44,738 nt of DNA from Flavobacteriales bacterium (GTDB lineage Bacteria > Bacteroidota > Bacteroidia > Flavobacteriales > BACL11): positions 405,396 through 450,133 of the forward strand of contig PAUF01000007.1 of NCBI GenBank assembly GCA_002712715.1, in the 5' to 3' direction. Every line of letters starts with the position of its first letter. Position 1 is the stretch's first letter. Position numbers and translations under genes: made by a program. Below the pieces are notes generated by a model that had not been told where the DNA came from, did no database searches, and saw nothing but the letters and a program-made list of their open reading frames with translations. Below, in pieces: positions 1 to 44,738 of this stretch.

Positions 1-366
1 CATTGAGTCAATTAACTCACCATTTGAATCAATAGAATTATCTCCTAGGTAAACTTGACCATCAACTTCTAAAACTAAATTATATTTCATCTCTAGAATC
101 AAATCAACTAAATCTTCAGATAATGGAGCTACAGTATTTGCTAAATCTTTATAAGGTTTAGCCTCCTTACCTTTTAAGTCATTTATAGCCTTATAAGTTT
201 GTCTGTTCTTCTCCGCAATACTAATCGTAGTCTTATCAATAGATTTATTTACCTCAAAAAATGAATTAAGAACCTCTTTAGATACATTCAGCGCTAACAA
301 TGCTGTTAGTACTAAATACATCATATTAATCATCCTCTGTCTTGGTGATAAATTAGCTCCTGCCAT
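1..366 (-). CDS. gldM: GldM, type IX secretion/gliding motor protein (N-terminal part, cut by window edge)
   Basis: GldM spans the inner membrane and periplasm and, with GldL, forms the proton-driven motor of type IX secretion and gliding (known of the family). Only the first 122 codons are here; the frame runs open off position 1. The start at 366 gives MAGANLSPRQRMINMMYLV, the typical GldM beginning, followed by one hydrophobic segment at about residues 13-27 and then a soluble periplasmic region. It is the last visible gene of the porP-gldK-gldL-gldM operon, 23 bases after gldL; gldN would be expected just outside the window. Identification rests on the characteristic N-terminus and on gene order. 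Confidence 0.93.
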   Translation of the reverse strand, partial: MAGANLSPRQRMINMMYLVLTALLALNVSKEVLNSFFEVNKSIDKTTISIAEKNRQTYKAINDLKGKEAKPYKDLANTVAPLSEDLVDLILEMKYNLVLEVDGQVYLGDNSIDSNGELIDSM

Positions 367-389
367 AACTTATTCTTTTTTTAGATGAC

Positions 390-1034
390 TTATTTTTTAG
401 GATTCATTGCATTTAACATATTAGAATACACTGTATTCATCTGTTCTAAATTAACTGCAAGTTGAGCAACCTGCTCTTGAAATCTTTGAGAATCCTCTAC
501 TGATGATTGAAGATTCTGTAAGAATGTAGTAGTAGCTTCCATTTGTTGATGAGATGCTTGAAGCTGTAACTCATATAAAGAATTTAAAGCATTCATATTC
601 TTAATACCCTCTTGAATTTGATCATTATATTCTGAAATACCAGATGCAGCGGTAATGGTTTCATTTAGCTGAGATGAAGCTTCACTAAAAGATCTCAAAC
701 CATCATTTAAACTCTCTATTAACTCATTATCAATCTTTGCTTTATCAAGAGCTGCATCTAATTGTTGAGCTGGAGTCAATTTCTTTGAGCCTTTGGGATC
801 TTTCATATAACCTAATTCTGGATATACTAATGACCAATCTGGTTCTTCATGAGGTTTTTCAAAAGCTGAAAAGAAGAAAATAATTGCCTCTGTTCCTAAC
901 CCAAGTATTAAAAAAGTACTAGAAAATGGCCAGTGTTCAATTTTAAATAAAGCTCCTATAATTACTAGTGAAGCACCCCATCCATATAACTTTGGCATCA
1001 TTACCTTATACCACTTCTGATCTGTAATACTCAT
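390..1034 (-). CDS. gldL: GldL, type IX secretion/gliding inner membrane motor subunit
   Basis: GldL is the inner membrane partner of GldM and is thought to couple proton flow to motion. The 214-residue protein has the usual length and architecture: two membrane helices at about residues 16-32 and 38-58, then a long cytoplasmic helical region. Glu49 lies inside the second helix and Glu59 at its end (GTEAIIFFFSAFE). A buried glutamate at position 49 fits the residue implicated in proton coupling in studied GldL proteins (established knowledge). The residues after about 80 are rich in Gln, Glu, Leu and Asn and look like a coiled coil. It lies 31 bases after gldK and 23 before gldM, so co-transcription is likely. 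Confidence 0.95.
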   Translation of the reverse strand: MSITDQKWYKVMMPKLYGWGASLVIIGALFKIEHWPFSSTFLILGLGTEAIIFFFSAFEKPHEEPDWSLVYPELGYMKDPKGSKKLTPAQQLDAALDKAKIDNELIESLNDGLRSFSEASSQLNETITAASGISEYNDQIQEGIKNMNALNSLYELQLQASHQQMEATTTFLQNLQSSVEDSQRFQEQVAQLAVNLEQMNTVYSNMLNAMNPKK

Positions 1035-1065
1035 TTTCTTTTTTTATTTAATTAATAAATTATTT

Positions 1066-2526
1066 TTATTGAAAGTCTTTCTTATCACGACCTAAGAAAT
1101 CCATAACACACCTAAATCCAATATAAGAAGTAGATACATCAGCGTACTCATATGATCTAGTAGAGTTCCTTATAAAATAAGAAATATCTTTCCACGAACC
1201 TCCTCTAATCACTTTACGTTTAAATTCATCCTCCCCATTTATTTGCATTTGCTTTACACTTCTAGAATTATCAGAATTCATATCATGAGAATAAGAAGAT
1301 GATGTTTCATCATAAACCGTAGATGTCCACTCAGAAACATTACCAGCCATATCGTATAAACCATAATTATTTGGGTTATAAGAACCAACCTTTATAGCTT
1401 TAAGTCCACCATCAGCTGTATAATTACCTCTTAAAGGTTTAAAATTAGCCAAGAAACATCCTCTATCATTTCTTGTATAAGGACCTCCCCATGGATAAGG
1501 GGAAAGTGCCAAACCTCCTCTAGCTGCATACTCCCACTCTGTTTCAGTTGGTAGTCTAAAATCTGGTAAAAGAGGTTCATTTCTTGCTCTTAAAAATTCA
1601 TTCATAATATGAGTTCTCCAATGACAAAAGGCATTAGCTTGATCCCACGTAATACCAACTATAGGATAATCATCATATGCTACATGCTCATATCTAAAGG
1701 TGGCATCTGTTTCATTATTTGAATAAACATAGTCTGATTGATAATCTAATGTTGAAGGATACATCCCTACAGTACGTTCAACTACAAACTGATTCCTAAA
1801 TTCACCAGCAGACATTCTATCTATAGCCTCCTCTGATTTCTGATTTTTTTCCGAAAAAGATCTAACATCTAATTCTTCATACCTGTATACAAAAGCATCT
1901 TCCTTTTTCACAATATTTCCATCAACAACGGTCTTTACAAAAATATTATTATATAATTCTTGTTTTTTTTCTGGACTTATCCGTTCGGCCCAATCTATTT
2001 TAGGAAGATTTCGCTTTTCTTCCTTCATTCCTTTACTTTTATCTATTTTAAAGAAAGTTGTATCCCAATCAAATGGATCAGTAGATTCATTCTTTTCTAT
2101 ATCATAGGTATCCCAATCTTCATCACTAAATACCTCTATCCTAGGATAAGCTAAAATAGTAGTTGTATAACCACTCATTTTTATAACATCAGTTCTTCTA
2201 TCTTTTTGAAAAACTTCTAACTCAGTTCTAATAATTGAATCAACCACCCAGTTTTCAAACTGTCTATACTCATTATTAGTAATTTCTGTTTCATCCATAT
2301 AGAATGCTCCAACAGAAGCTCTTTGGTTTGTAGAAACATTAGCAAAAGGCACATCTTGCTCTGATGGACCCATCATAAAGCTTCCTTGTGGAACAAAAAC
2401 CATTCCATAAGGATCAGTTGGATTCCATGTAACACGATCGTATGCTCCCACTAATTCTCCATTTCCAGATCCACCACAACTAAATAGTATCACTGATATT
2501 AAGATAAAAAATAATATTCGTTTCAT
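1066..2526 (-). CDS. gldK: GldK, type IX secretion/gliding outer membrane ring lipoprotein
   Basis: GldK is a lipoprotein with a formylglycine-generating-enzyme (FGE-sulfatase) fold and, with GldN, forms the periplasmic ring on the outer membrane side of the type IX machine. There are two in-frame ATGs, at 2535 and 2526. The second, starting MKRILFF, gives a standard lipoprotein signal ending ILFSC, so I prefer 2526 (486 residues). FGE-like motifs are visible: RLPTETEWEYAARGG, AGNVSEWT and, near the end, IGFRCV. FGE catalytic function is not expected; the fold is structural in this family. It follows porP by about 26 bases and precedes gldL. An insert of about 150 residues in the first half is rich in charged residues. 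Confidence 0.95.
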   Translation of the reverse strand: MKRILFFILISVILFSCGGSGNGELVGAYDRVTWNPTDPYGMVFVPQGSFMMGPSEQDVPFANVSTNQRASVGAFYMDETEITNNEYRQFENWVVDSIIRTELEVFQKDRRTDVIKMSGYTTTILAYPRIEVFSDEDWDTYDIEKNESTDPFDWDTTFFKIDKSKGMKEEKRNLPKIDWAERISPEKKQELYNNIFVKTVVDGNIVKKEDAFVYRYEELDVRSFSEKNQKSEEAIDRMSAGEFRNQFVVERTVGMYPSTLDYQSDYVYSNNETDATFRYEHVAYDDYPIVGITWDQANAFCHWRTHIMNEFLRARNEPLLPDFRLPTETEWEYAARGGLALSPYPWGGPYTRNDRGCFLANFKPLRGNYTADGGLKAIKVGSYNPNNYGLYDMAGNVSEWTSTVYDETSSSYSHDMNSDNSRSVKQMQINGEDEFKRKVIRGGSWKDISYFIRNSTRSYEYADVSTSYIGFRCVMDFLGRDKKDFQ

Positions 2527-2552
2527 AATATTCATTTTAATAATTCTTTTAA

Positions 2553-3485
2553 TTATAAATATCTCGGGTTTTTATAACTTCTAATAATTTTGTCAGCAGG
2601 GCTCAAATCAAAATTATAACCAAGCATAAACTCAAGACTGTTATTTTTAATTTGATTAGTAACTACATCATAAGCTATACCAAACTTCAAGTTTTCATTA
2701 AGTTTCATACCACTAAGAAATACAATTCCTTCATCTAACCTATAACTAACGCCTCCCCAAATCATTTTATTGTTTTCTAAATTATAATGAAGTGTAGAAT
2801 TTACATCTAACTGAGAAGTTGAACCATCAGATTTAAGATAGATTGAAGGGTTAAGAGATAATATAGGGTTAAATTCATGAGCGTAACCAGCTAGTAAGAA
2901 ATAATGCCTCGCTAAATTCTTAACAACACCATCTGTCATTTCTATTTCTGGTTCAGTAATGTGTAAAGTTGATAAACCAATATAAACATCCCTTGTATTA
3001 TAAAATAAACCTCCTCCAAAATCCATTGAAGAACCAGTTACGTCTCCTGAGGGAATAGCATTATCACCAATAGTTGAAGGAATTAGATTTCCTCCATTAA
3101 GACTACTTTGAAACATACCAGCAGAAGCTCCAATACCTAATTGACCACTTCCTAACTCTGCTCGATATGCATATGAGAGCTGAATACCCAAATTACTGTA
3201 CTCAGCAATATTATCACTAACTATATTTAATCCAAGACCACCATTCAAAATATTAATCGGAGCATCAACCGCTAAATTTAAAGTAGTAGGAGCTCCATCA
3301 AAACCCATCCATTGAGACCTATGCAAAACAGTTGTATTGATAGATTCTGAACTTCCCGCAGAACCTGGATTATTCGCTAATTTGTTAAACATATTTTGAC
3401 TAAACTGGGGTACCTGTTGAGAAAAAACAAATCCAGATGATATTACAAGGAGTAAGAAAGTTAATATTAATAATCTATTTTTCAT
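2553..3485 (-). CDS. porP: PorP/SprF family type IX secretion outer membrane protein
   Basis: PorP/SprF proteins are outer membrane beta-barrels that work with type IX secretion; a copy directly upstream of gldK/porK matches the porPKLMN order of this phylum. The 310-residue protein has a Sec signal peptide (MKNRLLILTFLLLVISSG) with likely cleavage near FSQ-Q, then the family signature around QVPQFSQNMFNKLANNPGSAG. The rest is alternating beta-strand sequence rich in Gly, Asn and Ser. It is the first gene of the gld operon, with a promoter-like sequence 33 bases upstream. The subfamily (PorP or SprF) cannot be settled by eye; position favours PorP. Confidence 0.9.
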   Translation of the reverse strand: MKNRLLILTFLLLVISSGFVFSQQVPQFSQNMFNKLANNPGSAGSSESINTTVLHRSQWMGFDGAPTTLNLAVDAPINILNGGLGLNIVSDNIAEYSNLGIQLSYAYRAELGSGQLGIGASAGMFQSSLNGGNLIPSTIGDNAIPSGDVTGSSMDFGGGLFYNTRDVYIGLSTLHITEPEIEMTDGVVKNLARHYFLLAGYAHEFNPILSLNPSIYLKSDGSTSQLDVNSTLHYNLENNKMIWGGVSYRLDEGIVFLSGMKLNENLKFGIAYDVVTNQIKNNSLEFMLGYNFDLSPADKIIRSYKNPRYL

Positions 3486-3517
3486 ATGAGGATTAATAGT
3501 ATTTAAATTTTAATTCG

Positions 3518-3552
3518 CTAATATAAGTATTTTTTTAAAGATTTAAGCAAAA
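3518..3552 (-). promoter_or_regulatory. Probable promoter of the porP-gldKLM operon
   Basis: On the minus strand there is a -7-like element TATATTAG at 3525-3518, one mismatch from TAnnTTTG, and a TTTTG at 3552-3548 that could serve as the -33 element, 22 bases apart. The start codon at 3485 leaves a leader of roughly 30 bases. No terminator separates it from the arginase-like gene ending at 3572. Confidence 0.5.
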
Positions 3553-3571
3553 TGAAAGAATTTGACAAAAA

Positions 3572-4726
3572 TTAGAGAAATCGTTTATAAGTTTTTTTCC
3601 ACCTATAAGGTATTTCTCCCTGATTAGATTTAACATAGTCATTATAGGTACAAGCTATATAATAATTAGCAATATCTCCATCATCATTCTTAAATGGAAC
3701 AGCCATCCACCACCTTCCACTTAAATTACTTTTATAAAACTCAATCTCAGTTTCCTCATCATCAAAAGCAACAGTATATTTAATACAGTTATCCAAATTA
3801 GGGTTCAACTCTTGCTTTCTTGATTTATATCCAGATAAGAAATACCAAATAATTTGCGAAATCAATTGAGACCCTTGATTGTTTAAATCCAAATCTTGAT
3901 TATACTCAAAAATACCAAATGATGAAGACTTATCACTGATCCCAGCATATCTAGACAATCTACAAATTTCCTCACTATCAAAACCATTAGGTGTTGAATA
4001 AATATTAGAAATGCAATCGGAACTCTTAACACAAGACATATCTAAACTAACAAAATCAGTATTTCTTAATATTGGCTCTAATTCATGTATATTATTTCTA
4101 ATAAAACCTAATCTATAAGTCTCATAATTCAAATCTTCTAATAGAGAAATTTCTTCAGGCTTAACAAAAAATGTCTGATACCCAACGTTCATTGTATTAA
4201 ACAAGTAATTAGGTTTATGGGCTATCATTTTACTTAAAAAAGATGATGACTTTAATTTATCTTCTGACATTCCTATGTTAAAAATTGAATCAATTATCGA
4301 TACAGTAATTGGCCTCTCAAGTTTCGCGTATGATTTGTAAATAGCATATGTTAAATCATGGCCTCCTCCAATAATTATAGGTATAATACCGCTATGTATT
4401 AAATCTGCACAAACATCCTCAACTATTTTAAATGTATCTTTTCTACTTGACATGACTTGTAAACTACCTAGATCAACTACTTTTGGTAATTCATCAAAAT
4501 ATAATCTATAAAGAGAATCTCTAATTTTACAATCCTTAGTAGAGGAACTATTGCCGGTGCCTTCATATTCGTTGATATTAAAAATAGCTATTTCAGCAAA
4601 ATCTAAATTAGGGAAGTAATCCTTTATATGCGAATCTATCTGATATCCTATTTGGGAAGCATGCCATTTGTCTTTTACTGAATACAAGGAATTACTTATA
4701 GGACAAAAATGAGACAAATCTTTCAT
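3572..4726 (-). CDS. Arginase/formimidoylglutamase-family protein with degenerate metal site
   Basis: The fold is recognisable as the ureohydrolase (arginase, agmatinase, formimidoylglutamase) family from IIGGGHDLTYA (His123) and the two later metal motifs. Those motifs are eroded. Where active enzymes have DAHxD this has DSIFN (Asp146 kept, Ile148 for His, Asn150 for Asp), and where they have DxD this has DMS (Asp229 kept, Ser231 for Asp). A two-manganese hydrolase centre is therefore unlikely as written (inference). About 80 C-terminal residues (RWWMAVPF, IPYRWKK) extend beyond a typical arginase. The start overlaps the topA stop by four bases. Genomes of this phylum often carry such a gene between topA and the gld genes, so it is probably a conserved non-classical member. 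Its function is unknown. Confidence 0.75.
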   Translation of the reverse strand: MKDLSHFCPISNSLYSVKDKWHASQIGYQIDSHIKDYFPNLDFAEIAIFNINEYEGTGNSSSTKDCKIRDSLYRLYFDELPKVVDLGSLQVMSSRKDTFKIVEDVCADLIHSGIIPIIIGGGHDLTYAIYKSYAKLERPITVSIIDSIFNIGMSEDKLKSSSFLSKMIAHKPNYLFNTMNVGYQTFFVKPEEISLLEDLNYETYRLGFIRNNIHELEPILRNTDFVSLDMSCVKSSDCISNIYSTPNGFDSEEICRLSRYAGISDKSSSFGIFEYNQDLDLNNQGSQLISQIIWYFLSGYKSRKQELNPNLDNCIKYTVAFDDEETEIEFYKSNLSGRWWMAVPFKNDDGDIANYYIACTYNDYVKSNQGEIPYRWKKTYKRFL

Positions 4727-7056
4727 TTATTTTTTTTAGTTTTATTTTTGATTTGCTTTTCCATTAATTCTAAGCAAACTTCTCTATTTAAACTCTTTGG
4801 ATCAGATTCTTTTGGAATTTTAATGTTAATTTTCTTACTATTTTTATTCACTATCTGAATAAATGGGCCATATCTACCATTTAACACATAGACATTAGGG
4901 TCCCCCTCATAAAATGCAATAATTCGATCCTGATCAGCCTTGATTTTTTGATCAATTAATTCAATAGACCTATCTAAATCAATGGTTAAAGGATCGTCTC
5001 CTTCATCTTTTTTAATAGAAGTGAATTTTCCATCATGTCTTAAATAAGGACCAAATCTACCAACTGAAGCAATAATTTCCTTGCCTTTATATTCCCCCAC
5101 CTTTCTGGGCAATTTAAATAAATCCATCGCTTCATTAATAGTAATAGTCTTAATAGACTGACCTTTTAACAAAGAAGCAAATTTTGGTTTTGGGGATGAA
5201 TCATCCTCTTGTTTTTCACCCAATTGAGCCATAGGACCAAAAGGACCAATGCGTACGTAAACATTTAGATTTGATTTTGGATCTTTACCAAGCAATCGCT
5301 CTCCAGTAGATTTTTGAACATTACCTATAACATCTTCAACCTTCAAATGAAAATCTCCGTAAAAATTACGAATCATTTCATTCCAACTTTTATTACCAGC
5401 AGCTATTTTGTCAAATTCTTTCTCAACCCCTGCGGTAAAACCATAGTCTAAAACATTGTCAAAATGATCTACTAAAAAATCAGTAACTACAAAACCAATG
5501 TCTGTAGGAAACATTTTGTTTTTCTCGACTCCTGTTTTTTCAGTTTTAATTTCTGAATTAATAGATCCATTTGATAATGAAATTGTTTGGTAATTCCTTG
5601 GAATACCCTCTCTACTTTCCTTAACTACATAGTTTCTTTTCTGAATAGTTGTTATAATAGATGCATATGTAGATGGCCTACCAATACCCAAATCTTCTAA
5701 TTTCTTAACTAAACTAGCTTCAGCGTACCTTGGAGGGTGTTTTGTAAATTTCTGTGAAGCAACAATATCCTTACAGATAGTAACATCCCCAACATTCAAA
5801 AAAGGTAACATCCCTTTTTTTTCTTCAGTATCCTCATCTTTACCTTCCATATAAACTTTCATAAATCCATCAAACTTAATCATTTCTCCCCTAGATACAA
5901 ACTGATCATCCATATTAGAAATACTAATTTTCGCTACTGTTCGTTCTAATATAGCTTCTGACATTTGAGAAGCTATTGTCCGTTTCCATATCAATTGATA
6001 TAATTTTTCATGTGAAGCGTCACCATGAATCAACTTTTCTTCCATATTAGTAGGACGTATAGCCTCATGTGCTTCTTGAGCTCCCTTAGATTTAGTAGAA
6101 TAACTTCTTGTATGAGAATATTCTTTTCCATATGATCTACTTATCTCTTTTTTAGCAGACATCATAGCGTCATCCGATAGATTCACACTATCAGTTCTCA
6201 TATATGTAATTTTACCTGATTCATATAATTTCTGAGCAACAGTCATTGTTTGAGATACTGAATAACCAAGTTTCCTAGAAGCTTCTTGTTGAAGTGTAGA
6301 AGTTGTAAAAGGAGCAGAAGGTGTTTTTTTTGCAGGTTTTTTTTGTAAATCAGACACTACAAATTCCGCATCCTTACATTGTTCCAAAAACTGGACCGCC
6401 TCTTGGTCGTTAGTAAATCTTCTATTAATTTCAGAAGTAAAATTTTTAGATTCTTTATTTTTAAAATTAGCTATAATCTTAAAGTACGAATTTGATTCAA
6501 AATTTTTAATCTCATTTTCTCTTTCAACAATAAGTCTTACCGCAACAGACTGAACTCTTCCCGCTGAAAGTCCTTGCTTTACTTTTCTCCATAATACTGG
6601 GGACAATTCAAAGCCTACCAATCTATCCAATACTCTTCTTGCTTGTTGAGCATCAACTAAATTAGCATTAATTTTTCTAGGGTTTTGAACAGCTTTAGTA
6701 ATTGCTTTTTTAGTAATTTCATGAAACACAATTCTTTTCAATTTACTATCGTCAAGATCCAACACCTCCTTCAAATGCCATGCAATGGCTTCACCTTCTC
6801 TATCCTCATCAGTAGCTATCCAAACTATTTTTGACTTACTAACACTCTTTTTCAGATCTGCAACTATATGTTTTTTATCCTCAGAAATAACATATTTTGG
6901 TTTAAAATCATCATCAATATCTATACCTATATTCCCTTTCTTTGGTAGATCTCTAATATGTCCAATACTAGATTTAACAACAAAACCTTTTCCTAAATAT
7001 GATTCAATAGTTTTAGCTTTCGCAGGTGATTCAACAATAACTAGATTTTCAGCCAT
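4723..7056 (-). CDS. topA: DNA topoisomerase I
   Basis: Type IA topoisomerase that relaxes negative supercoils through a 5'-phosphotyrosine intermediate. The Toprim domain is at the N-terminus (Glu9 in VIVESPAKAKTI; DEDREGE at 83-89). The catalytic tyrosine is Tyr285 in TYMRTDS. The C-terminal third lacks the Cys4 zinc fingers of the E. coli enzyme and instead has repeats of the form GPFGPM, GRFGPYL and GRYGPFI, as usual in this phylum. The last residues are lysine-rich. At 777 residues it is of expected length. It is the first gene of a two-gene unit with the arginase-family gene and is divergent from miaB. Confidence 0.98.
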   Translation of the reverse strand: MAENLVIVESPAKAKTIESYLGKGFVVKSSIGHIRDLPKKGNIGIDIDDDFKPKYVISEDKKHIVADLKKSVSKSKIVWIATDEDREGEAIAWHLKEVLDLDDSKLKRIVFHEITKKAITKAVQNPRKINANLVDAQQARRVLDRLVGFELSPVLWRKVKQGLSAGRVQSVAVRLIVERENEIKNFESNSYFKIIANFKNKESKNFTSEINRRFTNDQEAVQFLEQCKDAEFVVSDLQKKPAKKTPSAPFTTSTLQQEASRKLGYSVSQTMTVAQKLYESGKITYMRTDSVNLSDDAMMSAKKEISRSYGKEYSHTRSYSTKSKGAQEAHEAIRPTNMEEKLIHGDASHEKLYQLIWKRTIASQMSEAILERTVAKISISNMDDQFVSRGEMIKFDGFMKVYMEGKDEDTEEKKGMLPFLNVGDVTICKDIVASQKFTKHPPRYAEASLVKKLEDLGIGRPSTYASIITTIQKRNYVVKESREGIPRNYQTISLSNGSINSEIKTEKTGVEKNKMFPTDIGFVVTDFLVDHFDNVLDYGFTAGVEKEFDKIAAGNKSWNEMIRNFYGDFHLKVEDVIGNVQKSTGERLLGKDPKSNLNVYVRIGPFGPMAQLGEKQEDDSSPKPKFASLLKGQSIKTITINEAMDLFKLPRKVGEYKGKEIIASVGRFGPYLRHDGKFTSIKKDEGDDPLTIDLDRSIELIDQKIKADQDRIIAFYEGDPNVYVLNGRYGPFIQIVNKNSKKINIKIPKESDPKSLNREVCLELMEKQIKNKTKKNK

Positions 7057-7087
7057 ATAATTAATGTTTGAATTAAAAAATTAGTTG

Positions 7088-7095
7088 CAAAGATA
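7088..7095 (-). promoter_or_regulatory. -7 element of the topA promoter
   Basis: The minus strand reads TATCTTTG at 7095-7088, a perfect match to the Bacteroidota -7 consensus TAnnTTTG, giving a leader of about 28 bases before the topA ATG at 7056. No clear TTG lies at the usual -33 distance; a TTTTG is closer, 13 bases upstream. Confidence 0.6.
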
Positions 7096-7175
7096 ATGAA
7101 ACAAAATTCAAAAGTTAAAGACATTTTCTAACTCAATAAAATATATTATTATATAATAATATAAATTAAATATTT

Positions 7176-7200
7176 ATGACACATTGTCATATTGTGTCAT
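7176..7200. promoter_or_regulatory. Nested inverted repeat, possible operator in the topA/miaB divergent region
   Basis: A perfect 8-base dyad ATGACACA (7176-7183) and TGTGTCAT (7193-7200) is separated by nine bases. Inside it is a second perfect dyad, ATGACA-CAT-TGTCAT (7176-7190). The site covers the likely -33 region of the miaB promoter. This arrangement suggests a dimeric regulator, but I cannot assign one. It is too short and lacks a T-run, so it is not a terminator. Confidence 0.5.
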
Positions 7201-7216
7201 ATATTTTATATCTTTG
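7184..7216 (+). promoter_or_regulatory. Promoter of the miaB operon
   Basis: TATCTTTG at 7209-7216 matches TAnnTTTG exactly and is identical to the topA -7 element. A TTG at 7184-7186 lies 22 bases upstream (another at 7192-7194 is 14 bases away). Transcription would begin near 7220, just before the ATG at 7236, which excludes the earlier in-frame ATG at 7176 as the start. Confidence 0.65.
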
Positions 7217-7235
7217 TTGTTTGAAATTCATATTC

Positions 7236-8678
7236 ATGGAGAGACTGCTTACAAACAAAATTATTGATGAAAAAAGACAAGGTGAACTGTTAGATTTTCA
7301 GAAAAAAACTAGTAATAAAAAAATGTACATAGAAAGCTATGGATGTCAGATGAACTTTTCGGACTCTGAAATTGTCGCTTCAATAATGCATGATTCAGGA
7401 TATTCAACAACTAAAAATATTGCAGATGCTGACATCGCCTTTATAAATACATGCTCTATAAGAGAGAAAGCGGAAGACACTGCAAGAAAAAGAATATCTT
7501 TTTATAATTCAGTGAAAAAAAAGGAAAATCCAAATTTAATTATTGGAGTACTTGGATGTATGGCGGAACGCTTAAAAACCAAATTTTTAGATGACGAGAA
7601 AATTGTTGATTTGGTCATTGGACCGGATGCTTACAGAGATCTACCAAACCTAATAAAAGATGTAAACGATGGCAGAAAAGCAATTAATGTTATACTTTCT
7701 TTAGAAGAAACATATGCAGATATTAGTCCAGTTAGAACCGGCACTAATGGCATCACTGCGTTTGTAACAATTACTAGAGGATGTGACAATATGTGTAGTT
7801 TTTGCGTAGTGCCTTATACAAGAGGTAGAGAACGAAGTAGGGACCCACAAAGTATTATCAATGAATGCAGAAAATTAATCCAAGATGGATACAAGGAGGT
7901 AACATTACTAGGTCAAAACGTAGACTCTTACCTATGGTATGGTGGTGGACCAAAAAAACATTTTAAAAAATTATCAAAAAATCAGCAGAATGAGTCAACA
8001 AACTTTGCTAAACTTTTAGAGATAGTAGCGATTAATTTTCCTGAATTAAGAATTCGATTTTCCACCTCAAATCCTCAAGATATGACTGAGGAGGTAATCA
8101 TAACTATGAAAAATCATAAAAATATATGTAAATATATTCATTTACCTGTGCAATCTGGTAGCTCAAAAATATTAAAATTAATGAATAGAGGCTATGATAG
8201 ACCTCACTATCTGAAATTAATAGATATGATAAAAAAACATATTCCAGAATGTGGCATCTCAATGGACATGATTTCTGGATTTTGCACTGAAACAGAAAAA
8301 GATCATTTGGAAACATTAACTCTTATGGATTATGTAAAATTTGATTATGGATATATGTTCAACTATTCCGAAAGATCCAACACACCCGCATCTAGGATGG
8401 AAGACGATGTACCAAATGACATAAAAAAAAGAAGACTTTCTGAAATAATAAATAAACAAATGAAACATTCTCTTTTTAGAAATAAAGAAAAAATAGGAAA
8501 AACATATAATGTATTAATTGAAGGAATATCTAAAAAGTCATCTAAACATTTTTTTGGTAGAACTACGCAAAACACTGTTGTAGTATTCCCAAAAGGCAAT
8601 CATGAAATTGGGGAATACATACAAGTTAAAATTAATGATTGTACATCAGCAACATTGCTAGGAAATAAAATATCATGA
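7236..8678 (+). CDS. miaB: MiaB, tRNA-2-methylthio-N6-dimethylallyladenosine synthase
   Basis: Radical SAM methylthiotransferase that adds the 2-methylthio group to i6A37 in tRNAs, using two iron-sulfur clusters. The three cysteines of the N-terminal cluster are Cys37 (YGCQMN), Cys73 (NTCSIRE) and Cys108 (LGCMAE); the SAM cluster is Cys183, Cys187 and Cys190 (CDNMCSFC). A TRAM domain closes the protein. I chose the start at 7236 (480 residues) because the in-frame ATG at 7176 lies upstream of the -7 element and its extra 20 residues read through regulatory DNA. The stop overlaps the next start by four bases, indicating translational coupling to the regulator gene. Confidence 0.97.
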   Translation: MERLLTNKIIDEKRQGELLDFQKKTSNKKMYIESYGCQMNFSDSEIVASIMHDSGYSTTKNIADADIAFINTCSIREKAEDTARKRISFYNSVKKKENPNLIIGVLGCMAERLKTKFLDDEKIVDLVIGPDAYRDLPNLIKDVNDGRKAINVILSLEETYADISPVRTGTNGITAFVTITRGCDNMCSFCVVPYTRGRERSRDPQSIINECRKLIQDGYKEVTLLGQNVDSYLWYGGGPKKHFKKLSKNQQNESTNFAKLLEIVAINFPELRIRFSTSNPQDMTEEVIITMKNHKNICKYIHLPVQSGSSKILKLMNRGYDRPHYLKLIDMIKKHIPECGISMDMISGFCTETEKDHLETLTLMDYVKFDYGYMFNYSERSNTPASRMEDDVPNDIKKRRLSEIINKQMKHSLFRNKEKIGKTYNVLIEGISKKSSKHFFGRTTQNTVVVFPKGNHEIGEYIQVKINDCTSATLLGNKIS

Positions 8679-9841
8679 ATATAGAATCAACAAAGAATAG
8701 ATTTGGAATAATTGGGAACAGTAAAATATTAGAAAGATCCATCAATATTGCTTTAGAAGTAGCGAAAACAGATATTTCAGTATTTGTAGCTGGAGAAAGT
8801 GGAACAGGAAAAGAGAATATTCCAAAAATAATTCATAACAATAGCAATAGAAAACACAACTCTTATATCGCTGTGAATTGTGGAGCTATTCCAGAAGGCA
8901 CAATAGACAGTGAATTATTTGGTCATGAGAAAGGATCATTTACAGGAGCTCATGATAATAGAAAAGGTTATTTTGAGGTAGCCAACAAAGGAACAATTTT
9001 CTTAGACGAAGTGGCAGAATTACCACTTTCTACTCAAGTAAGGCTTCTTAGAGTGCTAGAAAATGGAGAATTCATGAAAGTTGGATCTTCGTCTGCCATT
9101 AACACTGATGTTCGTGTAATTGCCGCTACTAATGTAGACATGAATAAAGCTATAAAAGACGGGAAATTTAGAGAGGATCTATACTATAGATTAAATACTA
9201 TTAATATCTACATACCACCACTTAGAGAAAGAACTAAAGACATCAGCTTGCTATTTAAAAAATTCGCAGCTGATTTTGCGGAAAAGTATAATACTGAATC
9301 AATAATATTGGAAGAATCAGCCTTAGAAACATTAAAAAAATACAGATGGCCTGGTAACATAAGACAACTTAAGAATTTTGTAGCTCAACTTTCTGTGATT
9401 GCCAAAAATAGATTAATTAAGCAAGAAACTATCAACGAATACCTTCCTCAAGAAACAAAAAAAAACCAACCTATTCTATTTGATACAACTAGTAAATCAC
9501 AATTATCTGAAAGAGAAATACTATATAAAGTACTTTTTGACATGAAAAATGATCTTAACGAACTAAAAAAGATTACATTTGATTTAATAAACAAAAATAA
9601 TAATCCCAACATAAAAGAAGATTTTTTTAATGATGATAAATTTACTCTTCTAACAAAATTAAACGAATCTGAAAAGAAAGAAATTGTTGAAATAGAAGAA
9701 ACATTTTCATTAGCTAATCAAGAAAAAAACCTTATTAAAAAATCTCTAGAAAAACATAGCGGAAAAAGAAAATTAGCAGCCAAAGAACTAGGGATATCAG
9801 AAAGAACATTATATAGGAAAATTAAAGAATTCGATTTGTAA
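8675..9841 (+). CDS. Sigma-54-type AAA+ transcriptional activator without receiver domain
   Basis: This is an enhancer-binding-protein-like activator. The AAA+ domain begins almost at residue 10. It has Walker A GESGTGK (40-46), a GAFTGA loop written here as GSFTGA (87-92), Walker B GTIFLDE (106-112) and the arginine-finger region FREDLYYRL. A Fis-type helix-turn-helix ends the protein (about 350-388, RKLAAKELGISERTLYRKI). No receiver, PAS or GAF sensor domain precedes the ATPase, so control must come from abundance or a partner (inference). Between ATPase and DNA-binding domain is a polar linker of about 100 residues. It lies between miaB and lptE, an arrangement I recognise from other Bacteroidota. 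Its targets are unknown. Confidence 0.93.
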   Translation: MNIESTKNRFGIIGNSKILERSINIALEVAKTDISVFVAGESGTGKENIPKIIHNNSNRKHNSYIAVNCGAIPEGTIDSELFGHEKGSFTGAHDNRKGYFEVANKGTIFLDEVAELPLSTQVRLLRVLENGEFMKVGSSSAINTDVRVIAATNVDMNKAIKDGKFREDLYYRLNTINIYIPPLRERTKDISLLFKKFAADFAEKYNTESIILEESALETLKKYRWPGNIRQLKNFVAQLSVIAKNRLIKQETINEYLPQETKKNQPILFDTTSKSQLSEREILYKVLFDMKNDLNELKKITFDLINKNNNPNIKEDFFNDDKFTLLTKLNESEKKEIVEIEETFSLANQEKNLIKKSLEKHSGKRKLAAKELGISERTLYRKIKEFDL

Positions 9842-9842
9842 A

Positions 9843-10346
9843 ATGAAAAAAAATTTTATCATATACATATTTTGCGCAATATCCTCATTAAATATTGGGT
9901 GCTTTTATTCATTCACTGGGGCTTCAGTTAATCCAAATATTAAAACTGTAACTGTTAATTACTTTGAAAATAAAGCTGAAAATATCAACCCGTCATTAAG
10001 CACAACCCTTACAGAAAAACTGAAGGATATATTTAGTTCGCAAACAAACTTATCGATTGAAAAAAACAATGGAGATTTAGAATTTTCTGCAGATATTATG
10101 TCATATACAATTCTTCCCGTAGATATACAATCAAATCAGTTAGCAAATAAAAACAGAATGACAATAAGTATAAAAGTTAAATTCACGAATATAATGGAAG
10201 AAGGAGCTAACTTTCACACTACATTTAAAAGATTCAGAGATTTTCAATCTACAGCTAATCTAAGTCAAATTGAAGAAGAATTAATTAGCGATATATGTGA
10301 TGAATTAATTGAAGATATATTCAACAAAGCAATGGTAAATTGGTAA
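9843..10346 (+). CDS. lptE: LptE-like LPS assembly lipoprotein
   Basis: LptE plugs the LptD barrel and helps insert LPS into the outer membrane. The 167-residue protein has a lipoprotein signal ending LNIGC (Cys20) and then FYSFTGASVNPNIKTVTV, which is typical of LptE in this phylum, followed by alternating strands and a C-terminal helix. It starts one base after the regulator stop. Sequence conservation of LptE is low, so the call relies on the N-terminal pattern and the gene order before secG. A later gene, lptB (35998-36720), serves the same LPS export pathway. Confidence 0.85.
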   Translation: MKKNFIIYIFCAISSLNIGCFYSFTGASVNPNIKTVTVNYFENKAENINPSLSTTLTEKLKDIFSSQTNLSIEKNNGDLEFSADIMSYTILPVDIQSNQLANKNRMTISIKVKFTNIMEEGANFHTTFKRFRDFQSTANLSQIEEELISDICDELIEDIFNKAMVNW

Positions 10347-10348
10347 AT

Positions 10349-10963
10349 ATGAAGGAAATAAATATTAGTAAATTAATTAGCGATCCTGCAAATATTAACA
10401 AAGATCATATAGAAAAATTAAATACCATAATTTTCAAATATCCTTTTTTTTCAATTGGACACATACTCAAAGCAAGGGGGTTAGTGAATATTGAGAGTAT
10501 TCGTTCAAAACAACAAATACAACTTGGAGCAATTTACTGTAATAACAGACAAAGATTATTCGAAATGCTTTCTTATAAATCTGAAGAAAAAAATATTAAG
10601 AAAAAAAGTACCGCTAAAGAAAAAAAACATAAAGAACACAAACTTTCTTTTAATGAGTGGATAAATTTCTCGGATTCTACAGAATTAATAGATGATAAAA
10701 TTAATTTAATTGACAAGTTTATTGAAGATCAGGATACTTCTAATTTTAGAAAAAATACGTTTTTTTCATCTACATCTAATGCGAAAAACTCATTAATAGA
10801 AAATCAAGAGATTGTTACAGAAACCTTAGCGGAAATTTATTTCAAACAAGGTCATCTAGAAAAATCTATAGAATCATATGAAAAATTAATTTTGAAATTT
10901 CCAAAAAAAAGCTCTTTATTTGCAAAGAAAATTAAACTAATCAAAGATATTATTAAAAAATAA
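10349..10963 (+). CDS. TPR-containing protein of unknown role
   Basis: The protein has 204 residues from the ATG at 10349, three bases after the lptE stop. An upstream TTG at 10340 would overlap lptE and is less likely. The N-terminal half (about residues 1-75, with HILKARGL and NNRQRLFEML) is helical. The middle is lysine-rich and charged. One recognisable tetratricopeptide repeat lies near residues 155-190 (ETLAEIYFKQGHLEKSIESY). There is no signal peptide or membrane segment, so it is probably cytoplasmic. The phylum commonly has such a gene between lptE and secG. No biochemical function is known to me. Confidence 0.8.
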   Translation: MKEINISKLISDPANINKDHIEKLNTIIFKYPFFSIGHILKARGLVNIESIRSKQQIQLGAIYCNNRQRLFEMLSYKSEEKNIKKKSTAKEKKHKEHKLSFNEWINFSDSTELIDDKINLIDKFIEDQDTSNFRKNTFFSSTSNAKNSLIENQEIVTETLAEIYFKQGHLEKSIESYEKLILKFPKKSSLFAKKIKLIKDIIKK

Positions 10964-10965
10964 CT

Positions 10966-11241
10966 ATGGAAGTATTAAATATATTAATTATCATTTGTTG
11001 TTTACTACTAGTAATGATAATATTAGCTCAAAATCCAAAAGGTGGAGGACTATCTTCGACATTTGGAGGAGGAGGAAACCAAATGATGGGAGTTCAGAAA
11101 ACAACTGACTTCCTAGAAAAAGCAACTTGGATTCTAATAGTAGCCCTAATATCCATGATAATCTTGTATAATGTTAGTTGTGAAGACTGTACAACAAGTC
11201 AGATCACTTTCTTCATTACCGAAAAACAAAGTCATATTTAA
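10966..11241 (+). CDS. secG: SecG, protein translocase subunit
   Basis: SecG is the small accessory subunit of the SecYEG channel. The 91-residue protein has the two expected membrane helices (about residues 3-21 and 53-70), with the conserved motif QNPKGGGLSSTFGGGG between them. The C-terminal tail has two cysteines (SCEDC). It starts two bases after the preceding gene, so it is probably expressed from the miaB operon promoter. Confidence 0.94.
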   Translation: MEVLNILIIICCLLLVMIILAQNPKGGGLSSTFGGGGNQMMGVQKTTDFLEKATWILIVALISMIILYNVSCEDCTTSQITFFITEKQSHI

Positions 11242-11273
11242 ATAGACCTATTACTGACATTATTTCACCAAAC

Positions 11274-11304
11274 TTGTTAAAATCCATATTTGGCATAGTA
11301 TTAG
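11274..11304 (+). promoter_or_regulatory. Weak candidate promoter for groESL
   Basis: The 104-base gap between secG and groES should hold the chaperonin promoter. The best arrangement I find is TTG at 11274-11276 and TAGTATTAG starting 19 bases later at 11296, which fits spacing but only partly fits TAnnTTTG. A CATATTTG (11285-11292) is a one-mismatch alternative without a -33 partner. No CIRCE inverted repeat (TTAGCACTC/GAGTGCTAA) is present. Confidence 0.3.
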
Positions 11305-11345
11305 ATAATATAATTAATAGTAAGTAATTAATAAAATAAAATAAA

Positions 11346-11624
11346 ATGAAAGTAAAAATCAAACCACTAGCTGACAGAGTACTAATAAAAGTATCTGAAG
11401 CTGAAACAAAAACAGCTTCTGGAATAATAATTCCAGAAAATGCACAAGAAAAACCTCAAAAAGGAAAAGTAGTTGCAGTTGGATCTGGATCTAAAGATCA
11501 TACAATGACTGTTAAAGTTGGTGATACAGTCTTATACGGAAAATACTCAATGACAGAACTAAATCATGAGGGAGAAGATTTCATCATAATGAAGGAATCA
11601 GATATCTTTGCAATTATATCATAA
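11346..11624 (+). CDS. groES: Co-chaperonin GroES
   Basis: GroES caps the GroEL ring. At 92 residues it is of standard length. Visible motifs are KIKPLADRVLIK at the start, the mobile loop ETKTASGIIIPENAQEKPQ, and GDTVLYGKYSMTEL. It lies 26 bases before groEL, with which it is certainly co-expressed. Confidence 0.98.
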   Translation: MKVKIKPLADRVLIKVSEAETKTASGIIIPENAQEKPQKGKVVAVGSGSKDHTMTVKVGDTVLYGKYSMTELNHEGEDFIIMKESDIFAIIS

Positions 11625-11632
11625 AAAATTAA

Positions 11633-13285
<1,653 letters not shown>

Positions 13286-13290
13286 ATCAA

Positions 13291-13320
13291 AAAACCCTTG
13301 AATATCAAGGGTTTTTTTTT
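13291..13320. terminator. Bidirectional intrinsic terminator between groEL and ftsZ
   Basis: A stem of CCCTTGA (13295-13301) and TCAAGGG (13305-13311), with a three-base loop, is followed by nine T on the plus strand and flanked by A/T runs on both sides, so it can stop transcription from groEL and from ftsZ alike. The T-run reaches into the ftsZ stop codon at 13319-13321. It is the only clear intrinsic terminator in the window. Confidence 0.92.
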
Positions 13321-15028
13321 AATCTACATTATCATGTAAGAAAGAATTATTTTGTTTTAACTGAACTACATTATCTTCGCCTATAGATAAAGTATCTTCT
13401 GATATTTCAGATTCTGAAGAATGGGGTGTAGCATCTAGATCTAACCCATCTCTTTTAAAAGCTGGTTCATCTATTAAATTTGTCAAACCCGAAGGAGTTC
13501 TTAAAATATTAGATATATCCTTTAATCTTTCTTCCCTATTTCTTGAAGCAATATTATGAAGTGACTCTTTATCAATAGGATCTTCAAATTTTGATAAAAT
13601 ATCATCATTTCTAATAGAATTATCAGTGATTTCATCTGAATTATTTTCGATCTTTTCTATAGATAAAGGGGGTTCTGAATTAAGTGAATTATCTTGAACT
13701 TCAAAGGTGTTTTCATCTTCAGGAATTTCAATATCTTCATCAAGTGAAATAACAACTTTCTTTTCTAGATGAACAATGTTATCCGAAGTTTCAATTGAAT
13801 CATTTTCAGTCACAACATTATCAGAAACACTAATTGATGTACTATTAGAATTTTTTTGTATTTCAGAATCGATAGGAATCTCTCTTAAATCGAAATCAAT
13901 ATCATCATCAAAGTCTAACATGGATTGTTGTACAAAGTCTTTATCTATATTTTCCGAAACACTTATATTGTTTTCTTTAGATTCAATTGTTTCAATAGTT
14001 TCATCACCGCCTATAGGTATTTTGACTTCTTTTTTCTCCTCCGCAACTTCAAATCCTGTAGCAATCACTGTAATAGAAATTTTAGAACCAAGTTCTGGGT
14101 CTGTCCCAGCTCCTACTATTATATTAACATCTGATCCAGCCTTTTCCTGAATTGTATCATTAATGATTTTTAACTCATTCATTGAAATCTCATCTTCTTC
14201 TCCATCACCTGTAACTATTTTCAATAATACATGCTCTGATCCTTTAATATCGTTATCATTTAATAATGGTGAATCTAAAGCTTTAGTCACAGCCTCAACT
14301 GCTCTATTATCTCCCTCAGCTTCAGCTTGACCCATAATTGCTGTGCCGCTATTCTGTAATACCAACCTAGCGTCACTTAAATCAATATTTATACTTAAAT
14401 ATTGTGTTATTACCTCTGCAATTCCCTTAGTAGCAGTATTTAACACTTCATTAGCCTTACTAAAAGCTTGAGTAAGTTTAAGGTCTCCATAAACCTCAAT
14501 CAACCGCTCATTATTAATAACCAATAAAGTATCAACTGAATCCCTTAACTCTTCTAGTCCATTTCTAGCATGCTCCTTTCTTCTACCACCTTCAGTGTTA
14601 AAAGGCATCGTAACAACACCAACAGTCAAAATGCCTTTTTCCTTGGCAGCTTTTGCAATGACAGGAGCTGCACCAGTACCTGTACCTCCCCCCATTCCTG
14701 CTGTAATAAACAACATATTAGTATTAGAATCTAATAGCTCATTAATTCGATCTATACTCTCCATGGCAGCCTTTTTACCAACTTCTGGATTTGATCCAGC
14801 ACCTAATCCATTTGTTAAATTTTCTCCTAATTGAATCTTTACAGGGATTGGACTCGCCTCTAAGGCTTGTGTATCAGTGTTGCATATAGCGAAATCAACT
14901 CCATCTATTCCATTTTCATACATATAGTTAATTGCATTTCCACCACCGCCACCAACACCAATTACTTTTATAACTGATGATTTGTTTTTTGGTAAATTAA
15001 AATCTATTATATTATCATTTTTATTCAT
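13319..15028 (-). CDS. ftsZ: Cell division protein FtsZ, with long acidic C-terminal region
   Basis: Tubulin-like GTPase that forms the division ring. The nucleotide signature GGGTGTG is at residues 113-119, and the GTPase and C-terminal subdomains end near residue 325. About 240 more residues follow, rich in Asp, Glu, Ser and Asn, a long intrinsically disordered linker. Near the end, DEPAFKRDGLDLD (about 520-532) looks like the partner-binding C-terminal peptide of this phylum, and a further tail ends NNSFLHDNVD. The protein (569 residues) is much longer than the E. coli one (383). It is the last gene of the dcw cluster, 25 bases after ftsA. Confidence 0.98.
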   Translation of the reverse strand: MNKNDNIIDFNLPKNKSSVIKVIGVGGGGGNAINYMYENGIDGVDFAICNTDTQALEASPIPVKIQLGENLTNGLGAGSNPEVGKKAAMESIDRINELLDSNTNMLFITAGMGGGTGTGAAPVIAKAAKEKGILTVGVVTMPFNTEGGRRKEHARNGLEELRDSVDTLLVINNERLIEVYGDLKLTQAFSKANEVLNTATKGIAEVITQYLSINIDLSDARLVLQNSGTAIMGQAEAEGDNRAVEAVTKALDSPLLNDNDIKGSEHVLLKIVTGDGEEDEISMNELKIINDTIQEKAGSDVNIIVGAGTDPELGSKISITVIATGFEVAEEKKEVKIPIGGDETIETIESKENNISVSENIDKDFVQQSMLDFDDDIDFDLREIPIDSEIQKNSNSTSISVSDNVVTENDSIETSDNIVHLEKKVVISLDEDIEIPEDENTFEVQDNSLNSEPPLSIEKIENNSDEITDNSIRNDDILSKFEDPIDKESLHNIASRNREERLKDISNILRTPSGLTNLIDEPAFKRDGLDLDATPHSSESEISEDTLSIGEDNVVQLKQNNSFLHDNVD

Positions 15029-15053
15029 AATTAATCACTATTTAATTAATAAT

Positions 15054-16364
15054 TCAATTTATATTGTCATCTGCAAACCAATTTTCTAACATTTTCTTTA
15101 ACTTACCTCCAATAGAAGGCTCATGAACACTTTCAGAATCAACTCCCTCTTCTTCTATCTCTGTAGAAACAACCTCATCCCAATTCACCTCTTCAAAACC
15201 CTTCTGAACTAGTCCTACTCCAGTTGAATATATAGGACTTTTAATAACTGATCTAGAGTCAGATCCCAAATGTTCATTTGGCAATCCTATTCTAACCTCT
15301 TTTCCTGTAATATAAGAAAATAACTGTGGAAGATTTCTTAGTTGTGAACCTCCTCCAGTTAATACTATCCCTGTCATCAAACTATCTTTATATCCTGAAT
15401 TATTAATCTGATGATTAACTAACTCTATTATTTCCTTCATCCTAGCTTCAATTATTGCAGACAAATTCTTTACAGACACTTCCTTAGATTCTTTTCCTCT
15501 TAAGCCCGGTATAGATACAATAACATTCTCTTTCGCAGATTCAGCCATTGCTGATCCAAATTTAATTTTCAACATTTCAGCTTGTTTTTCAAGAATCTGA
15601 ATACCTGTCTTTATATCCTTTGTTATCACATTTCCACCAAAAGGAATAACAGCAGTATGACGGATTATTCCATCAAGAAAAATTGCAACATCTGTAGTAC
15701 CTCCTCCAATATCAACTAAACATACTCCTTCATTTAACTCATCCTGATCTAAAGTAGCAACCGCTGAAGCAAATGGCTCTAGAATTAGGTTCTTAGGAAC
15801 AAGACCCGCTTTTCTTACACACCTATAAATATTCTTTACCGCTGCAATTTTTGCTGTAATTACATGAAAATTAGCTTCAATTCTAACTCCCGCCATACCT
15901 TTGGGGTCCAAAATTTCATCTTCTCCATCAATAGTATATTCCTGAGGAATTACGTGTATAACTTCTTCACCTGGCATTGTAACTAATTTATACATCTGAC
16001 TGATTAATTTATCCAAGTCCATTCTAGATATCTCATCATCAATATCTTCTCTCACCATATCTCCTCGATGTTGAAGACTTTTAATATGCTGACCTGCAAT
16101 ACCAACATATACTTCACTTATAGATACTCCTGACTCTCTCTCTGCCATTTCAACAGCTAATTTTATAGAAGAAACAGTCTTATCAATATTAGCTACTACA
16201 CCGCGCATTACCCCATTTGAAATAGATTTTCCAGTTCCTAAAATTTCTAGTTTACCATGTTGATCTTTACGACCAACTAAAGTTGTAATCTTGGTGGTTC
16301 CAATGTCCAAACCAACTACAATTTCAGATTTACTTATTTTATTAATTCTTTCAAGATTTTCCAT
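15054..16364 (-). CDS. ftsA: Cell division protein FtsA
   Basis: Actin-like ATPase that tethers FtsZ to the membrane. The ATPase motifs are VGLDIGTTKITTLVG near the N-terminus, VDIGGGTTDVAIF in the middle and TGGGSQLRNL near residue 345. The inserted 1C subdomain lies between. The C-terminus (GGKLKKMLENWFADDN) is a short amphipathic segment suited to membrane binding. At 436 residues it is of normal length. It starts four bases after the ftsQ stop and precedes ftsZ, the usual order. Confidence 0.98.
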   Translation of the reverse strand: MENLERINKISKSEIVVGLDIGTTKITTLVGRKDQHGKLEILGTGKSISNGVMRGVVANIDKTVSSIKLAVEMAERESGVSISEVYVGIAGQHIKSLQHRGDMVREDIDDEISRMDLDKLISQMYKLVTMPGEEVIHVIPQEYTIDGEDEILDPKGMAGVRIEANFHVITAKIAAVKNIYRCVRKAGLVPKNLILEPFASAVATLDQDELNEGVCLVDIGGGTTDVAIFLDGIIRHTAVIPFGGNVITKDIKTGIQILEKQAEMLKIKFGSAMAESAKENVIVSIPGLRGKESKEVSVKNLSAIIEARMKEIIELVNHQINNSGYKDSLMTGIVLTGGGSQLRNLPQLFSYITGKEVRIGLPNEHLGSDSRSVIKSPIYSTGVGLVQKGFEEVNWDEVVSTEIEEEGVDSESVHEPSIGGKLKKMLENWFADDNIN

Positions 16365-16368
16365 ATTA

Positions 16369-17082
16369 TTATTTTTTACATATTATCTGATTGTTAAACT
16401 CTAAATTTATAATACTATATAAGCCATTTCTTGTATGTTTAGATTTATAAAACTTAAACAACTTTTCAAATTTTTGTTTATAACCATCTATCATACCGAA
16501 TTCAATTACAGGACCAACTCTACCAATTAAAGACAACTTACTGCTTTCAATTTGTATATGAGAAATATTTTTAAAAAAGATATTTTCATTATTTATATAA
16601 TTAATTACATTAACCAAATCATCCCAATTAACTGAATTGAAATCTCCTGAAATTAAAATAACCCTTGAAGTATAATCATTTGATAAAGACATTATATCAC
16701 CACAACTATCAATATAAAATCCGATACTCATACTATCAATAAACCTAGCAACAGGCTTTCTAACTGTAATATCAATCTCCACATTACCGAAAAAATCTGA
16801 CGACACTTGTGATTTATGAATATAATCATTTTGATCTAAAGAAAATTCTATATCATTTAAGCATATACTATCCATATGTAAGGATCTTTGAAAAACTGTA
16901 CTATCCAAATAATGAAATACTTTCTTTTCTGTAACAAATTTCTGCACCTCTAAATTTTCTATATTAACTTCTGAAATAATATAATTAGATGAGTAAGGAT
17001 TCCAATATAAACTTATAATAATCATTAAAATAATTAATATCACTCCACATGAGAACCTTATAAAATTATACATAAAATTCAT
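16369..17082 (-). CDS. ftsQ: FtsQ/DivIB-type cell division protein
   Basis: Bitopic division protein linking early and late divisome parts. It has one N-terminal membrane helix (about residues 8-27), then a POTRA-like region with QNDYIHKSQVSSDFFGNVEIDITVRKPVARF, and a beta domain. Its 237 residues make it shorter than the E. coli protein but usual for this phylum. Sequence similarity is modest; position between murC and ftsA supports the call strongly. It overlaps murC by four bases. Confidence 0.92.
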   Translation of the reverse strand: MNFMYNFIRFSCGVILIILMIIISLYWNPYSSNYIISEVNIENLEVQKFVTEKKVFHYLDSTVFQRSLHMDSICLNDIEFSLDQNDYIHKSQVSSDFFGNVEIDITVRKPVARFIDSMSIGFYIDSCGDIMSLSNDYTSRVILISGDFNSVNWDDLVNVINYINNENIFFKNISHIQIESSKLSLIGRVGPVIEFGMIDGYKQKFEKLFKFYKSKHTRNGLYSIINLEFNNQIICKK

Positions 17083-18449
17083 TGCAGTATTTTTTTAATT
17101 GGATCTACTAATTTTGAAATGTCTCCAGCACCCATTGTTAGTAAAATATTGACTTTATCCTTTTCAAAAGAATTAAAAAACTCATCAATTTTTACTAATT
17201 CTTTTGATTCAACTTTACACTTATCATATAAGACTTCCGAGTTAATCCCAGGAATCTCTTCCTCACGGGCAGGATATATATCTAATAAAATTAACTTGTC
17301 TGATAAAGATAAAGCTTCAGCAAACTCTTCCATAAAGTACTCTGTTCTAGTAAATAAGTGAGGTTGAAAAACACAGGTAATATGTCTATTTGGGAACAAG
17401 TTTCTTGTAGAAACAATACAATTCTCTATTTCTACAGGATGATGAGCATAATCATCTATATATACAATATTTCGATTATTTATATGTATATCATATCTGC
17501 GCTTAATTCCAATAAAATTTTCAATCGACTGTATTAAGTTCTCATTAGAAACATTCATCAATTTTGAAATACTTAGAGTAGCCAAAGCATTAACAACATT
17601 ATAAATACCTCCCATTTGCAAATCAAAAGAACCTAATTTTTCTGAATTAAAATTAACATTAAAGGACATGCCCGTATTCTTATATTTAATAGAATCAACA
17701 AATGAATCTGAACTATGATCCAACCCATACCTTATTAATTTAATATCATCGCGATCAACAATTGAAGTATCTATATTTTCCTCTAAAAATATTACTCCTC
17801 CTGTATTTATATTTGAGGTAAATATTTGAAAAGAAGATACTAAATTTTCATAATCTGAATATATATCTGTATGATCTATATCTATAGAAGTAATTAACGC
17901 AATATCTGGCTCTAAACAATGAAATGATCTATCATACTCATCAGCCTCAATTATAAATACATCACTTTTTTCGCTATAAATCAAATTAGTATTGTAATTT
18001 CTACTGATACCTCCCAAAAAAGCGGTACAATTAACTCCTGAATTTTTTAATACATGAGACAACATAGTACAAGTACTAGTTTTTCCATGAGTTCCAGCAA
18101 TTGCAATTGTAAAATAATCTTTAGAAATCATACCTAAAAGCTCAGCCCTTTTCATTATCTGATAACAATTTTTTTGAAAAAAAACTAACTGATTATTATC
18201 ATGAGGAATTGCAGGAGTATAGATCACTAAAACTTTTTCTTTAACTTTTTTATTCTTCAGTATCTTTGGAACTAATTTACCATAATTTATAGAAATTTCT
18301 TCATTCTCTAATTCAACACACATTTCTGACCTTTGCCGATCATATCCTAACACATTTTTATTTTGCAAACTACAATACCTGGCCAATGAACTCATCCCGA
18401 TTCCCCCAATTCCTAAAAAATATATGTACTTAAATTCTTTCAAATTCAT
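17079..18449 (-). CDS. murC: UDP-N-acetylmuramate--L-alanine ligase
   Basis: Adds L-alanine to UDP-MurNAc, the first peptide step in peptidoglycan precursor synthesis. The N-terminal dinucleotide-like fold has GIGGIGMSSLARYC; the ATP loop is AGTHGKTST; the ligase motifs IIEADEYDRS and DDYAHHPVE are intact. It has 456 residues, as expected. Both ends overlap neighbours by four bases (murG upstream, ftsQ downstream). Confidence 0.97.
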   Translation of the reverse strand: MNLKEFKYIYFLGIGGIGMSSLARYCSLQNKNVLGYDRQRSEMCVELENEEISINYGKLVPKILKNKKVKEKVLVIYTPAIPHDNNQLVFFQKNCYQIMKRAELLGMISKDYFTIAIAGTHGKTSTCTMLSHVLKNSGVNCTAFLGGISRNYNTNLIYSEKSDVFIIEADEYDRSFHCLEPDIALITSIDIDHTDIYSDYENLVSSFQIFTSNINTGGVIFLEENIDTSIVDRDDIKLIRYGLDHSSDSFVDSIKYKNTGMSFNVNFNSEKLGSFDLQMGGIYNVVNALATLSISKLMNVSNENLIQSIENFIGIKRRYDIHINNRNIVYIDDYAHHPVEIENCIVSTRNLFPNRHITCVFQPHLFTRTEYFMEEFAEALSLSDKLILLDIYPAREEEIPGINSEVLYDKCKVESKELVKIDEFFNSFEKDKVNILLTMGAGDISKLVDPIKKILQ

Positions 18450-19549
18450 TCCTTAATAATTTTAAGACATTCATCTACTATCAAGGAAGTCGCTAACGGC
18501 ATACTTAGGTTTTTAATGTTTTGACCCAGCTTCTTCTGCAAGTTTTTATTTTTCACCAAAATTTCTAATGTTTCTACAAGTTTAAGCCTTGCATCAACAT
18601 CTTTTACCATTAAAGCAGAATTCTTATTAACTAACGATTGTGCATTTTTCATCTGATGATTTTCAGCAACATTAGGAGAGGGGATTAGAATTACAGGCTT
18701 ACCTACATAGGATAGCTCAGAAATAGCTATTGCTCCAGCTCTTGAAATTATTATATCTGCAGCCGCATAAGCATGGTGCATCTGATTAATGAATTTATAA
18801 CAATTTAAAGTATTTAACCCTATTTTTGTAAGAGTATTCTTAGATGTTTCTTCATATAAAACACCTGTTTGCCACAGAAGATTTAATTTGTTTTCTACAA
18901 AAAAACTAATATTTTCAGATATAGATTCATTAATACTTTTAGCTCCTAAACTTCCTCCAATTACTAAAATAGTAGTATTCTCGTTATTTAAATTGAAAAA
19001 ATTTTTTGAATCTTCTATATCTAAATCAAAATTCAATATTGACTTCCTAATTGGATTTCCAGCAAATTGAATCTTTTTTTTAGGAAAAAAACGCTCCATA
19101 TTTTCATATGAAACACATATCCTATTCACATATTTTGATAAAACTTTATTGGAAACACCAGCATATGAATTCTGCTCCTGTATTAAAGTTGATCTACCTA
19201 AAATACTAGCTGCAAACACAATAGGAAAACTTGCAAATCCGCCAGTACCAATTACTAAATCAGGTTTAAATTTAAATGTGATCATAAAAGATCTTATAAT
19301 ACTGTGAAGTAGTTTAATAGGAAATATGAAATTTTTAAGACTGATTTTTCTATCAACACCACTAATCCACAAACCCTTTATATTATAGCCAGCATTAGGT
19401 ACTTTCTCCATTTCCATTCTATTTCTAGCACCAATAAATAAAATTTCTAAATTTTCAAATCGAGATTCTAGTTCTCTAGCAATAGCAACTGCAGGAAAAA
19501 TATGGCCTCCTGTGCCACCTCCACTAATAATAATTCTATATTGTTTCAT
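18446..19549 (-). CDS. murG: UDP-N-acetylglucosamine transferase MurG
   Basis: Membrane-associated glycosyltransferase that converts lipid I to lipid II. The start at 19549 gives MKQYRIIISGGGTGGHIFPA, with the donor-site glycine loop at the expected distance. An earlier in-frame ATG at 19579 adds ten residues and would lie deeper inside ftsW, so I reject it. The C-terminal half has GGSLGAKSINE and the ISRAGAIAISEL motif. The chosen start overlaps the ftsW stop by 14 bases. Confidence 0.97.
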   Translation of the reverse strand: MKQYRIIISGGGTGGHIFPAVAIARELESRFENLEILFIGARNRMEMEKVPNAGYNIKGLWISGVDRKISLKNFIFPIKLLHSIIRSFMITFKFKPDLVIGTGGFASFPIVFAASILGRSTLIQEQNSYAGVSNKVLSKYVNRICVSYENMERFFPKKKIQFAGNPIRKSILNFDLDIEDSKNFFNLNNENTTILVIGGSLGAKSINESISENISFFVENKLNLLWQTGVLYEETSKNTLTKIGLNTLNCYKFINQMHHAYAAADIIISRAGAIAISELSYVGKPVILIPSPNVAENHQMKNAQSLVNKNSALMVKDVDARLKLVETLEILVKNKNLQKKLGQNIKNLSMPLATSLIVDECLKIIKE

Positions 19550-20753
19550 AATTACGATCATTTGAGTTTCTGCTAACACTTAAAATAACTCCAACAGATA
19601 TACAAGTAAATATAATAGATGTACCACCTTGACTAATTAACGGAAGTGTTTGACCAGTTACTGGAAACAAACCTATATTCACTCCCATATGACCTATTGC
19701 TTGTAAGATTATTGAAAATGCAATAGACGCAACCATTAAAGATCCAAAAAGACTCTTAGTTTTTTGAGAAATTATTATGGATCTATAAAAAAATATTAAA
19801 TATAATAACACCAGCGGCAATGCTCCTAAAATAATTCCATATTGTTCGATTAAATTAGCGAAAATAAAATCAGAAGAGGGTGCGTATATATTATGTTTTT
19901 GAATGCCCTTACCTGGGCCCGCACCAAATAAACCACCTCTTTTTATTGCAATTTTAGCATTATACAACTGATATCCTTCATTAATATTATTATCATCTTG
20001 TGGATAAAAATATGCATCTAATCTGCTTACCCAAGTTTCCATTCTTGGTAAAGTCCGTATTGTCATATATCTCCAACAAATATCTTTTGATTCTACACAT
20101 TCTTTATTGAAACACTTTTTATGATTTTCTAACTTTCTATCAATTATGTTTGGAGAACTGAAATGTCCAGAGAACATCGAATAAATTAATAAGGATAAAA
20201 CAAATGGCACCCCAACTATTGTTAAAAGATACTTATAATGTAATTTAGAGATTATCATTAAAAATAAACAATTAACAAATAGTAGAACTGCTGTTGAAAG
20301 ATTTGATGGGAAAATTAATGAACATACTAATAAAATTGGCAATAACAAATACTTGACAAAACCTGACCAATTATGTAAAAAATCTCTATACTTACTTATT
20401 TGCCTAGAAAGAAAAATTAACAAAATTAACTCTGCCAAATCTGAGGGTTGAAAAGACAATCCTGAACTAATTTTCAACCACCTTTTCGCGTCATTAATCT
20501 CAGGGCCAATAAAAAACACTATTATTAAAAGAAATATACATAACACAATACCTACCAAACTTAACTTAGAAAAATATTTGAATTTCAGTCTATGAACAAA
20601 ATACATTGACAATAAGCCAATCAATAAGTTGCGAGAATGAGTAATGGCATTACCATCAATAGCCAATACTTGTAAAAAAGAAAATATCATAAATAACAGC
20701 ACCACTGTCCATACTGTTAAATCCCCTTCTAATTTAATTTTTTTCAAAAACAT
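19536..20753 (-). CDS. ftsW: FtsW, septal peptidoglycan glycosyltransferase (SEDS family)
   Basis: Polytopic SEDS protein that polymerises lipid II at the septum together with FtsI. It is 405 residues long with roughly ten hydrophobic segments. Conserved features are WLKISSGLSFQPSDLAEL, the loop with YQLYNAKIAIKRGGLFGAGPGKG, and the C-terminal GLFPVTGQTLPLISQGGTS. A large periplasmic loop between lies around residues 200-255. It starts two bases after murD ends. Confidence 0.97.
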   Translation of the reverse strand: MFLKKIKLEGDLTVWTVVLLFMIFSFLQVLAIDGNAITHSRNLLIGLLSMYFVHRLKFKYFSKLSLVGIVLCIFLLIIVFFIGPEINDAKRWLKISSGLSFQPSDLAELILLIFLSRQISKYRDFLHNWSGFVKYLLLPILLVCSLIFPSNLSTAVLLFVNCLFLMIISKLHYKYLLTIVGVPFVLSLLIYSMFSGHFSSPNIIDRKLENHKKCFNKECVESKDICWRYMTIRTLPRMETWVSRLDAYFYPQDDNNINEGYQLYNAKIAIKRGGLFGAGPGKGIQKHNIYAPSSDFIFANLIEQYGIILGALPLVLLYLIFFYRSIIISQKTKSLFGSLMVASIAFSIILQAIGHMGVNIGLFPVTGQTLPLISQGGTSIIFTCISVGVILSVSRNSNDRNYETI

Positions 20754-20755
20754 TA

Positions 20756-22069
20756 TTATAAACTTCTTACTGATTTCTTGAACTCAAAACCTCTCTCTTC
20801 GAAATTTTTAAACATATCAAAACTTGAACAAGCTGGAGATAGCAAGACAGCCTCTCCTTTATTTGCTAAATCATATGAAATAAGAACTGCTTCTTGCATA
20901 CTTCTAGCAAAAGAAATATTATCAACTGAATTTTTAAAAAACTTTGAAATTTTATTTGAAGCTTCTCCTAATAAAACAATTGAGTGGACCTTCTCTTTTA
21001 CTAAATCTAATAATTCATCGTAACTATTTCCTTTATCTACCCCACCAGCAATCCATACTGTTTTTTTATGCATGCTTTCCAAAGCATACCAAACAGAATT
21101 AATATTAGTAGCTTTGGAATCATTAATAAATTCTATTCCATGTACATTAAGCACATGTTCTAATCTATGCTCAATATTTTGGAAATCCATTAAAGATTGT
21201 CTAATAATAAAGTCTTTGACTTCTAAAACTTTTCCAGCAACTGACGCTGCCATTGAGTTATATACATTATGTTTTCCTTGTAATGCTAATTCATGAATTG
21301 TCATATTATTGTTATTTATATTAATATTAATTTTATTTTCTTTGTAGTAAGCTCCCTTGTCAAGAGCTTTATAAATTGAAATAGGGAACTTATTAGCTTG
21401 AGTATCTAGGTTTCTGAATATATTATCATCATCAGCATTATATATAAGTACATCATTATAATGTTGATTCTTACAAATTCTCATTTTAGAATCAATATAT
21501 TTATGCATTTTATGTTCATATCTTTCTAAATGATCTGGAGTAATATTTAATATTATAGAGATATATGGATTAAATTCTTTTATATCATCTAATTGGAAGC
21601 TGCTAATTTCCAGAACTACATATTGATAGTCTTTTAATGATAACTCCATTGCAAAACTAATGCCGATATTTCCAGCAGTTAAAACATCAAAACCTGCTTT
21701 CTGCAACATATTCGAAATTAATAATGTAGTAGTAGTTTTACCATTTGTACCAGTAACTGCAATTATCTTTGCTTTAGTGAATTGGTAAGCAAACTCAATC
21801 TCAGAAATGATTGGCATTTTATTCTTTTTGAGTTCACTAATAATTTCTGTGTTATTGTTTATCCCAGGGCTTTTAACTACAAAATCATATTGTAAAATTT
21901 TGTCTAAATCATGACCCAACTCTTCAAAATAAATTTCATTATCTAATAAAAATTTTTTATCTGATATTATGCGATTTTCAGATATAAATACATCATATCC
22001 ATTCTTCTTTGCTAGCATAGCTGATCCTATACCACTTATTCCTGATCCAAGTATTGCAACCTTTTTCAT
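20756..22069 (-). CDS. murD: UDP-N-acetylmuramoylalanine--D-glutamate ligase
   Basis: Adds D-glutamate to UDP-MurNAc-L-alanine. The N-terminal domain begins [17 protein letters not shown], the ATP loop is [11 protein letters not shown], and the ligase signatures [11 protein letters not shown] and [12 protein letters not shown] are intact. It has 437 residues. It overlaps mraY by four bases upstream and lies two bases from ftsW downstream. Confidence 0.97.
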
Positions 22070-23298
22070 CTTAATTTAAGAGTTACTATAGTTAATACAG
22101 CTAATATTATTCCAACAATCCAGAATCGTGTAACAATTTTACTTTCGTGAAAACCTGACATTTGAAAATGATGATGAAGAGGTGACATTTTGAATATCCT
22201 TTTACCAACTCCAAATTTTTTCTTGGTATATTTAAAATATGCAACTTGAATAATTACAGATAAGTTCTCAATGAGAAAAACACCACACAATATGGGGATC
22301 AATAATTCTTTTCTAATTAAAATAGCAACTACTGCTATTATACCTCCTAAAGAAAGACTTCCAGTGTCTCCCATGAAAACTTGCGCAGGATACGAATTAT
22401 ACCATAAGAACCCTACACAAGAGCCAACAAAAGCTGACATAAATACAACAATCTCACCAACATTAGGAATATACATTATATTTAAATAATCAGCGGCTAA
22501 TATGTTTCCAGAAACATAAGCAAAAACAGCAAGTGTGGCTCCAATTATTGCTGAAGAACCAGTAGCTAGACCATCCAATCCATCAGTTAAATTTGCTCCA
22601 TTCGACACAGAAGTGACAATAAAGACTACAATCAGAACAAATACAACCCACCAATATTGATCAAAATAACCTGGTAATTTTTCAACAATAGATTTATAAT
22701 CAAATTCGTTGTTCTTCAAAAATGGAATAGTAGTTTTAGATGATTTTTTTGCAGACTCTTCAAATACCGATTTATCACCCTCTATTATTTCTAAATTTTG
22801 ATTATTATAATTCAGCTTTTCTTTAATTGTGATGTCTGGATGAAAAATCATTATTAATGCAACTATAACTCCAATACCTATCTGTCCCAATATTTTAAAT
22901 TTTCCAGCCAAACCTTGTTTATCTTTAAGGTAGACCTTAATATAATCATCGATAAATCCTATCAATCCTAACCATATTGTTGAAATAAGAAGGATTATTA
23001 TATATATATTCGATAATTCTGTAAATAACAAAGTTGGTATTACAATGGCAGATAGGATAATTATGCCTCCCATTGTAGGAGTACCCTCCTTTTTATCTTC
23101 ACCATCTAAACCTAATGACCTAATATTTTCTCCTATTTGTTTCTTTTTAATAATTTTAATTATTCTTCCACCAAAAACCATTGAAACTAAGAGTGAGCAG
23201 ATTAAAGCCATAGCTGCTCTAAATGAAATGTATTGAAAAACACCAGCTCCTGGAAAATTATACTGAGATTCTAAAATTTCGAATAAACTATATAACAT
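22066..23298 (-). CDS. mraY: Phospho-N-acetylmuramoyl-pentapeptide-transferase
   Basis: Integral membrane enzyme that makes lipid I from UDP-MurNAc-pentapeptide and undecaprenyl phosphate. Signature residues include [36 protein letters not shown] and the histidine cluster PLHHHFQ. The protein has 410 residues against about 360 in E. coli; the extra stretch is a hydrophilic loop at about residues 160-205, a known trait of MraY in this phylum. It starts one base after murE ends and overlaps murD by four bases. Confidence 0.97.
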
Positions 23299-23299
23299 C

Positions 23300-24751
23300 T
23301 TATTTTATTTTTTTCTTTATTATTTCAACATCATCAAAAGGATACTTAACTCCATCTATTTCTTGATATTTTTCATGACCTTTTCCTGCCACAAGAATAA
23401 TATCATTGTTACTTGCAAGTTGCATAGCGGTATAAAGAGCCTGCTCTCTATCCAAATTAACAATCACCTTGTTCATCATTTCCTGACTCAATTCACTCAT
23501 CATATCATTAACAATTTTTTTAGGATCTTCAGTTCTTGGATTGTCTGAGGTTAGAACAACCTTATCAGAAAAATTTACTGCAATTGAAGTCATCTTAGAT
23601 CTCTTTGTCTTATCTCTATCTCCTCCACACCCAAACAGCATAATTAGCCTAGCGGATTTTTCTTTAATCCCATTAACAGCTAATAAAATATTACTAAATG
23701 CATCAGGGGTATGTGCATAATCAAATATGATAGTGACATTATTATGAGCTTTTAAAGTTTGGAACCTTCCAGCGGCAGATTCTAAGTTAGACAGTTGTAA
23801 AAGCAAATCATCCTTATCAAAACCCAACTCTCTACACACTGAGAAAACAGCCAATAAATTATAGGCATTAAACATACCTGTTTGACGCACCCATACATCA
23901 TCATTATTTATATCTAACAACATTCCATCAATAGTGTTTTCTTTTATCTTACATCTATATTCTGACATAGATTTCAAACTATATGTAACCTTTCTAGATT
24001 TACTATTAGAAATCATTACCCCTGCATTCTTATCATCCTCATTAATCAATGAAAAAGCTGTGGATTTTAATTCTTGAAAGAATAGTTTTTTGGTATTAAT
24101 ATAATTTAAGAAATTCTTATGATAATCCAGATGTTCATGGGAAATATTAGTAAATACCGCTCCATCAAAATCTAAGTATTTAATTCTATTTTGATGAATT
24201 GCATGTGAACTAACTTCCATAAAACAAAATTCACAACCAGCTAGAACCATCTTGGACAACATTTTATTAATATGAATAGAATCACCAGTTGTATGCGTGC
24301 TTGGAAATGTCTCTTGATTTATCTTGTCCTCTATCGTAGAAAGTAAACCTGCTGAAATCCCTAAATTAATAAACAACTGATGTAAAAGAGTTACTACTGT
24401 TGTTTTACCATTCGTGCCTGTAACTCCAATTAAACATATTTTTCTTGATGGATGCTGAAATAATATAGAAGATATATGAGCAAGAGATTTAGACGCATTC
24501 TTTACTAGAACATATGTTATTCCTTTAATTATTTCTGATGGATATTTTTCAGATATTATAAGATTTGATCCTTTTCGAATAGCTGAGTCAATATAATTAA
24601 ATCCATCATCTTTTTCCCCTGTAATAGCTACAAAAGCAACTCCTCTTTTAACTTTTCTAGAATCAAAAGTGACATCTATAATTTCAACAATAGCATCATT
24701 CCCTTTAATAGATATTGTATCAATTTGATTAATTAATGTATTTAATTTCAT
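23300..24751 (-). CDS. murE: UDP-N-acetylmuramoyl-tripeptide synthetase, probably meso-diaminopimelate-adding
   Basis: Adds the third amino acid to the peptide stem. The ATP loop is [11 protein letters not shown] and the Mur ligase motif [15 protein letters not shown] is intact. The substrate motif reads [13 protein letters not shown] is the meso-diaminopimelate form in this family, so the wall is predicted to be of the DAP type. It has 483 residues and overlaps ftsI by four bases. No murF follows, unlike in E. coli. Confidence 0.97.
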
Positions 24752-26808
24752 AATCTCAATCTTAAATCAACATGCATACTTTCCATATTAATAACAACAT
24801 CTTCTATCTTTCCAATCCCATTAAAATTAACTTCAAAACCAGAATTCTCGAGTAAATAAATAGCATCCATTAATTCCATTCCTGATAAACAATCGATTAA
24901 TTGTTGCCGATCTAACTTCAAAAAACTAGATTCGGCTCTAATTAAATAGTTTTCATGATGTTCCAAACTATCTAATAAAACATTGATATTTTCTAAATGA
25001 TGTGATGGATGTTGATCTACAATATTGATCTTAGAACTCAATTCATCAAGAGATATCACATTATCAGAAATTGATTTAAAAATAGGAGCTGCAATTTGGC
25101 CACCATAATGATTTTCATCAGTAGTATCAATAAAATCATGAACCACTACCATACAAGAGTATTTTGGATTATCAGCAGGAAAAAATCCTGCAAAAGAAGA
25201 TGTATAAGATCTATTATACTTAGTTAACTTATCCCACATCCAATATTTCTCCTTACATGTGCCAGTTTTCCCAGCTATTTTATATCTACTAGTCAAAATG
25301 CTTGAAGCAGTACCTTCCTCTACAACTTTAATTAACACATCTCTAACAATTTGCAATGTATTATCTGAGCATATTTTATCATTAATTACCTTAACTGGAA
25401 AAAACTCTATAATAGAATCTTTATCAAGAATAGATGAAACAAATCTAGGAGCGACCATTTTACCATTATTAGCTACAGCATTATAAAAAGTCAAAATTTG
25501 TAATGGAGAGATCCTCATTTCATAACCTATAGACATTGCAGGCAGCGTGGTTCCAGACCACTTTTCATCTCTAGGATCCCGGACAATCATATTACTTTTA
25601 TACCATAATTGTGTTTCTATAGGATCTGTAAGTCCAAAATTTCTTAAGTGTGAAATAAACTGATCTGGGTTACTATAATATCTGTCAAAGATTAATCGAG
25701 AAATACCTATATTAGAAGATTTTACAAACACATCCGAGAGAGATATTCTTCCATATCCTCCCTTTTTAGTATCGCGAATTAGATATTGATTCTTTTTACT
25801 ATTATTTTTAAAAAATGTATACTTACCATTTCCAGTATCAATAGTATCATTAATTCCTATATAATCATCTTCTAAAATAGCCATCAAAGAAGCTAATTTA
25901 AAAGTAGAACCAGGTGCAATTGAAGAAAGTATTGCATGATTTTTAGAATCAAAATATCTACCAGAACTAGTGTCAATATGTAAATTAGCTATTGCCTTTA
26001 TATCACCAGTAGACACATCCATTAAGACTACCGATCCCCACTTCGCATTAACAAGATTCAACTGTCTTCTTAATGCATTTTCCGCAATGTCTTGAAATGC
26101 GACATTGATAGTGGTTTTTACATCCATCCCGTTCTTTGGATTAACATTTTCAATAGAATTTACTGAAAACATTGAATCAGACATTTTTCTATAAATCTGA
26201 ATACCTGGAATCCCGTTTAAATAATCATTATACGCGAGTTCAATTCCATTTTTAGCTACCAAAGAGTCAGCACCTTGATTATCTCTATTAACTGCCACTC
26301 TTCCAATTGTAACTTTACATAATGATCCAAATGGATAATTTCTATCTGTTTTTTTGACTACAATTAGCCCTCCTCGATTCTTTCCTTCTTTAAAAATTGG
26401 GAATTTCTTGAGTTGAATTAATTGAGTATAACTTACTCCTCGTTTGAATTTATAATATCTTTTACCTAAAGCTTTAGAATCAGTCAATTCATCTAAATAT
26501 TCATCCATAGATTTATCTCCAAATAAAATGGAAAGTTTTTTAGAAAGCTGAATAACATTATTTTCAAACAGCTTTTCATTAATAGTTGCTAGGTCTAAAT
26601 ATATATCATACACTGGCATTGTAGTAGATAACTTTTTTCCATCATCAGCTAATACATCACCACGCTTTGCTTCTATTATACGAGTATAATGAGAACTTTC
26701 TTCATGTATATTTTCATCAAGATTAATATGAAATAACTCATAAACAATAATAAACATGAATGATACAGAAACAAAAAATAATATAATTAATACCCAATTT
26801 TTTTTCAT
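24748..26808 (-). CDS. ftsI: FtsI/PBP3, septal peptidoglycan transpeptidase with PASTA domain
   Basis: Class B penicillin-binding protein that cross-links septal wall. One N-terminal membrane helix (about 5-24) anchors it. The pedestal domain precedes the transpeptidase with SxxK at Ser301-Lys304 (GSTFK), SxN at Ser364-Asn366 (SSN) and KTG at 514-516 (GKTGT). A single PASTA domain occupies about the last 55 residues (GMELMDAIYLLENSGFEV). At 686 residues it is longer than the E. coli enzyme because of this domain, as is usual in this phylum. Its partner FtsW is in the same cluster. Confidence 0.97.
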   Translation of the reverse strand: MKKNWVLIILFFVSVSFMFIIVYELFHINLDENIHEESSHYTRIIEAKRGDVLADDGKKLSTTMPVYDIYLDLATINEKLFENNVIQLSKKLSILFGDKSMDEYLDELTDSKALGKRYYKFKRGVSYTQLIQLKKFPIFKEGKNRGGLIVVKKTDRNYPFGSLCKVTIGRVAVNRDNQGADSLVAKNGIELAYNDYLNGIPGIQIYRKMSDSMFSVNSIENVNPKNGMDVKTTINVAFQDIAENALRRQLNLVNAKWGSVVLMDVSTGDIKAIANLHIDTSSGRYFDSKNHAILSSIAPGSTFKLASLMAILEDDYIGINDTIDTGNGKYTFFKNNSKKNQYLIRDTKKGGYGRISLSDVFVKSSNIGISRLIFDRYYSNPDQFISHLRNFGLTDPIETQLWYKSNMIVRDPRDEKWSGTTLPAMSIGYEMRISPLQILTFYNAVANNGKMVAPRFVSSILDKDSIIEFFPVKVINDKICSDNTLQIVRDVLIKVVEEGTASSILTSRYKIAGKTGTCKEKYWMWDKLTKYNRSYTSSFAGFFPADNPKYSCMVVVHDFIDTTDENHYGGQIAAPIFKSISDNVISLDELSSKINIVDQHPSHHLENINVLLDSLEHHENYLIRAESSFLKLDRQQLIDCLSGMELMDAIYLLENSGFEVNFNGIGKIEDVVINMESMHVDLRLRL

Positions 26809-26823
26809 TTCTTTTTCTCTCGT

Positions 26824-27132
26824 TTAATTCTTAATAAATTCTGGCACGTCATCTGAAAATTTTAAATCTAAATGGTCAACATGTTTTAGGAAATTTGACC
26901 TTTTATAATACCTCATTAATATTATCTCACTTTCCTTAGCTTCCATTTGTAAATTATAAATATGATCTTCAGAAACTTTAATCTTAGAATTCAATATATG
27001 ATTCCACCTAGGAATGAGAATTACCATAGATAGCAAAAAGGCAATATAAAAAATAAAAAAAGCGTTGGTAGAAATACCTCCCTGCTCAAAAAAACTTTGA
27101 TTTAATAAATTATTCTTTCCTTTTAATATCAT
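26824..27132 (-). CDS. ftsL: FtsL-like small division protein
   Basis: The 102-residue bitopic protein lies between rsmH and ftsI, where FtsL is expected. It has a short cytoplasmic N-terminus, one membrane helix at about residues 25-42 (AFFIFYIAFLLSMVILI), and a charged helical region at about 50-78 that could form the coiled coil with FtsB-like partners. The sequence itself is too divergent for a firm family call; topology and position carry the identification. It overlaps rsmH by four bases. Confidence 0.85.
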   Translation of the reverse strand: MILKGKNNLLNQSFFEQGGISTNAFFIFYIAFLLSMVILIPRWNHILNSKIKVSEDHIYNLQMEAKESEIILMRYYKRSNFLKHVDHLDLKFSDDVPEFIKN

Positions 27133-28025
27133 ATTTTTTCCGCAACTCGTAATTTAGCACTTCTTGATCTTGAATTAACCCTTATTTCTGATACAGAAGG
27201 AGTGACTACTCTTTTATTGATTTCAATCATTGGTTTTGTAACATTCCCATATATATCTTTACATAGCAACCCATCTTTATTTCCAGTTTTAAAAAAATTT
27301 TTAACTAATTTATCTTCTATTGAATGGTAAGTGAGTACGACAAACCTTCCTTTTGGATTTAATAATGAAATTCCATCATTTAACAGTTTTTGTAAAGACC
27401 CAATTTCATCATTAACTTCAATGCGGAGAGATTGAAAAACTTTAGCTAAAAATTTATTTAAATACTTACTGGGACACAAATCTTTAATTATCCCTACTAG
27501 TTCTAAAGTAGATTCAATTGATTTTATTTTTCGATACTCATCGATTTTCCTAACTAAAATCCTAGAATTTTTAATGTCTCCATTATAAAAAAAGATGTCT
27601 TCTAATTTTTTCCGACTATATTCATTTATTACAGACTTAGCTGTTAATATAGAATTAGTATTCATTCTCATATCCAATTCCGCGTCTGCCATAAACGAAA
27701 AACCTCTCCCTATTAAATCTATTTGATGAGAAGAAACCCCTAAATCTGCAAGAATTCCATCAACTTTCACTATGTCATGCAGTCTTAAAAATCTTTTTAT
27801 ATGCTTGTAATTAGCGTGAATAAACAGAAAATTATCTGACTCAATCAAATTACTTTTCACATCACTGTCCATATCAAATGATATTAATCTTCCAGAATTT
27901 ATTTTTTTAAAAATCTCCCGAGAATGACCGCCAGAACCAAATGTTACATCAACATAAATTTTCTTAGAATTAATATTTAATCCGTCCACACATTCTTTTA
28001 GTAATACAGGATTATGATAGATCAT
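27129..28025 (-). CDS. rsmH: 16S rRNA (cytosine-1402-N4)-methyltransferase RsmH (MraW)
   Basis: Methylates C1402 in the ribosomal P site using S-adenosylmethionine. The start MIYHNPVLLKECVDGL at 28025 is the typical beginning; an ATG two codons earlier (28031) is also possible. The SAM loop is VDVTFGSGGHSREI, and GILADLGVSSHQID, RFVVLTYHSIEDKLVK and a C-terminal NSRSRSAKLRVAE are all family signatures. It overlaps the end of mraZ by 14 bases, a common arrangement. Confidence 0.97.
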   Translation of the reverse strand: MIYHNPVLLKECVDGLNINSKKIYVDVTFGSGGHSREIFKKINSGRLISFDMDSDVKSNLIESDNFLFIHANYKHIKRFLRLHDIVKVDGILADLGVSSHQIDLIGRGFSFMADAELDMRMNTNSILTAKSVINEYSRKKLEDIFFYNGDIKNSRILVRKIDEYRKIKSIESTLELVGIIKDLCPSKYLNKFLAKVFQSLRIEVNDEIGSLQKLLNDGISLLNPKGRFVVLTYHSIEDKLVKNFFKTGNKDGLLCKDIYGNVTKPMIEINKRVVTPSVSEIRVNSRSRSAKLRVAEKI

Positions 28026-28482
28026 TATCATGAGTTTGATTACCCATTACATTTTCCGCCAACTCACCAAAATTCTTTAATGTTTCATCAACTACTTTCT
28101 CGTATTCTGATTTTCTCCAAATCTCAATCATATTTACTGATGAAGCTATAACTATCTCTTTTTCAATTTTAGCGTAAACTACCAGATCTTTCGGTATTAG
28201 TATTCTACCCGCTGAATCCATATTGATTTCTCTTATGCCTGACATATATGACCTTATGAAATCATTATTCTTCTTAACAAATCGATTTAACTTATCTACT
28301 TGGGAAACCATATTATTCCACTCGGAATAAGGATAAAAGTCTAAGCATCTATTAAATACAGATCTTTTAATAACAAACCCGTCTTTAGAATGGTCCGTAA
28401 GTTGTTTTTTTAAAGAAGAAGGGATTAAAACTCTCCCCTTAGAATCCACCTTACAATCAAATGTACCTATTAAATTTAACAT
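28012..28482 (-). CDS. mraZ: MraZ, transcriptional regulator of the division cluster
   Basis: MraZ is an AbrB-like DNA-binding protein that represses its own dcw operon by binding short direct repeats. The protein begins MLNLIGTFDCKVDSKGRVLI; the second copy of the fold repeats as NMDSAGRILIPKDLV. I chose 28482 (156 residues) because a clear ribosome site GGGGAG sits just before this ATG and because the earlier in-frame ATG (28545) lies upstream of the -7 element, inside the operator. It is the first gene of the 13-gene cluster. Confidence 0.95.
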   Translation of the reverse strand: MLNLIGTFDCKVDSKGRVLIPSSLKKQLTDHSKDGFVIKRSVFNRCLDFYPYSEWNNMVSQVDKLNRFVKKNNDFIRSYMSGIREINMDSAGRILIPKDLVVYAKIEKEIVIASSVNMIEIWRKSEYEKVVDETLKNFGELAENVMGNQTHDNDLS

Positions 28483-28503
28483 TTCTCCCCAGTATATTTT
28501 TTG

Positions 28504-28511
28504 TAAAGATA
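28504..28511 (-). promoter_or_regulatory. -7 element of the mraZ (dcw) promoter
   Basis: The minus strand reads TATCTTTA at 28511-28504, one base from TAnnTTTG. It lies directly after three operator boxes and leaves a leader of about 18 bases before the mraZ ATG at 28482. The -33 region would fall within the boxes, which fits repression by MraZ. Confidence 0.55.
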
Positions 28512-28518
28512 CAAATTT

Positions 28519-28548
28519 GTCCCACATTTTACCACATTTTACCACATT
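28519..28548 (-). promoter_or_regulatory. Three tandem 10-bp MraZ-type operator boxes
   Basis: On the minus strand, 28548-28519 holds three direct repeats with an exact 10-base period: AATGTGGTAA, AATGTGGTAA and AATGTGGGAC. MraZ proteins are known to bind such GTG/TGGG-containing repeats spaced by one helical turn upstream of mraZ. The boxes overlap the presumed -33 region. Confidence 0.85.
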
Positions 28549-28629
28549 GTTAAAAACTTTTAATATTATTTTTTTACTCGATAAAAACTATGTAACAGAC
28601 TTTAGAAAGAGATTTTAAAATAAAATTGT

Positions 28630-28637
28630 TTACTTTG
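28630..28637 (+). promoter_or_regulatory. Candidate -7 element for the hydrolase-engB pair
   Basis: TTACTTTG at 28630-28637 is one base from TAnnTTTG and lies 22 bases before the ATG at 28660. No clear -33 element was found. The region from 28549 to 28629 is A/T-rich, with nothing else I can support. Confidence 0.4.
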
Positions 28638-28659
28638 CAGGAATATTGTTATTAAAAAA

Positions 28660-29415
28660 ATGTTAAAAGAAGAGGGTAAATTTAAGTATCTTGAGAAGGG
28701 AGAAGGAACTAATGTAATTATGCTACATGGCCTTATGGGAGGAATAGATAATTTTGGAGACATGGTAGATATAGTAGCAAAAAAACATAAAGTCTACGCT
28801 CCTGATTTACAATTATTTGAGACACCTCTACTAAATTGCACTATAAAAAATAGAGCAAAATATATACATAAATTCATGAAAATGAAAAAACTAGACAGCG
28901 CGATACTCATAGGTAACTCACTTGGAGGTCATGTAGCTTTAGTTTTTTGCAAATTATTTCCTAACATGGTAGATGGAGTAGTTCTAATGGGTAGTTCTGG
29001 CCTATATGAAAATTCCATGGGAGACTCCTTCCCTAGGAGAGGTGACTATAATTATATTAAAGAAAAAACTGAGGAAGTTTTCTATGACCCAAAAACTGCT
29101 ACTAAGGAGCTAGTAGACAAAGTATTTGATATCGCTAATAAAAGAGATTCAGTAATTAGACTTTTAGCATTTGCAAAGTCTGCAATTAGACACAATATGT
29201 CAAAGGATCTTCCAAAATTCATCATGCCATTTTGTATGATCTGGGGAAAGAATGACAAAGTGACCCCTCCACATGTTGGAGAAGAATTTAACAAACTCCT
29301 TCCCAATTCAGAATTACACTGGATAGATAAATGCGGACATTCTCCAATGTGGGAACACCCACAAAAAACCAGTCAAATAGTCATTGATTGGGCTGCTAGA
29401 AATCTTAATCAATGA
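28660..29415 (+). CDS. Alpha/beta-fold hydrolase
   Basis: The 251-residue alpha/beta hydrolase has no signal peptide. Its catalytic triad is visible: the nucleophile serine in GNSLGGH (about residue 88), an acid in WGKNDKVTPP (about 205) and the histidine in DKCGHSPMWEHP (about 233). The oxyanion region is HGLMGG near residue 24. The sequence resembles small esterase/lyase members of the family, but the substrate cannot be read from the sequence. It overlaps engB by four bases and faces mraZ divergently; the same neighbourhood (hydrolase, engB, mraZ, gldC) is familiar in this phylum. Confidence 0.9.
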   Translation: MLKEEGKFKYLEKGEGTNVIMLHGLMGGIDNFGDMVDIVAKKHKVYAPDLQLFETPLLNCTIKNRAKYIHKFMKMKKLDSAILIGNSLGGHVALVFCKLFPNMVDGVVLMGSSGLYENSMGDSFPRRGDYNYIKEKTEEVFYDPKTATKELVDKVFDIANKRDSVIRLLAFAKSAIRHNMSKDLPKFIMPFCMIWGKNDKVTPPHVGEEFNKLLPNSELHWIDKCGHSPMWEHPQKTSQIVIDWAARNLNQ

Positions 29416-30023
29416 AAATACACAACGCAGAATTTGTTGTAAGTAATACTAACTACAAAAACTGCCCTGAAAACACAATACCTGAATATTCTTTTATTGG
29501 AAGATCAAACGTAGGAAAATCTTCTTTAATCAATGCGTTAGTGAAAAAACAGAAGTTAGCTAAAGTTTCTGGGAAACCTGGAAAAACACAATTAATTAAT
29601 CATTTCATAATTAACAATCAATGGTATCTAGTTGATCTTCCTGGATATGGATACGCTAAAACATCAAAAAAAAATCGCACTCAATTTGAAATAATGATCA
29701 AAGAGTATCTTGAAAACCGAATTCAATTAATTTGCATTTTTTTATTAATTGATATACGACACTCACTACAAAAAAATGATCAAGATTTTATGAAATATTT
29801 GGGAATAAACAAAATCCCATTTGTTATTGTATTTACAAAATCAGATAAAATTTCAAAAGAGAAAGCTTTAATTAATATTTCAGAATACAAAAATGAATTA
29901 TACAAAACTTGGTCTAAACTCCCCAAAATTTTCATAACATCAGCCGAGAAGAAACAAGGATTAAATGAAATCTATAAATTTATTGACAGCTGCAACAAAA
30001 ATTTCAAACCTACTTCTTTTTAA
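29412..30023 (+). CDS. engB: Ribosome biogenesis GTPase EngB (YihA/YsxC)
   Basis: Small GTPase required for large ribosomal subunit assembly. The GTPase motifs are in order: GRSNVGKSS, the switch region GKTQ, DLPGYGYA, TKSDK and SAEKKQG. At 203 residues it is of normal length. It is coupled to the upstream hydrolase by a four-base overlap, and its last 14 bases overlap the 3' end of gldC on the other strand. Confidence 0.97.
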   Translation: MKIHNAEFVVSNTNYKNCPENTIPEYSFIGRSNVGKSSLINALVKKQKLAKVSGKPGKTQLINHFIINNQWYLVDLPGYGYAKTSKKNRTQFEIMIKEYLENRIQLICIFLLIDIRHSLQKNDQDFMKYLGINKIPFVIVFTKSDKISKEKALINISEYKNELYKTWSKLPKIFITSAEKKQGLNEIYKFIDSCNKNFKPTSF

Positions 30024-30342
30024 GTATTTCAGTCTGCTCAGCAAAAAAAGCACAATAATCCTTTAGAGCTCCAGACAATTTATCATGACCAGTAGATCTT
30101 TCTAAAGTATCAGACATACTTAGCAGAGTTTGGTGAAACATCACATACATCTCATTAACCATCATATCCTTTGTCCATAAGTCCAAAGTTAGGGTACTAT
30201 TCTTTTTCTGGTCAAAAGCTGAAATAAATAACGACTTCAATGAAACATCAACAGCCTGTTGATCTGAAGAATTCATTACAATTTTCACCGGATTTTTATC
30301 TTGATCTAAAATCACATCAAACTCTAATCTATTTTTTCGCAT
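30010..30342 (-). CDS. gldC: GldC, gliding motility accessory protein
   Basis: GldC is a small soluble protein that supports gliding in Flavobacterium, with GldB encoded next to it. From the ATG at 30342 the protein has 110 residues, matching the family length. An earlier in-frame start at 30387 would add 15 residues inside gldB and is unlikely. The sequence begins MRKNRLEFDVILDQDKNPVKI and includes LDLWTKDMMVNEMYVMFHQTL, typical of GldC. The start lies inside the 3' end of gldB (14-base overlap). Confidence 0.92.
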   Translation of the reverse strand: MRKNRLEFDVILDQDKNPVKIVMNSSDQQAVDVSLKSLFISAFDQKKNSTLTLDLWTKDMMVNEMYVMFHQTLLSMSDTLERSTGHDKLSGALKDYCAFFAEQTEILKKK

Positions 30343-31342
30343 TTGGTAAATATTTTGAATTAAGTAATATACTCTGAGAATCTTCATCTAACAACATATC
30401 ATTCATACTAATATCATTGTTTTTTACATAGCTCTGGATAATCCTGTAACCAACCCAATATGCTAGCCTTGCAGGAGATTCTTTTGGCATTCCTTTAGTA
30501 AATGGAGCATCAAAGAAAAATGACCTTACCTTTTTTAAATTATTATCATATAAAACATCCATCTCTAAAATTTCATTCCAAATCTCATACTCATATTCTT
30601 CACACCACAGCAAATCATCTTGAGAAAATCTCAATAATTTATAATCTTCATATTCTGGCAATAATAAAGAAATAGTGTACATAATTTTACCTTTATATAT
30701 CATCTCATCTAAAAAATTATTATAATCATCTTTATAAAATGTAGAAGACATCCAATATTCTAAAGCGTCAGGCAATATATACACAAGGTCTGATCTTTTA
30801 GAAATGTAATTATATCTATCTCCAGGAAAATCTTTTCCTAAATATTGATCAATTCCAATAATTAAGTTATCACTATATCTATCGATACCGTATGAATTAA
30901 ATGAATTAACTATAAGAATTTTTTGAGGGACTGCAGAGTCCTTAAAAAAGTAACTATATCTTCCAAAAGCAATTTCAAACTCACTAATCAATTCTTTAAT
31001 ATTACCAAATTTTGTATTAATTCTCTTTTGAAAGTCAAATACTTCTGAGTAGCTAACATATTTCAACATTTCATCAACCATTTTTGAATCAAATTCATTA
31101 AAATTCATACTTAAATGATTTTTTAAATAATATACAAAAGCATCTGCATGCAATAACTTAATTTCATTCAATACACTTAACACATTAGAACTATCAATTT
31201 TTGATAATTGAGAATCTATACGGAATACTTTTATTTTACAGGGATATATATCAACCAGATCTTTAGCAGTATAGGTATTCCACGCAAAATAAGCAAGAGC
31301 AAAAATCACAATAAATATAAATACCTTTTTGATAGATTTCAT
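30329..31342 (-). CDS. gldB: GldB-like gliding motility protein
   Basis: GldB is essential for gliding and type IX function in Flavobacterium, where it is a lipoprotein. This 337-residue protein has a hydrophobic N-terminal segment (about residues 6-21) but no lipobox: the first cysteine is Cys35, well past the helix. It is therefore probably anchored by an uncleaved helix or released, not lipidated (inference). The body contains YLGKDFPGDRYNYI and RLAYWVGYRIIQSYVKNN, regions I recognise from GldB. It overlaps gldC and starts only two bases from the first possible nadE ATG on the other strand. Confidence 0.9.
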   Translation of the reverse strand: MKSIKKVFIFIVIFALAYFAWNTYTAKDLVDIYPCKIKVFRIDSQLSKIDSSNVLSVLNEIKLLHADAFVYYLKNHLSMNFNEFDSKMVDEMLKYVSYSEVFDFQKRINTKFGNIKELISEFEIAFGRYSYFFKDSAVPQKILIVNSFNSYGIDRYSDNLIIGIDQYLGKDFPGDRYNYISKRSDLVYILPDALEYWMSSTFYKDDYNNFLDEMIYKGKIMYTISLLLPEYEDYKLLRFSQDDLLWCEEYEYEIWNEILEMDVLYDNNLKKVRSFFFDAPFTKGMPKESPARLAYWVGYRIIQSYVKNNDISMNDMLLDEDSQSILLNSKYLPNAKK

Positions 31343-31347
31343 AAATG

Positions 31348-31355
31348 CAAATGTA
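31348..31355 (-). promoter_or_regulatory. -7 element of the gldB promoter, abutting the nadE one
   Basis: The minus strand reads TACATTTG at 31355-31348, a perfect TAnnTTTG. Transcription would start within a few bases of the gldB ATG at 31342, so the leader is very short. The expected -33 position falls on the nadE start codon region and has no clear TTG; a TTTTG lies only nine bases upstream. Confidence 0.5.
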
Positions 31356-31363
31356 TAAATTTG
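31356..31363 (+). promoter_or_regulatory. -7 element of the nadE promoter
   Basis: TAAATTTG at 31356-31363 matches TAnnTTTG exactly and touches the gldB element with no bases between. A TTTG at 31328-31331 lies 24 bases upstream, slightly longer than usual. It leads to the nadE ATG at 31375 with a leader of under ten bases. Confidence 0.55.
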
Positions 31364-31374
31364 TCAAAATATTT

Positions 31375-32139
31375 ATGAAAGAAAAGAAAATAATAAATCA
31401 TATAGTAAATTGGATAAATAATTATTTATCCTCAAATAAAATGGATGGACTGGTGATAGGAATTTCTGGAGGTATAGACTCTGCATTAACTTCCACCCTG
31501 TGTGCATTAACTAACAAACCTACTTTATGTATAGAATTGCCCTTACATCAAAATTCCAAACAAATAAATAGAGGAAAAAAACATATTGACTGGTTAAAAA
31601 AAAGATATAAAAATGTTCAAAGTATAGAATTAGACTTAACCAGTACATTTGATGAGTTCAACAAAATTATAGAACAAAAAGACAATCTTGCACTTGCAAA
31701 CACTAGATCAAGATTAAGAATGATGTCTCTTTATTATTTTGCACAAATAAACAACTATCTAGTAGTGGGAACTGGCAACAAAGTAGAAGACTTTGGTATT
31801 GGTTTTTTTACTAAATATGGTGATGGAGGCGTTGACTTAAGCCCAATAGCTGACTTAATGAAATCCGAAGTTTTTATACTATCTAAATATTTAGATATTG
31901 ACAAAAGCATATTAAACGCTGATCCTACCGATGGACTATGGGAAGATGATAGAACAGATGAAGAACAAATTGGAGCAAGTTATGATGAAATTGAATGGGC
32001 AATGACATTTAATGACAATGAAGAAAATCTGAATTTACGACAACTGCAAATATTAAAGATATACTCTAATTACAATCAAAAAAACAAACATAAAATGAAT
32101 CCTGTTCCTATATGTAAAATTCCATCTCAATTTAAATAG
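31375..32139 (+). CDS. nadE: NAD synthetase (ammonia-dependent)
   Basis: Makes NAD from deamido-NAD, ATP and ammonia. The PP-loop is GISGGIDSAL near residue 33, and NKVEDFGIGFFTKYGDGG and DLMKSEVF are family signatures. No glutaminase domain is present, so it uses free ammonia. I chose the ATG at 31375 (254 residues), since the earlier ATGs at 31345 and 31351 precede the -7 element. It is divergent from gldB, a pairing seen elsewhere in this phylum. Confidence 0.95.
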   Translation: MKEKKIINHIVNWINNYLSSNKMDGLVIGISGGIDSALTSTLCALTNKPTLCIELPLHQNSKQINRGKKHIDWLKKRYKNVQSIELDLTSTFDEFNKIIEQKDNLALANTRSRLRMMSLYYFAQINNYLVVGTGNKVEDFGIGFFTKYGDGGVDLSPIADLMKSEVFILSKYLDIDKSILNADPTDGLWEDDRTDEEQIGASYDEIEWAMTFNDNEENLNLRQLQILKIYSNYNQKNKHKMNPVPICKIPSQFK

Positions 32140-32150
32140 AATATTTTATA

Positions 32151-32158
32151 TATATTAG
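32151..32158 (+). promoter_or_regulatory. Candidate -7 element for the 68-residue gene
   Basis: TATATTAG at 32151-32158 is the same one-mismatch form of TAnnTTTG found before porP and lies 24 bases upstream of the ATG at 32183. No -33 TTG is visible, so the gene may instead be read through from nadE. Confidence 0.35.
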
Positions 32159-32182
32159 CTATATAAATAAACATATAAGATT

Positions 32183-32389
32183 ATGAATTCACTTGAAAAA
32201 ATCATTACTACAATAGGAATCATCGCTTTTCTAGGAGCAATGGTATGGCAGCAATGCTGCAATCAAACAACTTGCGAAGCAGAAATTAATGAAACATCTT
32301 CTGCAGCAAACCAAGAAGTTATAGCTGTGATTAGTGATAGAGATACATTTGATACTGATGAAGAGATCGATCAGAACATAGAGTTTTAA
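32183..32389 (+). CDS. Small membrane-anchored protein of unknown function
   Basis: I do not recognise this 68-residue protein. It begins MNSLEKIITTIGIIAFLGAM, a single hydrophobic helix (about residues 6-21), then WQQCCNQTTC with three closely spaced cysteines (24, 25 and 30), and a polar, acidic tail rich in Asp, Glu and Ser. The cysteines do not form a lipobox. The likely topology is an N-terminal anchor with an acidic tail outside. It lies 43 bases after nadE, and its stop codon interlocks with the lnt stop on the other strand. Whether it is expressed cannot be read from the sequence, but the ordered layout argues for a real gene. Confidence 0.6.
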   Translation: MNSLEKIITTIGIIAFLGAMVWQQCCNQTTCEAEINETSSAANQEVIAVISDRDTFDTDEEIDQNIEF

Positions 32390-33924
32390 TTTTTATTCAC
32401 TTTTCTCCTCACAAATCCTACTACAATCAATAAAGAAGATAAAAAAGAACTTATCCTTCCAATATAATCACCATGTTTATTGTAAAAAGTTTTAATGTTA
32501 TTTACAGAAACTTTAATGGATATTGCATCACGCGTTCCCCATGGTATAGAAGAGACAACCTCTCCATTTAAATTAATATAACCTGAAATTCCTGTACTTG
32601 CTGATCTAATTACAGATTTTCTCTGCTCAATTGCGCGCAATCTAGCATAATGAAAATGATGTTTATGACCAGCTGTATTCCCCCACCAACCATCATTAGT
32701 AATTATAGAAATTAAATCAAAATCTTTATAATTTGCTAAATTACCAAATATACTTTCATAGCAAATCATTGGCAAAATATCAACAGTATCCATTTTAAAA
32801 ATTTCAATTTCATTAGATGATTTGAAATTTCCGATTGGAGCAACAATTTCTTTAGGAAGATAATTTCTAATTAAATTAGATAAAAATGTAAATGGAATAG
32901 ATTCTGCTCCAGGGACTAATCTTGTTTTGTTATGTATTTGAATATCTTTATTTCTATCAATAAAAACTGCCGAATTATATTTTTCCAAATCACCTCTAAT
33001 AAAATCTGATAAAGTTGCGCCAACTAATATACTTAAATTTGAACCATAATTATTTAAATCATATAATCTATCTATATCCCCTTTATATATTGTAACTAAA
33101 GAGTCTCTATGAGATTTTACATACATATAATTAGGGTCTCGTTTCCATAAATAATTCTGCAACAAAGTTTCTGGAGCTAGTAAAATATTCACTGAATCAT
33201 TTATATGATTCTTTTGAACTAAATAACTACACATATTAGACAATCTGAATTTATATTGACTCCAAGCATCAATATTTGGCTGAATTATAACAACATTTAA
33301 TATGTTATCTGATCTATTTTCTAAATTGAACTTTACAGATAATGAAAAAAATATTGGAAACAATAAAGTAGCTAATCCAAGTAATATATATTTTGTGTAA
33401 TTATTAAACAAGATGACATTAAGAATAATGATGTTTATAATTAATACCCAAAGAGACCCTCCAATAATACCAGTATACTCATACCACTGTATTAAATACA
33501 CATCCTTTGCAAAAACATTTCCAAGATTTAACCAAGGCCAGGCTAGCTGCCAATGCATTTGGACATACTCCATTGAAATCCATAAAGCAACAAATGATAC
33601 ATACCCTAATCTATATCCATAAATTGACTTAAGCTTATGAAAAATAATAAAAACCAAAACCATAAATGAAGATGTAATCAAAACAGCTGACACAACACCG
33701 AATACTGTTGCATACATAATCCAATAAGTAGTGCAAACATTAAAAATCAAGAAAGTAATATAGGATAGACCTATCAACTTTAAGGTTTTTCGTTTACCTT
33801 TTAATTTATTTTCTACAAAAAAAAGTGGAACAAAGGCGAAAAATATAAGATATGAAAAACCAATTTCAGGCCAAGAAAAAGATAATAAAAGTCCTGAAAC
33901 AATACTCAATAATAAATTTCTCAT
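32386..33924 (-). CDS. lnt: Apolipoprotein N-acyltransferase
   Basis: Adds the third acyl chain to lipoproteins at the inner membrane. The N-terminal 200 residues hold about six to seven membrane helices, followed by the periplasmic nitrilase domain. The catalytic triad is Glu252 (LLAPETLLQ), Lys333 (HNKTRLVPGAE) and Cys388 (MICYESIF). A last membrane helix near residues 488-505 closes the 512-residue protein. Its start is immediately adjacent to the stop of the PorV-like gene, so the two are likely co-transcribed. It would mature lipoproteins such as GldK and LptE found nearby. Confidence 0.96.
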   Translation of the reverse strand: MRNLLLSIVSGLLLSFSWPEIGFSYLIFFAFVPLFFVENKLKGKRKTLKLIGLSYITFLIFNVCTTYWIMYATVFGVVSAVLITSSFMVLVFIIFHKLKSIYGYRLGYVSFVALWISMEYVQMHWQLAWPWLNLGNVFAKDVYLIQWYEYTGIIGGSLWVLIINIIILNVILFNNYTKYILLGLATLLFPIFFSLSVKFNLENRSDNILNVVIIQPNIDAWSQYKFRLSNMCSYLVQKNHINDSVNILLAPETLLQNYLWKRDPNYMYVKSHRDSLVTIYKGDIDRLYDLNNYGSNLSILVGATLSDFIRGDLEKYNSAVFIDRNKDIQIHNKTRLVPGAESIPFTFLSNLIRNYLPKEIVAPIGNFKSSNEIEIFKMDTVDILPMICYESIFGNLANYKDFDLISIITNDGWWGNTAGHKHHFHYARLRAIEQRKSVIRSASTGISGYINLNGEVVSSIPWGTRDAISIKVSVNNIKTFYNKHGDYIGRISSFLSSLLIVVGFVRRKVNKN

Positions 33925-34982
33925 TTATTTAAAGTTGTATGTTAGAGACACAATATGAGAAAATGTTCCTTGTTGGAAGGTATCAAAGTTCGCTAAAGCA
34001 TAATCTATAACAATATTTTTAGTATCAAATCCAATGCCAAAACTGGGTTTAATAGTGAAATACTTTTCTCCTATAAAATCTGTATTCTTAATCAAGTCAC
34101 CTAAACCAAATCTAAATGCAAACACATCTTTATATACAAATTCTGAACCAAAATGAGGATTTACACTAAAGAATTTATTAGAATATAGAGTATTTCGTAA
34201 ACCATCAAAATAATAATCAAAATCTAGTTCAGAATGTATTTTATAAATATCATTACTAAACAACAGTTTAGAAACTCCTATCTGCATAGAAGGAATTGTA
34301 ACTTCAGATGTATTAACAGGCACCTCATTTCCTGTGCTAAGGTATACATCACTATACTCATCTGGATCAAAAATCCAGGTATTATAAGTTGAAGTAGCAT
34401 CTCTAATAATTGCTGCAAACTTCCAAGTATTAATTTTTTTCTGAGCAGAAATATCAAATCCAATTCCATAAGAATTTGCGAAACTTCCTATCTTCCTATA
34501 TATTATCTTAGCATTCCCTCCAACATCAAAACCCAAAAAAACATCTGATTTAGCATATGAAAACAAACAAGCGTAATCAGCTACAGAAAACAAAGTAATG
34601 CGATCATAATCTGTATTTCCATTATTATCAACCAAATTAATAGTATTCATAATATCATCTATACCAAGTCTTATTATCATAAACCCATAAGCCGCTCCAT
34701 CCTCATATTTTGAAACATAAGAAATTTGATCATAATTAGCAATCCCTCCAAAATAAGCAGCATGCATTATCTCAATTGAAGATTCTTGCATTTCAACAAG
34801 AGATGAAGGGTTCCAATAAATAGATGAAGGACCATCCACAGAAGCTACCACAGATTTTGATAAAGAAAAAGATCTTGCTCCGGCACCAATTTGCAGAAAA
34901 TCATTACTGTATTTTAACTGAGTATATAAAGACTCTGAACATAATATTAAAAAAAATATAGTATAGCAACTTTGAATTTCAT
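33925..34982 (-). CDS. porV2: PorV2-like PorV/PorQ family outer membrane protein, 5' end out of frame
   Basis: PorV-family beta-barrels bring cargo to the type IX secretion machine. The sequence after the signal region (FLQIGAGARSFSLSKSVVASVDGPSSIYWNPSSLVEMQES) matches the PorV2 group, and the rest is alternating beta strand ending LTYNFK. The 5' end is odd. An ATG at 34982 encodes MKFKVAILYFF, a signal peptide start, but hits a stop at 34949-34947. One extra T in the T8 run (34956-34949 on the minus strand) would join it to LILCSESLYTQ and the rest. In the long frame the only nearby start is GTG at 35010, giving a poor signal sequence. Either a base was lost, or slippage at the T-run restores the frame. 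Confidence 0.8.
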
Positions 34983-35036
34983 TATTGTATATTTGTCCAT
35001 AAAATAACACAAAATTCTCTATAATATTGTAACATA

Positions 35037-35744
35037 ATGAAAGTAATTGTAGCTAATATTCCTAACATTATCACACTATCTAATATGCTATGTGGAATAA
35101 CAGCTATAATACTAGCATTTGACAATCAACTTAGTAACGCGGGTATAGCAATATTTATTGGAGCATTTTTAGATTTTATAGATGGATTCGTTGCAAGAAC
35201 CCTTAAAGCAGAATCTATTGTTGGAAAACAATTGGATAGTTTTTCTGACTTAATTACATTTGGATTAGCTCCAAGCATGATAATTTATCTTCTGATTTGT
35301 GAGAACACCATTAATTTAGATAATTATTTTTTTCAACTAAATATGTTAGCATATATTGCGTTTATAATACCTATATTTTCTGCTATTAGACTAAGTAAGT
35401 TTAACACAACAAATCCTAACTATAATTATTTCTTTGGAATTCCCACACCTGCATCGGGAATCTTTATAGCTTCTTTACCAATAATTTTTGATCAAAATAA
35501 CTTGATGTTCCTTAAAGAAACTGAGAACCTAATTTTAACATGTTTGACACTGTCTGCTTTAATGGTGTCAAATATTAAGATCTTCTCAATAAAAATAGAT
35601 CCAAAAACCAAAAAACTAAATATTTTTCGAATTACATTTCTTATAATTAGTATAATATTATTGTACACCTTAAGTATTACAGCAATCCCCATTATTATAA
35701 TTTTACATATTTTTTTATCAATCATAAATAATTTAATCAAATGA
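35037..35744 (+). CDS. pssA: CDP-diacylglycerol--serine O-phosphatidyltransferase
   Basis: Makes phosphatidylserine from CDP-diacylglycerol and serine, leading to phosphatidylethanolamine. The CDP-alcohol phosphotransferase motif DGFVAR...GKQLDSFSD (about residues 43-68) is complete, with the required aspartates. Multiple membrane helices follow. The 235-residue length matches the short PssA of this phylum. It overlaps purS by four bases and is divergent from the PorV-like gene. Confidence 0.94.
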   Translation: MKVIVANIPNIITLSNMLCGITAIILAFDNQLSNAGIAIFIGAFLDFIDGFVARTLKAESIVGKQLDSFSDLITFGLAPSMIIYLLICENTINLDNYFFQLNMLAYIAFIIPIFSAIRLSKFNTTNPNYNYFFGIPTPASGIFIASLPIIFDQNNLMFLKETENLILTCLTLSALMVSNIKIFSIKIDPKTKKLNIFRITFLIISIILLYTLSITAIPIIIILHIFLSIINNLIK

Positions 35745-35992
35745 AATTTACAGCAGAAATAAATATAATGCCATTAAAAACACTTTTAGATCCTCAAGGA
35801 AAAGCTGTTAGTGCTAGTATGTCAAACATTGGTCTATCAGAAATAACCAACGTACGAATAGGGAAACATATAACGATTGAAATAGAAGCAACAAACAAAG
35901 AAGAAGCAACTAAACTAGTTGAAACAGCATGTTCTAAACTACTTGCAAATCAGATAATGGAAACATTTTCCTTTACAATCAGTAAATTGTAA
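35741..35992 (+). CDS. purS: PurS, phosphoribosylformylglycinamidine synthase subunit
   Basis: PurS is the small subunit that joins PurL and PurQ in purine synthesis in organisms with the split enzyme. The 83-residue protein shows the family pattern: KFTAEINIMPLKTLLDPQGKAV, then LGLSEITNVRIGKHITIEIEA-type strands (here IGLSEITNVRIGKHI) and a C-terminal helix-strand. The neighbouring genes are not purine genes, so its partners PurL and PurQ must be elsewhere. It overlaps pssA by four bases. Confidence 0.9.
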   Translation: MKFTAEINIMPLKTLLDPQGKAVSASMSNIGLSEITNVRIGKHITIEIEATNKEEATKLVETACSKLLANQIMETFSFTISKL

Positions 35993-35997
35993 TTAAT

Positions 35998-36720
35998 TTA
36001 TCTTAATTCAAAATTATCTCCTAAATATAGTTTTCTTACCTTATCATCTGAGACTAAGTCATCAGTAGTACCTGACTTTAAAATTTTACCTTCATATAAC
36101 AAATATGATCTATCGGTAATTGACAAAGTCTCATGCACATTATGATCGGTTATTAAAACACCAATATTTCTTTCCTTTAATTTAGATATAATGATTTGAA
36201 TATCCTCAACAGCAATGGGATCAATTCCAGCAAATGGTTCGTCTAACAAAATAAATGAAGGATCTGTAGCCAAACTTCTTGCTATCTCTGTTCTTCTTCG
36301 TTCACCACCTGACAATTTAGACCCAATATTATATTTAATTTTAGTTAATCCAAATTCTTCTAACAAATGATTACATTTTCTTCTGCGATCTGTTTTTGAC
36401 AAATTTGTCATTTGTAATACTGAAAAAATATTGTCCTCCACTGTCATTGATCTAAAAATAGAAGATTCTTGAGCCAGATAGCCGATTCCTAACTTTGCTC
36501 GTTTATACATTGGATATTTAGAAATATCTATGTCATCCAAAAAAATAGAGCCAGAGTCTGATTGAATAAGGCCTACAATCATATAAAATGTAGTAGTTTT
36601 TCCAGCTCCATTCGGTCCCAACAAACCAACAATTTCTCCTTCATTTAAAGTCAAAGTAACCTCTTCAACTACAGTTCTACCACTATATGTTTTAACTAAT
36701 TTATTTATATTTAAATTCAT
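35998..36720 (-). CDS. lptB: LptB, LPS export ABC transporter ATPase
   Basis: ATPase that powers LPS extraction from the inner membrane with LptFG. Walker A is GPNGAGKTT (about 35-43), the signature is LSGGERRRTEIARSLA, Walker B is FILLDEPFAGIDP, and the switch histidine is in ITDHNVHET. The IDPIAVEDIQ and DHNVHETL sequences are typical of LptB rather than a general ABC ATPase. It is the last gene of kdsD-tatC-lptB and lies five bases from the end of purS on the other strand. Confidence 0.95.
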   Translation of the reverse strand: MNLNINKLVKTYSGRTVVEEVTLTLNEGEIVGLLGPNGAGKTTTFYMIVGLIQSDSGSIFLDDIDISKYPMYKRAKLGIGYLAQESSIFRSMTVEDNIFSVLQMTNLSKTDRRRKCNHLLEEFGLTKIKYNIGSKLSGGERRRTEIARSLATDPSFILLDEPFAGIDPIAVEDIQIIISKLKERNIGVLITDHNVHETLSITDRSYLLYEGKILKSGTTDDLVSDDKVRKLYLGDNFELR

Positions 36721-36724
36721 CTTT

Positions 36725-37777
36725 TTATCTTAGAAATCCAATTACTTTTTTATAAAGAAAATAGACTATTACTAAAATAGCAAATTGTCTCGCATATTCA
36801 AATTTATCATTAAGATCAATTGATTCAATAATTTCTACAAAATAATATCTATATTGATATAGAGGATCAATTAAATATTGAATATAACTAAACAATACAA
36901 ATACTATCCAGTATAGAAGAAAAATAACGATAATGCTAAAAAATATACTAAGAAAAATATTTATAAATGATCTCATTATATTCGCTCCTTCTATTACTTT
37001 TTTTGAAACAAAAATACTTACTTCATATAGAAATATGATAGGTATTGCCACTAAAACTTGACTTATTACATCTGGTGGTGTAATAAGAGCAGCTAAAATT
37101 AATGTAACAACCATCGCATGCCTCCTATATTTTTTCATAAAAGATGGTGTCACAAGACCAATTCTTGTTAAAAAATAAACAAGAATTGGTAATTCAAATA
37201 AAATTCCATTAGCCAAACAAATAGTGCTGATGATAGACACATATGAGCTTAATCCAATTGTATTAGTTACTTGAGAGCTTAATTCATATGTATATAAAAA
37301 GTTTATCGATAACGGGGCTACTAAAAAATAACCAAATAAAATACCCATAGAAAATAGAATCGAAGTGAAGAAAATAACTCCATTTGTCAATTTTTTTTCT
37401 GTTTTTTTCAGAGCTGGTTTAATAAAGCTCCAGAATTCCCAAAATACATAAGGGAAAGAAATACAAATTCCGCTAATTAATGATATTATAATATGAGCTG
37501 AAAATTGACCAGCCATTGAAAAATTATTTAATTGCCAATTATGATTTCCAATACATAGAAGGTCTCCCATATTTAACAAATGTGATAATTTACAAAACAA
37601 CTCATATGTAACAAAGTGTTGACTCTTTGGTGCCAAAAGAATAAAGTCAAAGATAAACTCCCTATTTATAAAAGTGAAAAAGGAACAAATAAAAATAACT
37701 AAACTGGACCTAATAAGATGCCATCTTAACACCTCTAAGTGATCTAAAAAGGACATTTCCTTAACTTTATCAGTCAT
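36725..37777 (-). CDS. tatC: TatC, twin-arginine translocase subunit
   Basis: Core receptor of the Tat system, which exports folded proteins. It starts with the TatC hallmark MSFLDHLEVLRWHLIRS and has PFYVFWEFWSFIKPAL-type helix features (here SFPYVFWEFWSFIKPAL) and AALITPPDVISQVL in the fifth or sixth helix. The protein has 350 residues, about 90 more than in E. coli. The excess includes a loop near residues 48-90 and a C-terminal region of about 80 residues with two further hydrophobic stretches. No tatA is seen in the window. It lies two bases after kdsD. Confidence 0.95.
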   Translation of the reverse strand: MTDKVKEMSFLDHLEVLRWHLIRSSLVIFICSFFTFINREFIFDFILLAPKSQHFVTYELFCKLSHLLNMGDLLCIGNHNWQLNNFSMAGQFSAHIIISLISGICISFPYVFWEFWSFIKPALKKTEKKLTNGVIFFTSILFSMGILFGYFLVAPLSINFLYTYELSSQVTNTIGLSSYVSIISTICLANGILFELPILVYFLTRIGLVTPSFMKKYRRHAMVVTLILAALITPPDVISQVLVAIPIIFLYEVSIFVSKKVIEGANIMRSFINIFLSIFFSIIVIFLLYWIVFVLFSYIQYLIDPLYQYRYYFVEIIESIDLNDKFEYARQFAILVIVYFLYKKVIGFLR

Positions 37778-37779
37778 AA

Positions 37780-38745
37780 CTAAATTCCTTCTTTTAATAT
37801 ATCATGCATATGTACTACTCCTAAATATTGATTATCATTATCAATTACAAGTAATTGACTAATATTGTTTTTCTTCATTATCTTTAACGCATCCACCAGC
37901 AAACATGAAGAATTGACAATCTTAGGATTGCTATTCATGATATCTTTCGCAAAAAAATTATGAATATCTCCATGTTTTTCAAGCATTCTTCTCAAATCAC
38001 CATCAGTTATAATACCAACTATCGTTTCTCTTTTTAAGACTGTAGCTGCACCAACTCTGTGTTTTGAGATCTCTAAAATAACTTGACTTAGCTCATCATC
38101 TAAATCTACTACCGGTCTACAAAAATTAGAAATTAAATCAACAACTTTCATATGCAACCTTCTTCCTAAAATGCCAGCCGGATGAAGTTTAGCAAAATCT
38201 TGTTTTGTAAAACCTTTTGATTCAATAAGACAAATGGCTAACGCATCGGACAAAACCAATTGAGCAGTTGTAGAAGAAGTAGGGGCGAGATTATTTGGAC
38301 CAGCTTCCTTCTCAACAAAACTATTTATAAAAATTTCAGATTTATTAGCAAGATATGACGTTGGATTTCCACAAATAGATATTAACTTAACACCTATTAG
38401 ATGAACTATATTGATCAAATTCTTAACTTCTTCGGTATTTCCACTATTAGAAATTACTATTATCAAATCACTTTTTTGAATAACACCTATATCTCCATGA
38501 AGAGCATCAGAAGCATGCAAAAAAATAGAAGGCTGCCCTATAGAATTTAAAGTAGATACAAATTTATTTGCAACATGAGCACTTTTCCCAACACCTGAAA
38601 CAATAACTCTACCATTGCATAAATACATTTCTTGAACAGCGGAAACAAAATTATGATCTAAAAAACTTTGCAGTTGAAAGATAGAAGATTGCTCTTCTTT
38701 AATAACTTTCTTTGCTATTTTTAAAATGTTTTTACTATCTAACAT
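37780..38745 (-). CDS. kdsD: Arabinose-5-phosphate isomerase (KdsD/KpsF/GutQ type)
   Basis: Converts ribulose 5-phosphate to arabinose 5-phosphate, the first step toward Kdo for LPS. The SIS domain includes GRVIVSGVGKSAHVANKF, LHGDIGVI and ISNSGNTEEV; two CBS domains follow (from about residue 195), ending LGVVHMHDILKEGI. I chose the ATG at 38745 (321 residues) because an earlier in-frame ATG at 38778 lies right at the -7 element. Its LPS role matches lptB two genes downstream. Confidence 0.93.
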   Translation of the reverse strand: MLDSKNILKIAKKVIKEEQSSIFQLQSFLDHNFVSAVQEMYLCNGRVIVSGVGKSAHVANKFVSTLNSIGQPSIFLHASDALHGDIGVIQKSDLIIVISNSGNTEEVKNLINIVHLIGVKLISICGNPTSYLANKSEIFINSFVEKEAGPNNLAPTSSTTAQLVLSDALAICLIESKGFTKQDFAKLHPAGILGRRLHMKVVDLISNFCRPVVDLDDELSQVILEISKHRVGAATVLKRETIVGIITDGDLRRMLEKHGDIHNFFAKDIMNSNPKIVNSSCLLVDALKIMKKNNISQLLVIDNDNQYLGVVHMHDILKEGI

Positions 38746-38780
38746 TAATTTTATGCTTATATTCGTTAATGAAAACATTA

Positions 38781-38788
38781 CAAAAGTA
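38781..38788 (-). promoter_or_regulatory. -7 element of the kdsD-tatC-lptB promoter
   Basis: The minus strand reads TACTTTTG at 38788-38781, a perfect TAnnTTTG, giving a leader of about 30 bases before the ATG at 38745. No TTG lies at the usual -33 distance. It overlaps a short perfect dyad (38782-38796). Confidence 0.5.
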
Positions 38789-38796
38789 TCACTTTT
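38782..38796. repeat. 15-bp perfect dyad between kdsD and recQ
   Basis: AAAAGT-ATC-ACTTTT is an exact inverted repeat with six-base arms and a three-base centre. It overlaps the kdsD -7 element and could be an operator for either divergent gene, though an A/T-rich dyad this short may arise by chance. Confidence 0.3.
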
Positions 38797-38815
38797 AAGA
38801 TTATAATTAAAAAAT

Positions 38816-40996
38816 ATGAGATTTTCTTCTGAAGTTCTTCATAAAGAACTCAAAAATATTTTTGGATTTGATAGATTTAAAGGCAGACAGGAAAAAATAA
38901 TTCATAATTTATTATTAGGAAAAGATACTATGGTAATAATGCCTACTGGTGGAGGAAAATCCATGTGTTACCAGCTGCCAGCTTTACTTTCAGAAGGTTT
39001 ATCAATTATAATTTCTCCATTAATAGCTTTAATGAAAAATCAAGTTGATGCGATCAGAACATTTAATAATCAAGATAGCATTGCCCATGTACTTAATTCT
39101 ACTTTGTCAAAATCTCAAACACAAACAGTATTTGATGACATTAAAAAAGGGGCAACCAAATTACTTTATGTTGCCCCTGAATCTCTAATCAAAGAAGAAT
39201 ATATTACTTTTTTAAAATCAATTAATATTAGTTTCTACGCTATAGACGAAGCGCATTGCATTTCTGAATGGGGTCATGACTTTAGACCTGAATATAGAAG
39301 AATTCGAGAGATAATAGAAAATATAAATAGAAAACCTATAATAGCATTAACAGCAACAGCAACACCAAAGGTGAAAAATGACATATTAAAAAATCTTAAC
39401 ATTAAAGAGGCCACATTATTCTTAGACTCATTTAACAGAAAGAATTTATTTTACGATATAAGACCTAAAAACAATGTTGAAAAAGAAATTATAAAATTCA
39501 TAAGTAATCAAGGTAACAACTCTGGGATTATATATTGTTTAAGTAGAAAAAAAGTAGAAGAAATAGCCGCTACTTTACAAGTTAATGGAATTAACGCTTT
39601 ACCATACCACGCGGGACTAGATAGCAAGACTAGGGGTATGCATCAGGATGCTTTTATAATGGATGAATGCAATGTCATAGTAGCAACAATAGCCTTTGGA
39701 ATGGGAATAGACAAACCTGATATTAGATATGTCATTCATCATGATATTCCCAAAAGTCTTGAGGGATACTATCAAGAAACTGGTAGAGCTGGAAGAGATG
39801 ATGGAACAGGTCATCTACTGACATTCTATAGTTATAAAGATATTGAAAAATTAGAAAAATTTCTTAGTGGTAAACCTGTCAATGAAAGAGAAATTGGAAG
39901 ACAACTTATAATGGAAACCATTTCATTCGCTGAAACTTCTATGTGTAGAAGAAAATATTTACTTCATTATTTTGGTGAAAATTTCGATAGTGAAGATTGT
40001 AATAAAATGTGTGACAATTGTAAGAATCCTAAGCCTACTTTTGAAGGGAAAGAGTACATTATAAAATTATTAAATGCCATTAGAATATCCAATGAAACAT
40101 TTAAATCAAAAGAGATAGCAAAAATAATGATAGGTGAGACAAATAGCCTTATTAATCAACAGCTTGCTGAAATACAAGATGTATTTGGTTCTGGAAAAGA
40201 TAAAAAAATTGAATTTTGGCATTCAATTATCCGACAAATATATGTTAAAGGGTTAATTACTAAAGAAATTGAAAGCTATGGAGTTATTAAATTAACAGAA
40301 TTAGGGGAAAATTTCATCCAAAACCCCTCAAGATTTACAATTACTGAAGATCATCACTATGAAATAAATAATAGTAACGAAAATACTGTAAAAGGAACAG
40401 CGATGGATGAAAAACTTTTCAAAATGTTAACAGTTTTAAGAAAAGAGATTTCAAAAAAAACACAGCTTCCTCCTGCAATAATTTTTCAAGAATCTTCTAT
40501 AATTGATATGGCAAACAACTACCCAACTGGTATGAAAGAAATGTCTCAGATTCAAGGAGTAGGTATTGGAAAAGCAGAAAAATATGGAAAAGATTTTATA
40601 GAACTTATTAGTAAATATGTAGAGGAAAATAATATTGACCGTCCTTCAGAAATGATAATAAAAACTGTTCCTAACAAATCCTCAAATAAAGTATATATAA
40701 TTCAAAGCTTGGATAAAAAAATTATGATAGAAGATATAGCAAAAGCAAAAGGATTATCTAATGCAGATCTAATTACAGAAATGGAAACTATTGTTGATTC
40801 AGGAACTAAATTAAATATAAAATATTTGCTAGATAATATGATGGAAGAACATGAACAAGAAGAACTTTCTGATTTCTTTAAAGACTCTCAAAACTTCTCA
40901 TTAGAAGAAGCCAGAATAGAATACGCAGAAGAAGAATTTTCTGACACTGAAATAAGAATAGCGCGTATTCATTTTATTACTACTATTGGAAATTAA
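38816..40996 (+). CDS. recQ: ATP-dependent DNA helicase RecQ
   Basis: 3'-5' helicase for recombination and fork repair. Walker A is GGGKS (Lys48) and the DEAH box is Asp144-His147 (IDEAHCISEWGHDFRPEY). The RQC zinc-binding cysteines are in MCRRKYLL and CNKMCDNC. A winged helix and an HRDC domain (about 540-600, LFKMLTVLRKEI) follow, then a C-terminal extension of about 120 residues ending in an acidic stretch, common in RecQ of this phylum. At 726 residues it is longer than the E. coli protein (about 610). It lies two bases before the next gene. Confidence 0.97.
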   Translation: MRFSSEVLHKELKNIFGFDRFKGRQEKIIHNLLLGKDTMVIMPTGGGKSMCYQLPALLSEGLSIIISPLIALMKNQVDAIRTFNNQDSIAHVLNSTLSKSQTQTVFDDIKKGATKLLYVAPESLIKEEYITFLKSINISFYAIDEAHCISEWGHDFRPEYRRIREIIENINRKPIIALTATATPKVKNDILKNLNIKEATLFLDSFNRKNLFYDIRPKNNVEKEIIKFISNQGNNSGIIYCLSRKKVEEIAATLQVNGINALPYHAGLDSKTRGMHQDAFIMDECNVIVATIAFGMGIDKPDIRYVIHHDIPKSLEGYYQETGRAGRDDGTGHLLTFYSYKDIEKLEKFLSGKPVNEREIGRQLIMETISFAETSMCRRKYLLHYFGENFDSEDCNKMCDNCKNPKPTFEGKEYIIKLLNAIRISNETFKSKEIAKIMIGETNSLINQQLAEIQDVFGSGKDKKIEFWHSIIRQIYVKGLITKEIESYGVIKLTELGENFIQNPSRFTITEDHHYEINNSNENTVKGTAMDEKLFKMLTVLRKEISKKTQLPPAIIFQESSIIDMANNYPTGMKEMSQIQGVGIGKAEKYGKDFIELISKYVEENNIDRPSEMIIKTVPNKSSNKVYIIQSLDKKIMIEDIAKAKGLSNADLITEMETIVDSGTKLNIKYLLDNMMEEHEQEELSDFFKDSQNFSLEEARIEYAEEEFSDTEIRIARIHFITTIGN

Positions 40997-40998
40997 TC

Positions 40999-41634
40999 AT
41001 GAATTTTAAACGATTTACATTCAACTATTTTCAGGAAAATACATATATCATATGGAACAATAATGAATGTGTCATAATTGATCCGGGATGTTCAAATAAC
41101 GAAGAGGAAAATTTACTTGAGAATTTTATAAATAATGAAAATCTTAAACCATTAAAAATTATCAACACACACTGTCATCTAGACCATGTATTTGGAAATT
41201 ATTTTATTAGTAATAAATGGAATACAGATTTATATATACATGAAAAAGAATTAGATCTTTTACAAAATTCTAAAACCATTGCTCATGAATATGGTATCGA
41301 TAAATTTTCATCAAGTCCTCACCCCACATGTTTTTTAAAACCCAATGAAATAATTGACATTTGTGGATTAAATTTTAAAATTTTATTTACTCCAGGGCAT
41401 TCTCCAGGGCATGTTTGTCTCTATGATGAAGAGAACAAAATATTATTTGGTGGAGATGTGCTATTTAAAGGGAGCATTGGACGGACTGATTTACCTGGTG
41501 GTGATTATAATACACTAATTGAAAGTATCCAAAAAAACCTTTTAATACTAGATGACGAAGTCAAAGTACTGCCTGGTCATGGGGATGAAACTACAATCGG
41601 ATTTGAAAGAAAAAACAATCCTTTTCTAATTTAG
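40999..41634 (+). CDS. Metallo-beta-lactamase-fold hydrolase (glyoxalase II-like)
   Basis: The binuclear metal site is complete: THCHLDH (the HxHxDH motif, about residues 57-63), the histidine in FTPGHSPGHV, the aspartate in FGGDVLF and the final histidine in LPGHGDETTIG. The 211-residue size and the GSIGRTDLPGGDY stretch fit the small YcbL-like group related to glyoxalase II, which hydrolyses thioesters, but the true substrate is not certain. It is probably cytoplasmic, as no signal peptide is seen. It is co-directional with recQ and its last nine bases overlap the DUF4286 gene on the other strand. Confidence 0.9.
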   Translation: MNFKRFTFNYFQENTYIIWNNNECVIIDPGCSNNEEENLLENFINNENLKPLKIINTHCHLDHVFGNYFISNKWNTDLYIHEKELDLLQNSKTIAHEYGIDKFSSSPHPTCFLKPNEIIDICGLNFKILFTPGHSPGHVCLYDEENKILFGGDVLFKGSIGRTDLPGGDYNTLIESIQKNLLILDDEVKVLPGHGDETTIGFERKNNPFLI

Positions 41635-41934
41635 TTGATTAATCTGTTTTAAGATTGTAGCAAAATAATGAATTTTATCTCCAAATTTATTAAAATGAGT
41701 TGATTTCATGTTATTTTCGAAATCCTGAATAAAAGAATGCAACTTTACTAATGAATCACAATAATGATGAATAGCATATATACAATCATCTGAAATTATT
41801 TCCACAGAACAAATCTGTACAGAAACAAATTTATCTTCTGAAATCCAAGTTGGTAAAAAATCAGAAATCATCCAATCATACCATTTTTCTTGTGATGACT
41901 TATCTACATAGTATGTAATATTAAAAATTATCAA
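41626..41934 (-). CDS. DUF4286 family protein
   Basis: The 102-residue soluble protein begins MIIFNITYYVDKSSQEKWYDWM and contains FLPTWISEDKFVSVQICSVE and YAIHHYCDSLVKLHSF. These fit the DUF4286 family, which resembles ferredoxin-fold monooxygenase-like dimers. No catalytic residues are known to me. It follows the TPR protein and serS with four-base overlap, a grouping found in other members of this phylum. Function unknown. Confidence 0.82.
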   Translation of the reverse strand: MIIFNITYYVDKSSQEKWYDWMISDFLPTWISEDKFVSVQICSVEIISDDCIYAIHHYCDSLVKLHSFIQDFENNMKSTHFNKFGDKIHYFATILKQINQLN

Positions 41935-43712
41935 AATTGATCTTGTAATATTCTATATCGCTTCCTTGAATCAACAATAAATATACTGCCACTACAATTA
42001 AATAAAATCATCTGATAATATTTCAAAGACATCTCTTTATCATTCAAATTAAAATCATAAATTTTAGCCAAACTATATAAAGCGTCATCATAAAGTATAT
42101 CAAAACTATAATTTTCTATAATTCTATTTAACATTGATATAGCAGATGCTATTTCTCCAAGCTCCTTATAAATCTCATGTTTCTTAAATAATATCTCATC
42201 AACTAAATCATGTTCAGGGTATATTATTAATATTGAATCTAAAATTAGATTGGATTTTTTATATTTCTTTTGAAATGATGCAAGATCTGCTCTTGCAAAC
42301 ATTTTCATAGTATTTTCTGTGGTATCCAAATTTAAATTATCAGTAATTAGCAATGAAAGTGACATCGCATCATTAGATATCAGTTTAGAAGTTGAAGATT
42401 TTAATATATCTAATTGATTTTGAGCCCAAATAAAATCACCTTGATAATAAGAAACTTTAGCTTTTTTTAATTTAGCTTCATGTCCTAAAGGGTGATCAGT
42501 AAATATATTTTCTACTTTTGAATAATATAACAATGATGTCCATATATTTCCCGATAACAACATTACATCGCCATATAATAATTGTAATTCGGCCAAATCC
42601 CTTGAGTAAAGCTGTGGAATATCCATTACTTCTTCAAGAAAACTCTTTGATAATTCTATATTTTGATATTTAAAAGTTAAAAATCTAGCGTAATTAATTA
42701 ACAAAGTTGCAGTGAACTTGTCCTTGCCTAATAAACTTATCGCTTCCTCGTATTGAATTTTCAAGTTTTGAATATTAAAATATTCTAAATTCTCAATTGA
42801 ATATAATCTATTGATATTTGCTTCTAAATAATAATAATTATCAATTCCTTTTGATATTAAATAATTAAAACATTTTAAAGCAACTGAATATTCTTTCTTA
42901 TCTAAAAGTGTTTCTCCCAATTCATAAATTTTCTCACCATCTAAACCATTTCTTAAATCTATAGCTTTTGATTGAGCAAAAGCTAATTCATACTCTTGAT
43001 CCAATATAAAAAACCAGACAAGTATATCCGAAAAAAAATATCCCTCTTTTTCAACATTCGCATATTCTAATAATCCATGTCTTACATAATTAAAATTATC
43101 TTCGTTTTTAATTCCATTATTATCCAAATATCGCTGCAAATAATAAATAACCATAGATCTCTTATTAGGTTCTTTTTTTATAGACAATAAGTATCTATTT
43201 ATCATTTCCTGATCATTTCCCAAACTCTCATATAAATGAGCTATTTGCATACTATAATCTGGTAAATTGGGATAATTTTCCTCTAAAAAAATATAACAAG
43301 ATAACGCTTCTTCATAAAGCTGATATAAGACAAATCTATTTGCAACTGAAATAATTTGAGAGGTATTTATTAATAATTTCGATTGTAAATCTTGTAGGAT
43401 GGAATTAGCATGTGAACTTTCTTTTATAATATTCAAGTAGTACTCATCTACTTTATATGTTAAATTATTTCGGAATTTACTAGTTACTTGTTTATTAATT
43501 TTTGTAGCTCTATCATATGCAGATATATTCAATAAGCTATTAAAATATGGATTATAATATGATTGAATATTAGAATAATTAACAAGTTTCTCACAAATAT
43601 TTACAACCTTTTTATACTCACCTTGTTTGAAAAGATTATTAATATTCCTAGAATCATTAATTTGAGAAAAAAGTGAAGATGTAAAAAGAAATACAAAAAA
43701 TATTATTCTCAT
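41931..43712 (-). CDS. Secreted TPR-repeat protein of unknown function
   Basis: The 593-residue protein has a Sec signal peptide (MRIIFFVFLFTSSLFSQ, likely cleaved after FSQ), so it lies in the periplasm or outer envelope. The body is helical throughout with degenerate tetratricopeptide repeats, for example ALSCYIFLEENYPNLPDY, YSVALKCFNYLIS and AISMLNRIIENY. It ends without a membrane anchor. It overlaps serS upstream and the DUF4286 gene downstream by four bases each. TPR scaffolds of this type often assist envelope complexes, but nothing in the sequence shows a partner. Confidence 0.88.
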   Translation of the reverse strand: MRIIFFVFLFTSSLFSQINDSRNINNLFKQGEYKKVVNICEKLVNYSNIQSYYNPYFNSLLNISAYDRATKINKQVTSKFRNNLTYKVDEYYLNIIKESSHANSILQDLQSKLLINTSQIISVANRFVLYQLYEEALSCYIFLEENYPNLPDYSMQIAHLYESLGNDQEMINRYLLSIKKEPNKRSMVIYYLQRYLDNNGIKNEDNFNYVRHGLLEYANVEKEGYFFSDILVWFFILDQEYELAFAQSKAIDLRNGLDGEKIYELGETLLDKKEYSVALKCFNYLISKGIDNYYYLEANINRLYSIENLEYFNIQNLKIQYEEAISLLGKDKFTATLLINYARFLTFKYQNIELSKSFLEEVMDIPQLYSRDLAELQLLYGDVMLLSGNIWTSLLYYSKVENIFTDHPLGHEAKLKKAKVSYYQGDFIWAQNQLDILKSSTSKLISNDAMSLSLLITDNLNLDTTENTMKMFARADLASFQKKYKKSNLILDSILIIYPEHDLVDEILFKKHEIYKELGEIASAISMLNRIIENYSFDILYDDALYSLAKIYDFNLNDKEMSLKYYQMILFNCSGSIFIVDSRKRYRILQDQF

Positions 43713-44738
43713 TTAGTAATATAATCTAATCCCATATATGGGCGTAATATCTTAGGTATTTCGATACGATCTTTCTTCTGATTATTCTCAAGAAGCGCCG
43801 CGAATATACGTGGAAGAGCTAAGGAAGATCCATTTAATGTATGACATAATTTATTAATACCTTCTATATTTTTATATCTTAACTTCATACGATTTGCTTG
43901 GAAATCTTGAAAATTAGAAACTGAACTAACCTCTAACCATCTTTCCTGACCAGCAGAAAAAACTTCAAAATCATAAGTCAAGGAGGAAGAAAATCCTAAG
44001 TCACCACCACATAATTTCATAATTCTATATGGTAGAGATAATTCTTCTATAATAGAAGCCACATGACTAACCATATTATCTAAAGCTTTTGCAGAATCTT
44101 CTTGCCTATGAATTTCGACAATTTCAACTTTATCAAATTGATGTAATCTATTTAACCCTCTTACCTCTTTTCCATATGAACCGGCTTCTCTTCTGAAACA
44201 TGGAGTATATGCTGTACATTTTATTGGCAATAAATTATCCTTAATAATAGTATTCCTAAATAAATTCGTTATGGGAACTTCCGCAGTTGGAATTAAATAT
44301 AGTGGATTATTCTCCATTTCTACTTTATATAGATCTTCTTCAAATTTAGGTAACTGACCAGTTCCATAGCCTGAATCCGAATTAACTAAATGGGGGGGCA
44401 AATATTCTTTGTATCCAGACATGATATTTTTATCTAAAAAATATGAAATTAATGATCGTTGTAATTTCGCTCCCAAATCGATATATACTGGAAATCCTGA
44501 ACCCGTGATTTTATTTCCGAGCTCAAAATCAATTAAATTATACTCTTTGGCTAACTCCCAATGAGGCTTTTTATCTTCTGGAAGATCTGGGACACTACCC
44601 TTTTCTATTATAATGACATTGTCTTTTTCTGATTGACCTTTATTTACAATCTTATTTGGGATATTTGGCACTTGTAATAGAAGGTCTGTAAGTGTATGTT
44701 CGATAGATTTCTGACTATCCAGCAATTTATTCACTTCT
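43709..44738 (-). CDS. serS: Seryl-tRNA synthetase (N-terminus cut by window edge)
   Basis: Class II synthetase that charges tRNA-Ser. The frame runs open through the window end; a GTG at 44734 is only an internal codon. About 342 residues are visible of the roughly 423 expected, so about 80 residues of the tRNA-binding coiled coil are missing. Class II motifs are intact: TAEVPITNLFRN, FRREAGSYGKEVRGLNRLHQF (motif 2, split here as FRREAG and GLNRLHQF) and NGSSLALPRIFAALLENNQ (motif 3). It ends LRPYMGLDYITK. Confidence 0.97.
   Translation of the reverse strand, partial: EVNKLLDSQKSIEHTLTDLLLQVPNIPNKIVNKGQSEKDNVIIIEKGSVPDLPEDKKPHWELAKEYNLIDFELGNKITGSGFPVYIDLGAKLQRSLISYFLDKNIMSGYKEYLPPHLVNSDSGYGTGQLPKFEEDLYKVEMENNPLYLIPTAEVPITNLFRNTIIKDNLLPIKCTAYTPCFRREAGSYGKEVRGLNRLHQFDKVEIVEIHRQEDSAKALDNMVSHVASIIEELSLPYRIMKLCGGDLGFSSSLTYDFEVFSAGQERWLEVSSVSNFQDFQANRMKLRYKNIEGINKLCHTLNGSSLALPRIFAALLENNQKKDRIEIPKILRPYMGLDYITK

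Follow-up and report, generated by a model that had tools for sequence, protein, structure and literature searches.

The DNA between the divergent genes topA and miaB carries a nested inverted repeat, which raises the question of what binds there and which genes depend on it. The window, that is, the whole stretch of 44,738 nucleotides that we analysed, contains two perfect dyads sharing a left arm, as the preliminary description had reported. The outer dyad is ATGACACA (7176-7183)-N9-TGTGTCAT (7193-7200), and the inner one is ATGACA (7176-7181)-CAT-TGTCAT (7185-7190). The core of the inner dyad, TGACA-CAT-TGTCA (7177-7189, no strand assigned), represents a candidate class-wide operator, TGNCA-N3-TGNCA, and the outer dyad arises from the same left arm and a third half-site, TGTCA (7195-7199, plus strand), which lies 10 bp, or one helical turn, 3' of the right arm. 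In PMC9723704 the consensus of the Bacteroidota sigma-A -7 box is given as TAnnTTTG. When this box was set at -12 to -5, following the numbering of that source, the miaB promoter had a -7 box, TATCTTTG (7209-7216, plus strand), 19 nt 3' of the dyad, and the dyad itself spanned approximately -44 to -32. It therefore overlies the -33 region of this promoter, where the preliminary description had placed it. The same description was also right about topA (identity confirmed by Pfam): its promoter, on the minus strand, uses the identical TATCTTTG as -7 box, and some 80 bases separate this box from the dyad.

Inside the window alone, the motif was not significant. When one mismatch was allowed, TGACANNNTGTCA matched at 3 places against 1.48 expected, and 20 of 100 shuffles also reached 3, a result that taken by itself would suit a chance inverted repeat without function. 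We then took the DNA upstream of miaB from 88 genomes (60 relatives and further members of the class Bacteroidia) and scored TGNCA-N3-TGNCA within 300 bp of the gene, with 100 dinucleotide shuffles as the control. The dyad was present in 79 of the 88 genomes, compared with an average of 0.28 and at most 2 in the shuffles, so that footprinting bore out the conservation in close relatives to which the preliminary description had looked. The dyad is thus not a product of chance; conservation is the proof, and the probability of a functionless repeat is negligible. Four genomes without a usable full-length miaB start (G008, G017, G018 and G032) and four loci outside the class (L237-L240) had been left out of the 88. 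A second set comprised 80 loci from records that carry a name or label, most of them of Flavobacterium and other Flavobacteriaceae, and L352 was dropped from it; all 79 loci with a usable miaB start carried the dyad. The two sets are not fully independent, because they share taxa (e.g. L290/G053).

What is conserved is the inner dyad TGNCA-N3-TGNCA, not the nested pair. The preliminary description had proposed that one dimer chooses between the two sites. Because the extra half-site was seen only in the window's own genome and G011, G022, G030 and G035, this clade-specific arrangement was rejected as a general design; G009, G020 and G028 have an overlapping second dyad instead. Seven of the 88 genomes had no dyad at either miaB or the activator gene described below (G045 and G058 are set apart as a special case), and three of these (G075, G132 and G166) had a site matching 7 of the 8 fixed positions at the usual place before miaB. 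The other four (G047, G051, G066 and G181) keep the activator and had no dyad-like site at miaB; in G181 a 7-of-8 site was seen only far upstream, at -204. The four loci outside the class had no dyad before the activator gene, and matches to the pattern in 8 of 111 genomes outside the class, none of them near a match to the activator, were judged to be chance. Within the class, the dyad was kept before miaB where the fetched stretch had no topA match (e.g. L040, L041, L043, L044, L049 and L050). The site therefore belongs to the miaB side, and control of topA by the dyad was discarded as a general rule.

Two further elements were observed in this material. Between topA and miaB lies an AT-only perfect 22-bp palindrome, TATATTATTATATAATAATATA (7142-7163), and 35 of the 88 genomes (the window's own family and one sister family) carry this element as TATATTAT-N-ATAATATA. 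In 30 of these 35, its centre and that of the dyad are 29-31 bp, or about three helical turns, apart. Within the own family, the pattern is close to single-copy in each genome, and its candidate roles are a second operator, a bend, an UP-like element or a supercoiling-sensitive cruciform beside topA. A further site that combines a dyad with TAnnTTTG, TGTCATTTTGTCAG, precedes an ORF of 223 aa resembling trmD at L097:3077 and L098:2061, in two genomes that belong to the same genus.

As first gene of the run, miaB (7239-8678, plus strand; confirmed by NCBIfam) is followed by the gene for a sigma-54 activator (bEBP) of 388 aa (8675-9841, plus strand), our proposed dyad-binding protein, and then by lptE (9843-10346, plus strand), an ORF of 207 aa with a weak TPR match and no NCBIfam match (10340-10963), and secG (10966-11241, plus strand). 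The genes groES (11346-11624) and groEL (11651-13285) follow on the same strand (11346-13285 together). The bEBP has a Sigma54_activat AAA+ domain (PF00158; 225-228 bits against a cut-off of 20.2) and a C-terminal Fis-type HTH (PF02954; 48.2 bits against 22), in which LGISERTLYRK is near-invariant among members of the class, and it has no N-terminal receiver domain. Its sigma-54 contact loop reads GSFTGA; the S variant of the GAFTGA loop is functional, and one or the other form was present in all but 2 (L221 and L233) of 74 bEBP loci. Among the 25 NCBIfam families shown, the protein reached no equivalog cut-off. The window's own genome has a single RpoN match (C7:60152-60628), RpoN being found in 53 of 60 genomes in all, and five PF00158 matches, one strong (this bEBP) and four of at most 39 bits. 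Sigma-54 promoters need an activator of the bEBP type (PMC7175178), and with one strong PF00158 protein in the genome, this bEBP is therefore the candidate activator for the groES promoter of the same genome; a second activator could be missing, since the assembly is 91% complete.

The relation between the dyad and this gene was seen in G045 and G058, two genomes of one family in which miaB lies apart from the bEBP gene. In them the start of the bEBP gene is preceded by a perfect dyad, at distances of 67 and 69 nt, and a search of 300 bp upstream of miaB found none. In these split genomes the dyad has thus stayed with the activator gene rather than with miaB. The earlier suggestion that a regulator bound here controls the run from miaB to secG thus holds in part: the site is of a regulator type, is conserved and belongs to the run with the AAA+ activator, whereas only the inner dyad is the conserved object.

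A related site lies at groES. A degenerate dyad, TGACATTATTTCA (11255-11267, no strand assigned), with 7 of the 8 fixed positions precedes the gene, and the TGGCA of a sigma-54-like -24/-12 element, TTGGCATAGTATTAGA (11290-11305, plus strand), starts 23 nt after it. A scan of the own genome for sigma-54 elements with TTGGCANNNNNNTTGCW and one mismatch gave 71 matches and was too loose for use. A tighter scan with TTGGCANNNNNTTNGA gave 10 matches, among which only groES had a 7-of-8 dyad-like site within 60 nt upstream. Sites with at least 7 of the 8 positions were present at groES in 17 of 21 genomes (the own genome and 20 others), whereas shuffles averaged 1.26 and never exceeded 5; the remaining four had not even a 7-of-8 site there, and in G050 the best match was 55 nt away. 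Among 76 groES loci of named Flavobacteriaceae, six were dropped because no sigma-54 element was recognised, and in all 70 others TGGCA was preceded, at 11-13 nt, by a perfect TGNCA half-site, with a left half that usually read GAAA. Apparent 8-of-8 dyads at 48 of the 76 loci included arms of the preceding intrinsic terminator, as the printed examples showed. Because such arms mimic the dyad, this count was dropped and the site was re-measured from the sigma-54 element. In the reduced genome G051 (345 kb), which keeps RpoN and the bEBP, the miaB copy of the dyad is absent and a perfect dyad stands before groES, 23 nt upstream of TGGCA (L104:9439-9451).

The combination was then sought in the 60 relatives as a dyad followed at 5-35 nt by TTGGCA-N5-TTNG, and the reversed pattern served as control. 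We obtained 12 matches in 10 of the 60 genomes and none with the reversed pattern. All 12 precede heat-shock genes (grpE 7, htpG 4 and lon 1), as identified by Pfam on the proteins of six loci and by similarity to these for the others. The strict pattern had no match in any of the 37 genomes from the family to which the window belongs, in which groES carries the degenerate version. These sites also bear on the number of copies expected per genome, which the preliminary description had offered as a means of refutation. Exact TGACANNNTGTCA occurs once more in the own genome, inside an ORF, and the looser TGNCANNTTGNCA at 7 places. One exact extra copy thus exists, but counting copies was the wrong test: the strict motif is close to unique to the miaB operon, and the heat-shock promoters carry related sites beside their sigma-54 elements.

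At lon of the own genome, we noted post hoc a small ORF overlapping the gene and preceded by a sigma-54-like element, TTGGCATACTTATTGA (L064:1340-1520, minus strand). Two dyad-like sites lie upstream of this element, a 7-of-8 site at 20 nt and a 6-of-8 site at 12 nt, and an exact TGTCAATTTGTCA occurs still farther upstream, within the last part of the gene before.

Distances from the dyad to TGGCA at the chaperone genes were mostly 12-13, 23-24, 32 and 42-44 nt. Successive values differ by roughly one helical turn, as would suit an activator bound on one face of the DNA; a helical-phase test gave a p value of 0.009 and is illustrative only, as the four distance classes were picked post hoc. 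The sites of bEBPs are usually remote, at about -80 to -150. Here that position was not found: the sites are mostly 12-24 nt before TGGCA and are centred near -44 to -55. The dyad is likely a bEBP site that lies far nearer to its promoter than in the textbook arrangement.

This unusual closeness to the -24 element could also be read as the mark of another dimeric regulator, encoded elsewhere, that binds the dyad and has the bEBP gene as a target coordinated with the chaperone genes. The bEBP is a candidate for the binding protein. We regard a separate regulator as unlikely, for the dyad travels with the bEBP gene when this is detached from miaB and stays at groES in the 345-kb genome that retains RpoN and the bEBP. 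Moreover, the sigma-54 promoters need a bEBP, and the conserved dyad is where one would most naturally expect it to bind.

The look-alikes before Flavobacterium groES, together with a T run after the right arm in part of the own family, raised the question of whether the dyad is a terminator arm or another RNA hairpin. Against this, the dyad precedes the -7 box with little variation in spacing, and the sites before grpE, htpG and lon are phased to sigma-54 elements. Terminator prediction over 6900-7400 called none, and because the flanking topA is divergent, there is no read-through to stop at the miaB dyad. A role in termination or in another hairpin is thus very improbable.

What the bound protein does at miaB is a separate matter. 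Because the dyad there overlies the -33 region of the sigma-A promoter, a protein bound to it would be expected to repress the operon. The spacing of the -7 box allows a different reading, in which the bEBP or another protein recruits the sigma-A polymerase, so that autoregulation would be positive; the two readings differ solely in whether binding raises or lowers miaB transcription. The -7 box is exactly 18 nt from the dyad in 66 of the 79 named-record loci. Distances to the -7 box are mostly either 8-9 or 16-21 nt; 10, 11 and 14 nt occur once each, and in five cases no box was recognised. Such tight spacing, in classes about one turn apart, would suit contact with the polymerase. A dyad on the -33 element, or between -33 and -7, is however in the typical position of a repressor, and bEBPs seldom activate promoters of the sigma-70 type. 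We consider activation at miaB unlikely.

Taken together, the evidence makes it quite probable that the dyad is the operator of the bEBP encoded in its own run, activating at the sigma-54 promoters of chaperone genes and autorepressing at its own sigma-A promoter. At the chaperone and protease genes groES, grpE, htpG and lon, the bEBP would use the dyad as a promoter-proximal upstream activating site. On the dyad of its own operon, it would block RNA polymerase at the -33 element, and this autorepression would lower the bEBP together with MiaB, LptE and perhaps SecG. Both the assignment of the bEBP to the dyad and its repressive action at miaB are inferences.

Several known systems resemble this arrangement in part. 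In Flavobacterium psychrophilum, sigma-54-type promoters with the motif SM4 have been mapped at groESL, lon, dnaK, grpE-dnaJ, htpG and clpB (PMC9723704). The genes groESL, grpE-dnaJ, htpG and lon and the -24/-12 promoter type are common to that account and to ours. The portion of PMC9723704 drawn on here predicts three PF00158 proteins and leaves open which one activates the chaperone promoters, assigning neither an activator nor a site for one, whereas we describe a helically stepped dyad and a candidate activator. Since three such proteins exist in F. psychrophilum, other activators may act there, and the activator-lptE pair of that species has a promoter of its own of another type, SM5 (PMC9723704).

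With regard to the protein, the bEBP resembles those of the PspF type in its AAA+ core, C-terminal Fis-type HTH and lack of a receiver domain. PspF autorepresses its own promoter of the sigma-70 type. The bEBP differs from PspF in scoring below the NCBIfam PspF cut-off (266.5 versus 443.55 bits), in having chaperone rather than phage-shock targets and in a site that is much nearer to the promoter. It shares the AAA+ domain with the NtrC family, LuxO, FleQ and ZraR, and its best matches among solved structures were FleQ and NtrC-type proteins; its lack of a receiver domain and of any equivalog assignment in the families shown sets it apart from NtrC-family response regulators and from LuxO, FleQ and ZraR. 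Another inverted repeat that coordinates chaperone operons is CIRCE, TTAGCACTC-N9-GAGTGCTAA, the site of HrcA. The dyad is likewise common to chaperone operons, but differs from CIRCE in sequence and spacing and in being coupled to sigma-54 promoters. Judged by titles and the beginnings of abstracts, in a search that covered few subscription journals and preprints, no paper was recognised that gives the sigma-54 heat-shock promoters of Bacteroidota an activator or a binding dyad.

The control of heat-shock genes in Bacteroidota is poorly defined, and our analysis offers a candidate activator together with a precise DNA site that is conserved in most of the Bacteroidia genomes examined. There is about an even chance that the full picture is correct, namely a circuit common to the class Bacteroidia in which a receiver-less bEBP, encoded with MiaB, LptE, SecG and GroESL, uses one 13-bp dyad both for phased activation of chaperone genes and for self-repression, giving a self-limiting response of which the groES branch survives in a 345-kb genome. 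The circuit can be tested in laboratory strains with one gene deletion and one footprint. By binding at this dyad, the bEBP probably runs the heat-shock response and sets its own level.
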